A stretch of DNA of 64,000 nucleotides from Streptomyces sp. WP-1 (GTDB taxonomy: Bacteria; Actinomycetota; Actinomycetes; Streptomycetales; Streptomycetaceae): assembly GCF_030450125.1 (NCBI RefSeq), contig NZ_CP123923.1, positions 3,348,001 through 3,412,000 on the forward strand, given 5' to 3'. Both the position numbers and the translations under genes were made by a program. Within the stretch, counting starts at the first letter, position 1. Each line of letters starts with the position of its first letter. Below, one piece after another: positions 1 through 64,000 of this stretch. The notes under the pieces were generated by a model. The model ran no database searches and had not been told where the DNA came from. It saw only the letters and a list, made by a program, of their open reading frames with translations.

Positions 1-2116
1 CGTACGCGACCGCCCCGGCCAGCAGCAGGAGGATCAGCACGAGCAGCGTCCGGCCGAGCCGGCTCGGTGAACTCCCCTCCTCCCGGTCCCGCTTGTGCCG
101 GGCGTGCGCGTCGGGCAGCCCGGCGCGGCGCCGCCGCACCAGTTCGCCCCGGCGCCGGACGATCGGCAGCCGCCGGGGGTCGGGCGGCACCGGCACCACC
201 CGGGTACCGGCCTCGGGCTCGGGCGCGGACCGCACCAGCGAGCGCAGCCAGCCGCCCAGTTCCTCGAAGTCCGGCCGCTCGGTGGGGTCCTGACGCAGCA
301 GGGACTCCACCACCGGCCGCAGCGGCCCGCACTCCTCGGCGTAGGCGGGCGGCTCCGCGCACACCAACTGCACCAGTTCGGCGGTGGATTCCTCGGGATA
401 GGGGGCGTGCCCCTGGACCGCGCGGAACAGCAGCGCGCCCAGCGCCCAGAGGTCGGTGGCGGGGCCGACGGGCGCCGCCAGCTGCCAGTTCTCGTGCACG
501 GGCCCGGCCTGTTCCGGCGCCCACCGCTCGGTCACCGGCCCCACCACGGCCATCCGCGCCTGCCGCGCCCGCTCGGCCGCGAGCGCCCCGGCGGGCCGCC
601 GCGCGCCGGTGGCGGAAGCGGGCTCGTCCCAACGGGCCTGCCCCTGCGGCGGTACGGCGGCGGCCGGGGCGTCGTGCCGCGCGGGTTCGAGACCGCGCGG
701 CCCGGACCCCGGCGCGCCGTGCGTCCCGTAGCCGGGCGGGAGCGGGGGGACGTCGGGGCGGGGGGCGGGTACGGCGGGGTACGGCGCGTCCGACGGGGGG
801 CGGTGGGGCGCCGGTGCCGAGGGGTACGGCGCCTGCCCCGGCGGGTACGACGGCCGCGCCGCGCCGGTGCCCTCGGCGGACGGGTCGGCGGAGGTGGGGT
901 CCGCGGGGTGGGAGGCCGGGTCCCGGGGGTACGGGGTGCCTTGCGGGTACGGCTGTCGCGGGTACGGCTGCTGGGGGCGCGGCGCCCCTTGGGCGTACGC
1001 CGGGCCCGGCGGATACGGCGGCCCCTGGGGATACGGAGACCCCTGGGGATACGACGCCGACCGCGCCGTACCCTCGTTCCCGCCCTCCCCCGGGCCCCCG
1101 CCCCCGGCAGCCCGGTCTGCGTCCGTGTCACCCTCGGTGGGGCGCCGGGCGCCGGGCAGCGCGGCGCGTTCGCCCTGCTGGGCCTCCTGCACCCGGGCCG
1201 CGGCGCGGGCGCCCGCCCGGTACGCGGCGATGGCCCCGGCCCGCGCGGCACGGATGTCGGCGCCGCTCTCCGGCGCCCGCTGTCCCGCCGTACCGGACGC
1301 CTGCGACCCACCGGGCACCTCGGGCCTGCCGGACACGCCGTTCGCCCCCGGAACCCCCGGTGCTCCCGGTACCCCCGGCGCGCCGGCCGCCCGTGCCTGG
1401 ATGGCGGCCCGCCGCGCGGCCTCGGGGTCCACGGCGTCCGGCACAACGATGTCATCGGGCCGCGCGGCACCCGGCGGGGCCTCGTCCTCGTCCTCCGCCC
1501 CCGGCACCGGGTCGTACCCGCACAGCGCCTCCTCCGCGGCACCGGCGGCGAGGCCGGTCAGCAGGACGCGGCCGTCGTCGCAGACGAGGACCGTGCGGGC
1601 GGTGACATTGCGGTGGACCCAGCCATGGGCGTGCAGGACGCGCAGGGCCATCAGGACGTCGGAGGCGACCTCGGCGGCGCGGTAGGGCGTGAGGGGGCGC
1701 TCGGCGAGGAGCGCGGACAGCGGGCGGGCGGCGACCCACTCGCTGACGATCCACAGCGAGCCGCCCTCGGCGAAGACGTCGAAGACCTGGTCCAGGCGCG
1801 GATGGTCGGGGATCCGGGCCGCGGCCTGCGCGGCCTCCACGGCGCGCCGCACCGCGGGCTCGGCGGGCCGCCGGGTCGCGGCCGGCGCGGCCGGTACGGC
1901 ACGCGCCGCGCGCCCGCGCGCGGTGAACCCCTCGGGCAGTCCGTCCGCGTCGAGCACCTCGGCCTCGACGACCTCGGGCAGCGGTACCTGACGGACCAGC
2001 ACCTCCTGGCCGCTGTAGGTGTCGAAGGCGCGGGTGACGGCCGGTTCGTACGCGTCGGACGGCGGCAGCGGCAGACGGTAGCGGTCGGCCAGCACCCGGC
2101 CCGCGTAGTCGTCCAT
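1..2116 (-). CDS. Receptor-type pseudokinase (C-terminus cut by window edge)
   Basis: The reading frame opens at ATG 2116 (MDDYAGRVLADRYRLPL) and runs off the left edge. It matches a Ser/Thr kinase fold, but every catalytic element is gone. The glycine loop is replaced by LPLPPSDAYE, the VAIK lysine is Arg42, the HRD motif is HRN (168-170), and LTDFG of the neighbouring kinase is LTGLA (186-190). Late subdomains survive (TDLWALGALLF near residue 553; DPTERPDF). About 340 residues of Pro/Gly/Tyr-rich low-complexity sequence (PGAPGVPG-like and PYPQG-like repeats) sit inside the kinase fold. A transmembrane segment (LLVLILLLLAGAVAY) starts near residue 686, so the rest is probably extracellular. 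It follows the active kinase gene on the same strand after a 170-base gap. I infer a non-catalytic scaffold or sensor; substrate and ligand are unknown. Confidence 0.85.
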   Translation of the reverse strand, partial: MDDYAGRVLADRYRLPLPPSDAYEPAVTRAFDTYSGQEVLVRQVPLPEVVEAEVLDADGLPEGFTARGRAARAVPAAPAATRRPAEPAVRRAVEAAQAAARIPDHPRLDQVFDVFAEGGSLWIVSEWVAARPLSALLAERPLTPYRAAEVASDVLMALRVLHAHGWVHRNVTARTVLVCDDGRVLLTGLAAGAAEEALCGYDPVPGAEDEDEAPPGAARPDDIVVPDAVDPEAARRAAIQARAAGAPGVPGAPGVPGANGVSGRPEVPGGSQASGTAGQRAPESGADIRAARAGAIAAYRAGARAAARVQEAQQGERAALPGARRPTEGDTDADRAAGGGGPGEGGNEGTARSASYPQGSPYPQGPPYPPGPAYAQGAPRPQQPYPRQPYPQGTPYPRDPASHPADPTSADPSAEGTGAARPSYPPGQAPYPSAPAPHRPPSDAPYPAVPAPRPDVPPLPPGYGTHGAPGSGPRGLEPARHDAPAAAVPPQGQARWDEPASATGARRPAGALAAERARQARMAVVGPVTERWAPEQAGPVHENWQLAAPVGPATDLWALGALLFRAVQGHAPYPEESTAELVQLVCAEPPAYAEECGPLRPVVESLLRQDPTERPDFEELGGWLRSLVRSAPEPEAGTRVVPVPPDPRRLPIVRRRGELVRRRRAGLPDAHARHKRDREEGSSPSRLGRTLLVLILLLLAGAVAY

Positions 2117-2286
2117 TCCGCCGTCCCCTCCCCCGGCCGCCCGGTTCGGTCACATCCGTTCGCTCCGTGGCCCGTTTCGCACCCGCGTCCGGCTCCGTAC
2201 GGTCCTCAACCATTCACGATACGTGCCGGAGGCAACCCGCACCGCGCGGTTGCCCGATTCCGGTGCCCTGAACCGCCCGCCGGTCG

Positions 2287-4245
2287 CTAGGACTTGGGCC
2301 TGAAGGAGGCCGTCAGCGTCTTCCAGGTGCCCTTGCGCAGGTCGCCGTCCCAGTCACCGGCCTTCGCGGTGTACATCAGCGCGTACCCGAGGTGGTCGTT
2401 CACCACGAAGCCGCGGTCGATGGTGCGGTACCCGGTGCCGCCGTCGACGTAGGTGAACTCCCAGTCGGCCGTGTTCCAGTCCCGGTAGTCCGCCTCCTCG
2501 ATCCGGATCCGGTGGTACTGGGAGCGCACCATGTAGTGCTCCTGGCTCTTCCAGTCCGCCACCGGGTCGTCCTTGGGCGTGCCGGTCCAGGCCACGAGCA
2601 GCTTCTGCCCGTCGGGGCCGGTGTAGCGGTCACCGGCCGATCCGTGCGACTGGTACGACCATCCCTCGGGCAGCCCGATCGAGTAGCCCTGGCCGCCCTT
2701 GCGGGTGGAGACGGCGTGCGCGCTCCCGGCGTCGGCGGACGCGCTCGCGCTGACGTCCTTGCCGGTCCCGGTTCCGGACCCCGCTGCGGTGGGCGCCGAA
2801 CTCCCGCCGTCCGTACGGGTACCGGTGGCCGGGCCCTTGCTCCGGCCCGTCCCGGTGGACGCGCTCGCGCCGGCCGTGACCCGGGCGGCGCCCTTGTCGT
2901 CCTTGTCGTCACCGCCGCCGAGGGCGACGGCCAGCACGGTGCCGATCACCGCGAGGGCCACCACCACGGCCACGATCACCAGTGTGCGCCTGGGCACCAC
3001 GTCCGTGAGCGAGGCCTTCGGCACGGGCCTGGGCGACAGGTCCAGATCCGGCGGCGGCATCACGGGCCAGCCCGAACTCGGCTTCGCCGAACCGGCGTTG
3101 CCCGCCTTGTTCCTGGCGGGAGGCCCGGCGGGGGTCCCGGCGGAGTTCGACGCGGCGGCCGCACCCGGGCCCTTGCCGGGGCCACCGGAGGCCGGCGCGG
3201 AACCACCGCTCTTCGCCGCGTCCGCCGCCGCACCGGTACCGGCCGCGGCCCCCGCCGCCGCCTTGCGCACCGAACGCAGCGCGCCGCGCAGCTTCTCCGC
3301 GGCCTCCTCGCCGCGCTTGCCCTCGCCCGGCGGCGCGGGCAGCGGTACGACCCGGGTGGCGTCCAGGGGTTCCGGCTCGCGCGCGTGGATGACCTTGTCG
3401 AGCAGCACCCGCGCCCCGGCGTCGTCGAGCCGCTCGGCCGGGTCCTTGGTGAGCAGGCCGTAGATGACGTCCCGCAGCGGGCCCGCGTTCTTGGGCTCGT
3501 CCAGTTGCTCGGTCATCACCGCGGTGAGGGTGGCGATCGCCGAGCCCTTGTCGTACGGCGGCACCCCCTCGACCGCCGCGTACAGCAGCCCGCCGAGCGA
3601 CCACAGGTCGGCCGCGGGCCCCGGCTTGTGGCCGCGGGCGCGCTCCGGGGAGATGTAGGAGGGGGCGCCGACGAGCATGCCGGTCGAGGTGATGGACGGG
3701 TCGCCCTCGACCTGCGCGATGCCGAAGTCGGTGAGGACGACACGGCCGTCGTCCGCGATGAGCACGTTGGACGGCTTCACGTCCCGGTGCAGGATGCCCT
3801 CGCGGTGGGCGGAGCGCAGCACGTCGAGGACGGCGAGGCCGACCTCGGCGGCGCGCCGCGGCTCCAGCACGCCGTCCTCGCGGATGACCTCGGCGAGGGA
3901 CTTGCCCTCCACCAGCTCCATGACGATCCACGGCCGGTCGTCCTCGTCGACCACGTCGAAGACCGTCACCGCGCTGTTGTTGCGGATCCGGGCGATCGCC
4001 TTGGCCTCACGCAGGGTGCGCGTGATCAGGCGCCGCTTCTCCTCCTCGTCGATGTTCGTCGGGAACCGCAGCTCCTTGACGGCGACGGTGCGGCCGAGGG
4101 TCTCGTCCTCGGCGCGCCAGACCGTGCCCATGCCGCCGCGGCCCAGCACGTCTCCCAGCCGGTACCGCCCGGCGAGGAGACGCCGTCCGCTCTTGCCCTG
4201 CCGAGTCTCCTGACGAGATGTCCCCGCCCGCTCCGCCTCCGACAT
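2287..4245 (-). CDS. PknB-type transmembrane Ser/Thr protein kinase
   Basis: A 652-residue Hanks-type receptor kinase. The Gly loop is at 35-42 (GRGGMGTV), the ATP lysine is Lys57 (VAVK), catalytic HRD is at 153-155, DFG at 173-175, and GAPSYISPE forms the activation-segment end. An Ala/Gly/Pro-rich juxtamembrane linker follows, then a membrane helix around 419-444 and an extracellular Ser/Thr/Gly-rich stalk. The C-terminus is a compact domain of about 140 residues rich in Trp and Tyr. I place the start at 4245 (MSEAER) because GAGG lies 8 bases upstream; the open frame continues further 5' without a better ribosome site. It lacks PASTA repeats, so the extracellular ligand is unlikely to be muropeptide as in PknB. 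The downstream neighbour is a dead kinase of similar architecture, suggesting a signalling pair. Confidence 0.95.
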   Translation of the reverse strand: MSEAERAGTSRQETRQGKSGRRLLAGRYRLGDVLGRGGMGTVWRAEDETLGRTVAVKELRFPTNIDEEEKRRLITRTLREAKAIARIRNNSAVTVFDVVDEDDRPWIVMELVEGKSLAEVIREDGVLEPRRAAEVGLAVLDVLRSAHREGILHRDVKPSNVLIADDGRVVLTDFGIAQVEGDPSITSTGMLVGAPSYISPERARGHKPGPAADLWSLGGLLYAAVEGVPPYDKGSAIATLTAVMTEQLDEPKNAGPLRDVIYGLLTKDPAERLDDAGARVLLDKVIHAREPEPLDATRVVPLPAPPGEGKRGEEAAEKLRGALRSVRKAAAGAAAGTGAAADAAKSGGSAPASGGPGKGPGAAAASNSAGTPAGPPARNKAGNAGSAKPSSGWPVMPPPDLDLSPRPVPKASLTDVVPRRTLVIVAVVVALAVIGTVLAVALGGGDDKDDKGAARVTAGASASTGTGRSKGPATGTRTDGGSSAPTAAGSGTGTGKDVSASASADAGSAHAVSTRKGGQGYSIGLPEGWSYQSHGSAGDRYTGPDGQKLLVAWTGTPKDDPVADWKSQEHYMVRSQYHRIRIEEADYRDWNTADWEFTYVDGGTGYRTIDRGFVVNDHLGYALMYTAKAGDWDGDLRKGTWKTLTASFRPKS

Positions 4246-4463
4246 GCGTCCCCTCATGCAACCCGCCCTGACAGAGCCTCCATTGTCTCTCACCCGACAA
4301 GTGCTCCACGCCCTGGGGCCCCTCCCCGGGCCGCCGCGCAGCTCCCCGAAGGCCCCCTTGCGCGCGTCGGCATGACGGCCCGTGAGACCCCGGCGACCCG
4401 CGGTGCCGACCCTTCGGTCACACCCGGTCAAACCCCCTGCGCCGGGCCCCCTGCGGCACTACT

Positions 4464-6173
4464 TCAGCCGAGCGGCACGATGTCCGGCGCGCCCAGCCGC
4501 GCCGCGTCCGCCGTCTGGTCGTCGGGCTGGATCTGGGACTCGCGTTCGGCCTCGACCCGCTTCTCGTAGTGTTCGACCTCGCGTTCGATCTGGTCCTTGT
4601 CCCAGCCGAGGACCGGTGCCATCAGCTCGGCTGCCTCGCGGGCGCTGCGGGTGCCGCGGTCGAAGGTCTCGATGGAGATGCGGGTGCGCCGGGTGAGGAC
4701 GTCGTCCAGGTGGCGGGCGCCCTCGTGCGAGGCGGCGTAGACGACCTCGGCGCGCAGATAGTCGTCGGCGGCGCGCAGCGGTTCGCCGAGCGAGGGGTCC
4801 GCCTCGACGAGGTCGAAGATCTCCTCGGCCATCGAGCCGTACCGGTTCAGCAGGTGTTCCACCCGGACCGTGTGCAGTCCGGTGCGGGCGGCTATGCGGG
4901 CTCGCGCGTTCCACAGCGCGTGGTAGCCCTCCGCGCCGAGCAGCGGGGTCTCCTCGGTGACGCAGTCGGCGACGCGCCGGTCCAGGCCGTGCACCGCCTC
5001 GTCGACGGCGTCCTTCGCCATCACCCGGTAGGTGGTGTACTTGCCGCCCGCCACGACCACCAGGCCCGGCGCCGGGTGGGCGACCGTGTGCTCGCGGGAG
5101 AGCTTGCTGGTGGCGTCGGACTCGCCGGCCAGCAGCGGCCGCAGCCCCGCGTACACCCCCTGCACGTCGTCGCGGCGCAGCGGCACGGCCAGCACCGAGT
5201 TGACGTGCTCCAGCAGGTAGTCGATGTCGGCGCTGGAGGCGGCCGGGTGGGCCTTGTCGAGGTCCCATTCGGTGTCGGTGGTGCCGACGATCCAGTGCCG
5301 GCCCCAGGGGATGACGAAGAGGACGGACTTCTCGGTGCGCAGGATCAGCCCGCTGGTGGAGTGGATGCGGTCCTTGGGCACGACGAGGTGGATGCCCTTG
5401 GAGGCGCGGACGTGGAACTGGCCGCGCTCGCCGACCATGGCCTGGGTGTCGTCGGTCCACACCCCGGTGGCGTTGACGATCTGCTGGGCGCGCACCTCGT
5501 ACTCCCCGCCGCCCTCGACGTCCTGCACCCGGGCGCCGACGACCCGCTCGCCCTCGCGTATGAATCCGGTGACGCGCGCCCGGTTGGCGACCCGCGCGCC
5601 GTACGACGCCGCCGTGCGCACCAGGGTGGCCACGAGGCGGGCGTCGTCCACCTGGGCGTCGTAGTACTGGAGGGCGCCGACCAGGGCGTCCTTGCGCAGG
5701 CAGGGGGCCACGCGCAGGGCCTGACCGCGGCTCAGGTGGCGGTGCACGGGCAGGCCACGGCCGTGACCGCGGGCCATGGACATCGCGTCGTAGAGCGCCA
5801 CGCCGGAACCCGCGTACAGCCGCTCCCAGCCGCGGTGCTGGAGGGGGTAGAGGAACGGCACCGGTTTGACCAGGTGCGGGGCGAGCCGCTCCAGGAGCAG
5901 GCCGCGCTCCTTCAACGCCTCGCGGACCAGCGCGAAGTCGAGCATCTCCAGATAGCGCAGTCCGCCGTGGATGAGCTTGCTGGAGCGGCTGGAGGTGCCG
6001 GACGCCCAGTCCCGGGCCTCGACCAGGCCGGTGGACAGGCCGCGGGTGACGGCGTCCAGCGCGGTGCCCGCGCCGACCACCCCGCCGCCGATCACCAGTA
6101 CGTCCAGCTCGTGCTCGGCCATCGCCGCCAGTGCCTCGGCACGCTGCACCGGGCCCAGAGTCGCTGTCCTCAC
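4464..6173 (-). CDS. glpD: FAD-dependent glycerol-3-phosphate dehydrogenase
   Basis: A 569-residue aerobic glycerol-3-phosphate dehydrogenase that oxidises G3P to dihydroxyacetone phosphate at the membrane and passes electrons to the quinone pool. The FAD-binding Rossmann motif is near the N-terminus (VLVIGGGVVGAGTALDA), followed by the conserved SSRSSKLIHGGLRYLE segment. The C-terminal helical domain is typical of GlpD. The GTG start at 6173 has GGGAGG six bases upstream and is preferred over an ATG 14 codons earlier. The gene is divergent from the nucleotide-sugar dehydrogenase across about 280 bases. It is not beside glpK/glpF here, so it may be one of several paralogues. Confidence 0.95.
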   Translation of the reverse strand: MRTATLGPVQRAEALAAMAEHELDVLVIGGGVVGAGTALDAVTRGLSTGLVEARDWASGTSSRSSKLIHGGLRYLEMLDFALVREALKERGLLLERLAPHLVKPVPFLYPLQHRGWERLYAGSGVALYDAMSMARGHGRGLPVHRHLSRGQALRVAPCLRKDALVGALQYYDAQVDDARLVATLVRTAASYGARVANRARVTGFIREGERVVGARVQDVEGGGEYEVRAQQIVNATGVWTDDTQAMVGERGQFHVRASKGIHLVVPKDRIHSTSGLILRTEKSVLFVIPWGRHWIVGTTDTEWDLDKAHPAASSADIDYLLEHVNSVLAVPLRRDDVQGVYAGLRPLLAGESDATSKLSREHTVAHPAPGLVVVAGGKYTTYRVMAKDAVDEAVHGLDRRVADCVTEETPLLGAEGYHALWNARARIAARTGLHTVRVEHLLNRYGSMAEEIFDLVEADPSLGEPLRAADDYLRAEVVYAASHEGARHLDDVLTRRTRISIETFDRGTRSAREAAELMAPVLGWDKDQIEREVEHYEKRVEAERESQIQPDDQTADAARLGAPDIVPLG

Positions 6174-6455
6174 CGCTGCCTCCCGCTGTCGCTGACTCGC
6201 TCGCGTCGGCCGCACCCGGAGGGCGAGGCCCGGTTCACCACCACCTCATGCCCAAATTCTGACCGGCATGCCCGACTTCAGCCACCACGCGCCCGCACCC
6301 TGTGGACAACCCGGCGCACATCCCCCGCGAGACACACGAACAGAATCCCACATAACGGTCATATTTACTCCTAGTGTGACAGTGCGCTCGCTCATCCTGT
6401 CCACAGCGGTTGCGCATCCGTTCCGCTTCGGTTACTGGGAAGGACGGCCCACGCC
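6174..6455. other. Divergent intergenic region, no gene
   Basis: This 282-base gap between two divergent genes must carry both promoters. Its middle (about 6340-6380) is clearly more AT-rich than the surroundings and contains GTCATATTTACTCC followed by TAGTGTGACAGTG. I could not assign -35/-10 pairs with confidence, and I see no RNA gene or regulator motif that I recognise. Confidence 0.4.
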
Positions 6456-7664
6456 ATGCCCGCAGACCTCGCCGTCATCGGACTCGGCCCCTACGGTTTG
6501 CCGCTCGCCCAGGCCGCGGTGGCCGCCGGCATCCCCACGCTCGGCTATGCCACCGGCCCCGAGGAGGGGCCGCTGAGCCCCGCCGAGCTGCGCCGGATGC
6601 ACGCGACCGGGTTCCGGCGCGCCACCGACCCGGCCCAGCTCGGCCGGGTGCGCACCGCGGTGATCTGCGCGCCCACCCCGCGCGGCGCCGACGGCGGCCT
6701 CGACCTCGGCCAGGTGGAGGCCGCCGCCCGCACCCTGGCCGGGCGGCTGCGCCCGAACACCACGGTCATCCTGGAGTCGCCCGTACTGCCGGGCACCACC
6801 GAGGAATTCCTGTGCCCGCTCCTGGAGGAGGGCTCCGGGCTGCGCGCGGGCCGCGACTTCCATCTCGCCTACTCCCCCAGCCGGGTCGACCCCGGCGACC
6901 GCACGCACCCCCCGGCCGGCACCCCCAAGGTCATCGGCGGCCTCACCCCCGCCTGCACCGAGTCGGCCGCCGCCTTCTACGGCCGGCTCACCGACAAGGT
7001 GGTCCGCGCGCGCGGGCTGCGCGAGGCGGAGGCGGTGCAGCTCCTGGAGACCAACTTCCGGCACGTCAACATCGCGCTGGTCAACGAGATGGCCGTGCTC
7101 TGCCACGAACTCGGCGTCGACCTGTGGGACGTCATCCGCTGCGCCGAGACCAAGCCGTTCGGCTTCCAGGCGTTCCGGCCGGGCCCCGGCGTCGGCGGCC
7201 ACGCCGTCCCGCAGGACCTCACCGGGCACGCGAACCGCGCCCTGCGCATGGTGGAACTGGCCCAGCAGGTCAACAACCGGATGCCCCGGTACGTCGTACA
7301 GCGCGCCGCGGCCCTGCTCAACGAGCACGGCAAGTCCGCCCGGGGGGCGCGCGTGCTGCTGCTCGGCGTGACCTACAAGGCGGACCTCTCCGACCAGCAG
7401 GGCGCCCCGGCCCGGGAGATCGCCGGACGCCTGATGGAACTCGGCGCGTCCGTGAGCTACCACGACCCCTATGTGCCCGCCTGGAGCGTCCTGGACCGCC
7501 CCGTCCCGCGCGTCGACTCCCTCTACGAGGCCGCCGCGGCCGCCGACCTGACGATCCTGCTCCAGCAGCACCGCACGTACGACCTCCAGGGCCTGTCGGT
7601 GAAGGCCCAACTCCTCCTGGACACCCGAGGAGCGACCCCCACGGGAGCCGCGCACCGGCTCTGA
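6456..7664 (+). CDS. Nucleotide-sugar dehydrogenase family protein lacking the catalytic Cys
   Basis: A 402-residue member of the UDP-glucose/GDP-mannose/UDP-ManNAc dehydrogenase family. It has an N-terminal NAD fold (VIGLGPYGLPLA), the central helical domain (LLETNFRHVNIALVNEMA) and a C-terminal UDP-binding fold (LLLGVTYKADLSDQQGAPA). In active enzymes the loop reads GxGGHC or GxGGSC, where Cys forms the thioester intermediate. Here it reads GPGVGGHAVPQDL with Ala250 in that position. The gene is otherwise intact with a good ribosome site (GGGAAGGA). It may be a non-oxidising homologue, an aldehyde-forming or binding protein, or inactive. The true sugar substrate cannot be read from the sequence. 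Confidence 0.85.
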   Translation: MPADLAVIGLGPYGLPLAQAAVAAGIPTLGYATGPEEGPLSPAELRRMHATGFRRATDPAQLGRVRTAVICAPTPRGADGGLDLGQVEAAARTLAGRLRPNTTVILESPVLPGTTEEFLCPLLEEGSGLRAGRDFHLAYSPSRVDPGDRTHPPAGTPKVIGGLTPACTESAAAFYGRLTDKVVRARGLREAEAVQLLETNFRHVNIALVNEMAVLCHELGVDLWDVIRCAETKPFGFQAFRPGPGVGGHAVPQDLTGHANRALRMVELAQQVNNRMPRYVVQRAAALLNEHGKSARGARVLLLGVTYKADLSDQQGAPAREIAGRLMELGASVSYHDPYVPAWSVLDRPVPRVDSLYEAAAAADLTILLQQHRTYDLQGLSVKAQLLLDTRGATPTGAAHRL

Positions 7665-7826
7665 GGGCCACCCCGCCCGAAACCCCGCACCAGGTCACGA
7701 CAGGAAAACGACCGGGGCGCTGTCGGCCCTGCCTGTTAGTCTCCCCCGGACTTACCGCACACAGGTGCGCGTGGTCTTCCGTTCCGCCTCATCCAGTTTG
7801 TGCCACAGCACGGGGGGATTCCTGTC

Positions 7827-8384
7827 ATGAGCCAGTCAGCACCACCGCCGCAGCCGCAGCCGCAGCCCGGCCCGGTCGGCGCCGGCCCGTACGCCCAGCA
7901 GGCGCCGGCCGGTCTGCCGTACCCGCCGCAGCCGGGCGCCCCCGGCGGCATGCCGATGGCCCCCGTCGCGCCCGCGCCGGTCCGCGGCAACCCGGCCCTC
8001 GGCCTGGTCGCCGCGGTGGTCGCCGCCGTCGTCGCCGCCGGGCTCTACGGCCTGATCATCGGCGCCACCAAGCACGAGATCGGCTACGCGGCCGTGGGCG
8101 TCGGCTTCGTCGTCGGCCTCGCGGCGGGCAAGGCGGGCGGCCGCAACGCCGTCCTGCCGATCGCCTCCGTGGTGCTCGCGCTGGTCTCGGTGTACTTCGG
8201 CCAGCTGGTGGGCGAGGCGATGATCGGCGCCAAGGCGACCGGTCTGGGCTTCTCCCAGGTCTTCTTCGACCACTTCGACGTGGTGCAGAAGGCCTGGAAG
8301 GAGGACGCCGACCCGCTGACCTTCCTGTTCTTCGCGATCGCCGGTTTCGCCGCGTTCTCGGCCGCCAGGAAGGCCGCCCGGTAG
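7827..8384 (+). CDS. Small multi-pass membrane protein, function unknown
   Basis: A 185-residue protein. The first 60 residues are Pro/Gln-rich (PQPQPQP) and soluble. They are followed by three or four hydrophobic helices: LGLVAAVVAAVVAAGLYGLI, an AVGVGFVVGLAAG stretch, VLPIASVVLALVSVYF, and a final LTFLFFAIAGFAAF after a charged loop. I chose ATG 7827, with GGGGGG nine bases upstream, over the in-frame ATG at 7800, which lacks a ribosome site. It resembles Streptomyces proteins annotated only as integral membrane or hypothetical. A strong hairpin terminator follows. Confidence 0.85.
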   Translation: MSQSAPPPQPQPQPGPVGAGPYAQQAPAGLPYPPQPGAPGGMPMAPVAPAPVRGNPALGLVAAVVAAVVAAGLYGLIIGATKHEIGYAAVGVGFVVGLAAGKAGGRNAVLPIASVVLALVSVYFGQLVGEAMIGAKATGLGFSQVFFDHFDVVQKAWKEDADPLTFLFFAIAGFAAFSAARKAAR

Positions 8385-8397
8385 GACGTGCCCGCGT

Positions 8398-8440
8398 GCG
8401 AAGGGGCCCGGCCACCGCATCGGTGGCCGGGCCCCTTCGC
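8398..8440. terminator. Bidirectional hairpin terminator
   Basis: A perfect 20-bp inverted repeat (8398-8417 and 8421-8440) with a 3-base CAT centre lies between two convergent genes. There is no long T-run, as is usual in Streptomyces. It can stop transcription from both sides. Confidence 0.9.
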
Positions 8441-8479
8441 GTCGTACGGAGCCTCCCGTGAGGCCTTCGTACCGGCGGG

Positions 8480-9604
8480 TCAGCGCTTGTGCTGGCTGTC
8501 CGCGACCGTCACCTCGACCCGCTGGAACTCCTTGAGCTCGCTGTAGCCGGTGGTGGACATGGCGCGGCGCAGGGCGCCGAAGAGGTTCATCGAGCCGTCC
8601 GGGGTGTGGGACGGGCCGGTGAGGACCTCCTCGATGGTGCCGACGGTGCCGAGGTCGACCTTCTTGCCGCGCGGCAGCTCCTCGTTGACCGCCTCCATGC
8701 CCCAGTGGTGGCCCTTGCCGGGCGCGTCCGTGGCACGGGCCAGCGGGGAGCCCATCATCACCGCGTCGGCGCCGCAGGCGATCGCCTTGGGCAGGTCGCC
8801 GGACCAGCCCACGCCGCCGTCCGCGATCACGTGCACATAGCGGCCGCCGGACTCGTCCATGTAGTCGCGGCGGGCCGCGGCCACGTCGGCGACGGCGGTG
8901 GCCATCGGGACCTGGATGCCCAGCACATTGCGCGTGGTGTGCGCGGCGCCGCCGCCGAAGCCGACCAGGACACCGGCCGCGCCGGTGCGCATCAGGTGCA
9001 GGGCGGCGGTGTAGGTGGCGCAGCCGCCCACGATCACCGGGACGTCCAGCTCGTAGATGAACTGCTTCAGGTTCAGCGGCTCGTGCGAGGAGGACACGTG
9101 CTCGGCGGAGACCGTCGTACCGCGGATGACGAAGATGTCCACGCCCGCGTCCACGACCGCCTTGGAGAACTGGGCGGTGCGCTGCGGGGAGAGCGCCGCC
9201 GCCGTGACCACACCGGAGTCGCGCACCTCCTTGATGCGGGCGCCGATCAGCTCCTCCTTGATGGGCGCCGCGTAGATCTCCTGGAGGCGGCGGGTGGCGC
9301 GCTCGGCCGGCAGCTCGGTGATCTCGTCCAGCAGCGGCTGCGGGTCCTCGTACCGCGTCCACAGGCCCTCGAGGTTGAGCACGCCGAGGCCGCCCAGCTC
9401 GCCGATGCGGATCGCGGTGGCCGGGGAGACCACGGAGTCCATGGGAGCCGCCAGGAAGGGCAGCTCGAAGCGGTAGGCGTCGATCTGCCAGGCGATCGAG
9501 ACCTCCTTCGGGTCCCGCGTACGGCGGCTGGGGACGACGGCGATGTCGTCGAAGGCGTACGCCCGGCGGCCGCGCTTGCCGCGCCCGATCTCGATCTCAG
9601 TCAC
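8480..9604 (-). CDS. guaB3: GuaB3-type IMP dehydrogenase family protein
   Basis: A 374-residue TIM-barrel protein of the IMPDH/GMP reductase family without CBS domains. The phosphate-binding and flap-like elements are visible ([27 protein letters not shown]). The active-site loop that in IMPDH reads GxGSICTTR is GGGAAHTTR here, with His222 where the catalytic Cys should be, so classical IMPDH chemistry is unlikely. It sits directly downstream of guaB, the same pairing as guaB2-guaB3 in mycobacteria. Cyanobacterial proteins called GuaB3 have been reported to have GMP reductase activity; whether that holds here is unknown. Confidence 0.88.
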
Positions 9605-9662
9605 GTCTGTGGCCTTTCCTGTTGCGTTTCAGCGCCTTCCAGTATCGCCGACGGGTACGGCA

Positions 9663-9694
9663 AAGGCGGCCCCGGATGTTCCCGGGGCCGCCTT
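9663..9694 (-). terminator. Hairpin terminator of guaB
   Basis: A 13-bp perfect stem (9663-9675 with 9682-9694) around a 6-base loop lies 16 bases after the guaB stop codon. It separates guaB from the downstream guaB3-like gene, suggesting partial uncoupling of the two. Confidence 0.8.
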
Positions 9695-9710
9695 CGGAGC
9701 GCTGTGGTGA

Positions 9711-11255
<1,545 letters not shown>

Positions 11256-11307
11256 CTAACGGCAGGCGTGGCCAGCAAATTCCACGGCGGAAGATCACCT
11301 TCGGCTT

Positions 11308-11321
11308 CGTATGTTCATACG
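11308..11321. promoter_or_regulatory. Short palindrome upstream of guaB
   Basis: Perfect 6-bp arms CGTATG and CATACG around TT lie about 95 bases upstream of guaB, with a second small palindrome TTGTTCAA next to it (11323-11330). This is the only AT-richer part of the guaB leader. It may be an operator or part of the promoter; no regulator is recognised. Confidence 0.35.
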
Positions 11322-11381
11322 GTTGTTCAACGGTGTTCGCGAAGGCGCCGGGCGTCGTCGCCGCTTCCGCTCGGCGTGCCG

Positions 11382-12059
11382 CTACTGCTCGGCGAGCGCC
11401 CGCAGACGGCTCAGGGCCCGGTGCTGGGCGACTCGGACCGCTCCGGGTGACATTCCCAACATCTGTCCGGTTTCCTCCGCCGTGAGGCCCACCGCGATGC
11501 GCAGCAGCAGCAGTTCGCGCTGGTTCTCGGGGAGGTTGGCCAGCAGTTTCTTGGCCCACTCGGCGTCGCTGCTGAGCAGGGCGCGCTCCTCGGGGCCGAG
11601 CGAGTCGTCGGGCCGCTCCGGCATCTCGTCCGAGGGCACGGCGGTGGAACCCGGGTGGCGCATCGCGGCGCGCTGGAGGTCGGCGACCTTGTGCGAGGCG
11701 ATGGCGAAGACGAACGCCTCGAAGGGGCGCCCGGTGTCCCGGTAGCGGGGCAGCGCGAGCAGGACGGCGACGCAGACCTCCTGGGCGAGATCCTCCACGA
11801 AGTGGCGCGCGTCGCCGGGCAGCCGCGACAGGCGGGTGCGGCAGTAGCGCAGCGCCAGCGGATGGACGTGTGCGAGCAGGTCATGGGTGGCCTGTTCGTC
11901 CCCGTCGACGGCACGAAGCACGAGGGCACCGATCGACCCCTGGGCCGTGCCCGCCTCGTCCTCGCGCATCGGTCCATGGTGCCCTGTGGCCGTCCGGTCC
12001 GTCGCATCGTGCTGATGGTTGTGCACCGAAGCGTTATGAGCAGGTGCGCCGGCACTCAT
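11382..12059 (-). CDS. shbA: ECF-like RNA polymerase sigma factor ShbA (SigD family)
   Basis: A 225-residue two-domain sigma factor. Region 2 is around the [12 protein letters not shown]...[13 protein letters not shown] segment. Region 4 is [23 protein letters not shown]...[19 protein letters not shown] with a helix-turn-helix. In Streptomyces griseus ShbA drives hrdB, the principal sigma gene. The position between guaB and the whiB-like gene is the same as sigD of Mycobacterium, which supports the identity. No anti-sigma gene is adjacent. I chose ATG 12059 for the GGGGAGGG upstream; the frame is open further 5' but codon content there is poor. Confidence 0.88.
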
Positions 12060-12431
12060 CCCCTGCGCCCTCCCCTTCCGCTCGACCGACTCGTCCCCGA
12101 GAGACTCCACACCCTCAAGGATGCGGCATCCGCGCCGAAACGAGCAGCGCCCGTCCGGTGGGCCGCCTCGCATGCCGCCGTACGGCACGTCCCGGCGGAG
12201 CGTACGCGGTACCTTCCGGCCGGCCGCGCCGGACACCGGCCCCCGGAAACCCGCCGGGCCGGACACCGAGGGGCGAGAACCGCCCCGGGCCTACGGCACG
12301 GACGGCACCGCCGGGAGCAAGGCGCGCCGCGCGGACACGGGGGTCCGCCGCGGATCGGCCCGCCGGGCGGCCGAGGAATCCCGGGCACCGGGGGCGGCTT
12401 CACGACGGCCCCCGACGGCCAGGATCTGCCC
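12060..12431. other. Gene-free stretch upstream of shbA
   Basis: About 370 bases between the bldM terminator and the shbA start. It is GC-rich, with open frames on both strands that show no recognisable protein. It presumably carries the shbA promoter and leader, but I could not locate convincing hexamers. Confidence 0.4.
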
Positions 12432-12458
12432 GGCCCCGCGCGGCGTGCGCGCGGGGCC
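12432..12458 (-). terminator. Hairpin terminator of bldM
   Basis: A 10-bp stem (12432-12441 with 12449-12458, extendable by one pair) lies 9 bases beyond the bldM stop codon. It isolates bldM from shbA. Confidence 0.75.
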
Positions 12459-12466
12459 CGCCGGGT

Positions 12467-13078
12467 CTACCTGACCAGGCCCCAGCGGAAGCCGAGGGCC
12501 ACCGCGTGGGCACGGTCCGAGGCGCCGAGCTTCTTGAACAGGCGCCGGGCGTGGGTCTTGACGGTGTCCTCGGAGAGGAACAGCTCACGGCCGATCTCGG
12601 CGTTCGAGCGGCCGTGGCTCATGCCCTCCAGGACCTGGATCTCACGCGCGGTGAGCGTGGGCGCGGCGCCCATCTCGGCCGAGCGCAGCCGGCGCGGGGC
12701 CAGCCGCCAGGTCGGGTCGGCGAGGGCCTGTGTCACCGTGGCCCGCAGTTCGGCGCGCGAGGCGTCCTTGTGCAGATAGCCCCGGGCACCGGCGGCGACC
12801 GCGAGGGCCACGCCGTCCAGGTCCTCGGCGACGGTCAGCATGATGATGCGCGCGCCGGGATCGGCCGAGAGCAATCGGCGCACCGTCTCGACGCCGCCCA
12901 GGCCGGGCATGCGGACATCCATCAGAATCAGGTCGGAGCGGTCGGCGCCCCAGCGGCGGAGGACTTCCTCGCCGTTGGCCGCCGTCGTCACACGCTCGAC
13001 ACCGGGCACGGTCGCGACCGCGCGGCGGAGCGCTTCTCGGGCAAGCGGGGAGTCGTCGCAGACGAGGACGGATGTCAT
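12467..13078 (-). CDS. bldM: Developmental response regulator BldM
   Basis: A 203-residue NarL/FixJ-type response regulator. The receiver domain (1-120) keeps Asp8-Asp9, the phosphorylation-site position Asp54 (LILMDVRMPG) and the conserved Lys (GYLHKDAS). The C-terminal LuxR helix-turn-helix reads TAREIQVLEGMSHGRSNAEI...SEDTVKTHARRLFKKL. In Streptomyces BldM activates genes for aerial hyphae as a homodimer and late sporulation genes as a heterodimer with WhiI, without needing a phosphorylation cascade. Start ATG 13078 has GGAGGG upstream. A sigma-BldN promoter lies about 120 bases upstream, and whiD is divergent. Confidence 0.97.
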   Translation of the reverse strand: MTSVLVCDDSPLAREALRRAVATVPGVERVTTAANGEEVLRRWGADRSDLILMDVRMPGLGGVETVRRLLSADPGARIIMLTVAEDLDGVALAVAAGARGYLHKDASRAELRATVTQALADPTWRLAPRRLRSAEMGAAPTLTAREIQVLEGMSHGRSNAEIGRELFLSEDTVKTHARRLFKKLGASDRAHAVALGFRWGLVR

Positions 13079-13201
13079 GACCGCCCTCCGCAGCTGATGC
13101 GCGTCACCTTGAGCCTCCAGGCTGGTACGGAATCTCACCTGTGCGGTCGACCGTCTCGGACGCCTGCCCGAGCGCTTGTGTTTTCAACCGCCTCCGCACT
13201 C

Positions 13202-13229
13202 TCAACGACGGTCACTCGAAAGAGTTACG
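13202..13229 (-). promoter_or_regulatory. Sigma-BldN promoter of bldM
   Basis: On the minus strand the sequence is CGTAAC, 16 bases, CGTTGA (-35 at 13224-13229, -10 at 13202-13207). This equals the published consensus of promoters read by the ECF sigma factor BldN. Transcription would start near 13195, giving a leader of about 117 bases. Confidence 0.88.
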
Positions 13230-13385
13230 GGGCTGCACGCCGTCATCGGCACTCTACGTGAGGGCACCGACACGGTGCAGACATGCCCAACGGACCCTCA
13301 ACTTTTCATCACAACCTATGCCCCATTCAGCTGCTTTTCTTCCCGTTTCGTAGTGTTCGGGGCTAGATTCGCAATGAGTCATATT

Positions 13386-13410
13386 TACATCTCCTTAGAC
13401 CGGAGATGTA
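13386..13410. promoter_or_regulatory. Palindrome upstream of whiD
   Basis: Perfect 9-bp arms TACATCTCC and GGAGATGTA around a 7-base spacer lie 48 bases before the whiD start, inside a locally AT-rich tract. It could be an operator in the bldM-whiD divergent region or a hairpin in the whiD leader. Confidence 0.5.
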
Positions 13411-13458
13411 CGGTCGTTGGCACCGTATCCGCCCAGAACGGCTACAAGGGGTCACGTA

Positions 13459-13788
13459 ATGGCAGATTTCTCCCGCCTTCCCGGACCGAACGCGGACCTG
13501 TGGGACTGGCAGCTGCTGGCTGCTTGCCGCGGGGTGGACAGCTCGCTCTTCTTCCACCCGGAGGGCGAGCGCGGGGCGGCTCGGAGCGCTCGCGAGAACT
13601 CGGCCAAGGAGGTCTGCATGAGGTGCCCGGTCCGTGCGGAGTGCGCGGCGCACGCGCTTGCCGTGCGCGAGCCGTACGGCGTCTGGGGCGGCCTGACCGA
13701 GGACGAGCGCGAGGAGCTGATGGGGCGGGCACGCAACCGCCTGGTGGCGGCCTCCACCACCAGCGGCGACGCCGCCCAGAGTCACTGA
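13459..13788 (+). CDS. whiD: WhiB-family Fe-S regulator WhiD
   Basis: A 109-residue Wbl protein required for spore maturation in Streptomyces. The four cluster ligands are Cys23 and the CxxC...C set (EVCMRCPVRAECAAH, Cys53, Cys56, Cys62). They are followed by the signature GVWGG turn and a basic tail (GRARNRL). Wbl proteins bind a [4Fe-4S] cluster and act with region 4 of the principal sigma factor; WhiD is the counterpart of mycobacterial WhiB3. I start at ATG 13459 (AAGGGG upstream), which restores the usual MADFSRLPGP N-terminus; the in-frame ATG at 13417 adds 14 unlikely residues. Confidence 0.97.
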   Translation: MADFSRLPGPNADLWDWQLLAACRGVDSSLFFHPEGERGAARSARENSAKEVCMRCPVRAECAAHALAVREPYGVWGGLTEDEREELMGRARNRLVAASTTSGDAAQSH

Positions 13789-13798
13789 AGGAACGTTT

Positions 13799-13823
13799 CT
13801 GCACCTGAACCCGTCGGGTGCAG
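13799..13823. terminator. Possible weak terminator after whiD
   Basis: A 7-bp stem (13799-13805 with 13817-13823) and 11-base loop lie just after the whiD stop, between convergent genes. No T-run. Confidence 0.4.
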
Positions 13824-13946
13824 CCGACACCCCCACCCCTCGGGCACGCCGCGCGTGTGCCCGCGACTCCGCGCGGCTTCATGCCCCGGCGCCGCCCGGA
13901 GTCCCTTACCGGGCTTCTTCTGCCCGGCTTTCTTCGCGACGCGGTG

Positions 13947-14849
13947 TCACACCGCGCGCCCGGCCGCCCGCGCCAGCTGCTCCAGCGTCGCCGCCACCGC
14001 CGGCACCTGTGCCAGATCGGGCAGGGTGAGCGCGACGATCTCCCGCCGCACCGCCGGCTCCAGGCGCACCGTGCGCACCCCGCGCGGCCGGACCGACTCC
14101 ACCGCGAGCTGCGGCAGTACGGCCACGCCCAGACCCGCGCCCACCAGACCGGCGACCGCCGGGTAGTCGTCGGTGGCGAAGTCGATGCGCGGCGCGAACC
14201 CGGCGCCCTGGCAGACCTCCACCAGCTGGCCCCGGCAGCGCGGGCAGCCCGCGATCCAGGGCTCCTCGGCCAGTTCCCCGATGGCCACGGCCTCGGCGCG
14301 CGCGAGCCGGTGCCGCTCGGGCACCAGGGCCACCAGGCGGTCGGACAGCAGGGGTCGTACGACCAGGTCGTCCCAGTCCTCGGTGACGGCCGCGCCCTCG
14401 TAGCGGAAGGCCAGGGCGAGATCGCAGTCGCCCTCGCGCAGCAGTTCGACGGAGCGCGGGGGCTCGGCCTCCTCCAGGGAGACCCGGGTGCCGGGGTGCG
14501 CGGCGCGCAGGGCGGCGAGGGCGGTGGGGACCAGGGTGGAGCTGCCGCTCGGGAAGGAGACCAGGCGCACCCGGCCGGCCCGCAGGCCCGCGATGGCGGC
14601 GACCTCCTCCTCGGCGGCGGTGAGCCCGGCGAGGATGCCGGAGGCGTGCCTGACCAGGGCCTCCCCGGCCTGGGTCAGCCGCATCTCGCGGCCCGCGCGG
14701 ATCAGCAGCGGGGTGCCGACGGAGGTCTCCAGGGCCTTCATCTGCTGGCTGACGGCGGGCTGGGTGCAGCCCAGTTCGCGCCCTGCCGCCGAGAAGGAGC
14801 CGGTGGCGGCGACGGCGCGCAGGACACGGAGATGACGGGCCTCGATCAC
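13947..14849 (-). CDS. LysR-family transcriptional regulator
   Basis: A 300-residue LysR-type regulator. The winged helix-turn-helix is at residues 1-60 (LRVLRAVAATGSFSAAGREL then CTQPAVSQQMKALE). The periplasmic-binding-fold effector domain starts at about residue 90. The GTG start 14849 gives the normal family N-terminus, although GAGG lies unusually close. It is divergent from a MOSC-domain gene 80 bases away, the usual LysR target arrangement, but the ligand is unknown. Confidence 0.92.
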   Translation of the reverse strand: MIEARHLRVLRAVAATGSFSAAGRELGCTQPAVSQQMKALETSVGTPLLIRAGREMRLTQAGEALVRHASGILAGLTAAEEEVAAIAGLRAGRVRLVSFPSGSSTLVPTALAALRAAHPGTRVSLEEAEPPRSVELLREGDCDLALAFRYEGAAVTEDWDDLVVRPLLSDRLVALVPERHRLARAEAVAIGELAEEPWIAGCPRCRGQLVEVCQGAGFAPRIDFATDDYPAVAGLVGAGLGVAVLPQLAVESVRPRGVRTVRLEPAVRREIVALTLPDLAQVPAVAATLEQLARAAGRAV

Positions 14850-14929
14850 CCCTCAAGCATAAGGCCGCCTTGGGTTCGGCGTCCGAAATCCGCTCGACGC
14901 TTTGAGTAACGATCCCGTACGGTGCGGGC

Positions 14930-15598
14930 ATGAAGCTTCTCTCCGTCAACGTCGGGCAGGCCCGCCCGGTGCCGTACACGAGCCAGGCGGACGGTCTGAC
15001 GGGCATCGACAAGCGGCCGGTCGAGGGGCCCGTGAGGGTGTCCGCGCCGGGTCCGAAGGGGACCGCCGGCAGCGGGCTGGCCGGGGACGCGGTGTGCGAC
15101 CTGAGGCATCACGGCGGCGACGACCAGGCGGTGTACGCGTTCGCCCGCGAGGACCTGGACGAGTGGGAGCGCGAGCTGGGCCGCACCCTGGCCAACGGCT
15201 GCTTCGGGGAGAACATCACGACCGACGGGCTCGACGTCTCCGGGGCGCTGATCGGCGAGCGCTGGCGGATCGGTCCGGCGGTGGTGCTCCAGGTGACCTC
15301 GGGCCGTGTCCCGTGCCGCACCTTCCAGGGCCATCTGGGCGAGCCTGGCTGGATCCGCAGGTTCACCCGGAAGGCGGCGACGGGTGCCTACCTCCGGGTG
15401 ATCGAGCCCGGTGAGATCCGCGCGGGCGACCCGGTCGAGATCCTGCACCGCCCCGGCCACGGGGTGACGGCGGCGATGGAGTTCCGGGCGACCACCACCG
15501 AGCGGGAACTGCTGCCCCGGCTGCTCGCAGCGGCCGGCGACCTGCATCCGGAGGCGCTGGCGGCGGCCCGCAAGTATGTCGCCGCGCAGGCCCGCTGA
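14930..15598 (+). CDS. MOSC-domain protein (YiiM-like)
   Basis: A 222-residue protein with a MOSC domain (about 35-170). Visible features are the RHHGGDDQAVYAF segment, the GCFGENITT loop and the conserved molybdenum-site Cys in SGRVPCRTFQ. Members such as YiiM detoxify N-hydroxylated compounds using molybdenum cofactor. A C-terminal helical extension is present, as in YiiM. A divergent LysR gene lies immediately upstream. Confidence 0.9.
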   Translation: MKLLSVNVGQARPVPYTSQADGLTGIDKRPVEGPVRVSAPGPKGTAGSGLAGDAVCDLRHHGGDDQAVYAFAREDLDEWERELGRTLANGCFGENITTDGLDVSGALIGERWRIGPAVVLQVTSGRVPCRTFQGHLGEPGWIRRFTRKAATGAYLRVIEPGEIRAGDPVEILHRPGHGVTAAMEFRATTTERELLPRLLAAAGDLHPEALAAARKYVAAQAR

Positions 15599-15661
15599 GG
15601 ACCCGTCACCGCATGGCGGACACCGCGGGTCCGGATCGCCCGCGCTCACTAACCTTGGGTC

Positions 15662-16435
15662 ATGACAACGGCTCTGATTACGGGATCGACCGCGGGGATC
15701 GGCGCCGCCTTCGCGCGGCGGCTGGCGGCTGACGGGCATGACCTCGTCCTGGTGGCACGGGACGCCAAGCGGCTGCGCGAGCAGGCGACCGAGTTGCACG
15801 ACCGGCACGGCATCGAGGCGGAGGTGCTGCCCGCCGACCTCTCCGAGGACAAGGGCATCGAGACCGTCGCCGACCGGCTCGGCGACCGCAAGAACCCGGT
15901 CGACCTGCTGATCAACAACGCCGGTTTCGGCAACAAGGGCCGCTATCTGGACGTCTCCATGGCGGACGAGCTGACGATGCTCAAGGTGCACTGCGAGGCG
16001 GTGCTGCGGCTGACCTCGGCGGCGGCCGAGGCGATGCGCGAGCGCGGCCGGGGCGGGGTGGTCAATGTCGCCTCGGTGGCGGCCTTCGTGCCCCGGGGCA
16101 CCTATGGCGCGTCCAAGGCGTGGGTCGTGCAGTTCACCCAGGGCGCGGCGCGGGACCTGGCGGGCACCGGGGTGCGGCTGATGGTGCTGTGCCCCGGGTT
16201 CGTGCGCACCGAGTTCCACCAGCGGGCCGGGATGGGCACGGACAACATCCCCGGCTGGATGTGGCTGGACGCCGACAAGCTGGTCGCGGCGGCCCTCGCC
16301 GACCTGGCGCGCGGCAGGTCGCTGTCGGTCCCGGACCCCCGTTACAAGGCGCTGATGGGCCTGGTGAAGATCACCCCGCGCGGGCTCCTCGGCGGGGTCA
16401 CCTCCCGCACCGGGCGCAAGTACGGCCCGCAGTAG
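15662..16435 (+). CDS. Short-chain dehydrogenase/reductase
   Basis: A 257-residue classical SDR. The cofactor motif is TGSTAGIG (8-15), NNAG lies near 90, and the catalytic Ser (NVASVAAF) is followed by YGASK. Residue VARDAKR after beta 2 favours NADP(H). The substrate is unknown. It starts 63 bases after the MOSC gene on the same strand and might be co-transcribed. Confidence 0.92.
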   Translation: MTTALITGSTAGIGAAFARRLAADGHDLVLVARDAKRLREQATELHDRHGIEAEVLPADLSEDKGIETVADRLGDRKNPVDLLINNAGFGNKGRYLDVSMADELTMLKVHCEAVLRLTSAAAEAMRERGRGGVVNVASVAAFVPRGTYGASKAWVVQFTQGAARDLAGTGVRLMVLCPGFVRTEFHQRAGMGTDNIPGWMWLDADKLVAAALADLARGRSLSVPDPRYKALMGLVKITPRGLLGGVTSRTGRKYGPQ

Positions 16436-16519
16436 GCGCGGGCCGCGGACGGGTGTCGTCGGCGATCCGGTGGGAAAATGGGAGGAGACGACCGGATCAG
16501 GGGGGCCGGAGGCGGCACC

Positions 16520-17227
16520 ATGACCTTCGTACAGCTCATCGAGTGCAGGACGAGCCGGCCGGACGAGATGAACCGGCTCATGGACGACTGGGCCGCGCGG
16601 GCCAGGGGGCGGCGGACGGCGACGCACACCCTGGTCGGCCGGGACCGCTCGGACGCCGCGCACCTGGTGGAGGTCGTGGAGTTCCCGTCGTACGAGGACG
16701 CGGTGCGCGGCTCCGGCCGGCCGGAGAGCGACCGGGTCCTCCGGGAGATGGCCGCCCTGTGCGACGAGACGCCGGTGCTCATGGACCTCGACGTCGTACG
16801 GGCCGACCGGCCGGCCGAGGACACCGTACGGCGCTTCTTCACCACCCTCACGGCCCCCGGCGAACTGGCCCCGCTCAACGATCTGCTGGCCGAGGACGTG
16901 CACAGCCACGACCCGGTGAACCCGCAGGACACCCTCGGCCTGGACCACGCGCGCGCCGAGTACCGCATGTGGCGTTCCGCCTTCGACGGCGCCTTCACCG
17001 TCGAGGACGTCCTCGTCCAGGACGACCGCGCCTGCGCCCGCTGGACCTGGCGGGCCACCCACAAGGGCGACTTCCTCGGCATCCCGGCGACCGGCCGCGA
17101 CGTCGCCATGACCGGCGCGACCGTCTTCCGGCTCGCCCCCGACGGCAGGATCACCGAGACCTGGTGGCAGCGCGACCACCTGGGCCTGATGCAACAGCTG
17201 GGCGCGCTGGACGAGTTGGAGAACTAG
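16520..17227 (+). CDS. SnoaL-like (NTF2 fold) protein with N-terminal ABM-like domain
   Basis: A 235-residue protein in two parts. Residues 1-95 resemble a dimeric alpha-beta barrel (MTFVQLIECRTSRPDEMN...HLVEVVEFPSYEDA). Residues 100-230 form an NTF2/SnoaL fold (VRRFFTTLT...FRLAPDGRITETWWQRD), the fold of polyketide cyclases and ester cyclases. No polyketide genes are nearby, so the function is open. ATG 16520 has GGAGG eight bases upstream. Confidence 0.85.
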   Translation: MTFVQLIECRTSRPDEMNRLMDDWAARARGRRTATHTLVGRDRSDAAHLVEVVEFPSYEDAVRGSGRPESDRVLREMAALCDETPVLMDLDVVRADRPAEDTVRRFFTTLTAPGELAPLNDLLAEDVHSHDPVNPQDTLGLDHARAEYRMWRSAFDGAFTVEDVLVQDDRACARWTWRATHKGDFLGIPATGRDVAMTGATVFRLAPDGRITETWWQRDHLGLMQQLGALDELEN

Positions 17228-17438
17228 GGGGGCCGGGGCCGCCCGGCCGGGAGGCTCCGGTGCGTACGGCGGACAGCCTGCGGCCTCGCGGTTTTCGCGG
17301 GGAGCTCTGTTCGAGCACCGGCCCGGGGTGGCCGGGGGGAAGAGCAGGGGGGGTTCTTCGGTGCGGCGTTCCGCGGGCACCGGGACCGGGGATGGAGCCG
17401 GGGAGGGCGCCGGGCGCGGCTGACGGCGTACGGCAGCG

Positions 17439-17476
17439 CGAAGGCCCGGCGCCCCCTGAGGGGTGCCGGGCCTTCG
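17439..17476. terminator. Terminator downstream of groEL
   Basis: A 17-bp stem (17439-17455 with 17460-17476, one G-U pair) with a 4-base loop lies 16 bases beyond the groEL stop codon. It can serve both convergent units. The preceding 210 bases (17228-17438) hold no gene I can support. Confidence 0.88.
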
Positions 17477-17492
17477 GTCGGAGCGGTGGGGC

Positions 17493-19215
<1,723 letters not shown>

Positions 19216-19243
19216 CTCAGAGCAAAGGTTTGCCCGGGGTGAA

Positions 19244-19552
19244 TTACTTCTCGATGATCGCGAGCACGTCGCGAGCCGAGAGGACGAGGAACTCCTCGCC
19301 GTTGTACTTCACCTCGGTGCCGCCGTACTTGCTGTACAGCACGACGTCGCCGACCTTGACGTCGAGCGGCAGGCGCTCGCCGTTCTCGAAGCGACCCGGA
19401 CCGACGGCGAGGACGGCGCCCTCCTGGGGCTTCTCCTTCGCGGTGTCCGGGATGACCAGGCCAGAGGCCGTGGTCTGCTCGGCGTCCAGCGGCTGGACCA
19501 CGATGCGGTCCTCGAGCGGCTTGATGGCAACCTTGGAGCTGGCGGTCGTCAC
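19244..19552 (-). CDS. groES: 10-kDa co-chaperonin GroES
   Basis: A 102-residue GroES with the [12 protein letters not shown]-terminus, the mobile loop ([18 protein letters not shown]) and [15 protein letters not shown]. It caps the GroEL ring. Start GTG 19552 has GGGGGAGG upstream. First gene of the groESL operon, with two CIRCE operators in its promoter region. Confidence 0.98.
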
Positions 19553-19651
19553 GATCCGACCTCCCCCTTCGGAGATCTCACGGGGTTAACTGTCTGAGGT
19601 GGCGACCAGGTCGATCCGTCGTCGCGGGTGCCGGATCTGCCCGTCGCTTTG

Positions 19652-19678
19652 TTGGCACTCTCCAGTGGGGAGTGCCAG
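19652..19678 (-). promoter_or_regulatory. CIRCE operator 1 (HrcA site)
   Basis: TTGGCACTC, 9 bases, GAGTGCCAG. It differs by few bases from the TTAGCACTC-N9-GAGTGCTAA consensus bound by HrcA. It lies downstream of the promoter, near the transcription start. Confidence 0.93.
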
Positions 19679-19685
19679 AGCCGAG

Positions 19686-19713
19686 ACTATGACCGGGATT
19701 AGCACTCGGTCAA
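19686..19713 (-). promoter_or_regulatory. groES promoter
   Basis: On the minus strand TTGACC (19708-19713), 16 bases, CATAGT (19686-19691), a vegetative-type promoter. The -35 hexamer lies in the spacer of CIRCE 2, so HrcA binding would block RNA polymerase directly. Confidence 0.75.
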
Positions 19714-19725
19714 GCGGAGTGCCAA
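19699..19725 (-). promoter_or_regulatory. CIRCE operator 2 (HrcA site)
   Basis: TTAGCACTC, 9 bases, GAGTGCCAA. A second near-perfect CIRCE, overlapping the -35 region of the groES promoter. Confidence 0.95.
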
Positions 19726-19873
19726 TGCCGTGCGGCGCGTCGGCCGAAATCGCAGGTGCGGCAGCGTGGGTCGGCGGGCGGTGCCGGGCGTGCCGTACCA
19801 GGGGCTGGGCGCCCCCGGAGCCCCGCTGTCGGCCTGCGGCCTCCGTCTTCAGATGCCGGACGGGCTGGATCGA

Positions 19874-20512
19874 CTACAGGTAGTCCTCCAGCCTCGCCGC
19901 CGTCAGGTTTCGTCCGTGGATGGCGTCCAGGAGGCGGGCCGTGGGGGTCTCCGGGAGGAGGCGGACGATGTCACCCGGGCGGAGGTGGTGCGGGCCCCGG
20001 GGGTAGATGAGGCCCGTCGGGGTGAGGGTGGCGCGCCACAGGACGACGGCCGTGGTGCCGCAGTCGGCGGCCGCGCGCAGGGTCGTCGCGTCGTACGAGC
20101 CCCGGGGCGGGCGCAGGAGCCGGGTGCGGCGGGCGCAGAGCGCGGCGCGCTGGGCGGCGTACGGCTTCCCCGCCAGGGGCCGGAGTCCGGGGGTGAACCG
20201 GGTCACCGGGACGCGGAGTCCGCGGGGCGCGGCGGTGCGGCGGGGGTCGCGGCCGGTGGCGTCGTAGGTGAGGAAGACGACCCGGTCGTGGGTGGGGACG
20301 TGGTCCACGACCGGGGGCAGGGGCCGGCGGGACGGCGGCGCGGCGAGCGGCCGGAGGTGCGGCCGCACCCCCTCCGCCGCCTTCCTGCCGAGGCGTTCGA
20401 TGGGTACGACGGGCTGGGCGCACCCGGCGAGCAGCAGTGCCGCGGCGAGGACCCCGGCAGCCACCGGGGCCGCGCCTCGCGCACGCCGCCTCACCGACGC
20501 CCCGCCGGACAC
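19874..20512 (-). CDS. Degenerate polysaccharide-deacetylase-like lipoprotein
   Basis: A 212-residue protein with a lipoprotein signal (VLAAALLLAGC). Parts of the NodB fold remain (VVFLTYDATGRDPR, LLRPPRGSYDATTL). The second Asp of the TFDD motif is Ala, and the HxxxH metal-binding motif and its helix are missing, so deacetylation is unlikely. The C-terminus AARLEDYL is nearly the same as that of the upstream intact deacetylase, pointing to tandem duplication followed by decay or change of role. Start GTG 20512 is tentative; GTG 20494 is possible. Confidence 0.78.
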   Translation of the reverse strand: MSGGASVRRRARGAAPVAAGVLAAALLLAGCAQPVVPIERLGRKAAEGVRPHLRPLAAPPSRRPLPPVVDHVPTHDRVVFLTYDATGRDPRRTAAPRGLRVPVTRFTPGLRPLAGKPYAAQRAALCARRTRLLRPPRGSYDATTLRAAADCGTTAVVLWRATLTPTGLIYPRGPHHLRPGDIVRLLPETPTARLLDAIHGRNLTAARLEDYL

Positions 20513-20554
20513 CTCACCGCACCCCCCGCGGCCGACGCGACCGCCGCGGCCGAC

Positions 20555-21514
20555 TCACAGGTAGTCCTCCAGCCGTGCCACCGCGTACCCCTCGCGCGTC
20601 ACCTTGTTGAGGAAGCGGCGCATGTCGTCGACCATCGTGCCGTCCCAGTCGCTGCGGCCCCGGAAGTGGGTGAGGACGATGTCGCCCCGGCGCAGCTGCT
20701 GGTCGTCCTCGCGGAACTCCCAGTGGTCGACGTACACCTCCTCGTTCCAGATCGGGGCGTACTTGATGCCGCAGGACTTGGCGGCGACCAGGGTGTCCTG
20801 GTTGTAGTTGCCGTAGGGCGGGCGCAGCACGGTCGGGCGCTTGCCGAACTGCTTCCGCATGATGTCCTGCATGTCGCAGATCTCGTGCTTCTGCTCCTCG
20901 TAGGACAGCCCCGGCAGGTAGGGGTGGGTGAGGGTGTGGTTGTTGAGGGTGTTGCCGTAGGACTGGGCCTTGCGGAAGTAGCCGTAGTCGTCCTTGACCA
21001 GGTAGTTGCTGAGGAAGGCGGTGTACGGGATCTTCAGGTCCCGCATCATCTGGAGGAACCGGGGGTCCTTCTCCGAGCCGTCGTCGATGGTGAGGAAGAC
21101 GACCTTGTTCCGGGTCGGGACCGTGGTGAAGACCGGTGGCAGGCCCCAGTCCTCCTGGTGGTCCACCTCGAAGCCGGCGCGCGCGGTGATGTGCGGCTTC
21201 ACCTTGGGCGGCGCCGGGGGCGCGATCGGGACCTCGTCCAGGCCCCAGCGTTTCGCGGCGGCGGCCATACGGGTGTGTTCCGCGGCCTCGGCGGCGCGGG
21301 GGTCGGGGGCGGCGTGCCCGGTCGCGCCCCGGCCGGCCGCCGGGCGGGCGGTGCCCGGGTCGGAGCCGGATCCGGATCCGGAGCAGCCGGTGACGAGGGC
21401 GGTCGAGGCGAGGACGGCGGCGCCGCAGCCGAGGGCCATCGCGTGTTTCCGGCCACCGGGGGCGGCCCCACGCCGACGTGCCCGACTTTTGTCATTTTGT
21501 ACTACTAGTCGCAT
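20555..21514 (-). CDS. Polysaccharide deacetylase lipoprotein
   Basis: A 319-residue exported NodB-domain enzyme. A basic N-terminus and lipoprotein signal (ASTALVTGC) are followed by a linker and a catalytic domain with TIDDGSEKD (motif 1 Asp pair), NHTLTHPYLPGL (His-x3-His metal ligands) and RPPYGNYN (motif 3). Such enzymes remove N-acetyl groups from peptidoglycan or other cell-surface glycans. Start ATG 21514 lacks a strong ribosome site; an internal Met (MALGCG) would still give a signal peptide. Probably co-transcribed with the degenerate paralogue 42 bases downstream. Confidence 0.9.
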   Translation of the reverse strand: MRLVVQNDKSRARRRGAAPGGRKHAMALGCGAAVLASTALVTGCSGSGSGSDPGTARPAAGRGATGHAAPDPRAAEAAEHTRMAAAAKRWGLDEVPIAPPAPPKVKPHITARAGFEVDHQEDWGLPPVFTTVPTRNKVVFLTIDDGSEKDPRFLQMMRDLKIPYTAFLSNYLVKDDYGYFRKAQSYGNTLNNHTLTHPYLPGLSYEEQKHEICDMQDIMRKQFGKRPTVLRPPYGNYNQDTLVAAKSCGIKYAPIWNEEVYVDHWEFREDDQQLRRGDIVLTHFRGRSDWDGTMVDDMRRFLNKVTREGYAVARLEDYL

Positions 21515-21605
21515 GGTGCTGGATCTTCGCAGGCCCCACCCCCGCTCCCCGGGCGACAACGCCGCCCTGACGCGCACCATCCACCGACTGGCCCACAATG
21601 ACCCG

Positions 21606-22787
21606 GTGAACGACCTCGCTCCTCTCCTCACCCCCGAAGGCCGGGCCCTCCTCGAAGAGGTCCGCGGCACCGCCCCGGCCGATGAACTCGCCGTCGCCAC
21701 CCGGCTGCGCCGCGACCACCCCTCCGACCTCGTGTCGGCCGCGCTCGGCCAGGCCCGGCTGCGGCAGCGCGCGGCGGCCAAGTTCGCGGCGGCGGACGCG
21801 GAGCGGATGTTCTTCACGCCGAACGGGGTCGAGCAGTCGACGCGGGCGAGCGTGGCGGCGTACCGGGCGCGGCGGCTGACCGATCTCGGGGTGACCTCGG
21901 TGGCGGACCTGTGCTGCGGGATCGGCGGGGACGCCATCGCGCTGGCGCGGGCCGGGATCCGGGTGCTCGCCGTGGACCGGGACCCGCTGACGGCGGCCGT
22001 GGCGCGGGCGAACGCGGAGGCGCTGGGGCTCACCGGCCTGATGCAGGTGCGGGAGGCGGATGTCGCGGAGGTGGACACCGCCGGGTACGACGCCGTGTTC
22101 GTGGATCCGGCGCGCAGGGGAGGCCGGGGCCGCGTCTTCGATCCCGAGGCGTACTCGCCGCCGCTGTCCTGGGCCGTGGAGGCCGCCCGCCGGGCACCGC
22201 ACGCCGCGCTGAAGATCGCGCCCGGCATTCCCCACGAGGCGGTGCCGCCGGAGGCCGAGGCTGAGTGGATCTCGGACGGCGGCGATGTGAAGGAGGCGGT
22301 GCTCTGGTTCGGGACCGGGGCGCCGGGCGCGGTGCGCGCCACCCTGCTGCCGGGCCCGCGCACCCTGCTCGGGCGGGGCCTGCCGGATCCCGGAGTGCGG
22401 CCGGTGGGGCGGTACTTGTACGAGCCGGACGGCGCCGTGATCCGCGCGCATCTGGTCGCCGAGGTGGCCGAGGAGGTCGGCGGCGGGCTGGTCGACGCGA
22501 CCATCGCGTACGTCACCGCCGACGAGCTGCACCCGACCCCGTACGCGGCCCCCTACGAGATCACCGACCAACTCCCCTTCAATCTGAAGAAGTTGAAGGC
22601 GCTGCTGCGTGAGCGTGAGGTCGGGACGCTGACCGTGAAGAAGCGCGGCTCGGCGGTCGAGCCGGAGGAGTTGCGGCGCAAGGTCAAGCCGCAGGGTCCG
22701 AACGCGGCGACCGTGTTCCTCACCCGGGTCGCGGGGGCGCCGACGATGCTGGTCGGCGGGCCCGCCCGGCCGCCCGAGGGCCCCTGA
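21606..22787 (+). CDS. THUMP-like / class I SAM-dependent methyltransferase
   Basis: A 393-residue protein with a Rossmann SAM-binding motif (VADLCCGIGGDAIALA, around residue 100) and a VFVDPARRGGRGR segment like the catalytic DPPR loop of nucleic-acid methyltransferases. The C-terminal THUMP-like domain ends with LTVKKRGSAVEPEELRR. It probably modifies RNA; the target is not known. Start GTG 21606 (VNDLAPLLTPEG) is chosen because the protein core begins there. An in-frame ATG at 21513 would overlap the divergent deacetylase start. It is convergent with the LCP gene, 7 bases apart. Confidence 0.85.
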   Translation: MNDLAPLLTPEGRALLEEVRGTAPADELAVATRLRRDHPSDLVSAALGQARLRQRAAAKFAAADAERMFFTPNGVEQSTRASVAAYRARRLTDLGVTSVADLCCGIGGDAIALARAGIRVLAVDRDPLTAAVARANAEALGLTGLMQVREADVAEVDTAGYDAVFVDPARRGGRGRVFDPEAYSPPLSWAVEAARRAPHAALKIAPGIPHEAVPPEAEAEWISDGGDVKEAVLWFGTGAPGAVRATLLPGPRTLLGRGLPDPGVRPVGRYLYEPDGAVIRAHLVAEVAEEVGGGLVDATIAYVTADELHPTPYAAPYEITDQLPFNLKKLKALLREREVGTLTVKKRGSAVEPEELRRKVKPQGPNAATVFLTRVAGAPTMLVGGPARPPEGP

Positions 22788-22794
22788 CCGGCGG

Positions 22795-23832
22795 TCAGCG
22801 CAGGGTCGCCCACAGGGTCTCGGCGGCCGGCTCCTTCGCGATCACCCGGTTGGGGTCCGAGGGCGCCGTGACGACCGGCATCATCACGGTCCGCACCTGG
22901 TCCGCGCTCAGCCCCTTCAGGCTCTTGCCCAACTCGGTCAGCCCGGTCAGGGAGTCGAGTCCGGTGTCGGTGGTGAGGCTCTTGGTGACCGCGTCGGCGA
23001 CCGTGTACAGCTTGGCCGGGTCGGTGAGCAGGTTCGTACCGGACATCCGTTCCAGCAGGGCCTTCACCAGCAGCTGCTGGAGTCCTATGCGGCCGAGGTC
23101 GCTGCCGTCGCCGATGCCGTGCCGGGTGCGGGCGAGGGCCAGCGCCTGCTTGCCGTCGAGGTGATGGGTCCCGGCCGCCAGATGGAGGTGGCTCTTGTCG
23201 TCGTCGATGTCCTGGGCCGTGGTGACGTCGACCCCGCCGAGCGCGTCGACCAGTTTGGCGAAGCCGGAGAAGTCGATCTCGATGAAGTGGTCCATGCGCA
23301 CGCCGGTGATCGACTCGGCCGTCTTGACCGCGCACACCGGACCGCCCACCGAGAAGGCGCTGTTGAACATGGAGCCGTACGCCACCGCCGTCGAACCCCC
23401 GCCGGGCAGCGGGCAGGAGGGGCGGGTGACGAGGGTGTCGCGCGGGATGCTGACCACGGTGGCGCGGGTGCGGCCCGCGTCGAGGTGCACCACCATCGCG
23501 GTGTCCGAGCGGGCGCCCGAACTGTCGCCGCCGCCCAGCTCCTTGTCGGCCTTGCCGCTGCGCGAGTCCGAGCCCAGCACCAGGATGTTGAGCGACCCGG
23601 CCGGCAGCGGGGCGGCCGCGGCCGTGGGGGCGCTCGGGGAGGGCGCGAGCATCGCGTGCGCGGGGCGGTCGTCGCCGAGCGCGCTGTCGATGTCGACGCC
23701 CTTGATGTTGTGGTCCAGATGCCAGTAGGCGTATCCGGCCGTGGCCACCCCCAGCACCAGGGCCGCCGCCAGGGTGAGTCCGGCGATCCGCAGCACTCGC
23801 GAACGCCGGCCGTGCTCCTCGTGTCGCGTCAC
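22795..23832 (-). CDS. LytR-CpsA-Psr (LCP) family cell-wall ligase
   Basis: A 345-residue type II membrane protein. An N-terminal helix (GLTLAAALVLGVATAGYAYW) is followed by a low-complexity linker and the LCP domain (about 90-330) with LVLGSDSR, ARSDTAMVVHL, VVSIPRDTLV, LVDALGGVDV and LALARTRHG. The Arg and Asp residues that bind the polyprenyl phosphate are kept. LCP enzymes transfer glycopolymers from undecaprenyl carriers to peptidoglycan. GTG 23832 is preferred over GTG 23880, whose leader lacks a ribosome site and is AT-rich like a promoter. Confidence 0.92.
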   Translation of the reverse strand: MTRHEEHGRRSRVLRIAGLTLAAALVLGVATAGYAYWHLDHNIKGVDIDSALGDDRPAHAMLAPSPSAPTAAAAPLPAGSLNILVLGSDSRSGKADKELGGGDSSGARSDTAMVVHLDAGRTRATVVSIPRDTLVTRPSCPLPGGGSTAVAYGSMFNSAFSVGGPVCAVKTAESITGVRMDHFIEIDFSGFAKLVDALGGVDVTTAQDIDDDKSHLHLAAGTHHLDGKQALALARTRHGIGDGSDLGRIGLQQLLVKALLERMSGTNLLTDPAKLYTVADAVTKSLTTDTGLDSLTGLTELGKSLKGLSADQVRTVMMPVVTAPSDPNRVIAKEPAAETLWATLR

Positions 23833-23946
23833 GGCAGGAACGTAAGTCCGAATTATTAGGGGACTGTTAGCGGAAGCCACACAGAGGGGTTTTCTTCGGA
23901 AAATCTCATCGGCCGGGGGCCGTTGACGCGTCCTCGAAAGTTTCGG

Positions 23947-24326
23947 TCACGCGGACGGCCGGCGCGGCACCGCCGTGCTGGAACGCACCACCAGAGTGGT
24001 CGCCGGCTCCAGCCGGGTGGCGGCGCGTTCCTCGTGCGCGCCGCCCGGTTCGAGCACCGGGCGGGCCGCGGCCTCGGCCATCTCGGTCAGCGGCTGCCGT
24101 ACGGTCGTCAGCGGCGGGCCCACCCAGCGGGCCACCGGCAGATCGTCGAAGCCGACCACGCTGAGGTCCTCCGGGATGCGCAGCCCCCGCTCGCGCGCGG
24201 CCTCGTGCAGGCCCACGGCCTGGAGGTCGTTGCCCGCGAAGACCGCGGACGGCCGGTCCGGGCGGCGCAGCAGCTCCATGCCCAGCCGGTGGCCGGCGTC
24301 GCGGTGGAAGTCCCCGGCCACGATCA
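23947..24326 (-). pseudogene. LacI-family regulator remnant (C-terminal part)
   Basis: About 125 residues of the effector-binding domain of a LacI/GalR regulator, ending normally at 23947. The visible core is RPSAVFAGNDLQAVGLHEAA...IPEDLSVVGFDDLP...PLTTVRQPL. The DNA-binding domain and first half of the sugar-binding domain are missing. Homology stops around 24322-24340, where a GH3 remnant begins on the other strand. The surviving part is undamaged, so the loss may be recent. Confidence 0.88.
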
Positions 24327-24746
24327 GCGACCGCGTTCGCCCGGGAGGACTTCGCGGGATCCGAGGCGGAGATCCCGACGGACGGCGGGTACGACCTGTC
24401 GGTCACCGTCCGCAACACGGGTGGGCGCGCGGGCGCCGAGGTCGTCCAGCTGTGTCTGCACGACCCGGTGGCCTCGGTGACCCGCCCGGACATCCGGCTG
24501 CGGCCACCGGCGGGTGGAGCTGGCCCCCGGCGAGGCCCGCCGCCTCACCTTCCGCTTCCACACCGGCCTCGCCTCCTTCCCGGACCGCACGGGCACCCGG
24601 TCGTGGAGCCGGGCGAGCTGGAGCTGCGGCTGGCCGCGTCGAGCACGCACGTACGGCACCGGGCGCGGCTGCGGCCGACGGGGCCGGTGCGGACGGTGGG
24701 CACCGGGCGGGAGCTGCGCTGCCCGGCGGCGGTCACGGGGACCTGA
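24327..24746 (+). pseudogene. Glycoside hydrolase family 3 remnant (C-terminal FnIII-like domain)
   Basis: Only the last 140 or so residues of a GH3 beta-glucosidase/xylosidase remain. They start at FAREDFAGSEAEIPTDGG (24336) and run through LSVTVRNTGGRAGAEVVQL. The frame shifts near 24500-24505 to read HRRVELAPGEARRLTFRFH, then shifts back at 24600 to VVEPGELELRLAASS, ending at TGA 24744-24746. Both frameshifts and the missing catalytic domains make it non-functional. Confidence 0.88.
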
Positions 24747-24765
24747 GCGGCCGGGGCATACGCCA

Positions 24766-24799
24766 ACACCCCGCCTCCGGAGACCCGGAGACGGGGTGT
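24766..24799. terminator. Terminator of the tRNA-Gly gene
   Basis: ACACCCCG (24766-24773) pairs with CGGGGTGT (24792-24799). An inner stem CTCCGG/CCGGAG (24775-24780, 24785-24790) closes a tight loop, with one internal mismatch. It begins 3 bases beyond the tRNA 3' end and also closes the GH3 remnant from the other side. Confidence 0.85.
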
Positions 24800-24802
24800 G
24801 AG

Positions 24803-24875
24803 TGGAGCGCCGGGCAGGCCTTGCACCTGCATCTCCCCGCAGGAAGCGGGACGTCTTTCCTTGGACCACCAACGC
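24803..24875 (-). tRNA. Unusual tRNA-Gly (anticodon UCC)
   Basis: A 73-base cloverleaf with encoded CCA. Acceptor GCGTTGG (24869-24875) pairs with CCGGCGC (24807-24813) through two G-U pairs. The D arm has a 3-bp stem and contains GG. Anticodon stem TCCCG/CGGGG closes loop CTTCCTG with anticodon TCC at 24842-24844. The variable loop has 4 bases. T stem GCAGG/CCTGC closes loop TGCAAGG. Bacterial GlyRS identity bases are kept (G1-C72, C2-G71, C35, C36, U73). The T loop has G at position 55 instead of U, so the pseudouridine and its contact with G18 are lost. It has its own promoter and terminator. The anticodon and Gly identity are clear; that it serves peptidoglycan rather than translation is my inference (see findings). 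Confidence 0.88.
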
Positions 24876-24917
24876 ACTGCGTTCGTACCGGCTTTCCGGC
24901 CCGTTCGCTGTGTGATG

Positions 24918-24947
24918 ATCATAGACCGAGGGAGACGGCGGCCGCAA
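24918..24947 (-). promoter_or_regulatory. Promoter of the tRNA-Gly gene
   Basis: On the minus strand TTGCGG (24942-24947), 18 bases, TATGAT (24918-24923). The start would be near 24911, leaving a precursor leader of about 35 bases before the tRNA. Confidence 0.7.
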
Positions 24948-24979
24948 ACTCGCCCGGAACAAACGGGACTCAGCCGCCC

Positions 24980-25237
24980 CTACTCGGACGCGACCGCCTC
25001 GAAACGCCAGCGGTGCACGGCCCGCGTCACCAACCGCGGGTCCGGTTCGGGGAGTTCCGGCAGCGTCGCGTCGTACGCGTCGGCCCACCAGGTGATGACC
25101 AGCACCCGGTCGCCCGGCGCGCGGAAGGTCTCGCGGCGCAGCGGCTCCCGGTCGAGCCGCTGGGCGCGGGCCCAGTCGAGGAGGTCCCCGCCCCGGCCCT
25201 CGGCCGCGCGTGCCTCCCACATCAGCGCGACCGTCAT
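24980..25237 (-). CDS. Small conserved protein following tsaD
   Basis: An 85-residue protein, [17 protein letters not shown]...[11 protein letters not shown], of alpha/beta pattern. The N-terminus and the VLVITWW strand resemble small dimeric alpha-beta barrel (ABM-like) proteins, but I do not recognise a function. ATG 25237 overlaps the tsaD stop by 4 bases (ATGA), so it is translationally coupled to tsaD. Confidence 0.8.
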
Positions 25238-26322
25238 GAGTACAGGTTCTCCTTGCTGACCTCGTGCACATGGTCGTGGTGGCCCGGCACATGCGGGTCG
25301 GTGACCGGCAGGGAGGAGTCGGCGGACAGGTCCCAGCTGGAGGCGGCCCGGCCCCGGGCGACCATCTCGGCGCCGAGCGCGGCCACCATCGCGCCGTTGT
25401 CCGTGCACAGCTTGGGGCGCGGCACGCGCAGCCGGATGCCGGCCGCCTCGCAGCGCTCCTGGGCGAGGGCGCGCAGCCGGGAGTTGGCCGCCACCCCGCC
25501 GCCGATCATCAGATGGTCGACACCCTCGTCCTTGCAGGCGCGCACGGCCTTGCGGGTGAGCACGTCCACCACGGCCTCCTGGAAGGAAGCGGCCACATCG
25601 CGCACCGGGACCTCCTCGCCGGCCGCGCGCTTCGCCTCGATCCAGCGGGCCACGGCGGTCTTCAGGCCGGAGAAGGAGAAGTCGTACGCGGGGTCGCGCG
25701 GGCCGGTCAGACCGCGCGGGAAGCTGATCGCGGCCGGGTCGCCCTCCTTGGCGTACCGGTCGATGACCGGGCCGCCGGGGAAGCCCAGGTTCAGCACGCG
25801 GGCGATCTTGTCGAAGGCCTCGCCGGCCGCGTCGTCGATGGTCGCGCCCATCGGCCGGACGTCGGAGGTGATGTCGGAGGACAGCAGCAGCGAGGAGTGG
25901 CCGCCGGAGACCAGCAGCGCCATCGTCGGCTCGGGCAGCGGGCCGTGCTCCAGCTGGTCCACGCAGATGTGGGAGGCGAGGTGGTTGACGCCGTAGAGGG
26001 GCTTGCCGAGCGCGTAGGCGTACGCCTTGGCGGCGGAGACGCCGACCAGGAGGGCGCCCGCGAGTCCGGGGCCCGCGGTGACCGAGATGCCGTCGAGGTC
26101 CCTGGCGCTGACCCCGGCCTCCTTCAGGGCGCGGTCGATGGTCGGGACCATCGCCTCCAGGTGGGCGCGGGACGCCACCTCGGGGACGACGCCGCCGAAG
26201 CGGGCGTGCTCGTCCACGCTGGAGGCGACGGCGTCGGCCAGCAGGGTGGTGCCGCGCACGATGCCGACGCCGGTCTCGTCGCAGGAGGTCTCGATGCCGA
26301 GGACGAGGGGTTCGTCAGCCAT
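25234..26322 (-). CDS. tsaD: tRNA t6A threonylcarbamoyltransferase TsaD
   Basis: A 362-residue Kae1/Gcp protein that transfers the threonylcarbamoyl group to A37 of ANN-decoding tRNAs together with TsaB and TsaE. The N-terminal [14 protein letters not shown], the metal-binding His pair in [19 protein letters not shown] and [11 protein letters not shown] are all present. The tail after residue 330 is His-rich ([11 protein letters not shown]). It overlaps rimI upstream by 8 bases; the order tsaB-rimI-tsaD forms an operon. Confidence 0.98.
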
Positions 26323-26812
26323 TGATCTCGGTTCCTTGAACAGATGCGGAAGGGTCGGTCAGGCGCATCACCAGGGCGTCCACGTTCCCCGGCTGGTAGT
26401 AGCCGCGCCGGAACCCGATGGGGGCGAAGCCGAAGCGCTCGTACAGCTTCTGCGCGCGGATGTTGTCCACCCGGACTTCGAGCATCACCTCGTGGCACTC
26501 GAACGCGGTCGCCGCCCGCAGCAGATCGGTCAGCAGCCGGCCGCCGAGCCCCGAGCCCTGGAGGTCGCGGGCGACGGCGATGGTCTGGATGTCGGCGAGG
26601 TCGCCGGAGGCGGCGAGGCCCGCGTAGCCGACCACCCGGCCGGTGCCGTCCTCGGCCACGACATAGCGGCGGGTGGCCTCGGCGCCCCGGGAATGGGCCA
26701 GTTCGGACCAGAACATGCCCCGGGACCAGGCGTCCTCCGGGAACAGGTCCTTCTCCAGCTCCAGGACCGGGTCGATGTCCCACCAGCGCATCTCGCGCAG
26801 TTCGACGGTCAC
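26315..26812 (-). CDS. rimI: Ribosomal protein S18-alanine N-acetyltransferase
   Basis: A 165-residue GNAT acetyltransferase. The acetyl-CoA motif is [15 protein letters not shown], and the C-terminal [17 protein letters not shown] is typical of RimI, which acetylates the N-terminus of S18. GTG 26812 overlaps the tsaB stop (GTGA). The association with tsaB and tsaD is conserved in bacteria. Confidence 0.94.
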
Positions 26813-27465
26813 TTCGGGGTGACCACCTTGTAGTTCTTGGGGACCTGGGCGTCCGGGCGGCGCAGGTACAGCGGCCTCGGCGCGGGCAGTTCCTCCCCGG
26901 CGGCCAGCCGCTCGGCGGCGAGCGCGGCCAGCGCGGCGGCGGACACGTGCTCGGGCTCGTGGGCGCTCGGGAACATGTCCGGGTAGAGCAGGGCGCCCGC
27001 GCCGGCCGCCGGGAGCCCGGCGACCTGCTCGGCGATGTCGGCCGGGCGGTCGACGGCCGGGCCGGTCAGCCGGGTGCGGGAGTCGGCGTACGTCGCCCAG
27101 TAGACCTCCTTGCGCCGGGCGTCGGTCGCCACGACGAAGGGGCCCTTCTCGATGTCGGCGGCGTAGGCGAGGCCGTCCAGGGTGCACACGCCGTACACGG
27201 GGACGCCGAGGGCCAGGCCGAAGGTGTCGGCGGTCATCAGGCCGACGCGCAGTCCGGTGTAGGGGCCGGGGCCGGTGCCGACGACGATCCCGGTGACCGC
27301 CTCCAGCGTGAGGCCGGCCTCGGTGAGGACCCGGTCGACGGCCGGCAGCAGCAGCTCCCCGTGCCGGCGCGCGTCCACCTGCTTCGACGAGGCGATGACG
27401 TCCGTGCCGTCGTGCAGGGCGACGGTGACGGCGGGCGTTGCGGTATCCAGAGCGAGCAAGAGCAC
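26809..27465 (-). CDS. tsaB: tRNA t6A biosynthesis protein TsaB
   Basis: A 218-residue ASKHA-fold protein, partner of TsaD. N-terminus LLLALDTATPAVTVALHDG; conserved GTGPGPYTGLRVGL segment. It lacks the catalytic His pair of TsaD, as expected. GTG 27465 starts the operon tsaB-rimI-tsaD. Divergent from the YkuD-like gene. Confidence 0.96.
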   Translation of the reverse strand: MLLLALDTATPAVTVALHDGTDVIASSKQVDARRHGELLLPAVDRVLTEAGLTLEAVTGIVVGTGPGPYTGLRVGLMTADTFGLALGVPVYGVCTLDGLAYAADIEKGPFVVATDARRKEVYWATYADSRTRLTGPAVDRPADIAEQVAGLPAAGAGALLYPDMFPSAHEPEHVSAAALAALAAERLAAGEELPAPRPLYLRRPDAQVPKNYKVVTPK

Positions 27466-27578
27466 GCGAACAGCCTACGGCGCCCGCGCCTCGCGCACGG
27501 CCGCCCGGGGCGGACGGTCACCGGCTGCTACGGTCTGTACGAAGTACGACATATCGCGCACGGCGGAGGTGGAAGCAG

Positions 27579-28139
27579 GTGGCAGGGACCAGCTCGGGAA
27601 TCGTGGCCGGCCTCACCGCGGCGGCCGTCGGCGTGGTCGGCTTCCTGGCCTACGAGGCGTACGCGACGGTGCCGGCGGGGCTGGGCGCCCGTCCGGCGGC
27701 GAACGGCTCGCCCGGCGGGCAGGCCACGAAGGCGCCCCGGGACCGGCTCCACCCGACCGCCCTGCCGAGCGGGTCCGGCAAGGGTGAACGGGTGGTGTAC
27801 TCGGTGGACGACGACCGGGTCTGGCTGGTCGAGGCCGGCGACCGGGTGCTGCGCACCTTCCGCGTCCGGCCCGGCACGGTGGATCCGCCCCTCGGCACGT
27901 ACTGGGTGACCTCCCGCTCCCACGCCGTCACCGGCACGGACGGCATCCCCATCGAACACGTGGTCCGCTTCACCACGGTCGACGGCGTCACCATCGGCTT
28001 CTCCGCCCCCACCACCCCCGACGCCGTCCCGGCCCCCGACGCGGGCACCAGGACGGGCGGCATCCGCGAGACCCGCGCGGACGGCGAGGCGATGTGGAAC
28101 TTCGCGACGATCGGCGAACGGATCCTGGTGATCCGCTGA
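27579..28139 (+). CDS. Membrane-anchored YkuD-like protein without catalytic Cys
   Basis: A 186-residue protein. An uncleaved N-terminal helix (GIVAGLTAAAVGVVGFLAY) and linker lead to a domain that follows the start of the L,D-transpeptidase (YkuD) fold: RVVYSVDDDRVWLVEAGDRVL then PPLGTYWVTSRS. The HxxxxxxG...SxGC.R catalytic segment is absent and there is no Cys at all. It is probably a non-enzymatic wall-associated or structural relative. GTG 27579 has GGAGGTGG upstream. Confidence 0.82.
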   Translation: MAGTSSGIVAGLTAAAVGVVGFLAYEAYATVPAGLGARPAANGSPGGQATKAPRDRLHPTALPSGSGKGERVVYSVDDDRVWLVEAGDRVLRTFRVRPGTVDPPLGTYWVTSRSHAVTGTDGIPIEHVVRFTTVDGVTIGFSAPTTPDAVPAPDAGTRTGGIRETRADGEAMWNFATIGERILVIR

Positions 28140-28621
28140 GGGCTCCGCCTGGGATCGACACCTGGGGAACCGGCCGCCCCGGGGGACCGGCAGCCCTGCG
28201 AAGCGGGCGCGCCGGCGACCAGGAGCGTCGCTGGATGGTGGGCTGGATGTCGGGTGAGCTGGAGATCAGGTGACCTCGCGGTCCGGAGGGCCTGAGGGCC
28301 GGGCGACCCCGCGAGTCCGGCGGTGGCCCTGAGGCTCGGGCGACCTGCGGAGGGGACGGCGACTGAGGGCCGGGCACCTCCGCAAGAGACGGCAGACCCG
28401 GGGACCGGACAGCCCCGCGAGCACGGCAGGCCCATCCACTCGGGGCCGGAGGTGGCGGCGCGGCGGAGAGCGGGGAGCGGACTCCGCCCGGCGGGCAGGT
28501 GAGCCGGGCCGGAAGCCGGCAAGGCACGGCCCCGCCGCACTCCGGCCCTCCGCAGGCGGCCGAGCGCGCCGGAACCGGCTCTCGCGGCCCGGACGGACGG
28601 ACCCGCGCGGTTCCCCGAGGC
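28140..28621. other. Gene-free GC-rich stretch with degenerate repeats
   Basis: 480 bases with no supportable gene; the open frames here are Arg/Pro/Gly-rich and match nothing. It contains three imperfect copies of CTGAGGGCCGGGCGACC, starting at about 28292, 28329 and 28363. It may represent decayed sequence. Confidence 0.45.
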
Positions 28622-28774
28622 TTACGCCGCTCGTTTCGGGTGGTCGGCCCGGTGAGGGGCCCGGGGCTCCGGAGGGCGTGGTGGGCTGGAGAGGGTCGCC
28701 GCGGCGGCGCAGGACGCCAGGAGGACGTGCATGGGGACCGGGGCGGGGGCCTTCGGGGGGCGGGGGGCGGGCAT
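28622..28774 (-). CDS. Small Pro/Ala-rich protein, possible iron-regulated
   Basis: A 50-residue ORF, MPAPRPPKAPAPVPMHVLLA..., with one Cys and a weakly hydrophobic centre (HVLLASCAAAATL). The ATG 28774 has an excellent ribosome site (AGGAGG, 6-7 bases upstream), which is the main reason to accept it. A 20-bp palindrome similar to an iron box lies 26 bases further upstream. No family recognised; it could be a small membrane peptide. Confidence 0.55.
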   Translation of the reverse strand: MPAPRPPKAPAPVPMHVLLASCAAAATLSSPPRPPEPRAPHRADHPKRAA

Positions 28775-28800
28775 GGGCGCCTCCTGAGGTGCGGCGGCGT

Positions 28801-28820
28801 AGTTAGGCATGCCTGACTAC
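28801..28820. promoter_or_regulatory. Iron-box-like palindrome
   Basis: TAGTTAGGCATGCCTGACTA, a 20-bp palindrome with one mismatched pair. The core TTAGGC..GCCT.A resembles the operators of DmdR/IdeR iron regulators in actinobacteria. It sits just upstream of a 50-residue ORF with a strong ribosome site. Confidence 0.5.
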
Positions 28821-28897
28821 GGGCTGGACCCCATGTCATCACGCCCGGGTTGACCGCGCAACATCTTGCCGACGGCCTGTCGGAAAACCGGCCCGGG

Positions 28898-29428
28898 TCA
28901 GGCCGTGAGGGTCTCCAGGCCCGCGTCGGCCCAGCGCGCGCCGAGCCCCGTGAGGATCACGTGCCGCACCTCGTCCGCGGTGTCGCCGACCGCGCGGTGG
29001 ATGACGAGCTGGAGCCGGTCCTCGGTCAGCTCCTCGACCTTGCCCTCGCCCCACTCCACGACGATCACCGAGTCGGACAGCGAGACATCGAGGTCCAGGT
29101 CCTCCATCTCGTCCAGACCGCCGCCGAGCCGGTACGCGTCCACATGCACGAGCGGCGGGCCGTCGACGAGGGACGGATGCACCCGGGCGATCACGAAGGT
29201 CGGCGAGGTGACCGCGCCCCGCACCCCGAGCCCCTCCCCCAGGCCCCGGGTCAGCGTGGTCTTGCCCGCGCCCAGTTCCCCGGAGAGCATCACCAGGTCC
29301 CCGGCGCGCAGCAGCTTGGCGAGGCGCCGGCCCAGCTCGCGCATCTGCTCGGGCGAGGTGATCGTCAGCCGGGTCCCGGCCGGGTCGTGCTCAGCGGGGT
29401 CGTACGGTGCTGCTGCTGGACGTTCCAT
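28898..29428 (-). CDS. tsaE: tRNA t6A biosynthesis ATPase TsaE
   Basis: A 176-residue P-loop ATPase that supports the TsaB-TsaD cycle. Walker A is GELGAGKTT; SPTFVIARVH, HVDAYRLG and VVEWGEG follow. ATG 29428 lies inside the end of the upstream hydrolase gene (38-base overlap), suggesting coupled translation. Separated from tsaB/D by about 1.4 kb. Confidence 0.95.
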   Translation of the reverse strand: MERPAAAPYDPAEHDPAGTRLTITSPEQMRELGRRLAKLLRAGDLVMLSGELGAGKTTLTRGLGEGLGVRGAVTSPTFVIARVHPSLVDGPPLVHVDAYRLGGGLDEMEDLDLDVSLSDSVIVVEWGEGKVEELTEDRLQLVIHRAVGDTADEVRHVILTGLGARWADAGLETLTA

Positions 29429-30629
29429 AGGAACTTACGGTAGCCGCTGCGGGCACCGCCCCCGCGCGGGTGAGCAGATCGGCGAGGCGGTCTATCACCA
29501 CCTCCGGGTGCTCCAGCATCACCAGATGCCCGGCGTCCGGCACCAGCACCAGCTCGGCGTCGGGCAGCTCGTCGGCTATGGCCTCGCTGTGCGCGCTCGG
29601 CGTCACCAGGTCCTGCACACCCGCCAGCACCAGCACCGGCATCTGCCGGAAGCAGGCCAGCGCGGCCGTCTTGTCGTGGTCGGTGAAGGCCGGATAGAAC
29701 TCGGCGACGACATCGATCGGCGTGGACTCGATCATCCGCTCGGCGAACCGCTCCACCGCCGGGTCGATGTCCCGCCCGGCGAACGAGTACCGCTTGATGA
29801 TCCCGGCGAACAGCTCCGCCGTCGCCCGGCGCCCCTTCTCCACCAGCTCCGCCTGCTGCCCGAGCGCCCTGAGCACCCCCGGCAGGATCCGGCGTATCGC
29901 GTTGACACCGGCCACCGGCAGCCCGAAGTTCACCTCGCCGAGCCGCCCCGGGGACGTGCCCACGAACGCGGTGGCGACCACCCGCTCCGCGATCAGCTCC
30001 GGGTACTGCGCGGCGAGCGCCATCACGGTCATCCCGCCCATCGAGTGCCCGACCAGCACGATCGGCCCCTCGGGCACGGCCGCGTCGATGACGGCCTTCA
30101 GATCGCGGCCGAGCTGGTCGATGGTCAGCGGCTCACGGTCCCGGCTCTGCGCCACGCCCCGCCCGGAGCGGCCGTGGCTGCGCTGGTCCCAGTGCACCGT
30201 GCGCACGACCCCGCGCAGGGCCGCCCGCTGGAAGTGCCAGGAGTCCTGGTTGAGGCAGTAGCCGTGGCAGAAGACGACCGTGGCCGGGGCGGGCGCCTTG
30301 CGGCCGAAGAGCCTGCGCCGGCGCGCCGAGGGCGCGGCGTCCGCGTCCGGCTCCACCTCGTCGACCTCGTAGTACAGCTCGGTGCCGTCGTCGGCGTACG
30401 CCTTGCCCGGGGTGCCGCGCAGGGTGCCGTAGGGCCCCGCGGAGTCCAGGGCGAGACGCGCCTTGCGGCGCACCGCGCGGCCCACCGTCATCCGCTCGAC
30501 GGCGACACCGGCCGCCGCGCCCGCGGCGAGGACGCCTATCGCGGCACCGGCGATACCGGTCGCCCTGCGCCAGTTCCCGGCCGCCGAGGCGACGGCGTCC
30601 GTCACGGTCTCCGCCCTGCTGTCGCTCAC
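29391..30629 (-). CDS. Alpha/beta hydrolase
   Basis: A 412-residue protein. A short N-terminal hydrophobic segment (GIAGAAIGVLAAGAAAGVAV) is followed by an alpha/beta-hydrolase domain. Oxyanion region VFCHGYCLNQDSW, nucleophile elbow VGHSMGGMT and the catalytic His in VPDAGHLVMLEHP are visible. The substrate is unknown. The gene lies between alr and tsaE, an order also found in other actinobacteria. GTG 30629 has AGGAGG upstream. Confidence 0.92.
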   Translation of the reverse strand: MSDSRAETVTDAVASAAGNWRRATGIAGAAIGVLAAGAAAGVAVERMTVGRAVRRKARLALDSAGPYGTLRGTPGKAYADDGTELYYEVDEVEPDADAAPSARRRRLFGRKAPAPATVVFCHGYCLNQDSWHFQRAALRGVVRTVHWDQRSHGRSGRGVAQSRDREPLTIDQLGRDLKAVIDAAVPEGPIVLVGHSMGGMTVMALAAQYPELIAERVVATAFVGTSPGRLGEVNFGLPVAGVNAIRRILPGVLRALGQQAELVEKGRRATAELFAGIIKRYSFAGRDIDPAVERFAERMIESTPIDVVAEFYPAFTDHDKTAALACFRQMPVLVLAGVQDLVTPSAHSEAIADELPDAELVLVPDAGHLVMLEHPEVVIDRLADLLTRAGAVPAAATVSSYGTSSSSTVRPR

Positions 30630-30785
30630 GTGCCGCTCCTCCTCGCCGTCGTACCGACTCGCCCTGCCGACTCGCCGTGCCGATGTGCCGTACCGATGTT
30701 CGCCGAGACGGGTGCGACCAGGTGTGCGAATGTGACGGTTGTTACACGTGACGTGGGCAGCCGGTCGCAGCCGTCCTCGGACGGG

Positions 30786-31964
30786 TCACCCCCGCACGTC
30801 CTCGTCGACGTCATCGGCATAGACGCGCGGCACCCGGGATCCGATGCGCGTGACGATCTCGTACACGATCGTGCCGCAGGCCGTCGCCCAGTCCTCGGCG
30901 GTGGGCTCGCCCCGGTCGCCGGGGCCGAAGAGCACGGCCTCGGCGCCGACGGGCGGTTCGTCGCCGCCGAGGTCCACCACGAACTGGTCCATGGCGACCC
31001 GCCCGGCGGCCGTCCGCCACTTGCCGTCGACCAGCACGGGCCCGGCTCCGGAGGCGTGCCGCGGGACGCCGTCGCCGTAGCCGAGCGGCACCAGGCCGAG
31101 CGTGGTGTCGCCGGGGGTGACGTAGTGGTGGCCGTAACTGACCCCGTGTCCGCCCGGCACCCGCTTGACCAGGGCCAGCGAGGCGCTGAGCGTCATCACC
31201 GGGCGCAGTCCGAAGTCCGCCGGGGTGCCGACCTCGGGGCTGGGCGACAGGCCGTACATGGCGATACCGGGGCGGACCAGGTCGAAGTGGGTCTCCGGAA
31301 GGGTGAGCGTGGCGGGCGAGTTGGCGATGTGCCGCACCTCGGGGCGCACCCCCTGCTCCTCGGCGTACGCCACCATCTCGCGGAAGCGGGTGAGCTGGGC
31401 GCCGATGGAGGGGTGGCCGGGCTCGTCGGCGCAGGCGAAGTGCGACCACAGTCCGGTGACCCGGACCAGTCCCTCGGCCTCGGCGCGCAGCGCGGCGGCG
31501 ACCAGCTCCTCCCAGTCGGCCCCGGGCTGGCAGCCGTTGCGGCCGAGCCCGGTGTCGGCCTTGAGCTGGACGCGCGCGGTCCGTCCGGCGGCGCGGGCCG
31601 CCCCGGCGACCTCGCGCAGCGCCCACATCCCGCTGAGGGACACGTCGATGTCGGCCTCGATCGCCTGCCGCCAGGGCCCGCCGGGCACCCACAGCCAGCA
31701 CAGGACACGCTGGGTCAGCCCGGCCGCGCGCAGCGCGAGGGCCTCCTCGGGCGTGGCGGTGCCGATCCAGGTGGCCCCGGCCTCGACGGCGGCGCGGGCG
31801 CAGCGCAGCGCGCCGTGGCCGTATCCGTCGGCCTTGACGACGGCCATCACGGCCGCGTCCCCCACGCGGGCGCGCAGGGTGCGCACATTGGCGCGCAGCG
31901 CGCCCAGATCGATCTCGGCACGGGCGCGCAGGGGGGCGGTCGGCACAGCTGCAGTCTCAGTCAT
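30786..31964 (-). CDS. alr: Alanine racemase
   Basis: A 392-residue PLP enzyme that makes D-alanine for peptidoglycan. The PLP lysine is Lys44 (VVKADGYGHG), and the catalytic Tyr of the other subunit lies in GVSYGHHYVTP. RPGIAMYGLSPSP and LGYGDGVPR are conserved. It is the target of D-cycloserine. A 156-base gap precedes the hydrolase gene downstream. Confidence 0.98.
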   Translation of the reverse strand: MTETAAVPTAPLRARAEIDLGALRANVRTLRARVGDAAVMAVVKADGYGHGALRCARAAVEAGATWIGTATPEEALALRAAGLTQRVLCWLWVPGGPWRQAIEADIDVSLSGMWALREVAGAARAAGRTARVQLKADTGLGRNGCQPGADWEELVAAALRAEAEGLVRVTGLWSHFACADEPGHPSIGAQLTRFREMVAYAEEQGVRPEVRHIANSPATLTLPETHFDLVRPGIAMYGLSPSPEVGTPADFGLRPVMTLSASLALVKRVPGGHGVSYGHHYVTPGDTTLGLVPLGYGDGVPRHASGAGPVLVDGKWRTAAGRVAMDQFVVDLGGDEPPVGAEAVLFGPGDRGEPTAEDWATACGTIVYEIVTRIGSRVPRVYADDVDEDVRG

Positions 31965-32099
31965 GGCGCCCCCAGTCTCTCAGAGCGCGCCACCGGCCCC
32001 CGGCGCGGTGCCGGGACCGGGCGGGCCGTGGGCGCCGAAGGGCACCAACTCCGGGACGCGTGAGCCGACATCGAACGGGCGCGGCGGCGCGGCCCTCCT

Positions 32100-32167
32100 C
32101 GTGCGCCCAGCCGCCCGCCCCCTCGGTCCAGCACGTGCGCCCAGCCGCCCGCCCCTTCAGTCCAGTA
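32100..32167. repeat. 34-bp tandem repeat spanning the nnr stop codon
   Basis: Two copies (32100-32133 and 32134-32167) differing at four positions, beginning CGTGCGCCCAGCCGCCCGCC. The second copy contains the nnr stop codon. The 190-base gap to alr holds nothing else recognisable. Confidence 0.8.
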
Positions 32168-33587
32168 CGTCCCGCCATGCCTGAGGCACGCACTCCGCCA
32201 CGTCGTGCGCACCGGCCGGCGCGCCCTGCGCCGCGAACCGGCCCGCGAGGCCGTGCAGATACGCGGCGACGCTGCCCGCGTCCAGGGCGGACAGGCCCGC
32301 GGCCAGCAGCGAGCCGCCGAGGCCGGACAGCACGTCGCCGCTGCCCGCGGTGGCCAGCCAGGGGGTGCCGGTGGCGTTCACCCGGACCGCGCCGCCCGCC
32401 GCGTCCGCGACCAGCGTGGTGGAGCCCTTGAGCAGCACCGTCGCCCGGTACACCGCGGCCAGTTCACGCACCGCGGCCAGCCGGGCGCCCTCGACCTCCT
32501 CGCGCGCCACGCCGAGCAGGGCCGCGGCCTCGCCCGCGTGCGGTGTCATCAGGGTGGGCGCGGTACGCCCCCGTACGGCGTCCCGGTCGGCGAGCCGCAG
32601 CCCGTCCGCGTCCAGCAGCACCGGCACCTCTGCGGCCAGCACCTCGGCGACGGTCGCCGCGTCGTCGCCCGCGCCGGGACCGGTGACCCAGGCCTGCACG
32701 CGGCCCGCCTCGGCCGGGCCCCGGTCGGAGACCAGGGTCTCGGGGAAGCGGGCGATGACCGCGTCCGCGGCCGGGCCGACGTAGCGCACCGCCCCCGCGC
32801 CGCCGCGCAGCGCCCCGGAGACGGCGAGCACCGCGGCGCCCGGGTAGCGCCCGGAGCCGGCCGCGACGCCGACCACGCCCCGCCGGTACTTGTCGCTCTC
32901 GGCGGCCGGGTGCGGCAGCAGGCGCTCCACGTCCGCGTGTTGCAGCGCCTCCAGCTCGGGCTCGGCGGGCAGTTCGAGGCCGATGTCGACCAGCCGTACG
33001 ACCCCGGTGTACTCCCGCGCCGGGTCCACCAGCAGTCCGGGCTTGTACGTGCCGAAGGTGACGGTGAGGTCGGCCCGTACGGCCGCGCCCCGCACCTCCC
33101 CGCTGTCCGCCTCGATCCCGCTGGGCAGGTCCACCGCGACCACCGCGGCCCGGGTCCGCTCGACGGCCGCCACCAGCCGCTCGGCGTCGGGCCGCAGCCC
33201 GCCCTTGCCGCCGATCCCGACGATGCCGTCCACCACGAGGTCGGCCCGCCCGATCGCCTCGCCGGCCGCCTCGGGTACGACGCTCACGCCCCCGGCCCGC
33301 CGCAGCGCTGCCAGCCCCTGGGCGTGCGCCCGCTCGGGCGACAGGAGCACGGCCGTCACTCCGGCCCCCCGTCGCGCCAGCCGGGCACCGGCGTACAGGG
33401 CGTCGCCGCCGTTGTCACCGCTGCCGACGAGCAGGACCACCCGGCTGCCGTACACCCGGCCCAGCAGTTCGGCGCAGGCGGCGCTCAGTCCGGCGGCCGC
33501 CCGCTGCATCAGCGCCCCCTCGGGCAGCCGCGCCATCAGGGCCCGCTCGGCCGCCCGCACCGTCTCCACGCTGTACGCACTCCGCAT
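32157..33587 (-). CDS. nnr: Bifunctional NAD(P)H-hydrate repair enzyme
   Basis: A 476-residue fusion. The N-terminal YjeF domain (about 1-210) is the NAD(P)HX epimerase (VVLLVGSGDNGGDALYAG, VDLPSGIEADSG). The C-terminal ribokinase-like domain is the ADP/ATP-dependent dehydratase (TPHAGEAAALLG, NATGTPWLATAGSGDVLSG). It restores damaged NAD(P)H hydrates. ATG 33587 gives the expected MRSAYSVETVRAAE start; the frame is open further upstream but overlaps acpS. Confidence 0.96.
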   Translation of the reverse strand: MRSAYSVETVRAAERALMARLPEGALMQRAAAGLSAACAELLGRVYGSRVVLLVGSGDNGGDALYAGARLARRGAGVTAVLLSPERAHAQGLAALRRAGGVSVVPEAAGEAIGRADLVVDGIVGIGGKGGLRPDAERLVAAVERTRAAVVAVDLPSGIEADSGEVRGAAVRADLTVTFGTYKPGLLVDPAREYTGVVRLVDIGLELPAEPELEALQHADVERLLPHPAAESDKYRRGVVGVAAGSGRYPGAAVLAVSGALRGGAGAVRYVGPAADAVIARFPETLVSDRGPAEAGRVQAWVTGPGAGDDAATVAEVLAAEVPVLLDADGLRLADRDAVRGRTAPTLMTPHAGEAAALLGVAREEVEGARLAAVRELAAVYRATVLLKGSTTLVADAAGGAVRVNATGTPWLATAGSGDVLSGLGGSLLAAGLSALDAGSVAAYLHGLAGRFAAQGAPAGAHDVAECVPQAWRDVLD

Positions 33588-33636
33588 GGCTCCGAGTCTG
33601 CCCCGTAACCCCCACCGCCCACACCCGCCGGGCCGG

Positions 33637-34008
33637 TCAGCCCTCGGCGACCACCACGGCCGAGGCGACGCCCGCGTCATGGCTGAGGGAGAGGTGCCAG
33701 GACCGCACCCCCAGCTCGGCGGCGCGCGCGGCGACCGTGCCCCGCACCCGCAGCCGTGGCCGCCCGCTGTCCTCGACGTACACCTCGGCGTCCGTCCACA
33801 GCAGTCCCGGCGGTGCCCCGAGCGCCTTGGCCAGCGCCTCCTTCGCCGCGAACCGGGCCGCCAGCGAGGCGACACCGCGCCGCTCCCCGCTGGGCAGCAG
33901 CAACTCCGCTTCCACGAACAGCCGGTCGGCCAGCTGCGGGGTCCGCTCCAGGGACGCCCGGAAGCGGTCGATCTCCGCCACGTCGATCCCGACTCCGATG
34001 ATGCTCAT
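33637..34008 (-). CDS. acpS: Holo-[acyl-carrier-protein] synthase
   Basis: A 123-residue phosphopantetheinyl transferase that loads ACPs from CoA. Mg-binding [12 protein letters not shown] and catalytic [15 protein letters not shown] are intact, and [12 protein letters not shown] closes the fold. ATG 34008 gives MSIIGVGID. It lies 49 bases upstream of nnr and is divergent from an SDR gene. Confidence 0.96.
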
Positions 34009-34060
34009 GGGCAGCACCCTAGGCGGGAGGCGGCGCCCGCATCCCCTCTACGCTTCCGGC

Positions 34061-34852
34061 ATGACGAGCGCCACGCCCCGACAGACCTACCTCGCCGACC
34101 TGTTCTCGCTGGACGGCCGGGTCGCCGTGGTGACCGGGGGCAGTTCCGGCATCGGCCGGGCCGTCGCCGGGGCGCTGGCGCGGGCCGGGGCGAGCGTGGT
34201 GGTCGTGGCCCGGGGCGAGGAGCAACGGGCGGCCACCGTCGAAGAGTTGACGACGCTGGGGTGCCGGGCGGCCGGGGTCGCCGGGGACCTCGCCAGCCGG
34301 GCGGGCGTCCGGGCGGCTGCCGAGGCGGCGGCGGAGGTGTTCGGGGAGCCGGACATCCTGGTGAACTCCGCCGGGATCAATCTGCGGCCCCCGATGGGCG
34401 AACTGGGCGAGGACGTCTGGGACGCCACCATGGCCGTGAACCTGGAGGCGCCCTTCCTGCTGGGGCAGCGGTTCGGACCCGGCATGGCGGAGCGCGGCTT
34501 CGGCCGGATCATCCACATCAGCTCCCAGCAGGCGCACCGGGCCTTCGTGAGCAGCGGCGCGTACGGCGTCTCCAAGGGCGCGCTGGAGTCGCTCGCCCGC
34601 TCGCAGGCGGAGGCGTGGTCGCCCTACGGGGTCACCTGCAACACCCTGGTGCCGGGCTTCGTGACGACCCCGCTCAACGCGCGGCTGTCCGCCGACCCCG
34701 AGAAGGTCGCGGCACTGGCCGCGCGCACCCTGACCGGGCGCAACGGCCTCGCCGAGGACTTCGCGGGCGCCGCCGTCTTCCTCGCGAGCCGCGCCTCCGC
34801 CTACGTCACGGGCCAGTCGATCCACGTCGACGGAGGCTTCTCGGTCCACTAG
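34061..34852 (+). CDS. SDR-family oxidoreductase
   Basis: A 263-residue classical SDR with VVTGGSSGIGRAV, NSAGIN, the Ser of HISSQQAH and YGVSK. The C-terminus VDGGFSVH is typical of gluconate- or 3-ketoacyl-reductase-like members. The ATG has no ribosome site and follows TACGCT by 6 bases, so it may be translated leaderless. Substrate unknown. Confidence 0.92.
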   Translation: MTSATPRQTYLADLFSLDGRVAVVTGGSSGIGRAVAGALARAGASVVVVARGEEQRAATVEELTTLGCRAAGVAGDLASRAGVRAAAEAAAEVFGEPDILVNSAGINLRPPMGELGEDVWDATMAVNLEAPFLLGQRFGPGMAERGFGRIIHISSQQAHRAFVSSGAYGVSKGALESLARSQAEAWSPYGVTCNTLVPGFVTTPLNARLSADPEKVAALAARTLTGRNGLAEDFAGAAVFLASRASAYVTGQSIHVDGGFSVH

Positions 34853-34877
34853 GACAGGGGCGCCCGGGGCAGGGGCG

Positions 34878-36725
34878 TCATTCCACGGTCACCGACTTCG
34901 CCAGGTTCCGCGGCTGGTCCACCTCGTTGCCCCGGGCCGCGGCCAGCTCGCAGGCGAAGACCTGGAGCGGCACCGTGGCCACCACCGGCTGGAGCAGGGT
35001 CGGCGTGACCGGGATGCGGATCAGGTGGTCGGCGTACGGGACGACCGCCTCGTCGCCCTCCTCCGCGATCACGATGGTGCGCGCCCCGCGCGCCCGGATC
35101 TCCTGGATGTTGGAGACGATCTTGTCGTGCAGCAGGGACCGGCCGCGCGGCGACGGTACGACGACCACCACCGGCATGTCCTCCTCGACCAGCGCGATCG
35201 GCCCGTGCTTCAGCTCGCCCGCCGCGAAGCCCTCGGCGTGCATGTAGGCGAGTTCCTTGAGCTTGAGCGCGCCTTCGAGGGCGACCGGGTAGCCGACGTG
35301 CCGGCCGAGGAAGAGCACCGTGTCCTTGCCGGCCAGGGTGCGCGCCAGCGCCCGTACCGGCTCCATGGTCTCCAGGACACGCTCGACCTCGTCCGAGATC
35401 CTGGACAGGTCCTTGATCACCGCCTGGATCTCGTCGCCCCACTTGGTGCCGCGCACCTGGCACAGGTACAGGGCAACCAGGTAGCAGGCGACCAGCTGGG
35501 TCAGGAACGCCTTGGTGGAGGCGACCGCGACCTCGGGCCCGGCGTGCGTGTACAGCACCGCGTCCGACTCGCGCGGGATCGTGGAGCCGTTGGTGTTGCA
35601 GATGGCCAGCACCTTGGAGCCCTGCTCACGGGCGTGCCGCAGCGCCATCAGGGTGTCCATGGTCTCGCCGGACTGGGAGATCGCGATCACCAGGGAGCGG
35701 CCGCCGAGGATCGGGTCCCGGTAGCGGAACTCGCTGGCCAGCTCCACCTCGCAGGGGATCCGCGTCCAGTGCTCGATGGCGTACTTGGCGATCAGCCCCG
35801 CGTGGAAGGCCGTACCGCAGGCCACGATCACGACCTTGTCGATCTGGCGCAGATCGGCGGGGGTGATCCGCAGCTCGTCCAGGGTGAGCGAGCCGGACGG
35901 GTCGATCCGGCCGAGCAGGGTGTCGGCGACCGCCTTGGGCTGCTCGGCGATCTCCTTGAGCATGAAGTAGTCGTAGCCGTCCTTCTCGGCGGCCGAGGCG
36001 TCCCAGTCCACGTGGTACGAGTGCACCTCGGCGGGCAGGCCGTCGAAGCCGGTCACGGTCACGCCGTCGCGGCGCAGCTCCACCACCTGGTCCTGGCCCA
36101 GCTCGATCGCCGAGCGGGTGTGCGCGATGAACGCGGCGACGTCGGAGGCGAGGAACGCCTCGCCCTCGCCGACGCCGACCACCAGCGGGGAGTTGCGGCG
36201 CGCGCCGACCACCACGTCCGGGGCGTCCGCGTGCACCGCGACCAGCGTGAACGCGCCCTCCAGACGCCGGCACACCAGCCGCATCGCCTCCGCGAGATCG
36301 CCGGTCACCGAGTACTCCTCGGCCAGCAGATGCGCGACGACCTCGGTGTCCGTCTCGGAGTTCAGCTCATGGCCGCGCTCGGCGAGTTCGGCGCGCAGCA
36401 GCGCGAAGTTCTCGATGATGCCGTTGTGGACGACGGCGACCCGGCCCGCGTTGTCCAGGTGCGGGTGCGCGTTGTCGTTCGTGGGGCCGCCATGGGTGGC
36501 CCAGCGCGTGTGTCCGATGCCCGTCGAACCGGCCGGCAGCGGCCGTTCGACCAGTTCCTTCTCCAGGTTGACCAGTTTCCCGGCCTTCTTCGCGGCGGCC
36601 AGACCGCCGTCCGCCAGCAGGGCGACGCCCGCCGAGTCGTACCCCCGGTACTCCAGTCGCTTCAGCCCGGCCATCACGACATCGAGCGCCGACTGCGACC
36701 CTACGTATCCCACGATTCCGCACAT
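34878..36725 (-). CDS. glmS: Glutamine-fructose-6-phosphate aminotransferase
   Basis: A 615-residue enzyme making glucosamine-6-phosphate, the first step toward UDP-GlcNAc. The N-terminal glutaminase begins Met-Cys2-GIVGYVG with the nucleophile Cys. The first SIS domain has SQSGETMDTL and the second contains ELKHGPIALVEED; the tail ends PRNLAKSVTVE. Start fixed by the required Cys2. Convergent with the SDR gene (25-base gap). Confidence 0.98.
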   Translation of the reverse strand: MCGIVGYVGSQSALDVVMAGLKRLEYRGYDSAGVALLADGGLAAAKKAGKLVNLEKELVERPLPAGSTGIGHTRWATHGGPTNDNAHPHLDNAGRVAVVHNGIIENFALLRAELAERGHELNSETDTEVVAHLLAEEYSVTGDLAEAMRLVCRRLEGAFTLVAVHADAPDVVVGARRNSPLVVGVGEGEAFLASDVAAFIAHTRSAIELGQDQVVELRRDGVTVTGFDGLPAEVHSYHVDWDASAAEKDGYDYFMLKEIAEQPKAVADTLLGRIDPSGSLTLDELRITPADLRQIDKVVIVACGTAFHAGLIAKYAIEHWTRIPCEVELASEFRYRDPILGGRSLVIAISQSGETMDTLMALRHAREQGSKVLAICNTNGSTIPRESDAVLYTHAGPEVAVASTKAFLTQLVACYLVALYLCQVRGTKWGDEIQAVIKDLSRISDEVERVLETMEPVRALARTLAGKDTVLFLGRHVGYPVALEGALKLKELAYMHAEGFAAGELKHGPIALVEEDMPVVVVVPSPRGRSLLHDKIVSNIQEIRARGARTIVIAEEGDEAVVPYADHLIRIPVTPTLLQPVVATVPLQVFACELAAARGNEVDQPRNLAKSVTVE

Positions 36726-36921
36726 GTGCCGCAGCCTACGGGCCGATCGGCCGTCAAAAGTGGCGCCGCGTGCCCGATTTCGGAAATCCCGGGCCCGTTC
36801 AGAGCACATCCGTGGCGCGTTCGCGGCGCATCCGGGCCGCGTCCATGCCCCCGCACAACCGTGCGACCGGGTCGGAGGTCTACCGGCTGAACGTCACCAG
36901 CGAACACCGGGAGACACACAG

Positions 36922-38619
36922 GTGAAGCGTGGACATCGCACCGTCCTGGCCACGGCCGTCGCCGCGACGCTGGCCGGGGGCCTGACCGTCGGGCTGACCG
37001 GGCCCGCCACCGCGGCCGGATCGGGCGTGACGGCCGGATCGGGCGTGACGGCCGGATCGGGCGTGACGGCCGGATCGGGCGTGACGGCCGGATCGGGCGT
37101 GACGGCCGGATCGGGCGTGGCGGCCGGATCGGGCGTGGCGGCCGGATCGGGCGTGGCGGCCGGATCGGGCGTGGCGGCCGGATCGGGCGTGGCGGCCGCG
37201 AAGCGGTCCCTGACCGACTTCAACGGTGACGGGTACGGCGACTTCGCCGTCACCGCCCCGGCCGCCCGGCTGAACGGCAAGTGGCGGGTGGGCGCGGTCA
37301 CCGTCCTCTACGGCTCCGCCCAGGGCGTCTCGGCCGACCGGCGCACCACCATCACCCAGGACACCTCCTGGCTGCCGGGCGCGGCCGAGAACGGCGACCT
37401 GTTCGGCGCGGCGACCACCGCGGGCGACTTCGACGACGACGGCTACACCGACCTCGCCGTCGGCACCCCGCTGGAGGACGTGGGCACGGACGTCAACGGC
37501 GGCCTGGTGCAGATCATGTGGGGCTCCGCGAAGGGCCTGACCTCGGCCACCACGGTCCCCGACCCGGCCCCGGCCGCCCACGACCGCTTCGGCGCCTCGC
37601 TCGCGGCCGGCGACTTCGACGGCGACGGCCGCACCGACCTGGCCGTCGGCACCGACGGGTCCGCCCTCCACACCTTCCGCAAGGGCATCTCCCGGAGCGG
37701 CAAGGCCGGCGCGCTCGGCACCCGCGCCCTGCCGCTGCGCTCCGCGCCGGAGGCCGGGATCATCAACCTCACGGCCGGGGACGTCACCGGCGACGGCCGC
37801 GCGGACCTGATGGTCAACGGCCTGAACCCCACCAAGGGCGCCGACGGCACGTACTACGACGTCAACTACTTCGTGCCGGGCACCGCCACCGGACCCTCGG
37901 CCACCAGCGCCAAGAAGATGCCCGGCGGTGTCGCGGGGGCGATCGGCGACCTCGACGGCGACGGCCGCGGCGACATCGTCACCGGCGTCCACTGGGGCAG
38001 GAACACCGCGAACGGCCCGATCGGCGGCAAGGTCGTCGTCACCTACGGCTCCGCCTCGGGCCCCTCCCACCGCGTCCAGACCATCACGCAGGAGTCCGGC
38101 ACCGTCCCCGGCGACTCCGAGAACTGGGACAAGTTCGGCCAGTCGGTCGCCCTCGGCGACATCGACGGCGACGGCCTGCTCGACCTGGCCATCGGCGCCC
38201 CCCGGGAGAACATGCGGCTGTGGGGGCACATGTACTACAACCTGGGCACCGTCACCGTGCTGTACGGCTCGAAGGCGGGCGTCGACACCAGCGCCGCCCC
38301 GCAGTACTTCTACCCGGGCGACCACGACGTCCCCGGCCGGCCCGAGGGCAACTTCGGTACGGCCGTGCTGCTCACCGACCTCGACCACGACGGCGGCGCC
38401 GACCTGATCGCCGGCACCCCCTGGGCGGACAACGGCGACGGCACCGTCACCGTGCTGCCCTCCGGCATCGCGGCGGACGGCCGGCGGCGGATCGGCACGA
38501 CGGGGGCCCAGCGGATCAAGCCCGGTCAGGTCGGGATGGAGATCCTCTACGCCATCCCGCAGTTCGGCAGCGTCCTCCAGAACTCCCGCCAGGTGTCCCT
38601 GATCAACGCCAACACCTGA
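36922..38619 (+). CDS. Secreted FG-GAP (integrin alpha-like) beta-propeller protein
   Basis: A 565-residue exported protein. The signal peptide (LATAVAATLAGGLTVGLT...ATAA) is followed by ten copies of a 6-residue unit (AGSGVT five times, then AGSGVA five times). A seven-blade FG-GAP propeller follows with Ca-binding DxDGDGxxD motifs: DFNGDGYGDF, DFDDDGYTDL, DFDGDGRTDL, DVTGDGRADL, DLDGDGRGDI, DIDGDGLLDL, DLDHDGGADL. It probably binds surface ligands or cell-wall components. GTG 36922 has GGGAGA upstream. Confidence 0.92.
   Translation: MKRGHRTVLATAVAATLAGGLTVGLTGPATAAGSGVTAGSGVTAGSGVTAGSGVTAGSGVTAGSGVAAGSGVAAGSGVAAGSGVAAGSGVAAAKRSLTDFNGDGYGDFAVTAPAARLNGKWRVGAVTVLYGSAQGVSADRRTTITQDTSWLPGAAENGDLFGAATTAGDFDDDGYTDLAVGTPLEDVGTDVNGGLVQIMWGSAKGLTSATTVPDPAPAAHDRFGASLAAGDFDGDGRTDLAVGTDGSALHTFRKGISRSGKAGALGTRALPLRSAPEAGIINLTAGDVTGDGRADLMVNGLNPTKGADGTYYDVNYFVPGTATGPSATSAKKMPGGVAGAIGDLDGDGRGDIVTGVHWGRNTANGPIGGKVVVTYGSASGPSHRVQTITQESGTVPGDSENWDKFGQSVALGDIDGDGLLDLAIGAPRENMRLWGHMYYNLGTVTVLYGSKAGVDTSAAPQYFYPGDHDVPGRPEGNFGTAVLLTDLDHDGGADLIAGTPWADNGDGTVTVLPSGIAADGRRRIGTTGAQRIKPGQVGMEILYAIPQFGSVLQNSRQVSLINANT
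37015..37194 (+). repeat. In-frame 18-bp tandem repeat, 10 copies
   Basis: The unit GCCGGATCGGGCGTGACG occurs five times, then five times with a single A-to-G change (GTGGCG). It encodes a flexible Gly/Ser/Val linker between signal peptide and propeller. The copies are otherwise identical, pointing to recent slippage or conversion. Confidence 0.97.
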
Positions 38620-38722
38620 GGCACCGGCCGGTGCGGAGTGGGGGCGTCCGCGTGACGCACGCCACCGTCGGCGTGACGTACCCCACCCCACCACCCCGTT
38701 CAAACTCCGTTAACAATGGAAT

Positions 38723-39712
38723 GTGATCTCACCGGTCCCCTCGATGCCCCGGAGCGCCCACCGGCACAGGCCGGAGGCGACTCCCTACGTCGACCTCACC
38801 CGAGCCGAGTGGAGCGCGCTGCGCGACAAGACGCCGCTGCCGCTCACCGCCGAGGAGGTGGAGAAGCTGCGCGGTCTGGGCGATGTGATCGACCTGGACG
38901 AGGTGCGCGACATCTACCTCCCGCTGTCGCGCCTGCTGAACCTCTACGTCGGCGCGACCGACGGCCTCAGAGGCGCGCTGAACACCTTCCTCGGTGAGCA
39001 GGGCTCCCAGTCCGGCACGCCGTTCGTGATAGGCGTCGCCGGCTCGGTCGCCGTCGGCAAGTCCACCGTCGCCCGTCTCCTCCAGGCCCTGCTGTCCCGC
39101 TGGCCCGAGCACCCGCGCGTGGAGCTGGTCACCACCGACGGCTTCCTGCTGCCGACGAGGGAGCTGGAGGCCCGCGGCCTGATGTCCCGCAAGGGCTTCC
39201 CCGAGTCCTACGACCGCCGCGCGCTGACCCGCTTCGTCGCCGACATCAAGGCCGGCAAGAGCGAGGTGACGGCCCCGGTCTACTCGCACCTCATCTACGA
39301 CATCGTCCCGGACCAGAAACTCACGGTCCGCCGCCCCGACATCCTGATCGTGGAGGGCCTGAACGTCCTCCAGCCCGCCCTGCCCGGCAAGGACGGCCGC
39401 ACCCGCGTGGGCCTCGCCGACTACTTCGACTTCAGTGTGTACGTCGACGCCAGCGGCGAGGACATCGAGCGCTGGTACCTCAACCGCTTCCGCAAGCTGC
39501 GCCAGACGGCCTTCCAGGACCCCGACTCGTACTTCACCAAGTACACCCAGGTCTCCGAGGAGGAGGCCCTGGACTACGCCCGCACCCTGTGGCGCACGAT
39601 CAACAAGCCCAACCTGACCGAGAACATCGCCCCGACCAGGGGCCGCGCCACCCTGATCCTCCGCAAGGGCCCGGACCACAAGGTCCAGCGCCTGCGCCTG
39701 CGCAAGCTGTAG
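38723..39712 (+). CDS. coaA: Pantothenate kinase (type I)
   Basis: A 329-residue CoaA, the first step of coenzyme A synthesis. The P-loop is [12 protein letters not shown], followed by [18 protein letters not shown] and VEGLNVLQP, all hallmarks. The tail ends RLRLRKL. GTG 38723 lacks a ribosome site and sits 7 bases after TTAACAATG, so leaderless expression is possible; ATG 38744 is the alternative. Usually regulated by CoA feedback. Confidence 0.96.
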
Positions 39713-39720
39713 AAGCGCCT

Positions 39721-39795
39721 CGAAGGGGCGCGGGGAACCGCGCGACGAGCCACGACGAAAGCCGCGGCCCGCGACGCACGGTCCCCCGCGCCCCG
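39721..39795. repeat. Streptomyces intergenic repeat, copy A
   Basis: A GAAGGGGCGCGGGGAACCGC... element shared with 44460-44527 and 45118-45170. Here GGGGCGCGGGG (39725-39735) can pair with CCCCGCGCCCC (39784-39794), so it may act as a bidirectional terminator between coaA and glmM. Confidence 0.75.
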
Positions 39796-39809
39796 AACCC
39801 GCGAAACCC

Positions 39810-41168
39810 CTACCCCAGGGCCGACTTCACCGCATCGGCAAGACGCGACGCGACCGACCTCGCCTGCTCGATGTCCGCCGCCTCGACCATCACCCGCACC
39901 AGCGGCTCGGTCCCGGACGGCCGCAGCAACACCCGCCCCGTCTCACCGAGTTCGCGCTCGGCCTCCGAGACGGCGGCAGCGAGATCCGCAGACGTCCGCA
40001 CCCGCGACTTGTCCACGTCCGGCACATTGACGAGCACCTGCGGCAACCGCTCCATCACGGACGCCAGTTCCCGCAGGCTACGGCCGCTCTGCGCCACCCG
40101 CGCCGCCAGCAGCAGCCCCGTCAGCGTCCCGTCACCCGTCGTCGCGTGGTCGAGGATGATCACATGCCCGGACTGCTCGCCGCCGAGCGCGTACCCGTGC
40201 TGCTTCATCTCCTCCAGCACATAGCGGTCCCCGACCGCCGTCTGCACCAGCTGGATCCCGGCCTTCTCCATCGCCAGCTTGAAGCCGAGGTTGGACATCA
40301 CGGTCGCCACCACGGTGTCCGCCCGCAGCGCGGAGCGCTCCCGCATCGCCAGCGCCAGCACCGCGAGGATCTGGTCGCCGTCGACCTCCTCGCCGGTGTG
40401 GTCCACCGCGAGGCACCGGTCGGCGTCACCGTCGTGCGCGATACCGAGATCCGCGCCGTGCTCGACCACGGCCGCCTTCAGCAGCCCGAGATGGGTCGAG
40501 CCGCAGCCGTCGTTGATGTTGAGACCGTCCGGCTCCGCGCCGATCGTGACGACCTCGGCACCGGCCCGGGTGAACACCTCCGGCGAGACCCCCGAGGCCG
40601 CGCCGTGCGCCTCGTCCAGGACGATCTTCAGCCCGTCGAGCCGGTTGGGCAGCACCGACAGCAGATGGCCGACGTACTGCTCGAAACCCTCGTCGTACGA
40701 CCGCAGCCGCCCCACCCCGGCGCCCGTCGGCCGCTCCCAGGGCTCGCCGTGCCGGTGGGACTCGTAGACCGCCTCGATCCGGTCCTCCAGCTCGTCGGCG
40801 AGCTTGTGACCGCCACGGGCGAAGAACTTGATGCCGTTGTCCGGCATGGCGTTGTGGCTCGCGGAGAGCATCACGCCGAGGTCGGCGCCGAGCGCGCCGG
40901 TGAGATGGGCCACCGCCGGCGTCGGCAGCACGCCGACCAGCAGGACGTCCACGCCCGCGCTCGCCAGGCCCGCCGCCACCGCGGCCTGAAGGAACTCCCC
41001 GGACGCGCGCGGGTCCCGACCGACCACGGCCTTCGGCCGGTGGCCCGCGAAGGTACCCGCCTCGGCCAGCACATGCGCCGCGGCCACGGAGAGGCCGAGG
41101 GCCATCTCCGCGGTCAGATCCGCGTTGGCGACACCGCGCACGCCGTCCGTGCCGAAGAGTCGTCCCAC
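39810..41168 (-). CDS. glmM: Phosphoglucosamine mutase
   Basis: A 452-residue enzyme converting GlcN-6-P to GlcN-1-P for UDP-GlcNAc. N-terminus [13 protein letters not shown]; active-site phosphoserine Ser104 in [12 protein letters not shown]; metal loop DGDADRCL; C-terminal [17 protein letters not shown] 41168 has a strong AGGAGG five bases upstream. With glmS and alr it supplies cell-wall precursors. It follows rpsI on the same strand after a terminator. Confidence 0.98.
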
Positions 41169-41268
41169 TTGTCCTCCTGAGGAAGCGTCGATGGCGTAAG
41201 CGGACGGGCGCCGCGTCGATGGGGGCGCCTCGCCATCCGATCACACAAGCCTTTGAGCGTCTTGTGTC

Positions 41269-41274
41269 GTTATA
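41269..41274 (-). promoter_or_regulatory. Possible -10 of a glmM promoter
   Basis: TATAAC on the minus strand about 100 bases upstream of glmM, just past the rpsI terminator. No convincing -35 (TTCGTT overlaps the hairpin foot). Confidence 0.35.
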
Positions 41275-41293
41275 CGCCCTTGGCTGGGATAAA

Positions 41294-41336
41294 CGAACGC
41301 CCCGACGGCACATGTGGCGTGCCGCCGGGGCGTTCG
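41294..41336 (-). terminator. Terminator after rpsI
   Basis: 18-base arms (41294-41311 with 41319-41336, one mismatch) and a 7-base loop lie 25 bases beyond the rpsI stop codon, followed by TTTA on the transcribed side. Ends the rplM-rpsI unit. Confidence 0.9.
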
Positions 41337-41361
41337 GAGTACGAGCAGCAGCTCCCGCTGT

Positions 41362-41874
41362 TTAGCGCTTGCTGTACTGCGGAGCCTTGCGGGCCTTCTT
41401 CAGACCGGCCTTCTTCCGCTCGACCGCGCGGTCGTCGCGGCGCAGGAAGCCGGCCTTCTTCAGGGCACCACGGTTGTTGTCGACGTCCGCCTCGTTCAGC
41501 GCACGGGCGACACCGAGACGGAGCGCACCGGCCTGACCGGAGACACCGCCACCGGCGATGCGGGCGATGACGTCGTAACGGCCCTCGAGCTCCAGCACCT
41601 TGAAGGGCTCGTTGACCTCCTGCTGGTGCACCTTGTTCGGGAAGTAGTCCTCGAGGGTGCGGCCGTTGATCTTCCACTTGCCGGTGCCCGGGACGATCCG
41701 GACGCGGGCAATGGCGTTCTTGCGACGGCCCAGGCCGGCGGCCGGCTGGGGCTCGCCGAAGCGGGAGGCCATGGACTCCGAGGTGTACTCACCCTCGACG
41801 GGGACCTCGGACTCGGTGGTGTAGCTGTCGATGTCAAGCTCTTCGAGCGGCTGCTCGGCAGTGGTCTCGGCCAC
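41362..41874 (-). CDS. rpsI: 30S ribosomal protein S9
   Basis: A 170-residue S9. The core starts near residue 48 ([19 protein letters not shown]) and ends in the basic tail RKAPQYSKR that reaches the P-site tRNA. The acidic N-terminal extension (about 47 residues, [13 protein letters not shown]) is typical of actinobacteria. It follows rplM after 41 bases. GTG start. Confidence 0.98.
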
Positions 41875-41915
41875 GATTCTCCTCAGATTCTCTTCAGCTT
41901 TGGGGGTGGCCGGAA

Positions 41916-42359
41916 TTACTGCGCGACCTGGGTGATCTCGAACGGCACCGGCTGCTGGGCAGCGTGCGGGTGCTGGTCACCCTTGTAGACCTTCAGCTTC
42001 GAGAGCATCTGACGGCCCAGAGTGTTCTTGGGGAGCATGCCCTTGACGGCCTTCTCGACGGCCTTCTCGGGGTTGTTCGCCAGCAGGTCGTCGTAGCGGA
42101 CCGCGCGCAGACCACCCGGGTAGCCGGAGTGGCGGTACGCCATCTTCTGGGTCCGCTTGTTGCCGGACAGGTGCACCTTGTCGGCGTTGATGATGATGAC
42201 GAAGTCACCGGTGTCGACGTGAGGCGCGTAGATCGCCTTGTGCTTGCCCCGGAGCAGGGACGCGGCAGTGGTGGCGAGACGACCCAGGACGACGTCCTGA
42301 GCGTCGATGACGTGCCACTGGCGCGTCACATCGCCGGGCTTGGGGCTGTACGTACGCAC
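41916..42359 (-). CDS. rplM: 50S ribosomal protein L13
   Basis: A 147-residue L13 ([40 protein letters not shown]), an early assembly protein of the large subunit. GTG 42359. First gene of rplM-rpsI. Upstream 42360-42635 is a divergent region of about 275 bases; I found no known leader RNA in it. Confidence 0.98.
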
Positions 42360-42635
42360 GGTTCGTAGCCTTCGCTTCGAGTGAATGGTCCTGAACAGGT
42401 CACCGAAACGATCACGACAGCCTCGACCGCACCGCGGTGACGCAAACCGCGTGCTGATCGCTGGTCATCGGCCCGGTGGACCGGTGTAAGGGCCCGTCCC
42501 GTGAGAATGAGCAAGCCAATACACAACGAAGAAGCAGGTTACCTGGCGGCCCCCGGACGGGTCAAAACGAGGCAGGCCGCCCGGCGGGCCGCCGCTCGGT
42601 ACTCGCCGTGATCCCCCGCGTCTAAGATGCGCCCC

Positions 42636-43532
42636 ATGAGTAATGGGCAGGGGGGACCCCAGTCTCAGTGGGATCCCTGGAAACCGCAATCGCAGCAGCC
42701 CCGGCAGCAGCCTCAGCAGCCCTGGAGCGGCGGCGGCGACGAGGGGACACCCGACTGGGCCGCGCTCGCGGACGCCTCGGAGTCCCGCGGCAGGCGGCGC
42801 AAGCTGCTGTTCATCGCCGGCGGCGCGCTCGCGACGGTCGCCATCGGCGCCGCGGTCGCCGTGGCCGTCGTCTCCGCGGGCGGCCACGACAGCGCCTCGG
42901 GGCACCCCACGCGGGTGCCCAGCGCCTCGCTGCCCGGCGGCTCCCCCACCGCGCCGTCCTTCGCGCCCACCAGCGCCCCGCCGCCGCTGGACCCGAAGGT
43001 CTTCATATCCAGCGCCAAGAAGGACACCGCCCCGCTGAGCCCCGCCACCCTCTTCCCGGGCACGCGGCTCACCATGGGCAGCACGGTGTACAAGAAGGGC
43101 GCCACCGGCGACACCACCGGCTGCGCGACGGCGGCCGGCGGCTCGCTGCCGAACATCCTCACCGCCGACGGGTGCACCCGCGTGATGCGCGCCACGTACA
43201 CCAACGGCGACATCGCGGTCACCGTCGGCGTCGCCCTGTTCGACACCGAGGCCCAGGCCGCGAAGGCCCGGCGGCAGACGGACGACCACAGCATCGTGCG
43301 CGCGCTGCCCGGCAAGGGCGTCGCCGCCTTCTGCGACGGCGCGACCTGCCGCTCGACCCGCAACGCCTACGGCCGCTACGCCTACTTCACCCTCGCCGGC
43401 TTCACCTCCGGCAAGAACGTCACCACCAAGGACACCGCGGTCTTCCGGGCCGGCGACGACGTGGCGGAGTTCACCTTCCAGCAGATCCACCGCCGCGGTC
43501 AGGCCCAGGCGTCGGCGGCGGCGAACCGGTAG
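42636..43532 (+). CDS. Membrane-anchored protein of unknown function
   Basis: A 298-residue protein. The N-terminal 55 residues are Gln/Pro/Trp-rich (SQWDPWKPQSQQPRQQ). One transmembrane helix (KLLFIAGGALATVAIGAAVAV) and a Pro/Ser linker precede an extracellular domain (about 120-290) with paired Cys residues (TTGCATA, ADGCTRV, AAFCDGATC). TAAGAT ends 7 bases before the ATG, so the mRNA is probably leaderless. Convergent with truA, one base apart. Confidence 0.85.
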   Translation: MSNGQGGPQSQWDPWKPQSQQPRQQPQQPWSGGGDEGTPDWAALADASESRGRRRKLLFIAGGALATVAIGAAVAVAVVSAGGHDSASGHPTRVPSASLPGGSPTAPSFAPTSAPPPLDPKVFISSAKKDTAPLSPATLFPGTRLTMGSTVYKKGATGDTTGCATAAGGSLPNILTADGCTRVMRATYTNGDIAVTVGVALFDTEAQAAKARRQTDDHSIVRALPGKGVAAFCDGATCRSTRNAYGRYAYFTLAGFTSGKNVTTKDTAVFRAGDDVAEFTFQQIHRRGQAQASAAANR

Positions 43533-43533
43533 C

Positions 43534-44388
43534 TCAGCAGCACCCCGCCGACGGCAGCGAGCGCTTGTTGCGGGCCTCCTTGTTCCGGGCGGCCAGCAGC
43601 TCGTCGGCGGGGTAGCCGACCTCTTCGAGGGTCAGCCCGTGCGGTCGTACGACATGGACGGCGGAGTCGCGCACCCCGGCGGCCAGCACCTTCCCGGGCC
43701 ACCGAGGGTCCCGGTGCCCGTCGCCGACGAACAGCAGCGCGCCGATCAGCGAGCGCACCATGTTGTGGCAGAAGGCGTCGGCCCGGACCGTCGCCGTGAT
43801 CACCCCGTCCGCGCCCCGCACCAGGCTCAGGTCCTGGAGCGTGCGGATGGTGGTGGCGCCCTCCCGCTTCTTGCAGTACGCCGCGAAGTCGTGCTCGCCG
43901 AGCAGCGCCCGGGCTGCCTCGTTCATGGCGTCCACGTCGAGCGGCCAGTCGTGCCAGAGCACATGGCCGCGCAGCAGCGGGTCGACGCCGCCGGGGTTGT
44001 CGGTGACCCGGTACGCGTACCGCCGCCAGATCGCCGAGAACCGGGCGTTGAAGCCCTCCGGCGCCTCGGTCAGCCGCCAGATCCGCACGTCCTTCGAGAG
44101 CCGTCCGGCGAGCCGCTTGAGCAGCTTCTCGCGGTGTTCCGCCCACAGCTCGGCCGGCAGATCGACGTGCGCCACCTGCCCGCGCGCGTGCACCCCGGCG
44201 TCGGTGCGCCCGGCCACGGTCAGCTCGTACGTCTCCTTCGACCGCGTCACCGTGCGCAGCGCGTCCTCGATCTCCCCCTGCACGGTCCGCTTCCCGCCGG
44301 CCTGCTTGGCCCAGCCGTGGAAATCGGTGCCGTCGTAGGAGAGGTCGAGACGGATACGTACATGTCCGGGCAGCGCTTCGTCACTCAC
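43534..44388 (-). CDS. truA: tRNA pseudouridine(38-40) synthase
   Basis: A 284-residue TruA; catalytic Asp63 in [27 protein letters not shown] at the N-terminus, [14 protein letters not shown] near the end. It modifies the anticodon arm of many tRNAs. GTG 44388. Downstream of the alpha operon but separated by a terminator and a repeat. Confidence 0.97.
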
Positions 44389-44408
44389 ACACAGATCCTC
44401 TCAGCCAC

Positions 44409-44445
44409 AAAAAAGCGGGCCCGCCCCTCGGAAGGGAACGGGCCC
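44409..44445 (-). terminator. Intrinsic terminator of the alpha operon
   Basis: CGGGCCC (44439-44445) pairs with GGGCCCG (44417-44423) across 15 bases. The transcript continues with six U after two bases (AAAAAA at 44409-44414 on the plus strand), one of the few classical U-tract terminators here. Confidence 0.85.
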
Positions 44446-44451
44446 ACAAAA

Positions 44452-44527
44452 CGCGCCCCGAAGGGGCGCGGGGAACTGCGCGACCAGCCACGACGAGCGC
44501 CGCAGCCGCGGACGCGCGGTCCCCCGG
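44452..44527. repeat. Streptomyces intergenic repeat, copy B
   Basis: Starts with hairpin CGCGCCCC-GAA-GGGGCGCG (44452-44470) and continues GGGAACTGCGCGACCAGCCA, closely matching copies at 39721 and 45118. It lies between rplQ and truA. Confidence 0.78.
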
Positions 44528-44535
44528 CAGAACGC

Positions 44536-45009
44536 TTACGCGTCCTTCGACTCCTCGGCAGCAGCCTCGGCCGGAGCCTGAGCCTCTTCGGCGTCCTTGG
44601 CGGAGCGCTTCGTCGCGGCCTCGGCCTCGCCGACAGCCTTCTGCTGCACCGTCAGCGCCTCGACCAGCTCGATGACAGCCATGGGCGCGTTGTCGCCACG
44701 ACGGTTACCGATCTTGGTGATGCGGGTGTAGCCACCGGGACGGTTCTCGTACCGCGGGCCGATCTCGGTGAAGAGCGTGTGCACGATGCTCTTGTCCGTG
44801 ATGACCTGGAGCACCTGGCGGCGGTTGTGAAGGTCGCCCTTCTTCGCCTTGGTGACCAGACGCTCGGCGTACGGGCGCAGACGGCGCGCCTTCGCCTCGG
44901 TGGTGGTGATGCGGCCGTGCTCGAAGAGGCTCTTCGCGAGGTTCGCGAGGAGCAGCTTCTCGTGCGCGGCGCTGCCGCCCAGACGGGCACCCTTGGTGGG
45001 CTTCGGCAT
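44536..45009 (-). CDS. rplQ: 50S ribosomal protein L17
   Basis: A 157-residue L17: core 1-120 ([39 protein letters not shown]) plus an acidic Ala/Glu-rich C-terminal extension found in actinobacteria. Last gene of the alpha operon, 181 bases after rpoA. Confidence 0.98.
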
Positions 45010-45117
45010 AGTTCTTCTCCTGTGTGTCTGCCCCGGCCGTGTCAGGTACCGGGGTCAGTATCCGAGCGAGCGGTTGCTCGTCGGAGATCCGGGAGCAGTC
45101 CCGAAGGGTGGCTCCCG

Positions 45118-45170
45118 GAGGGGGCGCGGGGAACTGCGCGATCAAGCACAGCGCACCCGCACCCGAACAC
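45118..45170. repeat. Streptomyces intergenic repeat, copy C
   Basis: GAGGGGGCGCGGGGAACTGC followed by a GCGATCAAGCACAGCG variant, in the rpoA-rplQ gap. A truncated relative of copies A and B. The 180-base gap holds nothing else. Confidence 0.68.
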
Positions 45171-45190
45171 GGACCGTGCGGCCCGAGTTC

Positions 45191-46213
45191 TCAGTACTGC
45201 TCGGTCTCCACGAACCCGGCGTCCGCGTCGTCGTCGGCGCCGAAGGCGTCCGCGGCGGCGGTCGGGTCGAATCCGGGCGGGCTGTCCTTGAGCGCCAGGC
45301 CCATGCCGGCCAGCTTCGCCTTGACCTCGTCGATGGACTTCGCACCGAAGTTGCGGATGTCCAGCAGGTCCGCCTCGGAACGGGCCACGAGCTCACCCAC
45401 GGAGTGGATGCCCTCGCGCTTGAGGCAGTTGTAGGAGCGGACCGTGAGCTCCAGCTCCTCGATCGGCAGAGCCAGGTCCGCGGCGAGCGCGGCGTCCGTC
45501 GGGGACGGACCCATGTCGATGCCCTCGGCGTCGATGTTCAGCTCGCGCGCGAGACCGAACAGCTCGACCAGGGTCTTACCGGCGGAGGCCATGGCGTCAC
45601 GCGGACGCATCGCCTGCTTGGTCTCGACATCCACGATCAGCTTGTCGAAGTCGGTGCGCTGCTCGACACGCGTGGCCTCGACCTTGTACGTGACCTTGAG
45701 AACCGGCGAGTAGATGGAGTCGACCGGGATACGGCCGATCTCCTGGCCCACCTGCTTGTTCTGCACGGCGGAGACGTAGCCGCGACCGCGCTCGACGGTC
45801 AGCTCCATCTCCAGCTTGCCCTTGCCGTTGAGCGTGGCGAGGACCAGGTCGGGGTTGTGCACCTCGACACCGGCCGGGGGCGCGATGTCGGCGGCGGTGA
45901 CCAGACCCGGGCCCTGCTTGCGCAGGTACATCACGACCGGCTCGTCGTGCTCCGAGGAGACGACCAGCTGCTTGATGTTGAGGATCAGGTCGGTGACGTC
46001 CTCCTTGACGCCCGGCACGGTGGTGAACTCGTGCAGGACGCCGTCGATCCGGATGCTGGTGACAGCGGCACCGGGGATCGAGGACAGGAGGGTACGGCGG
46101 AGGGAGTTGCCGAGGGTGTAGCCGAAGCCCGGCTCCAGCGGCTCGATCACGAACCGGGAGCGGAACTCGTCGACGACCTCTTCGGTCAACGAGGGACGCT
46201 GAGCGATCAGCAT
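45191..46213 (-). CDS. rpoA: DNA-directed RNA polymerase alpha subunit
   Basis: A 340-residue alpha subunit. N-terminal dimerisation domain ([20 protein letters not shown]) and C-terminal domain ([34 protein letters not shown]) that contacts UP elements and activators. Acidic tail ends AGFVETEQY. Note that rpsD is not between rpsK and rpoA, as usual in Streptomyces. Confidence 0.99.
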
Positions 46214-46341
46214 GGATGAATCCTTCAGTCAGGGGCGCCCGCTATTTGACGCCCGACTCTGTACTGCAAGGGTACGGGCGGCACGGCCTCAGCGAGGAAG
46301 CCGTACCGCCCGGAACCGCGGAACCAGCGGAGCGCTGCGCG

Positions 46342-46746
46342 TCAGACGCGGCGGCGCTTCGGCGGGCGGCAGCCGTTGTGCGGGGTCGGGGTGACGTCCT
46401 GGATGGAGCCGACCTCCAGGCCCGTGGCCTGCAGGGAGCGGATCGCGGTCTCACGGCCGGAACCCGGGCCCTTGACGAACACGTCGACCTTGCGCATGCC
46501 GTGCTCCTGGGCGCGGCGGGCAGCCGACTCGGCGGCCATCTGCGCGGCGAACGGCGTGGACTTCCGGGAGCCCTTGAAGCCGACGTGGCCGGCGGAGGCC
46601 CAGGAGATCACGTTGCCCGAGGGGTCGGTGATCGAGACGATCGTGTTGTTGAACGTGCTCTTGATGTGCGCGTGGCCGTGAGCGACGTTCTTCTTTTCCT
46701 TGCGGCGCACCTTCTTGGCAGCGCCCTGACGACCCTTGGGGGGCAT
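46342..46746 (-). CDS. rpsK: 30S ribosomal protein S11
   Basis: A 134-residue S11 ([48 protein letters not shown] end). Platform protein of the small subunit. 66 bases after rpsM. Confidence 0.99.
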
Positions 46747-46812
46747 CTACAAACTCCTAGAGGGAGGTGGTCGGTCCTACAGCGAAGACCGTGGAATGTG
46801 GTCCGCTGCGGA

Positions 46813-47193
46813 CTACTTCTTGCCCGGCTTCTTCTTGCCGGCGATGGCGCGACGCGGGCCCTTGCGGGTGCGGGCGTTGGTGCTGGTGCGCTGACCGCGG
46901 ACGGGCAGACCGCGACGGTGACGGAGACCCTGGTAGCAACCGATCTCGACCTTGCGGCGGATGTCGGCCTGGATCTCGCGACGGAGGTCACCCTCGGTCT
47001 TGATGTTGCTGTCGACGTACTCGCGGATCGCGACCAGCTGCTCTTCGCTCAGGTCACGAACACGGGTGTTCGGGTCGACGCCGGTCGCAGCCAGCGTCTC
47101 CTTCGAGAGGGTCCGGCCGATGCCGAACACGTAGGTGAGGGCGACCTCCACGCGCTTTTCGCGCGGGATGTCAACACCGGAAACGCGTGCCAT
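46813..47193 (-). CDS. rpsM: 30S ribosomal protein S13
   Basis: A 126-residue S13 ([42 protein letters not shown] tail), contacting the P-site tRNA and L5. Precedes rpsK; the 190-base gap to rpmJ may carry an internal promoter. Confidence 0.99.
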
Positions 47194-47384
47194 TCAATGG
47201 CTCCTGGTGAATCTTCGGAGGTCTTCCGCAGAACCGGCTCCCGGCCGCCGTACGAGGTACGAACCGGGTCCCCGGCCTCCGAGCCGGGGGTGTCGAGCCC
47301 AGGGGCTCGGGATCTGCGTATGAACAATTCAGCTCGCGTCGCGCGAAGACTCTGCGATAGAGGTGCAGAGAGGGTGGTCGTGCG

Positions 47385-47498
47385 TCAGCCCTGGCGCTGC
47401 TTGTGGCGCGGGTTCTCGCAAATGACCATGACCCGGCCGTGACGGCGGATCACCCTGCACTTGTCGCAGATCTTCTTGACGCTCGGCTTGACCTTCAT
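47385..47498 (-). CDS. rpmJ: 50S ribosomal protein L36 (zinc type)
   Basis: A 37-residue L36, [19 protein letters not shown]..., with the CxxC and C-x4-H zinc ligands (ICDKC, CENPRH). This is the Cys-containing form; a zinc-independent paralogue would be elsewhere. Start ATG 47498, stop 47385-47387. Confidence 0.98.
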
Positions 47499-47558
47499 GG
47501 GGTGAGGTTCTCCGGGTCAGTGCCATCGCACCGGGCGGGCCCGATGCGCGGGCAAGAT

Positions 47559-47780
47559 CTACTTGTACCGGTAGACGATCCGGCCACGCGTCAGGTCGTA
47601 CGGAGACAGCTCCACCACGACCCGGTCGTCAGGGAGGATGCGGATGTAGTGCATACGCATCTTGCCGCTGATGTGTGCCAGGACCTGGTGGCCGTTCTGG
47701 AGCTCGACCCTGAACATGGCGTTCGGCAGAGACTCGACGACAGTGCCCTCGATCTCGATGGCACCTTGCTTCTTGGCCAC
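47559..47780 (-). CDS. infA: Translation initiation factor IF-1
   Basis: A 73-residue OB-fold IF-1 ([39 protein letters not shown]). Lies between map and rpmJ as in most actinobacteria. The 170-base gap to map is gene-free and may contain its promoter. Confidence 0.99.
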
Positions 47781-47951
47781 GCTTCGCCCTTCGAATCGAC
47801 TACCTTGATCGACTCCCCTGCTTTTCCCTTACGGGCGCATGCGGACATGCGGGTGCACGAGAGCCGACGAGTCAGTCTACGTCGGGGGATCCCGAAACGC
47901 GAATCGAGTCAGTCTTCCCCATAGAGGCGCCCCCTATGCGAGCTCTGTTCA

Positions 47952-48788
47952 CTACGCCAGGGGGTCGGGGGCGGCCGTGATGCCGAACTCCGCCAGCTTC
48001 GCCTTGCCGCCGTCGACCGCGGTGAGCACCAGCGGGCCCTCCTCGGTCAGCGCGACCGAGTGCTCCCAGTGCGAGGACCAGGTGCCGTCGGTCGTGATGA
48101 CCGTCCAGTCGTCCTCCAGCACCTCGGTGCGCGGGGTGCCGAGCGAGACCATCGGCTCGATCGCCAGGCAGAAACCGGGGACCAGCTTGGGGCCCTTGCC
48201 CCGGCGCCGCTCGACGTAGTTCAGCAGATGCGGGTCCATGTGCATCTCGGTGCCGATGCCGTGGCCGCCGTAGTCCTCGATGATCCCGTACTTGCCGCCG
48301 CCGGGCTTGGGCTGGCGGCGGATGTACGTCTCGATGGCGCGGGAGATGTCCACCAGCCGGTTGCCCAGCTTCATCGCGGCGATGCCGGCCCACATCGAGC
48401 CCTCGGTCACCCGGGACAGCTCGACCAGCTCGGGGGCGTGGCCGGAGCCGACGAAGGCGGTGTACGCCGCGTCGCCGTGCCAGCCGTCCACGATCGCGCC
48501 GCAGTCGATGGAGATGATGTCGCCGTCCTTGAGGACGACGTCGGCGGCGGGGATGCCGTGCACGACCACGTCGTTCACGGACGTGCAGATGGTCGCGGGG
48601 AAGCCGCCGTACCCCAGGAAGTTCGACGTGGCGCCGTGCTCGGCGAGCACCTTGCGCGCGACCTCGTCCAGGTCCTTCGTGGAGGCGCCGGGCACCGCGG
48701 CCTCGCGGGTGGCCGCGTGGATCGCGGCGACGACCAGGCCCGCCGCACGCATTTTGGCGATCTGCTCGGGCGTCTTGATCTGCACCAT
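47952..48788 (-). CDS. map: Type I methionine aminopeptidase
   Basis: A 278-residue enzyme removing initiator Met. Metal ligands are in ISIDCGAIVDGWHGDAA, GHGIGTEMH, AIEPMV and HWEHSVALTEEG. ATG 48788 (MVQIKTPEQIAKMR) is chosen; GTG 48815 nine codons earlier is possible. It follows adk after 103 bases. Confidence 0.97.
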   Translation of the reverse strand: MVQIKTPEQIAKMRAAGLVVAAIHAATREAAVPGASTKDLDEVARKVLAEHGATSNFLGYGGFPATICTSVNDVVVHGIPAADVVLKDGDIISIDCGAIVDGWHGDAAYTAFVGSGHAPELVELSRVTEGSMWAGIAAMKLGNRLVDISRAIETYIRRQPKPGGGKYGIIEDYGGHGIGTEMHMDPHLLNYVERRRGKGPKLVPGFCLAIEPMVSLGTPRTEVLEDDWTVITTDGTWSSHWEHSVALTEEGPLVLTAVDGGKAKLAEFGITAAPDPLA

Positions 48789-48891
48789 GGGGGGCCTGCG
48801 CTCTCCGTCACTCACGTCGGCTGGGTGTACCTGTACAACACTACGGCCGCGGCGCCCCCGTAAGGGCACCGCGGCCGGAAGGCGGCCGGGC

Positions 48892-49557
48892 TCAGTGGCT
48901 CTCGGCCTGCTCGCTCTTCAGCGCCTCCAGCGCGCGCTCGGTGACCTCGTCCACCGGGCCCGTCGCGGAGATCGTGCGGACCAGGCCCTGCGACTTGTAG
49001 TAGTCGATGATGGGCTCGGTCTGCGTGTGGTAGACCTCCAGGCGCGTGCGCACCGTGTCCTCGGAGTCGTCCGGGCGCTGGTACAGCTCGCCGCCGCAGA
49101 TGTCGCAGACGCCTTCCTGCTGCGGCGCGTTGTACGCCACGTGGAAGACGTGCGAGGAGTCCTTGCGGCAGGTCCGGCGGCCGGCGATGCGCTTGACCAC
49201 CTCGTCCTCGGGGGCCTCCAGGTCCAGCACCGCGTCCAGCGTCATCCGCTCGGTGCGCAGCAGCTCGTCCAGCGCCTCGGCCTGTGCGACGTTCCGCGGG
49301 AAGCCGTCGAGCAGGAAGCCGTTCTCGGCGTCCGGCTGCTCCATGCGGTCCTTGGCCATGGCGATGGTGACCTCGTCGGGAACGAGGTTGCCGGCGTCCA
49401 TGTAGGACTTCGCGAGCTTGCCCAGCTCGGTCTGCCGGCTGATGTTGGCCCGGAACAGGTCGCCCGTGGAGATGTGCGGGACGGCCAGCTTCTCTGCGAG
49501 CCGGACGGCCTGCGTTCCCTTACCGGCACCGGGCGGCCCGACGAGGACGATACGCAT
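48892..49557 (-). CDS. adk: Adenylate kinase
   Basis: A 221-residue long-type adenylate kinase: P-loop [12 protein letters not shown] site [17 protein letters not shown]. The LID carries a zinc-finger-like Cys set ([10 protein letters not shown]...[13 protein letters not shown]). ATG overlaps the secY stop by one base (TGATG), so the two are translationally coupled. Confidence 0.99.
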
Positions 49558-50870
49558 CAGCGGAGGAACCCTTCGTAATTGCGCTGCTGGAGCTGGCTCT
49601 CGATCTGCTTCACCGTCTCGAGACCGACACCCACGATGATGAGGATGCTGGTGCCGCCGAAGGGGAAGTTCTGGCTTGCGCCGAAGCCGACCAACGCCAT
49701 TGTCGGTACGAGAGCGATCAGACCCAGATACAGCGAACCCGGCCAGGTGATCCGGTTGAGCACGTACGACAGGTACTCAGCGGTCGGTCGGCCAGCCCGG
49801 ATGCCCGGGATGAAGCCACCATACTTCTTCATGTTGTCGGCGACTTCTTCGGGGTTGAAGGAGATCGCCACGTAGAAGAACGCGAAGAACACGATGAGCA
49901 AGAAGTACAGGGTGATGTAGATCGGGTGATCGCCCTTGGTGAGGTTCGTCTGCACCCACTGCTTCCAGCCCGAGTTGCCGCCCGCGAACTGGGCGACCAG
50001 GGCCGGGATGTACAGGAGGGACGAGGCGAAGATGACCGGGATCACACCCGCCTGGTTCACCTTGAGCGGGATGTACGTGGACGTGCCGCCGTAGGACCGG
50101 CGTCCGATCATCCGCTTCGCGTACTGGACCGGGATGCGGCGCTGGGCCTGCTCGACGAAGACCACCAGCGCGACCATGACCAGGCCGACCAGGATCACGG
50201 TGCCGAACTCGATCCAGCCGCCGGCCAGGGTGCCCTGCTTCTTGATGGCCCACAGCGCGGACGGGAACGTCGCGGCGATCGAGATGAACATCAGGATCGA
50301 CATGCCGTTGCCGATGCCGCGGTCGGTGATCAGCTCGCCGAGCCACATCACCACCGTGGTGCCGGCGGTCATGCAGATGACCATGGTGATGGTCGTGAAG
50401 ATCGCCTGGTCCGGAACGATGCTGGTGGCCACCGAGCAGCCGCTGAACAGCGCGCCGCTGCGCGCCGTGGCGACCAGGCCGGTGCCCTGGAGGATCGCCA
50501 GGGCGAGGGTGAGGTATCGGGTGTACTGCGTGATCTTCGTGGTGCCGGCCTGGCCCTCCTTCTTGAGGGCTTCGAGGCGCGGGATGACCACGGTCAGCAG
50601 CTGGAGAATGATGCTGGCCGTGATGTACGGCATGATGCCGAGCGCGAAGACCGTGATCTGCAGCAGCGCACCGCCGCTGAACATGTTCACGAGACCGAAC
50701 AGGCCCTGGTTGGCCCCGGCCTCGCTCACGCACTGCTGGACGGCCTTGTAGTTGACGCCGGGGATCGGGATGTGGGTACCGACGCGGTAGGCGACGATGA
50801 TGCCCAGCGTGAAGAGCAGCTTCTTGCGCAGGTCGGGCGTCTTGAACGCCCGGGCGAACGCGGTGAGCAC
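49557..50870 (-). CDS. secY: Sec translocon channel subunit SecY
   Basis: A 437-residue ten-helix membrane protein forming the protein-conducting channel with SecE and SecG. N-terminus [20 protein letters not shown]; plug and TM2 region around [20 protein letters not shown]; cytoplasmic loop [20 protein letters not shown]. It opens the secY-adk-map unit, set off from rplO by a strong hairpin. Confidence 0.99.
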
Positions 50871-50988
50871 GGTGCCTCCTGCGACCCCCGCGCAACTGCG
50901 TCAAGGGTGACGGTCTGAGGTTCGACGAATACGAATGAGAACAGTGCTGGCCACCTTACCGGCGACCATGCCCCCCTTGGAACGACCA

Positions 50989-51021
50989 ACCGGGGATACC
51001 TCATTGTGAGGTATCCCCGGT
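50989..51021 (-). terminator. Hairpin between rplO and secY
   Basis: Perfect 15-bp stem (50989-51003 with 51007-51021) and 3-base loop, 39 bases after rplO. It marks the end of the spc cluster and implies a separate promoter for secY within 50871-50988. Confidence 0.88.
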
Positions 51022-51059
51022 CGGGATCGTTTACGTCATCGAGGCGTCGTCCGAAGGAC

Positions 51060-51515
51060 TCAGACGAGCTCGGTGACCGTACCGCCGGCGGCGGTGATCT
51101 TCTCCTTGGCGGAGCCGGAGACGGCGTCGACCGTCACCTGCAGCGCCACGGAGATCTCGCCCTGGCCGAGGACCTTGACGAGGCTGTTCTTGCGAACGGC
51201 GCCCTTGTCGACGAGGTCCTGGACGGTGACCTCTCCACCCTGCGGGTAGAGCGCGGCCAGCTTGTCCAGGTTCACGACCTGGTACTCGGTCTTGAACGGG
51301 TTCTTGAAGCCCTTGAGCTTCGGGAGACGCATGTGGAGGGGCATCTGGCCACCCTCGAAGCGCTCCGGAACCTGGTAACGGGCCTTGGTGCCCTTGGTAC
51401 CACGACCGGCCGTCTTACCCTTCGACGCCTCACCACGACCGACACGGGTCTTCGCGGTCTTGGCGCCCGGGGCGGGACGGAGGTTGTGGATCTTGAGCGG
51501 GTTCTGCTCCGCCAT
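51060..51515 (-). CDS. rplO: 50S ribosomal protein L15
   Basis: A 151-residue L15 ([43 protein letters not shown]). ATG 51515 starts 2 bases after the rpmD stop. Confidence 0.99.
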
Positions 51516-51517
51516 GA

Positions 51518-51700
51518 TCAGTCGACCTCCTCGACCGTCACGAGGTGGCGGACGGTGTGCACCATGCCGCGGAACTCGGGGCGGTCCTCCTTGACGACCT
51601 GCGTGTTGATGCCCTTGAGACCAAGGGAACGCAGGGTGTCGCGGTGGTTCTGCTTGCTGCCGATGTAGGACTTGACCTGCGTGATCTTGAGCTGCGCCAT
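51518..51700 (-). CDS. rpmD: 50S ribosomal protein L30
   Basis: A 60-residue L30 ([33 protein letters not shown]). ATG 51700 overlaps the rpsE stop by one base; a GTG one codon earlier is possible. Confidence 0.98.
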
Positions 51701-52305
51701 CACGCACCCGCCCCGGCACGCGCACGCAGCAGAGCCGCGGGAGCGACGTCCTCAAGAGGCAGACCACGGCGAGCCGCGACCTCCTCCGGACGCTGCAGGC
51801 CCTTCAGGGCCGCCACGGTCGCGTGCACGATGTTGATCGCGTTGTCGGAGCCGAGCGACTTCGACAGGATGTCGTGGATACCGGCGCACTCGAGCACGGC
51901 ACGCACCGGACCACCGGCGATAACACCGGTACCCGGGGACGCGGGCTTGAGCAGCACGACGCCGGCAGCCTTCTCACCCTGGATGGGGTGGGGGATGGTG
52001 CCCTGGATACGGGGGACCTTGAAGAAGTGCTTCTTGGCCTCCTCAACACCCTTGGCGATGGCGGCCGGCACCTCCTTGGCCTTGCCGTAACCGACACCCA
52101 CGGTGCCGTCACCGTCGCCCACCACGACCAGCGCGGTGAAGCTGAAGCGACGACCACCCTTCACAACCTTGGCGACACGGTTGATCGCGACGACGCGCTC
52201 GACGTACGCGGTCTTCTCGGCGGCAGCAGCGCCGCCGTCACGGCCCTTCCGGTCCCGCCGCTCGCCGCCACCGGCACCGCCTCCGCGGCGCTGGGGTCCA
52301 GCCAT
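51700..52305 (-). CDS. rpsE: 30S ribosomal protein S5
   Basis: A 201-residue S5. An actinobacterial Gly/Arg-rich N-terminal extension (about 30 residues) precedes the core ([32 protein letters not shown]). The site of spectinomycin-resistance mutations (near KGGRR) is present in wild-type form. Confidence 0.99.
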
Positions 52306-52341
52306 TGGATTACCTCTCTCTTTCCGCTAGCTACAAGCGGC

Positions 52342-52725
52342 TCAGAACTTGAGCCCGGCCTCGCGGGCGGCGTCCGCCAGGGCGGCGATGCGCCCGGCGT
52401 ACTGGTTGCCACCACGGTCGAACACGACGGCCTCGACGCCCGCGGCCTTGGCACGCTCGGCGACCAGAGCGCCGACCTGCTTGGCCTGCGCGGACTTGTC
52501 GCCCTCGCCACCGCGGATCGAGGTGTCCAGAGTGGACGCCGACGCGAGGGTGTGACCCTTCAGGTCGTCGATCACCTGAGCCACGATGTGGCGGTTGGAG
52601 CGGGTCACGACCAGACGGGGGCGCTCCGCCGTACCGGCGATCCGCTTGCGGATCCGGATGTGACGGCGCTTGATCGCGGCGCGCTTGTAGGCGTCGCCCT
52701 TGAGGATCTTCTGCCCGTATGCCAT
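52342..52725 (-). CDS. rplR: 50S ribosomal protein L18
   Basis: A 127-residue L18 ([40 protein letters not shown]), a 5S rRNA binder. Three bases after the rplF stop. Confidence 0.99.
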
Positions 52726-52728
52726 GGC

Positions 52729-53268
52729 TTACTTACCCGCCTTTCCGACCTTGCGGCGGATGACTTCGCCCTCGTACTTGACGCCCTTGGCCTTGTACGG
52801 GTCAGGCTTGCGCAGCTTGCGGATGTTGGCCGCAACCTCGCCGACCTTCTGCTTGTCGATGCCCTCGACCGAGAAACGGGTCGGGGTCTCCACCTTGAAG
52901 GCGATGCCTTCAGGCGCCTCGACCAGGATCGGGTGGCTGTAACCGAGAGCGAACTCCAGGTTGGAACCCTTGGCGGTCACTCGGTAACCGACACCGCTGA
53001 TCTCGAGCTTCTTCACGTAACCCTGGGTCACGCCGGTGATCATGTTCGCCACCAGCGTGCGGGACAGGCCGTGCAGGGCCTTGTTCTGACGCTCGTCGTT
53101 GGGGCGGGTCACCTGCAGGGTGCCGTCCTCGCCCTTGGCGATGTCGATCGGTGCCACGACGGTGTGGGTCAGCTCGCCCTTGGGGCCCTTGACCTTGACC
53201 GTACGGCCGTCGATGGTGACGTCCACGCCGGCGGGAACCGCGATGGGGAGCTTGCCGATACGCGACAT
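52729..53268 (-). CDS. rplF: 50S ribosomal protein L6
   Basis: A 179-residue L6 with the duplicated fold ([40 protein letters not shown]). Confidence 0.99.
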
Positions 53269-53292
53269 AGCTGTTTCCTCCGTTCCCTTCTG

Positions 53293-53691
53293 CTACCAGA
53301 CGTAGGCGAGGACTTCCCCACCCACGCCCTTCTTGCCGGCCTGCTTGTCGGTGAGGAGCCCGTGCGACGTGGAGATGATCGCCACGCCGAGGCCACCCAG
53401 CACCTTGGGCAGGTTGGTGGACTTCGCGTACACCCGGAGACCGGGCTTGGAGATCCGCTTGATGCCCGCGATGGAGCGCTCACGGTTCGGGCCGAACTTC
53501 AGCTCGAGGACGAGGTTCTTGCCGACCTCGGCGTCCTCGGTCTTCCAGCCCGTGATGAAGCCCTCCTGCTGGAGGATCTCCGCGATGTGCGACTTGATCT
53601 TGGAGTGCGGCATCGACACCGAGTCGTGGTAAGCCGAGTTCGCGTTCCGCAGACGCGTAAGCATGTCTGCGATCGGATCAGTCATGGTCAT
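53293..53691 (-). CDS. rpsH: 30S ribosomal protein S8
   Basis: A 132-residue S8 ([21 protein letters not shown]-terminal [20 protein letters not shown]). The 210-base gap to rpsZ (53692-53901) is gene-free. Confidence 0.99.
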
Positions 53692-53883
53692 GAATTGGCC
53701 TGTGGCCTTTCTCGCCGGGGTTTCCTATATGCGCCATCCCTCTCCCCGTACTGGGACGGGACGGGTGCGGCGCGGGGACCTACGGCGTAGTAAGTCGTCA
53801 GGGCGGCAGAGGCCCAACCCTCCTAGCCTAAGCCATGAGAGTCGGCACCCCTGCCGTCCCGGTTGCTTACCGAGAGGTCCAGG

Positions 53884-53903
53884 AATCCCTAAAAGCAGGG
53901 ATT
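53884..53903 (-). other. Hairpin after rpsZ
   Basis: AATCCCT/AGGGATT arms around 6 bases directly at the rpsZ stop codon (53902-53904), before a 210-base gap to rpsH. A possible attenuator or processing site inside the spc cluster. Confidence 0.45.
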
Positions 53904-54087
53904 ACCAGGAGCTCTTGGTCACGCCCGGCAGCTCGCCACGGTGAGCCATCTCACGAAGGCACACGCGGCACAGGCCGAACTTGCGGTACACGGAGTGGGG
54001 GCGGCCGCAGCGCTGGCAGCGGGTGTAGCCACGCACACCGAACTTGGGCTTGCGAGCAGCCTTAGCGATCAGAGCCTTCTTCGCCAT
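53902..54087 (-). CDS. rpsZ: 30S ribosomal protein S14 (zinc type)
   Basis: A 61-residue short S14 with two CxxC zinc pairs ([20 protein letters not shown]). ATG 54087; starts 6 bases after the rplE stop codon. A zinc-free S14 paralogue under Zur control is usual elsewhere in Streptomyces. Confidence 0.98.
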
Positions 54088-54092
54088 CTCGC

Positions 54093-54650
54093 TCACGCCT
54101 CCTTGAACGGGAAGCCGAGGTGACGAAGGAGCGCGCGGCCCTCAGCGTCGTTGGTCGCCGTGGTGACCACGGTGATGTCCATACCCCGGACGCGGTCGAT
54201 CTTGTCCTGGTCGATCTCGTGGAACATGACCTGCTCCGTGAGACCGAAGGTGTAGTTGCCACGGCCGTCGAACTGCTTGGGGGACAGGCCGCGGAAGTCG
54301 CGGATGCGCGGGAGCGCCAGCGACAGGGTGCGGTCCAGGAACTCCCACATGCGGTCGCCACGGAGCGTGACGTGGGCACCGATCGGCTGACCCTCACGCA
54401 GCTTGAACTGCGCGATGGACTTCCGGGCCTTGGTGACGGCCGGCTTCTGACCGGTGATCGTGGTGAGGTCGCGGATGGCGCCCTCGATCAGCTTGGAGTC
54501 GCGGGCGGCGTCGCCCACACCCATGTTGACCACGATCTTGACGAGGCCGGGGATCTGCATGACGTTCTCGTACTTGAACTCGTCACGCAGCTTGCCCGCG
54601 ATCTCGTCGCGGTACTTCTGCTTCAGACGCGGAGTGGTGGTGGTAGCCAT
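54093..54650 (-). CDS. rplE: 50S ribosomal protein L5
   Basis: A 185-residue L5 ([49 protein letters not shown]), 5S rRNA binding. Start overlaps the rplX stop by one base. Confidence 0.99.
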
Positions 54651-54973
54651 CAGATGTCCTCACCCGTCCGCTTGGCAACGCGGATCTTGTTGCCCTCTTC
54701 GTCGAAGCGGTAGCCGACACGAGTGACGACCTTCTCGCCGTCCTTCTCCACGACCAGCTGGACGTTGGAGACGTGGATCGGCGCCTCGGTGGTCACGATG
54801 CCGCCGGCCTGGGAGCCACTGGCGGTCGGACCGGCCTTCGTGTGCTTCTTGACCCGGTTGACACCCTCGACCAGGACACGCTCGTCGCGCGGGTAAGCGG
54901 CAATGACCTTGCCCTGCTTGCCCTTGTCCTTACCGGTGATGACCTGGACCAGGTCGCCCTTCTTGATCTTCAT
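54650..54973 (-). CDS. rplX: 50S ribosomal protein L24
   Basis: A 107-residue L24 with a KOW motif ([30 protein letters not shown]). Initiates 50S assembly. Confidence 0.99.
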
Positions 54974-54975
54974 GC

Positions 54976-55344
54976 TTACAGCACCTCCGGCGCGAGCGAG
55001 ATGATCTTCATGAACTTCTTCTCGCGCAGCTCACGGCCGACCGGGCCGAAGATACGGGTGCCGCGAGGGTCGCCGTCGTTCTTCAGAATGACGGCGGCGT
55101 TCTCGTCGAAGCGGATGTACGAGCCGTCCGGACGGCGGCGCTCCTTGACGGTGCGAACGATGACCGCCTTGACGACGTCACCCTTCTTCACGTTGCCACC
55201 GGGGATCGCGTCCTTGACGGTGGCGACGATGACGTCACCGATGCCCGCGTAGCGGCGACCGGAGCCACCGAGCACACGGATGCAAAGGATCTCCTTCGCA
55301 CCAGTGTTGTCGGCGACACGCAGTCGCGACTCCTGCTGGATCAC
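54976..55344 (-). CDS. rplN: 50S ribosomal protein L14
   Basis: A 122-residue L14 ([40 protein letters not shown]). First gene of the classical spc cluster; preceded by three hairpins. Confidence 0.99.
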
Positions 55345-55372
55345 GTCTATCTCCTGAATGTCTGCCGGTTCC

Positions 55373-55402
55373 CCGGGAGCCGCTCGGTCGAGCGGCTCCC
55401 GG
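55373..55402 (-). other. Perfect 14-bp hairpin at the S10/spc boundary
   Basis: CCGGGAGCCGCTCG pairs with CGAGCGGCTCCCGG around GT, between rpsQ and rplN. Probably a terminator or attenuator or RNase target. Confidence 0.7.
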
Positions 55403-55417
55403 AGCCTGGCGGAACTG

Positions 55418-55441
55418 TCCTGCGAGGGGCGCCCCGCAGGA
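55418..55441 (-). other. Second hairpin at the S10/spc boundary
   Basis: TCCTGC/GCAGGA arms (55418-55423, 55436-55441) with an inner GGGGC-rich palindrome. Confidence 0.55.
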
Positions 55442-55453
55442 ACCTACTTGTGG

Positions 55454-55471
55454 AATTCCCTTGCGGGAATT
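55454..55471 (-). other. Third hairpin, directly after rpsQ
   Basis: AATTCCC/GGGAATT around TTGC, 2 bases past the rpsQ stop codon. Confidence 0.6.
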
Positions 55472-55473
55472 GC

Positions 55474-55758
55474 CTACTTGGCCTTCTCGAGGATCTCGAC
55501 GACGCGCCAGCGCTTCGTCGCGGACAGCGGCCGGGTCTCCATGAGGAGGACACGGTCGCCGACACCCGCGGCGTTCTGCTCGTCGTGCGCCTTGAGCTTG
55601 TTCGTACGGCGGATGACCTTGCCGTACAGCGCGTGCTTCACGCGGTCCTCGACGGCGACGACGACGGTCTTGTCCATCTTGTCGCTGACGACGAGACCCT
55701 CACGGGTCTTGCGGAAGCCGCGGGCCTCTGCGTTCTCAGTCACGTTCTTCTCGCTCAT
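55474..55758 (-). CDS. rpsQ: 30S ribosomal protein S17
   Basis: A 94-residue S17 ([40 protein letters not shown]). Last gene of the S10 cluster; start overlaps the rpmC stop. Confidence 0.99.
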
Positions 55759-55982
55759 CAGGCGTTCTCCACCGTTTCGATGCCCAGCTCACGCTCGCGC
55801 ATCAGGGTGTAGATCCGCGCGATGTCCTTGCGGACCGCCTTCAGACGGCCATGGTTCTCGAGCTGCCCCGTCGCCGCCTGGAAGCGGAGGTTGAACAGCT
55901 CTTCCTTGGCCTCGCGGAGCTTCGCGAGAAGCTCCTCGTTGCCCAGCTCGCGCAGCTCGGACGCCTTGGTACCGGCCGACAT
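55758..55982 (-). CDS. rpmC: 50S ribosomal protein L29
   Basis: A 74-residue two-helix L29 ([31 protein letters not shown]). ATG overlaps the rplP stop by one base; lies at the tunnel exit. Confidence 0.98.
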
Positions 55983-56401
55983 CACGCTTCACCTGCCTCG
56001 CGCTTGACGATCCGGCACTTCATCGGCAGCTTGTGGGCCGCACGAGTCAGCGCCTCACGGGCGATCTTCTCGTTGGGGTACGACAGCTCGAACATGACGC
56101 GTCCGGGCTTGACGTTGGCGATCCACCACTCCGGAGAACCCTTACCGGAACCCATGCGGGTCTCGGCGGGCTTCTTGGTGAGGGGACGGTCCGGGTAGAT
56201 GTTGATCCAGACCTTGCCGCCACGCTTGATGTGGCGGGTCATCGCGATACGAGCCGCCTCGATCTGGCGGTTCGTGACGTAGGCCGGGGTCAGCGCCTGG
56301 ATGCCGTACTCGCCGAACGCAACCTGCGTGCCACCCTTGGACATGCCGTCACGCTTCGGGTGGTGCTGCTTGCGGTGCTTGACCCTACGGGGGATCAGCA
56401 T
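55982..56401 (-). CDS. rplP: 50S ribosomal protein L16
   Basis: A 139-residue L16 ([51 protein letters not shown]). Near the A-site tRNA elbow. Confidence 0.99.
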
Positions 56402-56406
56402 GTCGG

Positions 56407-57228
56407 TCAGGCCTCCGTTCCGGTGCTCTCAGCCGGAGCGGCGGCGGGAGCCTCGGCCTTGGGGGCCTCGGCGCCGGCAGCCTGCTGCGGCTTGCGACCG
56501 CGCCGCTCGCCACCGCGGCCACCACGGGCCGGGCGGTCGGCACCACCGCGGGCCGGGCGGTTACCCGCACGGGCCGCAGCGTTCTCGGCGCGGACCTCGG
56601 CGATGTTCTTGACGTCGCCCTTGTAGATCCAGACCTTCACACCGATGCGGCCGAAGGTCGTCTTGGCCTCGAAGAAGCCGTAGTCCACGTTCGCGCGGAG
56701 CGTGTGCAGGGGCACACGGCCCTCGCGGTAGAACTCCGAGCGGGACATCTCGGCGCCACCGAGGCGGCCACCGCACTGGATCTTGATGCCCTTGGCGCCC
56801 GCCTTCATCGCCGACTGCATGCTCTTGCGCATGGCACGGCGGAAGGAGACACGGGAGGAGAGCTGCTCGGCGACGGCCTGGGCCACCAGCTGAGCGTCCG
56901 TCTCCGGGTTCTTGACCTCGAGGATGTTGAGCTGGACCTGCTTGCCGGTCAGCTTCTCCAGGTCACCGCGGATGCGGTCGGCCTCGGCGCCGCGGCGGCC
57001 GATGACGATGCCCGGACGAGCGGTGTGGATGTCCACGCGGACACGGTCACGGGTGCGCTCGATCTCAACCTTCGAGATGCCGGCGCGCTCCATGCCGGAC
57101 GTCATCATCCGACGGATGGCGACGTCTTCCTTGACGTAGTCCTTGTACAGCTTGTCGGCGTACCAACGCGACTTGAAGTCGGTCGTGACACCGAGCCGGA
57201 ACCCATGCGGGTTAACCTTCTGGCCCAT
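56407..57228 (-). CDS. rpsC: 30S ribosomal protein S3
   Basis: A 273-residue S3. KH domain around [21 protein letters not shown]-terminal [14 protein letters not shown] 60-residue Ala/Arg/Gly-rich tail ([20 protein letters not shown]) extends the protein, as in other actinobacteria. Start overlaps the rplV stop (TAATG). Confidence 0.99.
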
Positions 57229-57575
57229 TACCGGGTTCCTTCCTTGCTGCTGACGACCACGGTGATGTGGCTGGTCCGCTTGCGGATCCGGTAGGCACGG
57301 CCCTGGGCGCGCGGACGGAACCGCTTCAGGGTCGGGCCCTCGTCGACGTAGGCCTCGGAGATGACCAGGCTGTCGACATCGGTGTGGTCGTAGTTGTGCG
57401 CGGCATTGGCAATGGCGCTGTCCAGCACCTTGCCGACCGGAACCGAGGCTGCCTGCGGGGCGAATCGCAGAACAGCCTGGGCCTCCGTGGCGTCCATGCC
57501 ACGGATGAGGTCCACCACACGGCGGGCCTTCATGGGCGTGACGCGGATGTACCGCGCCTGGGCCCTGGCTTCCAT
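57228..57575 (-). CDS. rplV: 50S ribosomal protein L22
   Basis: A 115-residue L22 ([40 protein letters not shown]), whose hairpin lines the exit tunnel. Confidence 0.99.
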
Positions 57576-57620
57576 GGTTGTCCCTTCAGAGTTACTTACT
57601 TGTCTGAATGCGATCCGCGA

Positions 57621-57902
57621 TTAGCGGCGCTTCGACTTCCGGTCGTCCTTGACGTGGCCGCGGAAGGTGCGCGTCGGCGAGAACTCGCCGAGCTTGTGGC
57701 CGACCATCGACTCGGTGACGAACACCGGGATGTGGGTCTTGCCGTTGTGCACCGCGATCGTGTGGCCGAGCATGGCCGGGACGATCATCGAGCGACGGGA
57801 CCAGGTCTTGATGACGTTCTTGGTGCCGGCTTCGTTCTGCGTGTCCACCTTCTTGATCAGGTGGTCGTCGACGAAGGGCCCCTTCTTCAAGCTACGAGGC
57901 AT
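57621..57902 (-). CDS. rpsS: 30S ribosomal protein S19
   Basis: A 93-residue S19 ([36 protein letters not shown]). Confidence 0.99.
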
Positions 57903-57914
57903 CTCAACCCGTCC

Positions 57915-58751
57915 TTAGCGCTTCTTGTTCGTCTTGCGGCGGCGGACGATGTACTTGTTCGACGCCTTCTTGGGCGAACGAGTACGGCCTTCCTTCTTGC
58001 CCCACGGGGACACGGGGTGACGGCCACCGGAGGTCCGGCCCTCGCCACCACCGTGCGGGTGGTCGACCGGGTTCATGACGACACCACGGACGGTCGGGCG
58101 AACGCCCAGCCACCGCTTACGGCCGGCCTTGCCCCAGTTGATGTTGCTCTGCTCGGCGTTGCCGACCTCACCGACGGTGGCGCGGCAGCGGACGTCGACC
58201 AGGCGGATCTCGCCGGACGGCATGCGCAGGTGGGCCATGGAGCCCTCCTTCGCGAGCAGCTGCACGGAGGCACCGGCGGAACGGGCGAACTTGGCACCGC
58301 CACCGGGACGGAGCTCGATCGCGTGGATCGTGGTACCGACCGGGATGTTGCGGAGGGCCAGGTTGTTGCCCGGCTTGATGTCGGCCCCGGGACCGTTCTC
58401 GACGCGGTCACCCTGCTGCAGGTTGCGCGGGGCGAGGATGTAGCGCTTCTCGCCGTCGGCGTAGTGCAGCAGCGCGATGCGCGCGGTGCGGTTGGGGTCG
58501 TACTCGATGTGCGCGACCTTCGCCGGCACGCCGTCCTTGTCGTGACGACGGAAGTCGATCACACGGTAGGCGCGCTTGTGTCCGCCACCCTGGTGGCGAA
58601 CGGTCACACGACCGGCGTTGTTACGGCCGCCCTTGCTGTGCAGGGGACGGACCAGCGACTTCTCCGGCGTGGACCGCGTGACCTCGACGAAGTCGGCGAC
58701 GCTGGCGCCACGACGGCCCGGCGTAGTCGGCTTGTACTTGCGGATTCCCAT
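57915..58751 (-). CDS. rplB: 50S ribosomal protein L2
   Basis: A 278-residue L2 ([40 protein letters not shown] near the peptidyl transferase centre). Confidence 0.99.
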
Positions 58752-58791
58752 TTCTCAGTCCTCGTCCGATATCGGACGATCCGGACCGCCC

Positions 58792-59211
58792 TCAGGCGGT
58801 CGGACCGCCGAAGATGTCGATACGGTCGCCCTCGGCGAGGGTCACGATCGCGCGCTTGGTGGCGGCACGCTGACCGAAGCCGGTCTTCGTGCGCTTGCGC
58901 TTGCCCTGGCGGTTGATCGTGTTGACCCCGGTGACCTTGACGTCGAAGACCGCCTGGACGGCCTGCTTGATCTGGGTCTTGTTGGCGTTCGGGTCGACGA
59001 TGAACGTGTACTTGTTGTCGTCGAGGAGCGCGTAGCTCTTCTCCGAGACGACCGGCTTCAGCAGGACGTCACGGGGGTCCGTGTACGACTTGCTCAGCGG
59101 CGTCTCGACGGTGTTCTTGCCCTCGGCGGCGTGGCGACGCGCCTTGGCGACGCGCGCGGCCTTGGCGGCCTTGGCGGCCTTCGAGGCAATAGCGGGGTGA
59201 CGGATAGCCAT
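58792..59211 (-). CDS. rplW: 50S ribosomal protein L23
   Basis: A 139-residue L23: core [20 protein letters not shown] plus a 45-residue Lys/Ala-rich N-terminal extension ([19 protein letters not shown]). Start overlaps the rplD stop by one base. Docking site for SRP and trigger factor. Confidence 0.98.
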
Positions 59212-59861
59212 CAGGCCTCGCTCCCTTCGGTGTCAGCGGCCTTGGGGCCAGACACGAAGGACTCGAAAGCGGCCTGGGTGAAGACCACGTCGTCCGAGAC
59301 GAGAACGTCGTACGTGTTCAGCTGGCCCGGCTCCAGGATGTGGACCTGGGGCAGGTTGCGGGCGGACAGCCACGCGGCCTCGTCGGAGCGGTCGGCGACC
59401 AGGAGCAGGTTCTTGCGCTCCGAGATCTTGCCGAGCAGGCTCTTCGCGGCCTTGGTGGAGACCTGGCCCTCGACCACGCCGGCGACGACGTGGATGCGGT
59501 TGTGACGCGCCCGGTCGGTGAGGGCACCGCGCAGGGCGGCGGCCTTCATCTTCTTCGGGGTGCGCTGCGAGTAGTCACGCGGCACGGGACCGTGCACGAC
59601 GCCACCACCGGCGAACTGCGGCGCGCGGGTCGAACCCTGGCGGGCGCGACCGGTGCCCTTCTGGCGGTACGGCTTCTTGCCACCGCCGCGGACCTCGCCA
59701 CGCGTCTTGGTCTTGTGCGTGCCCTGACGGGCCGCGGCCAGCTGCGCGACGACGACCTGGTGGATCAGCGGGACGCTGACCTTGGCGTCGAAGATCTCCG
59801 CGGGGAGCTCGACGGAACCGGCCTTCTCGCCCGCCGGCGAAAGGATGTCAACAGTGCTCAT
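59211..59861 (-). CDS. rplD: 50S ribosomal protein L4
   Basis: A 216-residue L4 ([40 protein letters not shown] extended loop in the tunnel). Confidence 0.99.
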
Positions 59862-59869
59862 CGGTTACC

Positions 59870-60514
59870 TCAGGCCCCCTTGGCCGCGGTGCGGACCAGG
59901 ACGAGGCCGCCGTTCGGACCGGGAACCGCGCCCTTGATGAGCAGCAGACCCTTCTCCGCGTCAACGGCGTGGACGGTCAGGTTCTGGGTGGTGACCCGCT
60001 CGTTGCCCATACGACCCGCCATGCGGAGGCCCTTGAACACGCGGCCCGGGGTGGCGCAGCCACCGATGGAACCGGGCGAGCGGTGCTTGCGCTGGGTGCC
60101 GTGTCCGGCGCCGAGGCCCTTGAAGTTGTGACGCTTCATGACACCGGCGAAGCCCTTGCCCTTGCTCTTGCCGGTCACGTCCACCTTGACGCCCGCCTCG
60201 AAGACCTCTGCGGAGATCTCCTGGCCCAGCGTGTACTCGGAGGCGTCCGCGGTGCGGATCTCGACGAGGTGGCGGCGGGGGGTGACGTCGGCCTTGGCGA
60301 AGTGGCCCTTGAGGGGCTTGTTCACCTTGCGCGGGTCGATCTCGCCGAACGCGATCTGGACGGACTCGTAGCCGTCGACGTCGTTCGTGCGGACCTGGGT
60401 GACGACGTTGGGGCCGGCCTTGACGACGGTGACCGGGACGACGCGGTTGTTCTCGTCCCACACCTGCGTCATGCCGAGCTTCTCGCCCAGGATGCCCTTG
60501 ATCTGCTTAGCCAT
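59870..60514 (-). CDS. rplC: 50S ribosomal protein L3
   Basis: A 214-residue L3 ([40 protein letters not shown]). Confidence 0.99.
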
Positions 60515-60531
60515 TCTCAGATCACCAGCCC

Positions 60532-60840
60532 TCAGAGCTTGATCTCGATGTCGACACCGGCCGGGAGGTCGAGTCGCATCAGAGAGTCAACGGTCTTGGG
60601 GGTCGGGTCGAGGATGTCGATCAGGCGCTTGTGCGTGCGCATCTCGAAGTGCTCGCGCGAGTCCTTGTACTTGTGCGGCGACTTGATGACGCAGTACACG
60701 TTCTTCTCAGTGGGCAGCGGCACCGGGCCCGCGACCGACGCACCAGTGCGGGTCACCGTCTCGACGATCTTCTTCGCCGAGGAGTCGATGACCTCGTGGT
60801 CGTAGGCCTTGAGCCGGATGCGGATCTTCTGTCCCGCCAT
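60532..60840 (-). CDS. rpsJ: 30S ribosomal protein S10
   Basis: A 102-residue S10 ([40 protein letters not shown]). First gene of the S10 cluster, also a NusB partner in antitermination. ATG 60840. Confidence 0.99.
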
Positions 60841-61102
60841 GGCTACTCAGTAGTCCTGTCTCTTCTAACGCTCTGGGACCCGGTGGTTTCCGGTACCCGC
60901 TTTCTCCGACCCACGCGGTCGGGCGTGTCGCGCTTCCGCTGACATGAATGTCCCTTGTCCGAACATCCCTGCCGGGAAATGCACACGGCCCTTCCGGAAA
61001 CCGCGGACCGGGGACCTCGGGTCCACCGGGCGCCTGGCCGGTGTCGCGCCCACACTTCCCGGAAGATTCCCGTACGTCCGCCCCAGTGCTGCCCGAGGGC
61101 AG
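60841..61102. other. Leader and promoter region of the S10 cluster
   Basis: About 260 gene-free bases upstream of rpsJ. It contains a 6-bp hairpin CCGACC/GGTCGG (60906-60922) and a C/G-rich imperfect inverted repeat around 61000-61030, but I could not identify clear promoter hexamers. Confidence 0.4.
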
Positions 61103-62062
61103 TTAGGGCGACGAGTACTGTGGGACTCGCTTCCGGTCCTCCCGGCGGGAGGCGCGCAGCATCAACACTCGACCGAGCAACTCGGACAGTCTGCCATACG
61201 GGCGGGGGGCTCCGCCAATCGAGCCGAAGAGATTACCCCGGGAGTGACGTAGGTCAAACCGATGCCGTCCCCGGGGCGCGCCGCGTGATCTCGGGGGGGC
61301 AACGCGGGTGTGGTCATCGCCACACGAAGCACCCCGTCTGCCGTCGGCGCGAGCCACCAGGCCCTGGAAATTCGCCCGTGCCCGTGTCAGCACCTGAGCA
61401 GTGGCGTCCTCGGTGAGCGGCTCGGTCGACCAGGAGTGGTGGGCGTATCGCTCCTCGCCCTCCTGATAGGTGGCGAGGCGGTAGGCCTGCTCGTCACTGG
61501 TGGTCCGACGGAACGAGGAGGAGGCGGCCGTGCCTGAGCCGTCCGCGTTGAAGCACGGGGACGTGACGGTGATGGCGGCGAGCCCCTCGCCCCTGGCCTT
61601 GTCGACGACGCCGGTGAGCGCGGTCATCCAGAAGTCGTCGGGAACCGTGCGCATGTTCACCGTAGGGAAGGGGTCCGACCAGTCGGCGTCCGAGCTCTGG
61701 AACGTGTAGCCGCGCCGCACCCAGGCGTCCCTGGCCTGGCGCACCAGCTTCTTCGCCTCGGTGCCCGGAACCCCCGTGAGCTGGTACGAGAGCGTGACCT
61801 GCCGACGCTCCCCGGCACTGTGATCGTCGGCCAGGCAGGCACCGACGGGGTTCAGCCCGGTGCGCTTGAGGGTCGGCTTGGGGGACATGCCGTCCACCGC
61901 CTGGTGGACGATGTCCTCGGCGCGCTCGGTTGCCTGCTGCTCGTTCATGGTGACCCGCGGCTGCCCTGTCCCGCCGCCGGAGCAGCCCGTCGACGCGACG
62001 GACGCGGTGAGGACGGCGAGGACCGTCGCCGTCCCGATCCGACGGGTGCGCCGCTCAGAAAT
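61103..62062 (-). CDS. Lipoprotein of unknown function, probable ATT start
   Basis: A protein of up to 319 residues with a lipoprotein signal (VLAVLTASVASTGC) and a globular part through WSDPFPTVNMRTVPDDFWMT and ARANFQGLV. No ATG/GTG/TTG in frame suits the signal peptide. An ATT at 62062 (ISERRTRRIGTATVL) has AGGAGGT five bases upstream and overlaps the stop of the upstream lipoprotein by 8 bases; ATG 62110 is the alternative. The last 90 residues (after about 61350) are Arg-rich and look out of frame. The +1 frame there reads VLRVAMTTPALPP, so a sequencing or genuine frameshift is possible. Confidence 0.65.
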   Translation of the reverse strand: MSERRTRRIGTATVLAVLTASVASTGCSGGGTGQPRVTMNEQQATERAEDIVHQAVDGMSPKPTLKRTGLNPVGACLADDHSAGERRQVTLSYQLTGVPGTEAKKLVRQARDAWVRRGYTFQSSDADWSDPFPTVNMRTVPDDFWMTALTGVVDKARGEGLAAITVTSPCFNADGSGTAASSSFRRTTSDEQAYRLATYQEGEERYAHHSWSTEPLTEDATAQVLTRARANFQGLVARADGRRGASCGDDHTRVAPPRSRGAPRGRHRFDLRHSRGNLFGSIGGAPRPYGRLSELLGRVLMLRASRREDRKRVPQYSSP

Positions 62063-62585
62063 GTTCGACCTCCTGGCCGTCCGGGACCTTGTAGCAGCCG
62101 GAGACGACATGGAGGCTCAGCTTCGGCGGGTCGTTCTTGGCCATCTGGACGATGTTGACGCCGGCCTTCCGCTGATCGTTGTCGGCGGTCAGGTTGACGT
62201 TCCTGTTCCTGCTGGTGTCCGGCCCGTACGTGACGATCTTCCAGCCGTGCCGGGGCAGCTCGGTCCTGAGCCGTTCCATCGCCACATCGAGGTCCTTCGC
62301 CGACGCCGGGTAGAAGCTCCACCAGTGGAAGATCCGGAAGTAGGTCTTCGTGTCCTTGCCCGGACATTCGGCGACGAACGGATGACTGTCCGAGGTCTTC
62401 CCCTTGACGCCGATCAGGTCGTAGATGCCGCTGGACAGCTTCACCATCGCGTCGGAGGCTTCACGCGAGGTGCTCGTACCGGCGGACGGAGTCGTGCCGG
62501 AGTCTTTGTCGGTCATGCCGCATCCAGTGAGGGTGGTCATTACAAGGGGCAGGGCGAGCACACAGGCGCTCAGTCTGGTCTTCAC
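62055..62585 (-). CDS. Small lipoprotein of unknown function
   Basis: A 176-residue lipoprotein (LALPLVMTTLTGC lipobox) with a Trp/Tyr-rich core (TYFRIFHWWSFYPASAKDLD, RLRTELPRHGWKIVTYGPD) and one late Cys pair candidate (SGCYKV). Start GTG 62585. Probably coupled to the next lipoprotein and co-transcribed with the upstream hydrolase; related in pattern but not clearly paralogous. Confidence 0.8.
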   Translation of the reverse strand: MKTRLSACVLALPLVMTTLTGCGMTDKDSGTTPSAGTSTSREASDAMVKLSSGIYDLIGVKGKTSDSHPFVAECPGKDTKTYFRIFHWWSFYPASAKDLDVAMERLRTELPRHGWKIVTYGPDTSRNRNVNLTADNDQRKAGVNIVQMAKNDPPKLSLHVVSGCYKVPDGQEVEHF

Positions 62586-62610
62586 GTCGGCGAGCCTTAC
62601 GTCGTCGTAG

Positions 62611-64000
62611 CTACTTCACATGCGCCCACTCGTTCGGCGGCGGCTTCAGCGCCACGTCGTCGCCCTTCCCGACGACGACCAGGGCCTGGTTCTTCAGGCT
62701 CTGCGAGGGCCCGTGGGACGTCTCGTCCCAGTAGCCGCTGTGCCCTTCGGTGTCCGTGGTCATCTGGTTGGCGCCGAAGTGCGGATCACTGGGGATGATG
62801 AAGCCGTCCCCGCCGTGCCCCCAGCGGCCGATGTCCGGGACCAGGTCTCCGTCGGCCTCCTCGTTCCACACATGCCCCTTGGGCACGTCCAGCTCGTCGG
62901 CATCGGACACCTTGACCCCGGGACTGCCCGCGAAGACGAGGTCGTCGGCGCTGACATGCCCCTTCTGGGCCGCGGCGCCGACGAGCGTCGTCCCGTACGA
63001 GTGGGCGATGACCGTACGGTGCGGATCCGTGTCCCCGGTGTGGGAGGTGTCGAGCCCGGCGAGGAACGTGTCGAACGCCGGCGCCCCGTCGTACGCGTAG
63101 TGCTCGAACGGCGCGTCCTTCCAGACGCTGTCCGGCGCGTCGTAGCCGAGCCAGGTGATCGTGGAGACGGACTTCCCGTCGGCCTCGTCGCTGGCCGCGT
63201 GCCAGACCTTGGTCATCCGGTCGATGCCTCCGCCGATGTTCCCCAGCTCCGACCCTGTACCGGGCACATAGACCGCCTGGTGGTCCGCGGTGTCCGGGTT
63301 GCCGTTGGCGATGATGGCGCGGCCGTCCCCGTCCGTGCTGAATCCCAGCAGGTACGCCTCGGGCAGCCCGTTCACTCCCGTCGCGTCGAAACGTGTCTGG
63401 ATCGCGTCCATGCCATCGAGGGACTTGCGCGCGTTCTTCCGCGCCTCCTCCCAGTCCTTCCACTCCTGGCTCTCGACGCTGAGGCCCTTCGGCATGGACC
63501 CGGTGTACGGGTCGATATAGGGCTGATACCGCTCGGGCTCGGGGTGCTCCTTCAGCCAGGTGTCGTAATGCAGTCGAGCCTTCGCATGCGCCTCGTCGAG
63601 CACGGTGCGGTTGGCCTGGTCCCGTGCGGTGGCGGGAAGCCCGTCGAGCGCGCCGACCGAGTCGGGGCGCACGGCCAGGTAGTCCGATCGCTGCTCGTCG
63701 GTGAGGCCCTTCCACCAGGCGGCGTTGTCCTTCGGACTCTCGTTCTTGGGCGGCTGGGGCAGGGAGCCGAAATAGTCCTTGCCCGCGTCGCGTACCCCGT
63801 CCGTGTCCGACTTGACGTCGGTCCAGTCCTTGTCGGAGACCACCAGGTCGTCGTCGGCCTTCAGGGCACGCAGCTTCGGGGCCCACTTGGTGTCGGCCTC
63901 CGTGGCCTCTTTCAGGGCGTCGCCGACGCGGTCGGCGAAACCGACGGCCTTGCCGAAATTCGGGTTCGGATGCATATGGACGGCCTGGCGCTCCAGCGCG
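62611..64000 (-). CDS. Alpha/beta hydrolase of the DUF1023 type (N-terminus outside window)
   Basis: At least 463 residues, open to the right edge. The N-terminal part is charged and helical (AVGFADRVGDALKEATEADT, WTDVKSDTDGVRDAG), reminiscent of WXG100-like or coiled-coil domains that precede DUF1023. The C-terminal alpha/beta-hydrolase domain has the nucleophile elbow IAHSYGTTLVG, an Asp in EEADGDLVPDIG and a His in FGANQ...GHSGYWDE. It may be secreted or surface-associated; substrate unknown. The downstream lipoproteins are close on the same strand. Confidence 0.85.
   Translation of the reverse strand, partial: ALERQAVHMHPNPNFGKAVGFADRVGDALKEATEADTKWAPKLRALKADDDLVVSDKDWTDVKSDTDGVRDAGKDYFGSLPQPPKNESPKDNAAWWKGLTDEQRSDYLAVRPDSVGALDGLPATARDQANRTVLDEAHAKARLHYDTWLKEHPEPERYQPYIDPYTGSMPKGLSVESQEWKDWEEARKNARKSLDGMDAIQTRFDATGVNGLPEAYLLGFSTDGDGRAIIANGNPDTADHQAVYVPGTGSELGNIGGGIDRMTKVWHAASDEADGKSVSTITWLGYDAPDSVWKDAPFEHYAYDGAPAFDTFLAGLDTSHTGDTDPHRTVIAHSYGTTLVGAAAQKGHVSADDLVFAGSPGVKVSDADELDVPKGHVWNEEADGDLVPDIGRWGHGGDGFIIPSDPHFGANQMTTDTEGHSGYWDETSHGPSQSLKNQALVVVGKGDDVALKPPPNEWAHVK

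Follow-up and report, generated by a model that had tools for sequence, protein, structure and literature searches.

A tRNA-Gly-like RNA family of Streptomyces with kept glycine identity bases and an altered decoding loop: a candidate glycine acceptor outside translation

The RNA gene and its transcription unit

The window, i.e., the whole stretch of 64,000 nucleotides of Streptomyces sp. WP-1 DNA that was analyzed, carries on its minus strand, at positions 24803-24875, a gene that ARAGORN calls as tRNA-Gly(tcc) with exactly these coordinates. A tRNA-Gly(UCC)-like cloverleaf had been recognized at this place by the first-pass annotation, which gave no strand, and both ARAGORN and Infernal agree with it. 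The tRNA-like body is 70 nt long (24806..24875, minus strand; from ARAGORN, the Rfam tRNA match, and the family alignment A1), with G1 at 24875 and U73 at 24806, and is followed by an encoded CCA (24803..24805, minus strand; from the ARAGORN read-out and the family sites). With Infernal, the gene reaches 37.3 bits against the Rfam tRNA model (RF00005), above its cut-off of 29, and is the lowest-scoring of the 67 tRNA matches in the genome, the next lowest having 50.8 bits; it is absent from the Rfam scan of the whole window at the gathering threshold. Elsewhere in the window, Rfam recognizes an L17 ribosomal protein leader (45028-45084, minus strand, 69.7 bits), and ARAGORN lists, at 3254-3344 (minus strand), a tRNA whose type is undetermined and whose anticodon has 4 bases; it has no Rfam match at the gathering threshold and is probably spurious.

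Direct reading of the RNA gives an acceptor stem GCGUUGG/CCGGCGC with two U-G pairs, a D stem of 3 bp with the D-loop CAAGGAAA, in which GG is retained, an anticodon loop CUUCCUG with U at position 37, a variable loop AGAU, a T stem GCAGG/CCUGC, a T-loop UGCAAGG (U54-G55-C56-A57-A58), and U73, after which the encoded CCA begins. The G55 T-loop, the 3-bp D stem, the 4-base variable loop, the two G-U acceptor pairs, and U73 named in the earlier annotation are therefore all present; the strand and U37 had escaped it. Regarding U37, a purine stands at this position in 51 of 52 distinct tRNAs of the same genome (ARAGORN read-outs; distinctness judged on the first 50 nt alone, and taken from the genome stretches examined, where ARAGORN does not call the W-type tRNA-Gly discussed below), the sole exception being the window gene. 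The U54-U55-C56 of a translating tRNA-Gly is replaced, with UGCAAGG found in the window and in all 30 loci retrieved by BLAST. A covariance-model search finds two copies of the RNA family in this genome.

The signals around the body suggest a transcription unit of its own. A -10-like hexamer, TATGAT (24918..24923, minus strand), is recognized from the sequence and from the statistics of the family, in which 158 of 183 sites have a TAnnnT hexamer at a distance of 30-60 nt on the 5' side of the core, vs 16 of 1749 control stretches; the family also commonly has T at 5 and G at 4 bases ahead of the hexamer, a pattern that the window site matches only in part. From the transcription start that this hexamer would set, a 5' leader of ∼36 nt (24876..24911, minus strand) would follow, with a small hairpin CCGG-AAAG-CCGG at 24888-24899, and leaders resembling it by eye, often with a small hairpin, are found at other family sites. 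Downstream, the fold of the 150-nt unit contains a terminator-like, GC-rich hairpin of 15 bp without a long U run (24766..24799, minus strand). The 150-nt unit folds unusually well (z-score -4.25, 0 of 200 shuffles as good); for the 73 nt of the RNA taken alone the fold is not unusual (z -1.06, 29 of 200 shuffles as good). At the family sites, the 60 nt 3' of the core have a median fold of -36.5 kcal/mol, vs -22.2 kcal/mol in control stretches. The claim that the gene has its own promoter and terminator consequently holds at the level of the family, in the hexamer and fold statistics, and less so at the window site itself, where a single-site consensus scan, whose terminator rule needs a T run, flagged neither the hexamer nor the hairpin.

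Between sites, the core is 96% identical, whereas the adjoining 40 nt are 39-40% and the farther flanks 30-33% identical (4000 random pairs, 170 sites). The base after U73 is C at all 183 sites, and the complete CCA is encoded at 75 of them. With genes called by a simple script based on G+C by codon position, the nearest upstream gene shares the strand of the RNA at 116 sites and is on the opposite strand at 58, and the nearest downstream gene lies on the opposite strand at 117 and on the same strand at 53. This arrangement argues for a stand-alone unit; together with the promoter and terminator signals, the conserved core, and the presence or absence at tsaD described below, it indicates that the RNA gene is transcribed independently and is gained and lost. 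The orientation of the downstream genes led us to reject a cis-acting riboswitch or leader. A small protein was also rejected: a frame is open through the core at some sites, but 69-nt variants shift it and the changes in the core are compensatory.

Distribution and genomic neighborhood

That the RNA family is real is near certain. A BLAST query of 101 nt matched 25 of 61 Streptomyces genomes, several times per genome in some, with many of the matches confined to the tRNA body, and the covariance model R1 agrees with it on the same 25 genomes among these first 61. Over the genus, R1 gives strong matches in 108 of 199 genomes, weak matches only in 54, and none in 37, where the figure of 108 could be low, given that this search used stricter filters and 25 candidates scored per genome, and where two genomes with intermediate scores (G025 and G167) are placed with those that lack the family. 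The weak matches of about 42 bits that were read (L113-L115) proved to be a different tRNA-Gly, and the other genomes with weak matches are assumed to be likewise. In a sample of 150 genomes of the bacterial family (38 Streptomyces and 112 others), R1 exceeds 70 bits in 3 of the 112 non-Streptomyces genomes (G203, G279, and G294). The RNA is also found on 70 plasmid records, 68 from Streptomyces and 2 from Streptantibioticus, at up to 8 places on one record. It has no match (E up to 1e-5) in a phage collection, and the exact pattern is not found in viral contigs; a phage-borne tRNA was rejected on these empty searches. Copies occur at many loci, with 6 strong matches as the highest number in one genome among the matches listed (G091), and in a few loci they are clustered 1.2-2.1 kb apart, among the stretches listed.

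The sites used for conservation were gathered by BLAST, by the covariance model, and by an exact pattern, with D-loop and T-arm fixed, that gave at least 120 stretches in contigs, 80 of them listed. After sites with identical flanks were dropped, the 204 matches were reduced to 184 sites, of which 183 served for the promoter, terminator, and CCA counts; several of the loci come from further records of genomes that the genome sample contains too. A search of the literature, mostly open-access papers and without their supplements, brought up no text that we recognized as a description of the RNA family or of the W-type tRNA, and PMC6850298 and PMC4307249 contributed nothing further. This tRNA-shaped RNA family, often multi-copy and present in about half of the sampled Streptomyces, is apparently undescribed.

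In the window, the nearest upstream gene of known family is tsaD (25234..26322, minus strand), on the same strand as the RNA, and the region 25234-29428 holds tsaD, a second gene of the TsaD family (probably tsaB), and tsaE. The products of these genes act in t6A37 synthesis. This neighborhood is probably due to chance, because the RNA is missing from 25 of the 30 tsaD loci fetched (present in 5), and four of them (L326, L327, L328, and L336) lack it with the flanking neighbors unchanged on both sides, as judged by eye. On the downstream side, the stretch 23950-24740 contains part of a LacI-type regulator and, by eye, of a glycosidase-like frame, apparently broken genes.

The first-pass annotation had stressed cell-wall neighbors. 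An LCP gene and a polysaccharide deacetylase gene are indeed confirmed in the window; this neighborhood is particular to the window site, though, and the other sites are scattered. Recurring neighbor genes are found mainly where related species share one site, the largest cluster being TsaD with its paralogue (23 loci), followed by clusters of 12 and 11 loci. The third of these is the LCP gene, a name given via the window member, which is directly upstream of the RNA in 8 of its 11 loci, on the same strand and at 67-188 nt (L043, L079, L084, L095, L174, L177, L206, and L211); it is the only recurring cell-wall link and speaks in favor of the earlier proposal. Among 206 representatives of the nearest neighbors, one per cluster, so that repeats of one cluster are invisible in the Pfam counts, no family dominates, and the commonest, the MFS transporters, accounts for 7/130. 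No toxin or regulator family stands out beside the copies in the first 25 families listed. As for signs of a mobile element, the unit is present or absent at tsaD, and none of the families in that same list that belong to transposases or integrases is represented by more than one protein beside the copies. Around the divergent relatives of the RNA, 24 proteins include no family with more than two members.

Conserved cloverleaf, glycine determinants, and decoding loop

In alignment A1, 96.9% of the cells assigned to the cloverleaf stems are paired, and covariation is modest: both partners have changed at 3 pairs, a number reached in 29 of 500 shuffles, and the score is 0.176 vs 0.131 (0/500). 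When divergent relatives are added (alignment A4), 95.8% of the cells are paired and covariation becomes clear, with both partners changed at 9 pairs (reached in 3 of 500 shuffles) and a score of 0.404 vs 0.189 for the shuffled alignments (0/500); in both cases the shuffle controls leave the relatedness of the sequences in place. Of the 30 loci retrieved by BLAST, 26 are recognized by ARAGORN as tRNA-Gly and 4 escape it.

The bases by which GlyRS recognizes its tRNA are G1-C72, C2-G71, U73, C35, and C36, with U16 read additionally by the Thermus enzyme (PMC9976931). Across 47 distinct cores (184 sites), C2-G71, G3-C70, and U73 are invariant, G1-C72 is found in 46, the exception having a divergent 5' part, and CC is present in the apical loop of the anticodon arm of all 47; U16 is not evident in the RNA family. 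The presence of GlyRS identity bases, which the first-pass annotation had reported for the window gene, is thus a property of the whole family (46-47 of 47 cores). Moreover, A51-U63 occurs in 13 of 13 distinct A1 cores, position 49-65 is G-C in 13 of 13, and the T-loop of the family keeps U54, C56, and A58 along with G55. The invariance of the D-loop and the T-arm comes partly by construction; the search pattern covers neither the acceptor bases nor the CC.

Apart from its CC, the loop of the anticodon arm is variable (UUCCU, UUCCC, UUCCG, AACC, AUCC, UGCC, AGCC, CUCCAA, and others), and the 7-nt anticodon loop with U33 and a purine at 37 is not kept, since some relatives have loops of 4 or 6 nt, or A at position 33. 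A kissing contact of the UUCC loop with the GGAA of the D-loop was considered as the cause of the conserved CC and was rejected, because two divergent relatives (L108 and L109) retain the CC though their D-loops are without GGAA; for the same reason, the CC would have an identity role rather than one in a loop-loop contact. Read from the sequences, the family keeps the GlyRS identity bases while its decoding loop is broken down. Charging by GlyRS is likely on this basis, and the loops of 4 or 6 nt, the A in place of U33, or the pyrimidine at position 37 would speak against ordinary decoding. The idea that the RNA is charged with glycine and yet not used by the ribosome, already put forward in the first-pass annotation, appears a fair one, given G55, the kept identity bases, and the lost decoding features.

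Relatives of a second type are found in genus g14, where matches to R2 are strong (E below 1e-12) in 17 of 38 genomes, with up to 8 per genome and some in tandem; R2 was built with L108-L112, three g14 RNAs included, and these matches are accordingly not independent of it. Seven g14 RNAs (L110-L112 and L362-L365) have the same acceptor ends and the G55 T-loop, but a UUC loop without C35; they are multi-copy, tandem, and followed by terminator-like hairpins. Among the R2 matches outside the family in the class search, the ten that were read (L352-L361) are all tRNAs by ARAGORN, namely eight tRNA-Gly(UCC), one tRNA-Val, and one tRNA-Arg. The two types, with an NCC loop in Streptomyces and a few others vs a UUC loop in g14, share the G55 T-loop and the G1-C72/C2-G71/G3-C70/U73 acceptor; the UUC type weakens an account based purely on glycine and hints at a wider class. 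A tentative proposal is that they form a Streptomycetaceae superfamily of autonomous, multi-copy tRNA-like RNAs, of glycine and UUC-loop types, which might keep a pool of aminoacyl-tRNA out of reach of the ribosome, for use in accessory chemistry of a non-ribosomal kind.

Candidate roles and comparison with known systems

Any account of this RNA has to accommodate the family and its structure, the promoter and terminator signals, the patchiness, the kept GlyRS bases, a decoding loop that has broken down, and the absence of any neighbor shared by most sites, all of which are established at the level of sequence. The best single explanation, to which we give a probability of about 0.45, is that the RNA is charged with glycine by GlyRS, does not decode, and has its glycine used outside translation. 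In this scheme, an accessory unit of ∼200 bp, with promoter, leader hairpin, cloverleaf, and terminator, whose place and number differ among Streptomyces genomes, would be transcribed, and the RNA would be charged with glycine by GlyRS, would bind EF-Tu poorly through G55 and A51-U63, and would deliver its glycine to a non-ribosomal ligase. Since the CCA is encoded at only some of the sites, charging at the others would need CCA addition. The change at A51-U63 is among those that weaken EF-Tu binding in staphylococcal tRNA-Gly (PMC4052509). The most natural guess for the end user would be a FemABX-type ligase of the cell wall or of an antibiotic pathway, although nothing points to a particular one; DhpK and Orf11, both FemX-like, draw on Gly-tRNA in pathways to antibiotics (PMC12945691). 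Several points speak against the glycine-acceptor reading: U16 is not evident, the g14 relatives have a UUC loop, and the searches described below give no linked or correlated ligase gene. Finally, the D-loop and the T-loop match the glycine determinants in invariance, in part as imposed by the search pattern, so that an unknown RNA-binding partner could explain the conservation.

That last observation also feeds the main rival, which we regard as somewhat unlikely: a regulatory or decoy RNA, in which a mimic of tRNA-Gly binds GlyRS, a tRNA-modifying or -attacking protein, or mRNAs through its UUCC loop, and glycine is not passed on. Multi-copy and patchy occurrence, with the 6 strong matches listed for G091 and the 8 places on one plasmid record, would fit a dose dependence, the unit is stand-alone and sRNA-like, conservation elsewhere in the molecule equals that of the identity bases, and the tRNA-Other of Bacillus cereus, a pseudo-tRNA within a regulatory RNA, provides a precedent (PMC3399842). 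However, a loop that varies except for its CC is ill suited as a base-pairing seed, and no toxin or regulator family is prominent among the neighbor families listed. The same patchy, multi-copy, scattered occurrence, with some clusters and plasmid copies, could alternatively be that of a decaying or selfish tRNA gene copy without a cell function, and the window copy does lie near a degenerate region (the LacI-type regulator part and the glycosidase-like frame seen by eye). Yet the core identity of 96%, the compensatory changes, and the conserved promoter element, set against flanks of 30-40%, imply sharp purifying selection on the RNA itself, and the neighbor families listed hold no recurrent transposase or integrase; this origin is improbable.

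The first-pass annotation had gone further, proposing a dedicated Gly-tRNA donor for FemX and the Gly bridge of peptidoglycan. A Gly bridge is present throughout Streptomyces. In favor of this role are the G55, the UCC anticodon, and A51-U63, which resemble the staphylococcal peptidoglycan tRNA-Gly (PMC8007984, PMC4052509), the FemAB genes of the same genome, and the LCP gene, directly upstream at 8 sites and also near the RNA in the window. But the RNA is less widespread than the Fem ligases that would build the bridge: all 199 of 199 Streptomyces genomes have FemAB (PF02388), irrespective of the RNA, which has its strong matches in 108 of them. The number of FemAB matches, which are fragments, two per gene in the genome of the window, is alike with and without the RNA (mean 3.65 vs 3.59; Mann-Whitney p 0.88). 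Furthermore, tblastn (E up to 1e-5) finds no FemAB match in 1,006,099 bases around the copies L116-L239, and no ligase gene is linked or correlated with the RNA in the neighbor families listed, the FemAB counts, and the tblastn search. A FemAB linkage was rejected on these results. In addition, the D-loop GG is kept here and G18-G19 is replaced in the staphylococcal tRNAs (PMC4052509), and the G55-bearing W-type tRNA-Gly, matching in all 61 Streptomyces searched, is a better candidate. A FemX-dedicated donor is, on balance, rather improbable. With the glycine acceptor used outside translation retained as the preferred reading, an RNA that keeps its charging signals and loses its decoding loop, in roughly half of the sampled Streptomyces and often in several copies, would make a clean study system.

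Among known systems, tRNA-Other of Bacillus cereus is likewise tRNA-shaped and described as non-functional in translation; it differs in being a single pseudo-tRNA beside a genomic island, and the abstract that describes it mentions no glycine likeness (PMC3399842). A canonical tRNA-Gly(UCC) shares the cloverleaf, U73, G1-C72, C2-G71, the UCC anticodon, and a score above the Rfam tRNA cut-off, whereas the window RNA departs from it by G55 in place of U55, U37, the 3-bp D stem, and the weakest tRNA match of its genome.

The staphylococcal peptidoglycan tRNA-Gly species carry the letters GUGC in the T-loop and a pyrimidine at position 37. The window RNA resembles these non-proteinogenic tRNA-Gly(UCC) of the pentaglycine bridge in its UCC anticodon, GlyRS bases, altered T-loop, and A51-U63 (PMC4052509, PMC8007984, and PMC9976931). 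Of the two weak EF-Tu pairs of the staphylococcal type, A49-U65 and A51-U63, only the second is present, and the replacement of G18-G19, part of the definition in PMC4052509, is not found in the D-loop given above. The RNA thus differs in the D-loop GG, the G-C at 49-65, and the 3-bp D stem, in the anticodon loop of its relatives, down to 6 or 4 nt, and in its patchy multi-copy units with their own promoter signal and no FemAB correlation.

Nearer at hand, the W-type tRNA-Gly(UCC), which lies outside the window (G000:C1:4229929-4230000, minus strand; L277 and L292), is like the window RNA in its G55 T-loop (UGCRA), A51-U63, and glycine identity bases, and unlike it in adjoining a tRNA-Gly(GCC) and in having A18, a bulged T stem, and a normal A37, letters read in this genome and in 12 others (L240-L251). 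BLAST with L113, a relative of the W-type, gives matches of 83-93% identity in 61/61 Streptomyces genomes. In the class sample, a strict G55 pattern finds the W-type in all 28 Streptomyces and in none of the 268 other genomes, and in the sample of the bacterial family it does so in all 38 Streptomyces and in 48 of the 112 others; an extra match in G289 was discarded as not tRNA-like. Tandem duplicates or triplicates occur in several Streptomyces (L240-L243, L245, and L248). For a cell-wall tRNA-Gly of Streptomyces, if there is one, the W-type would therefore be a better candidate than the window RNA, and it can concretely be proposed as the equivalent of the tRNA that serves the cell wall in staphylococci.
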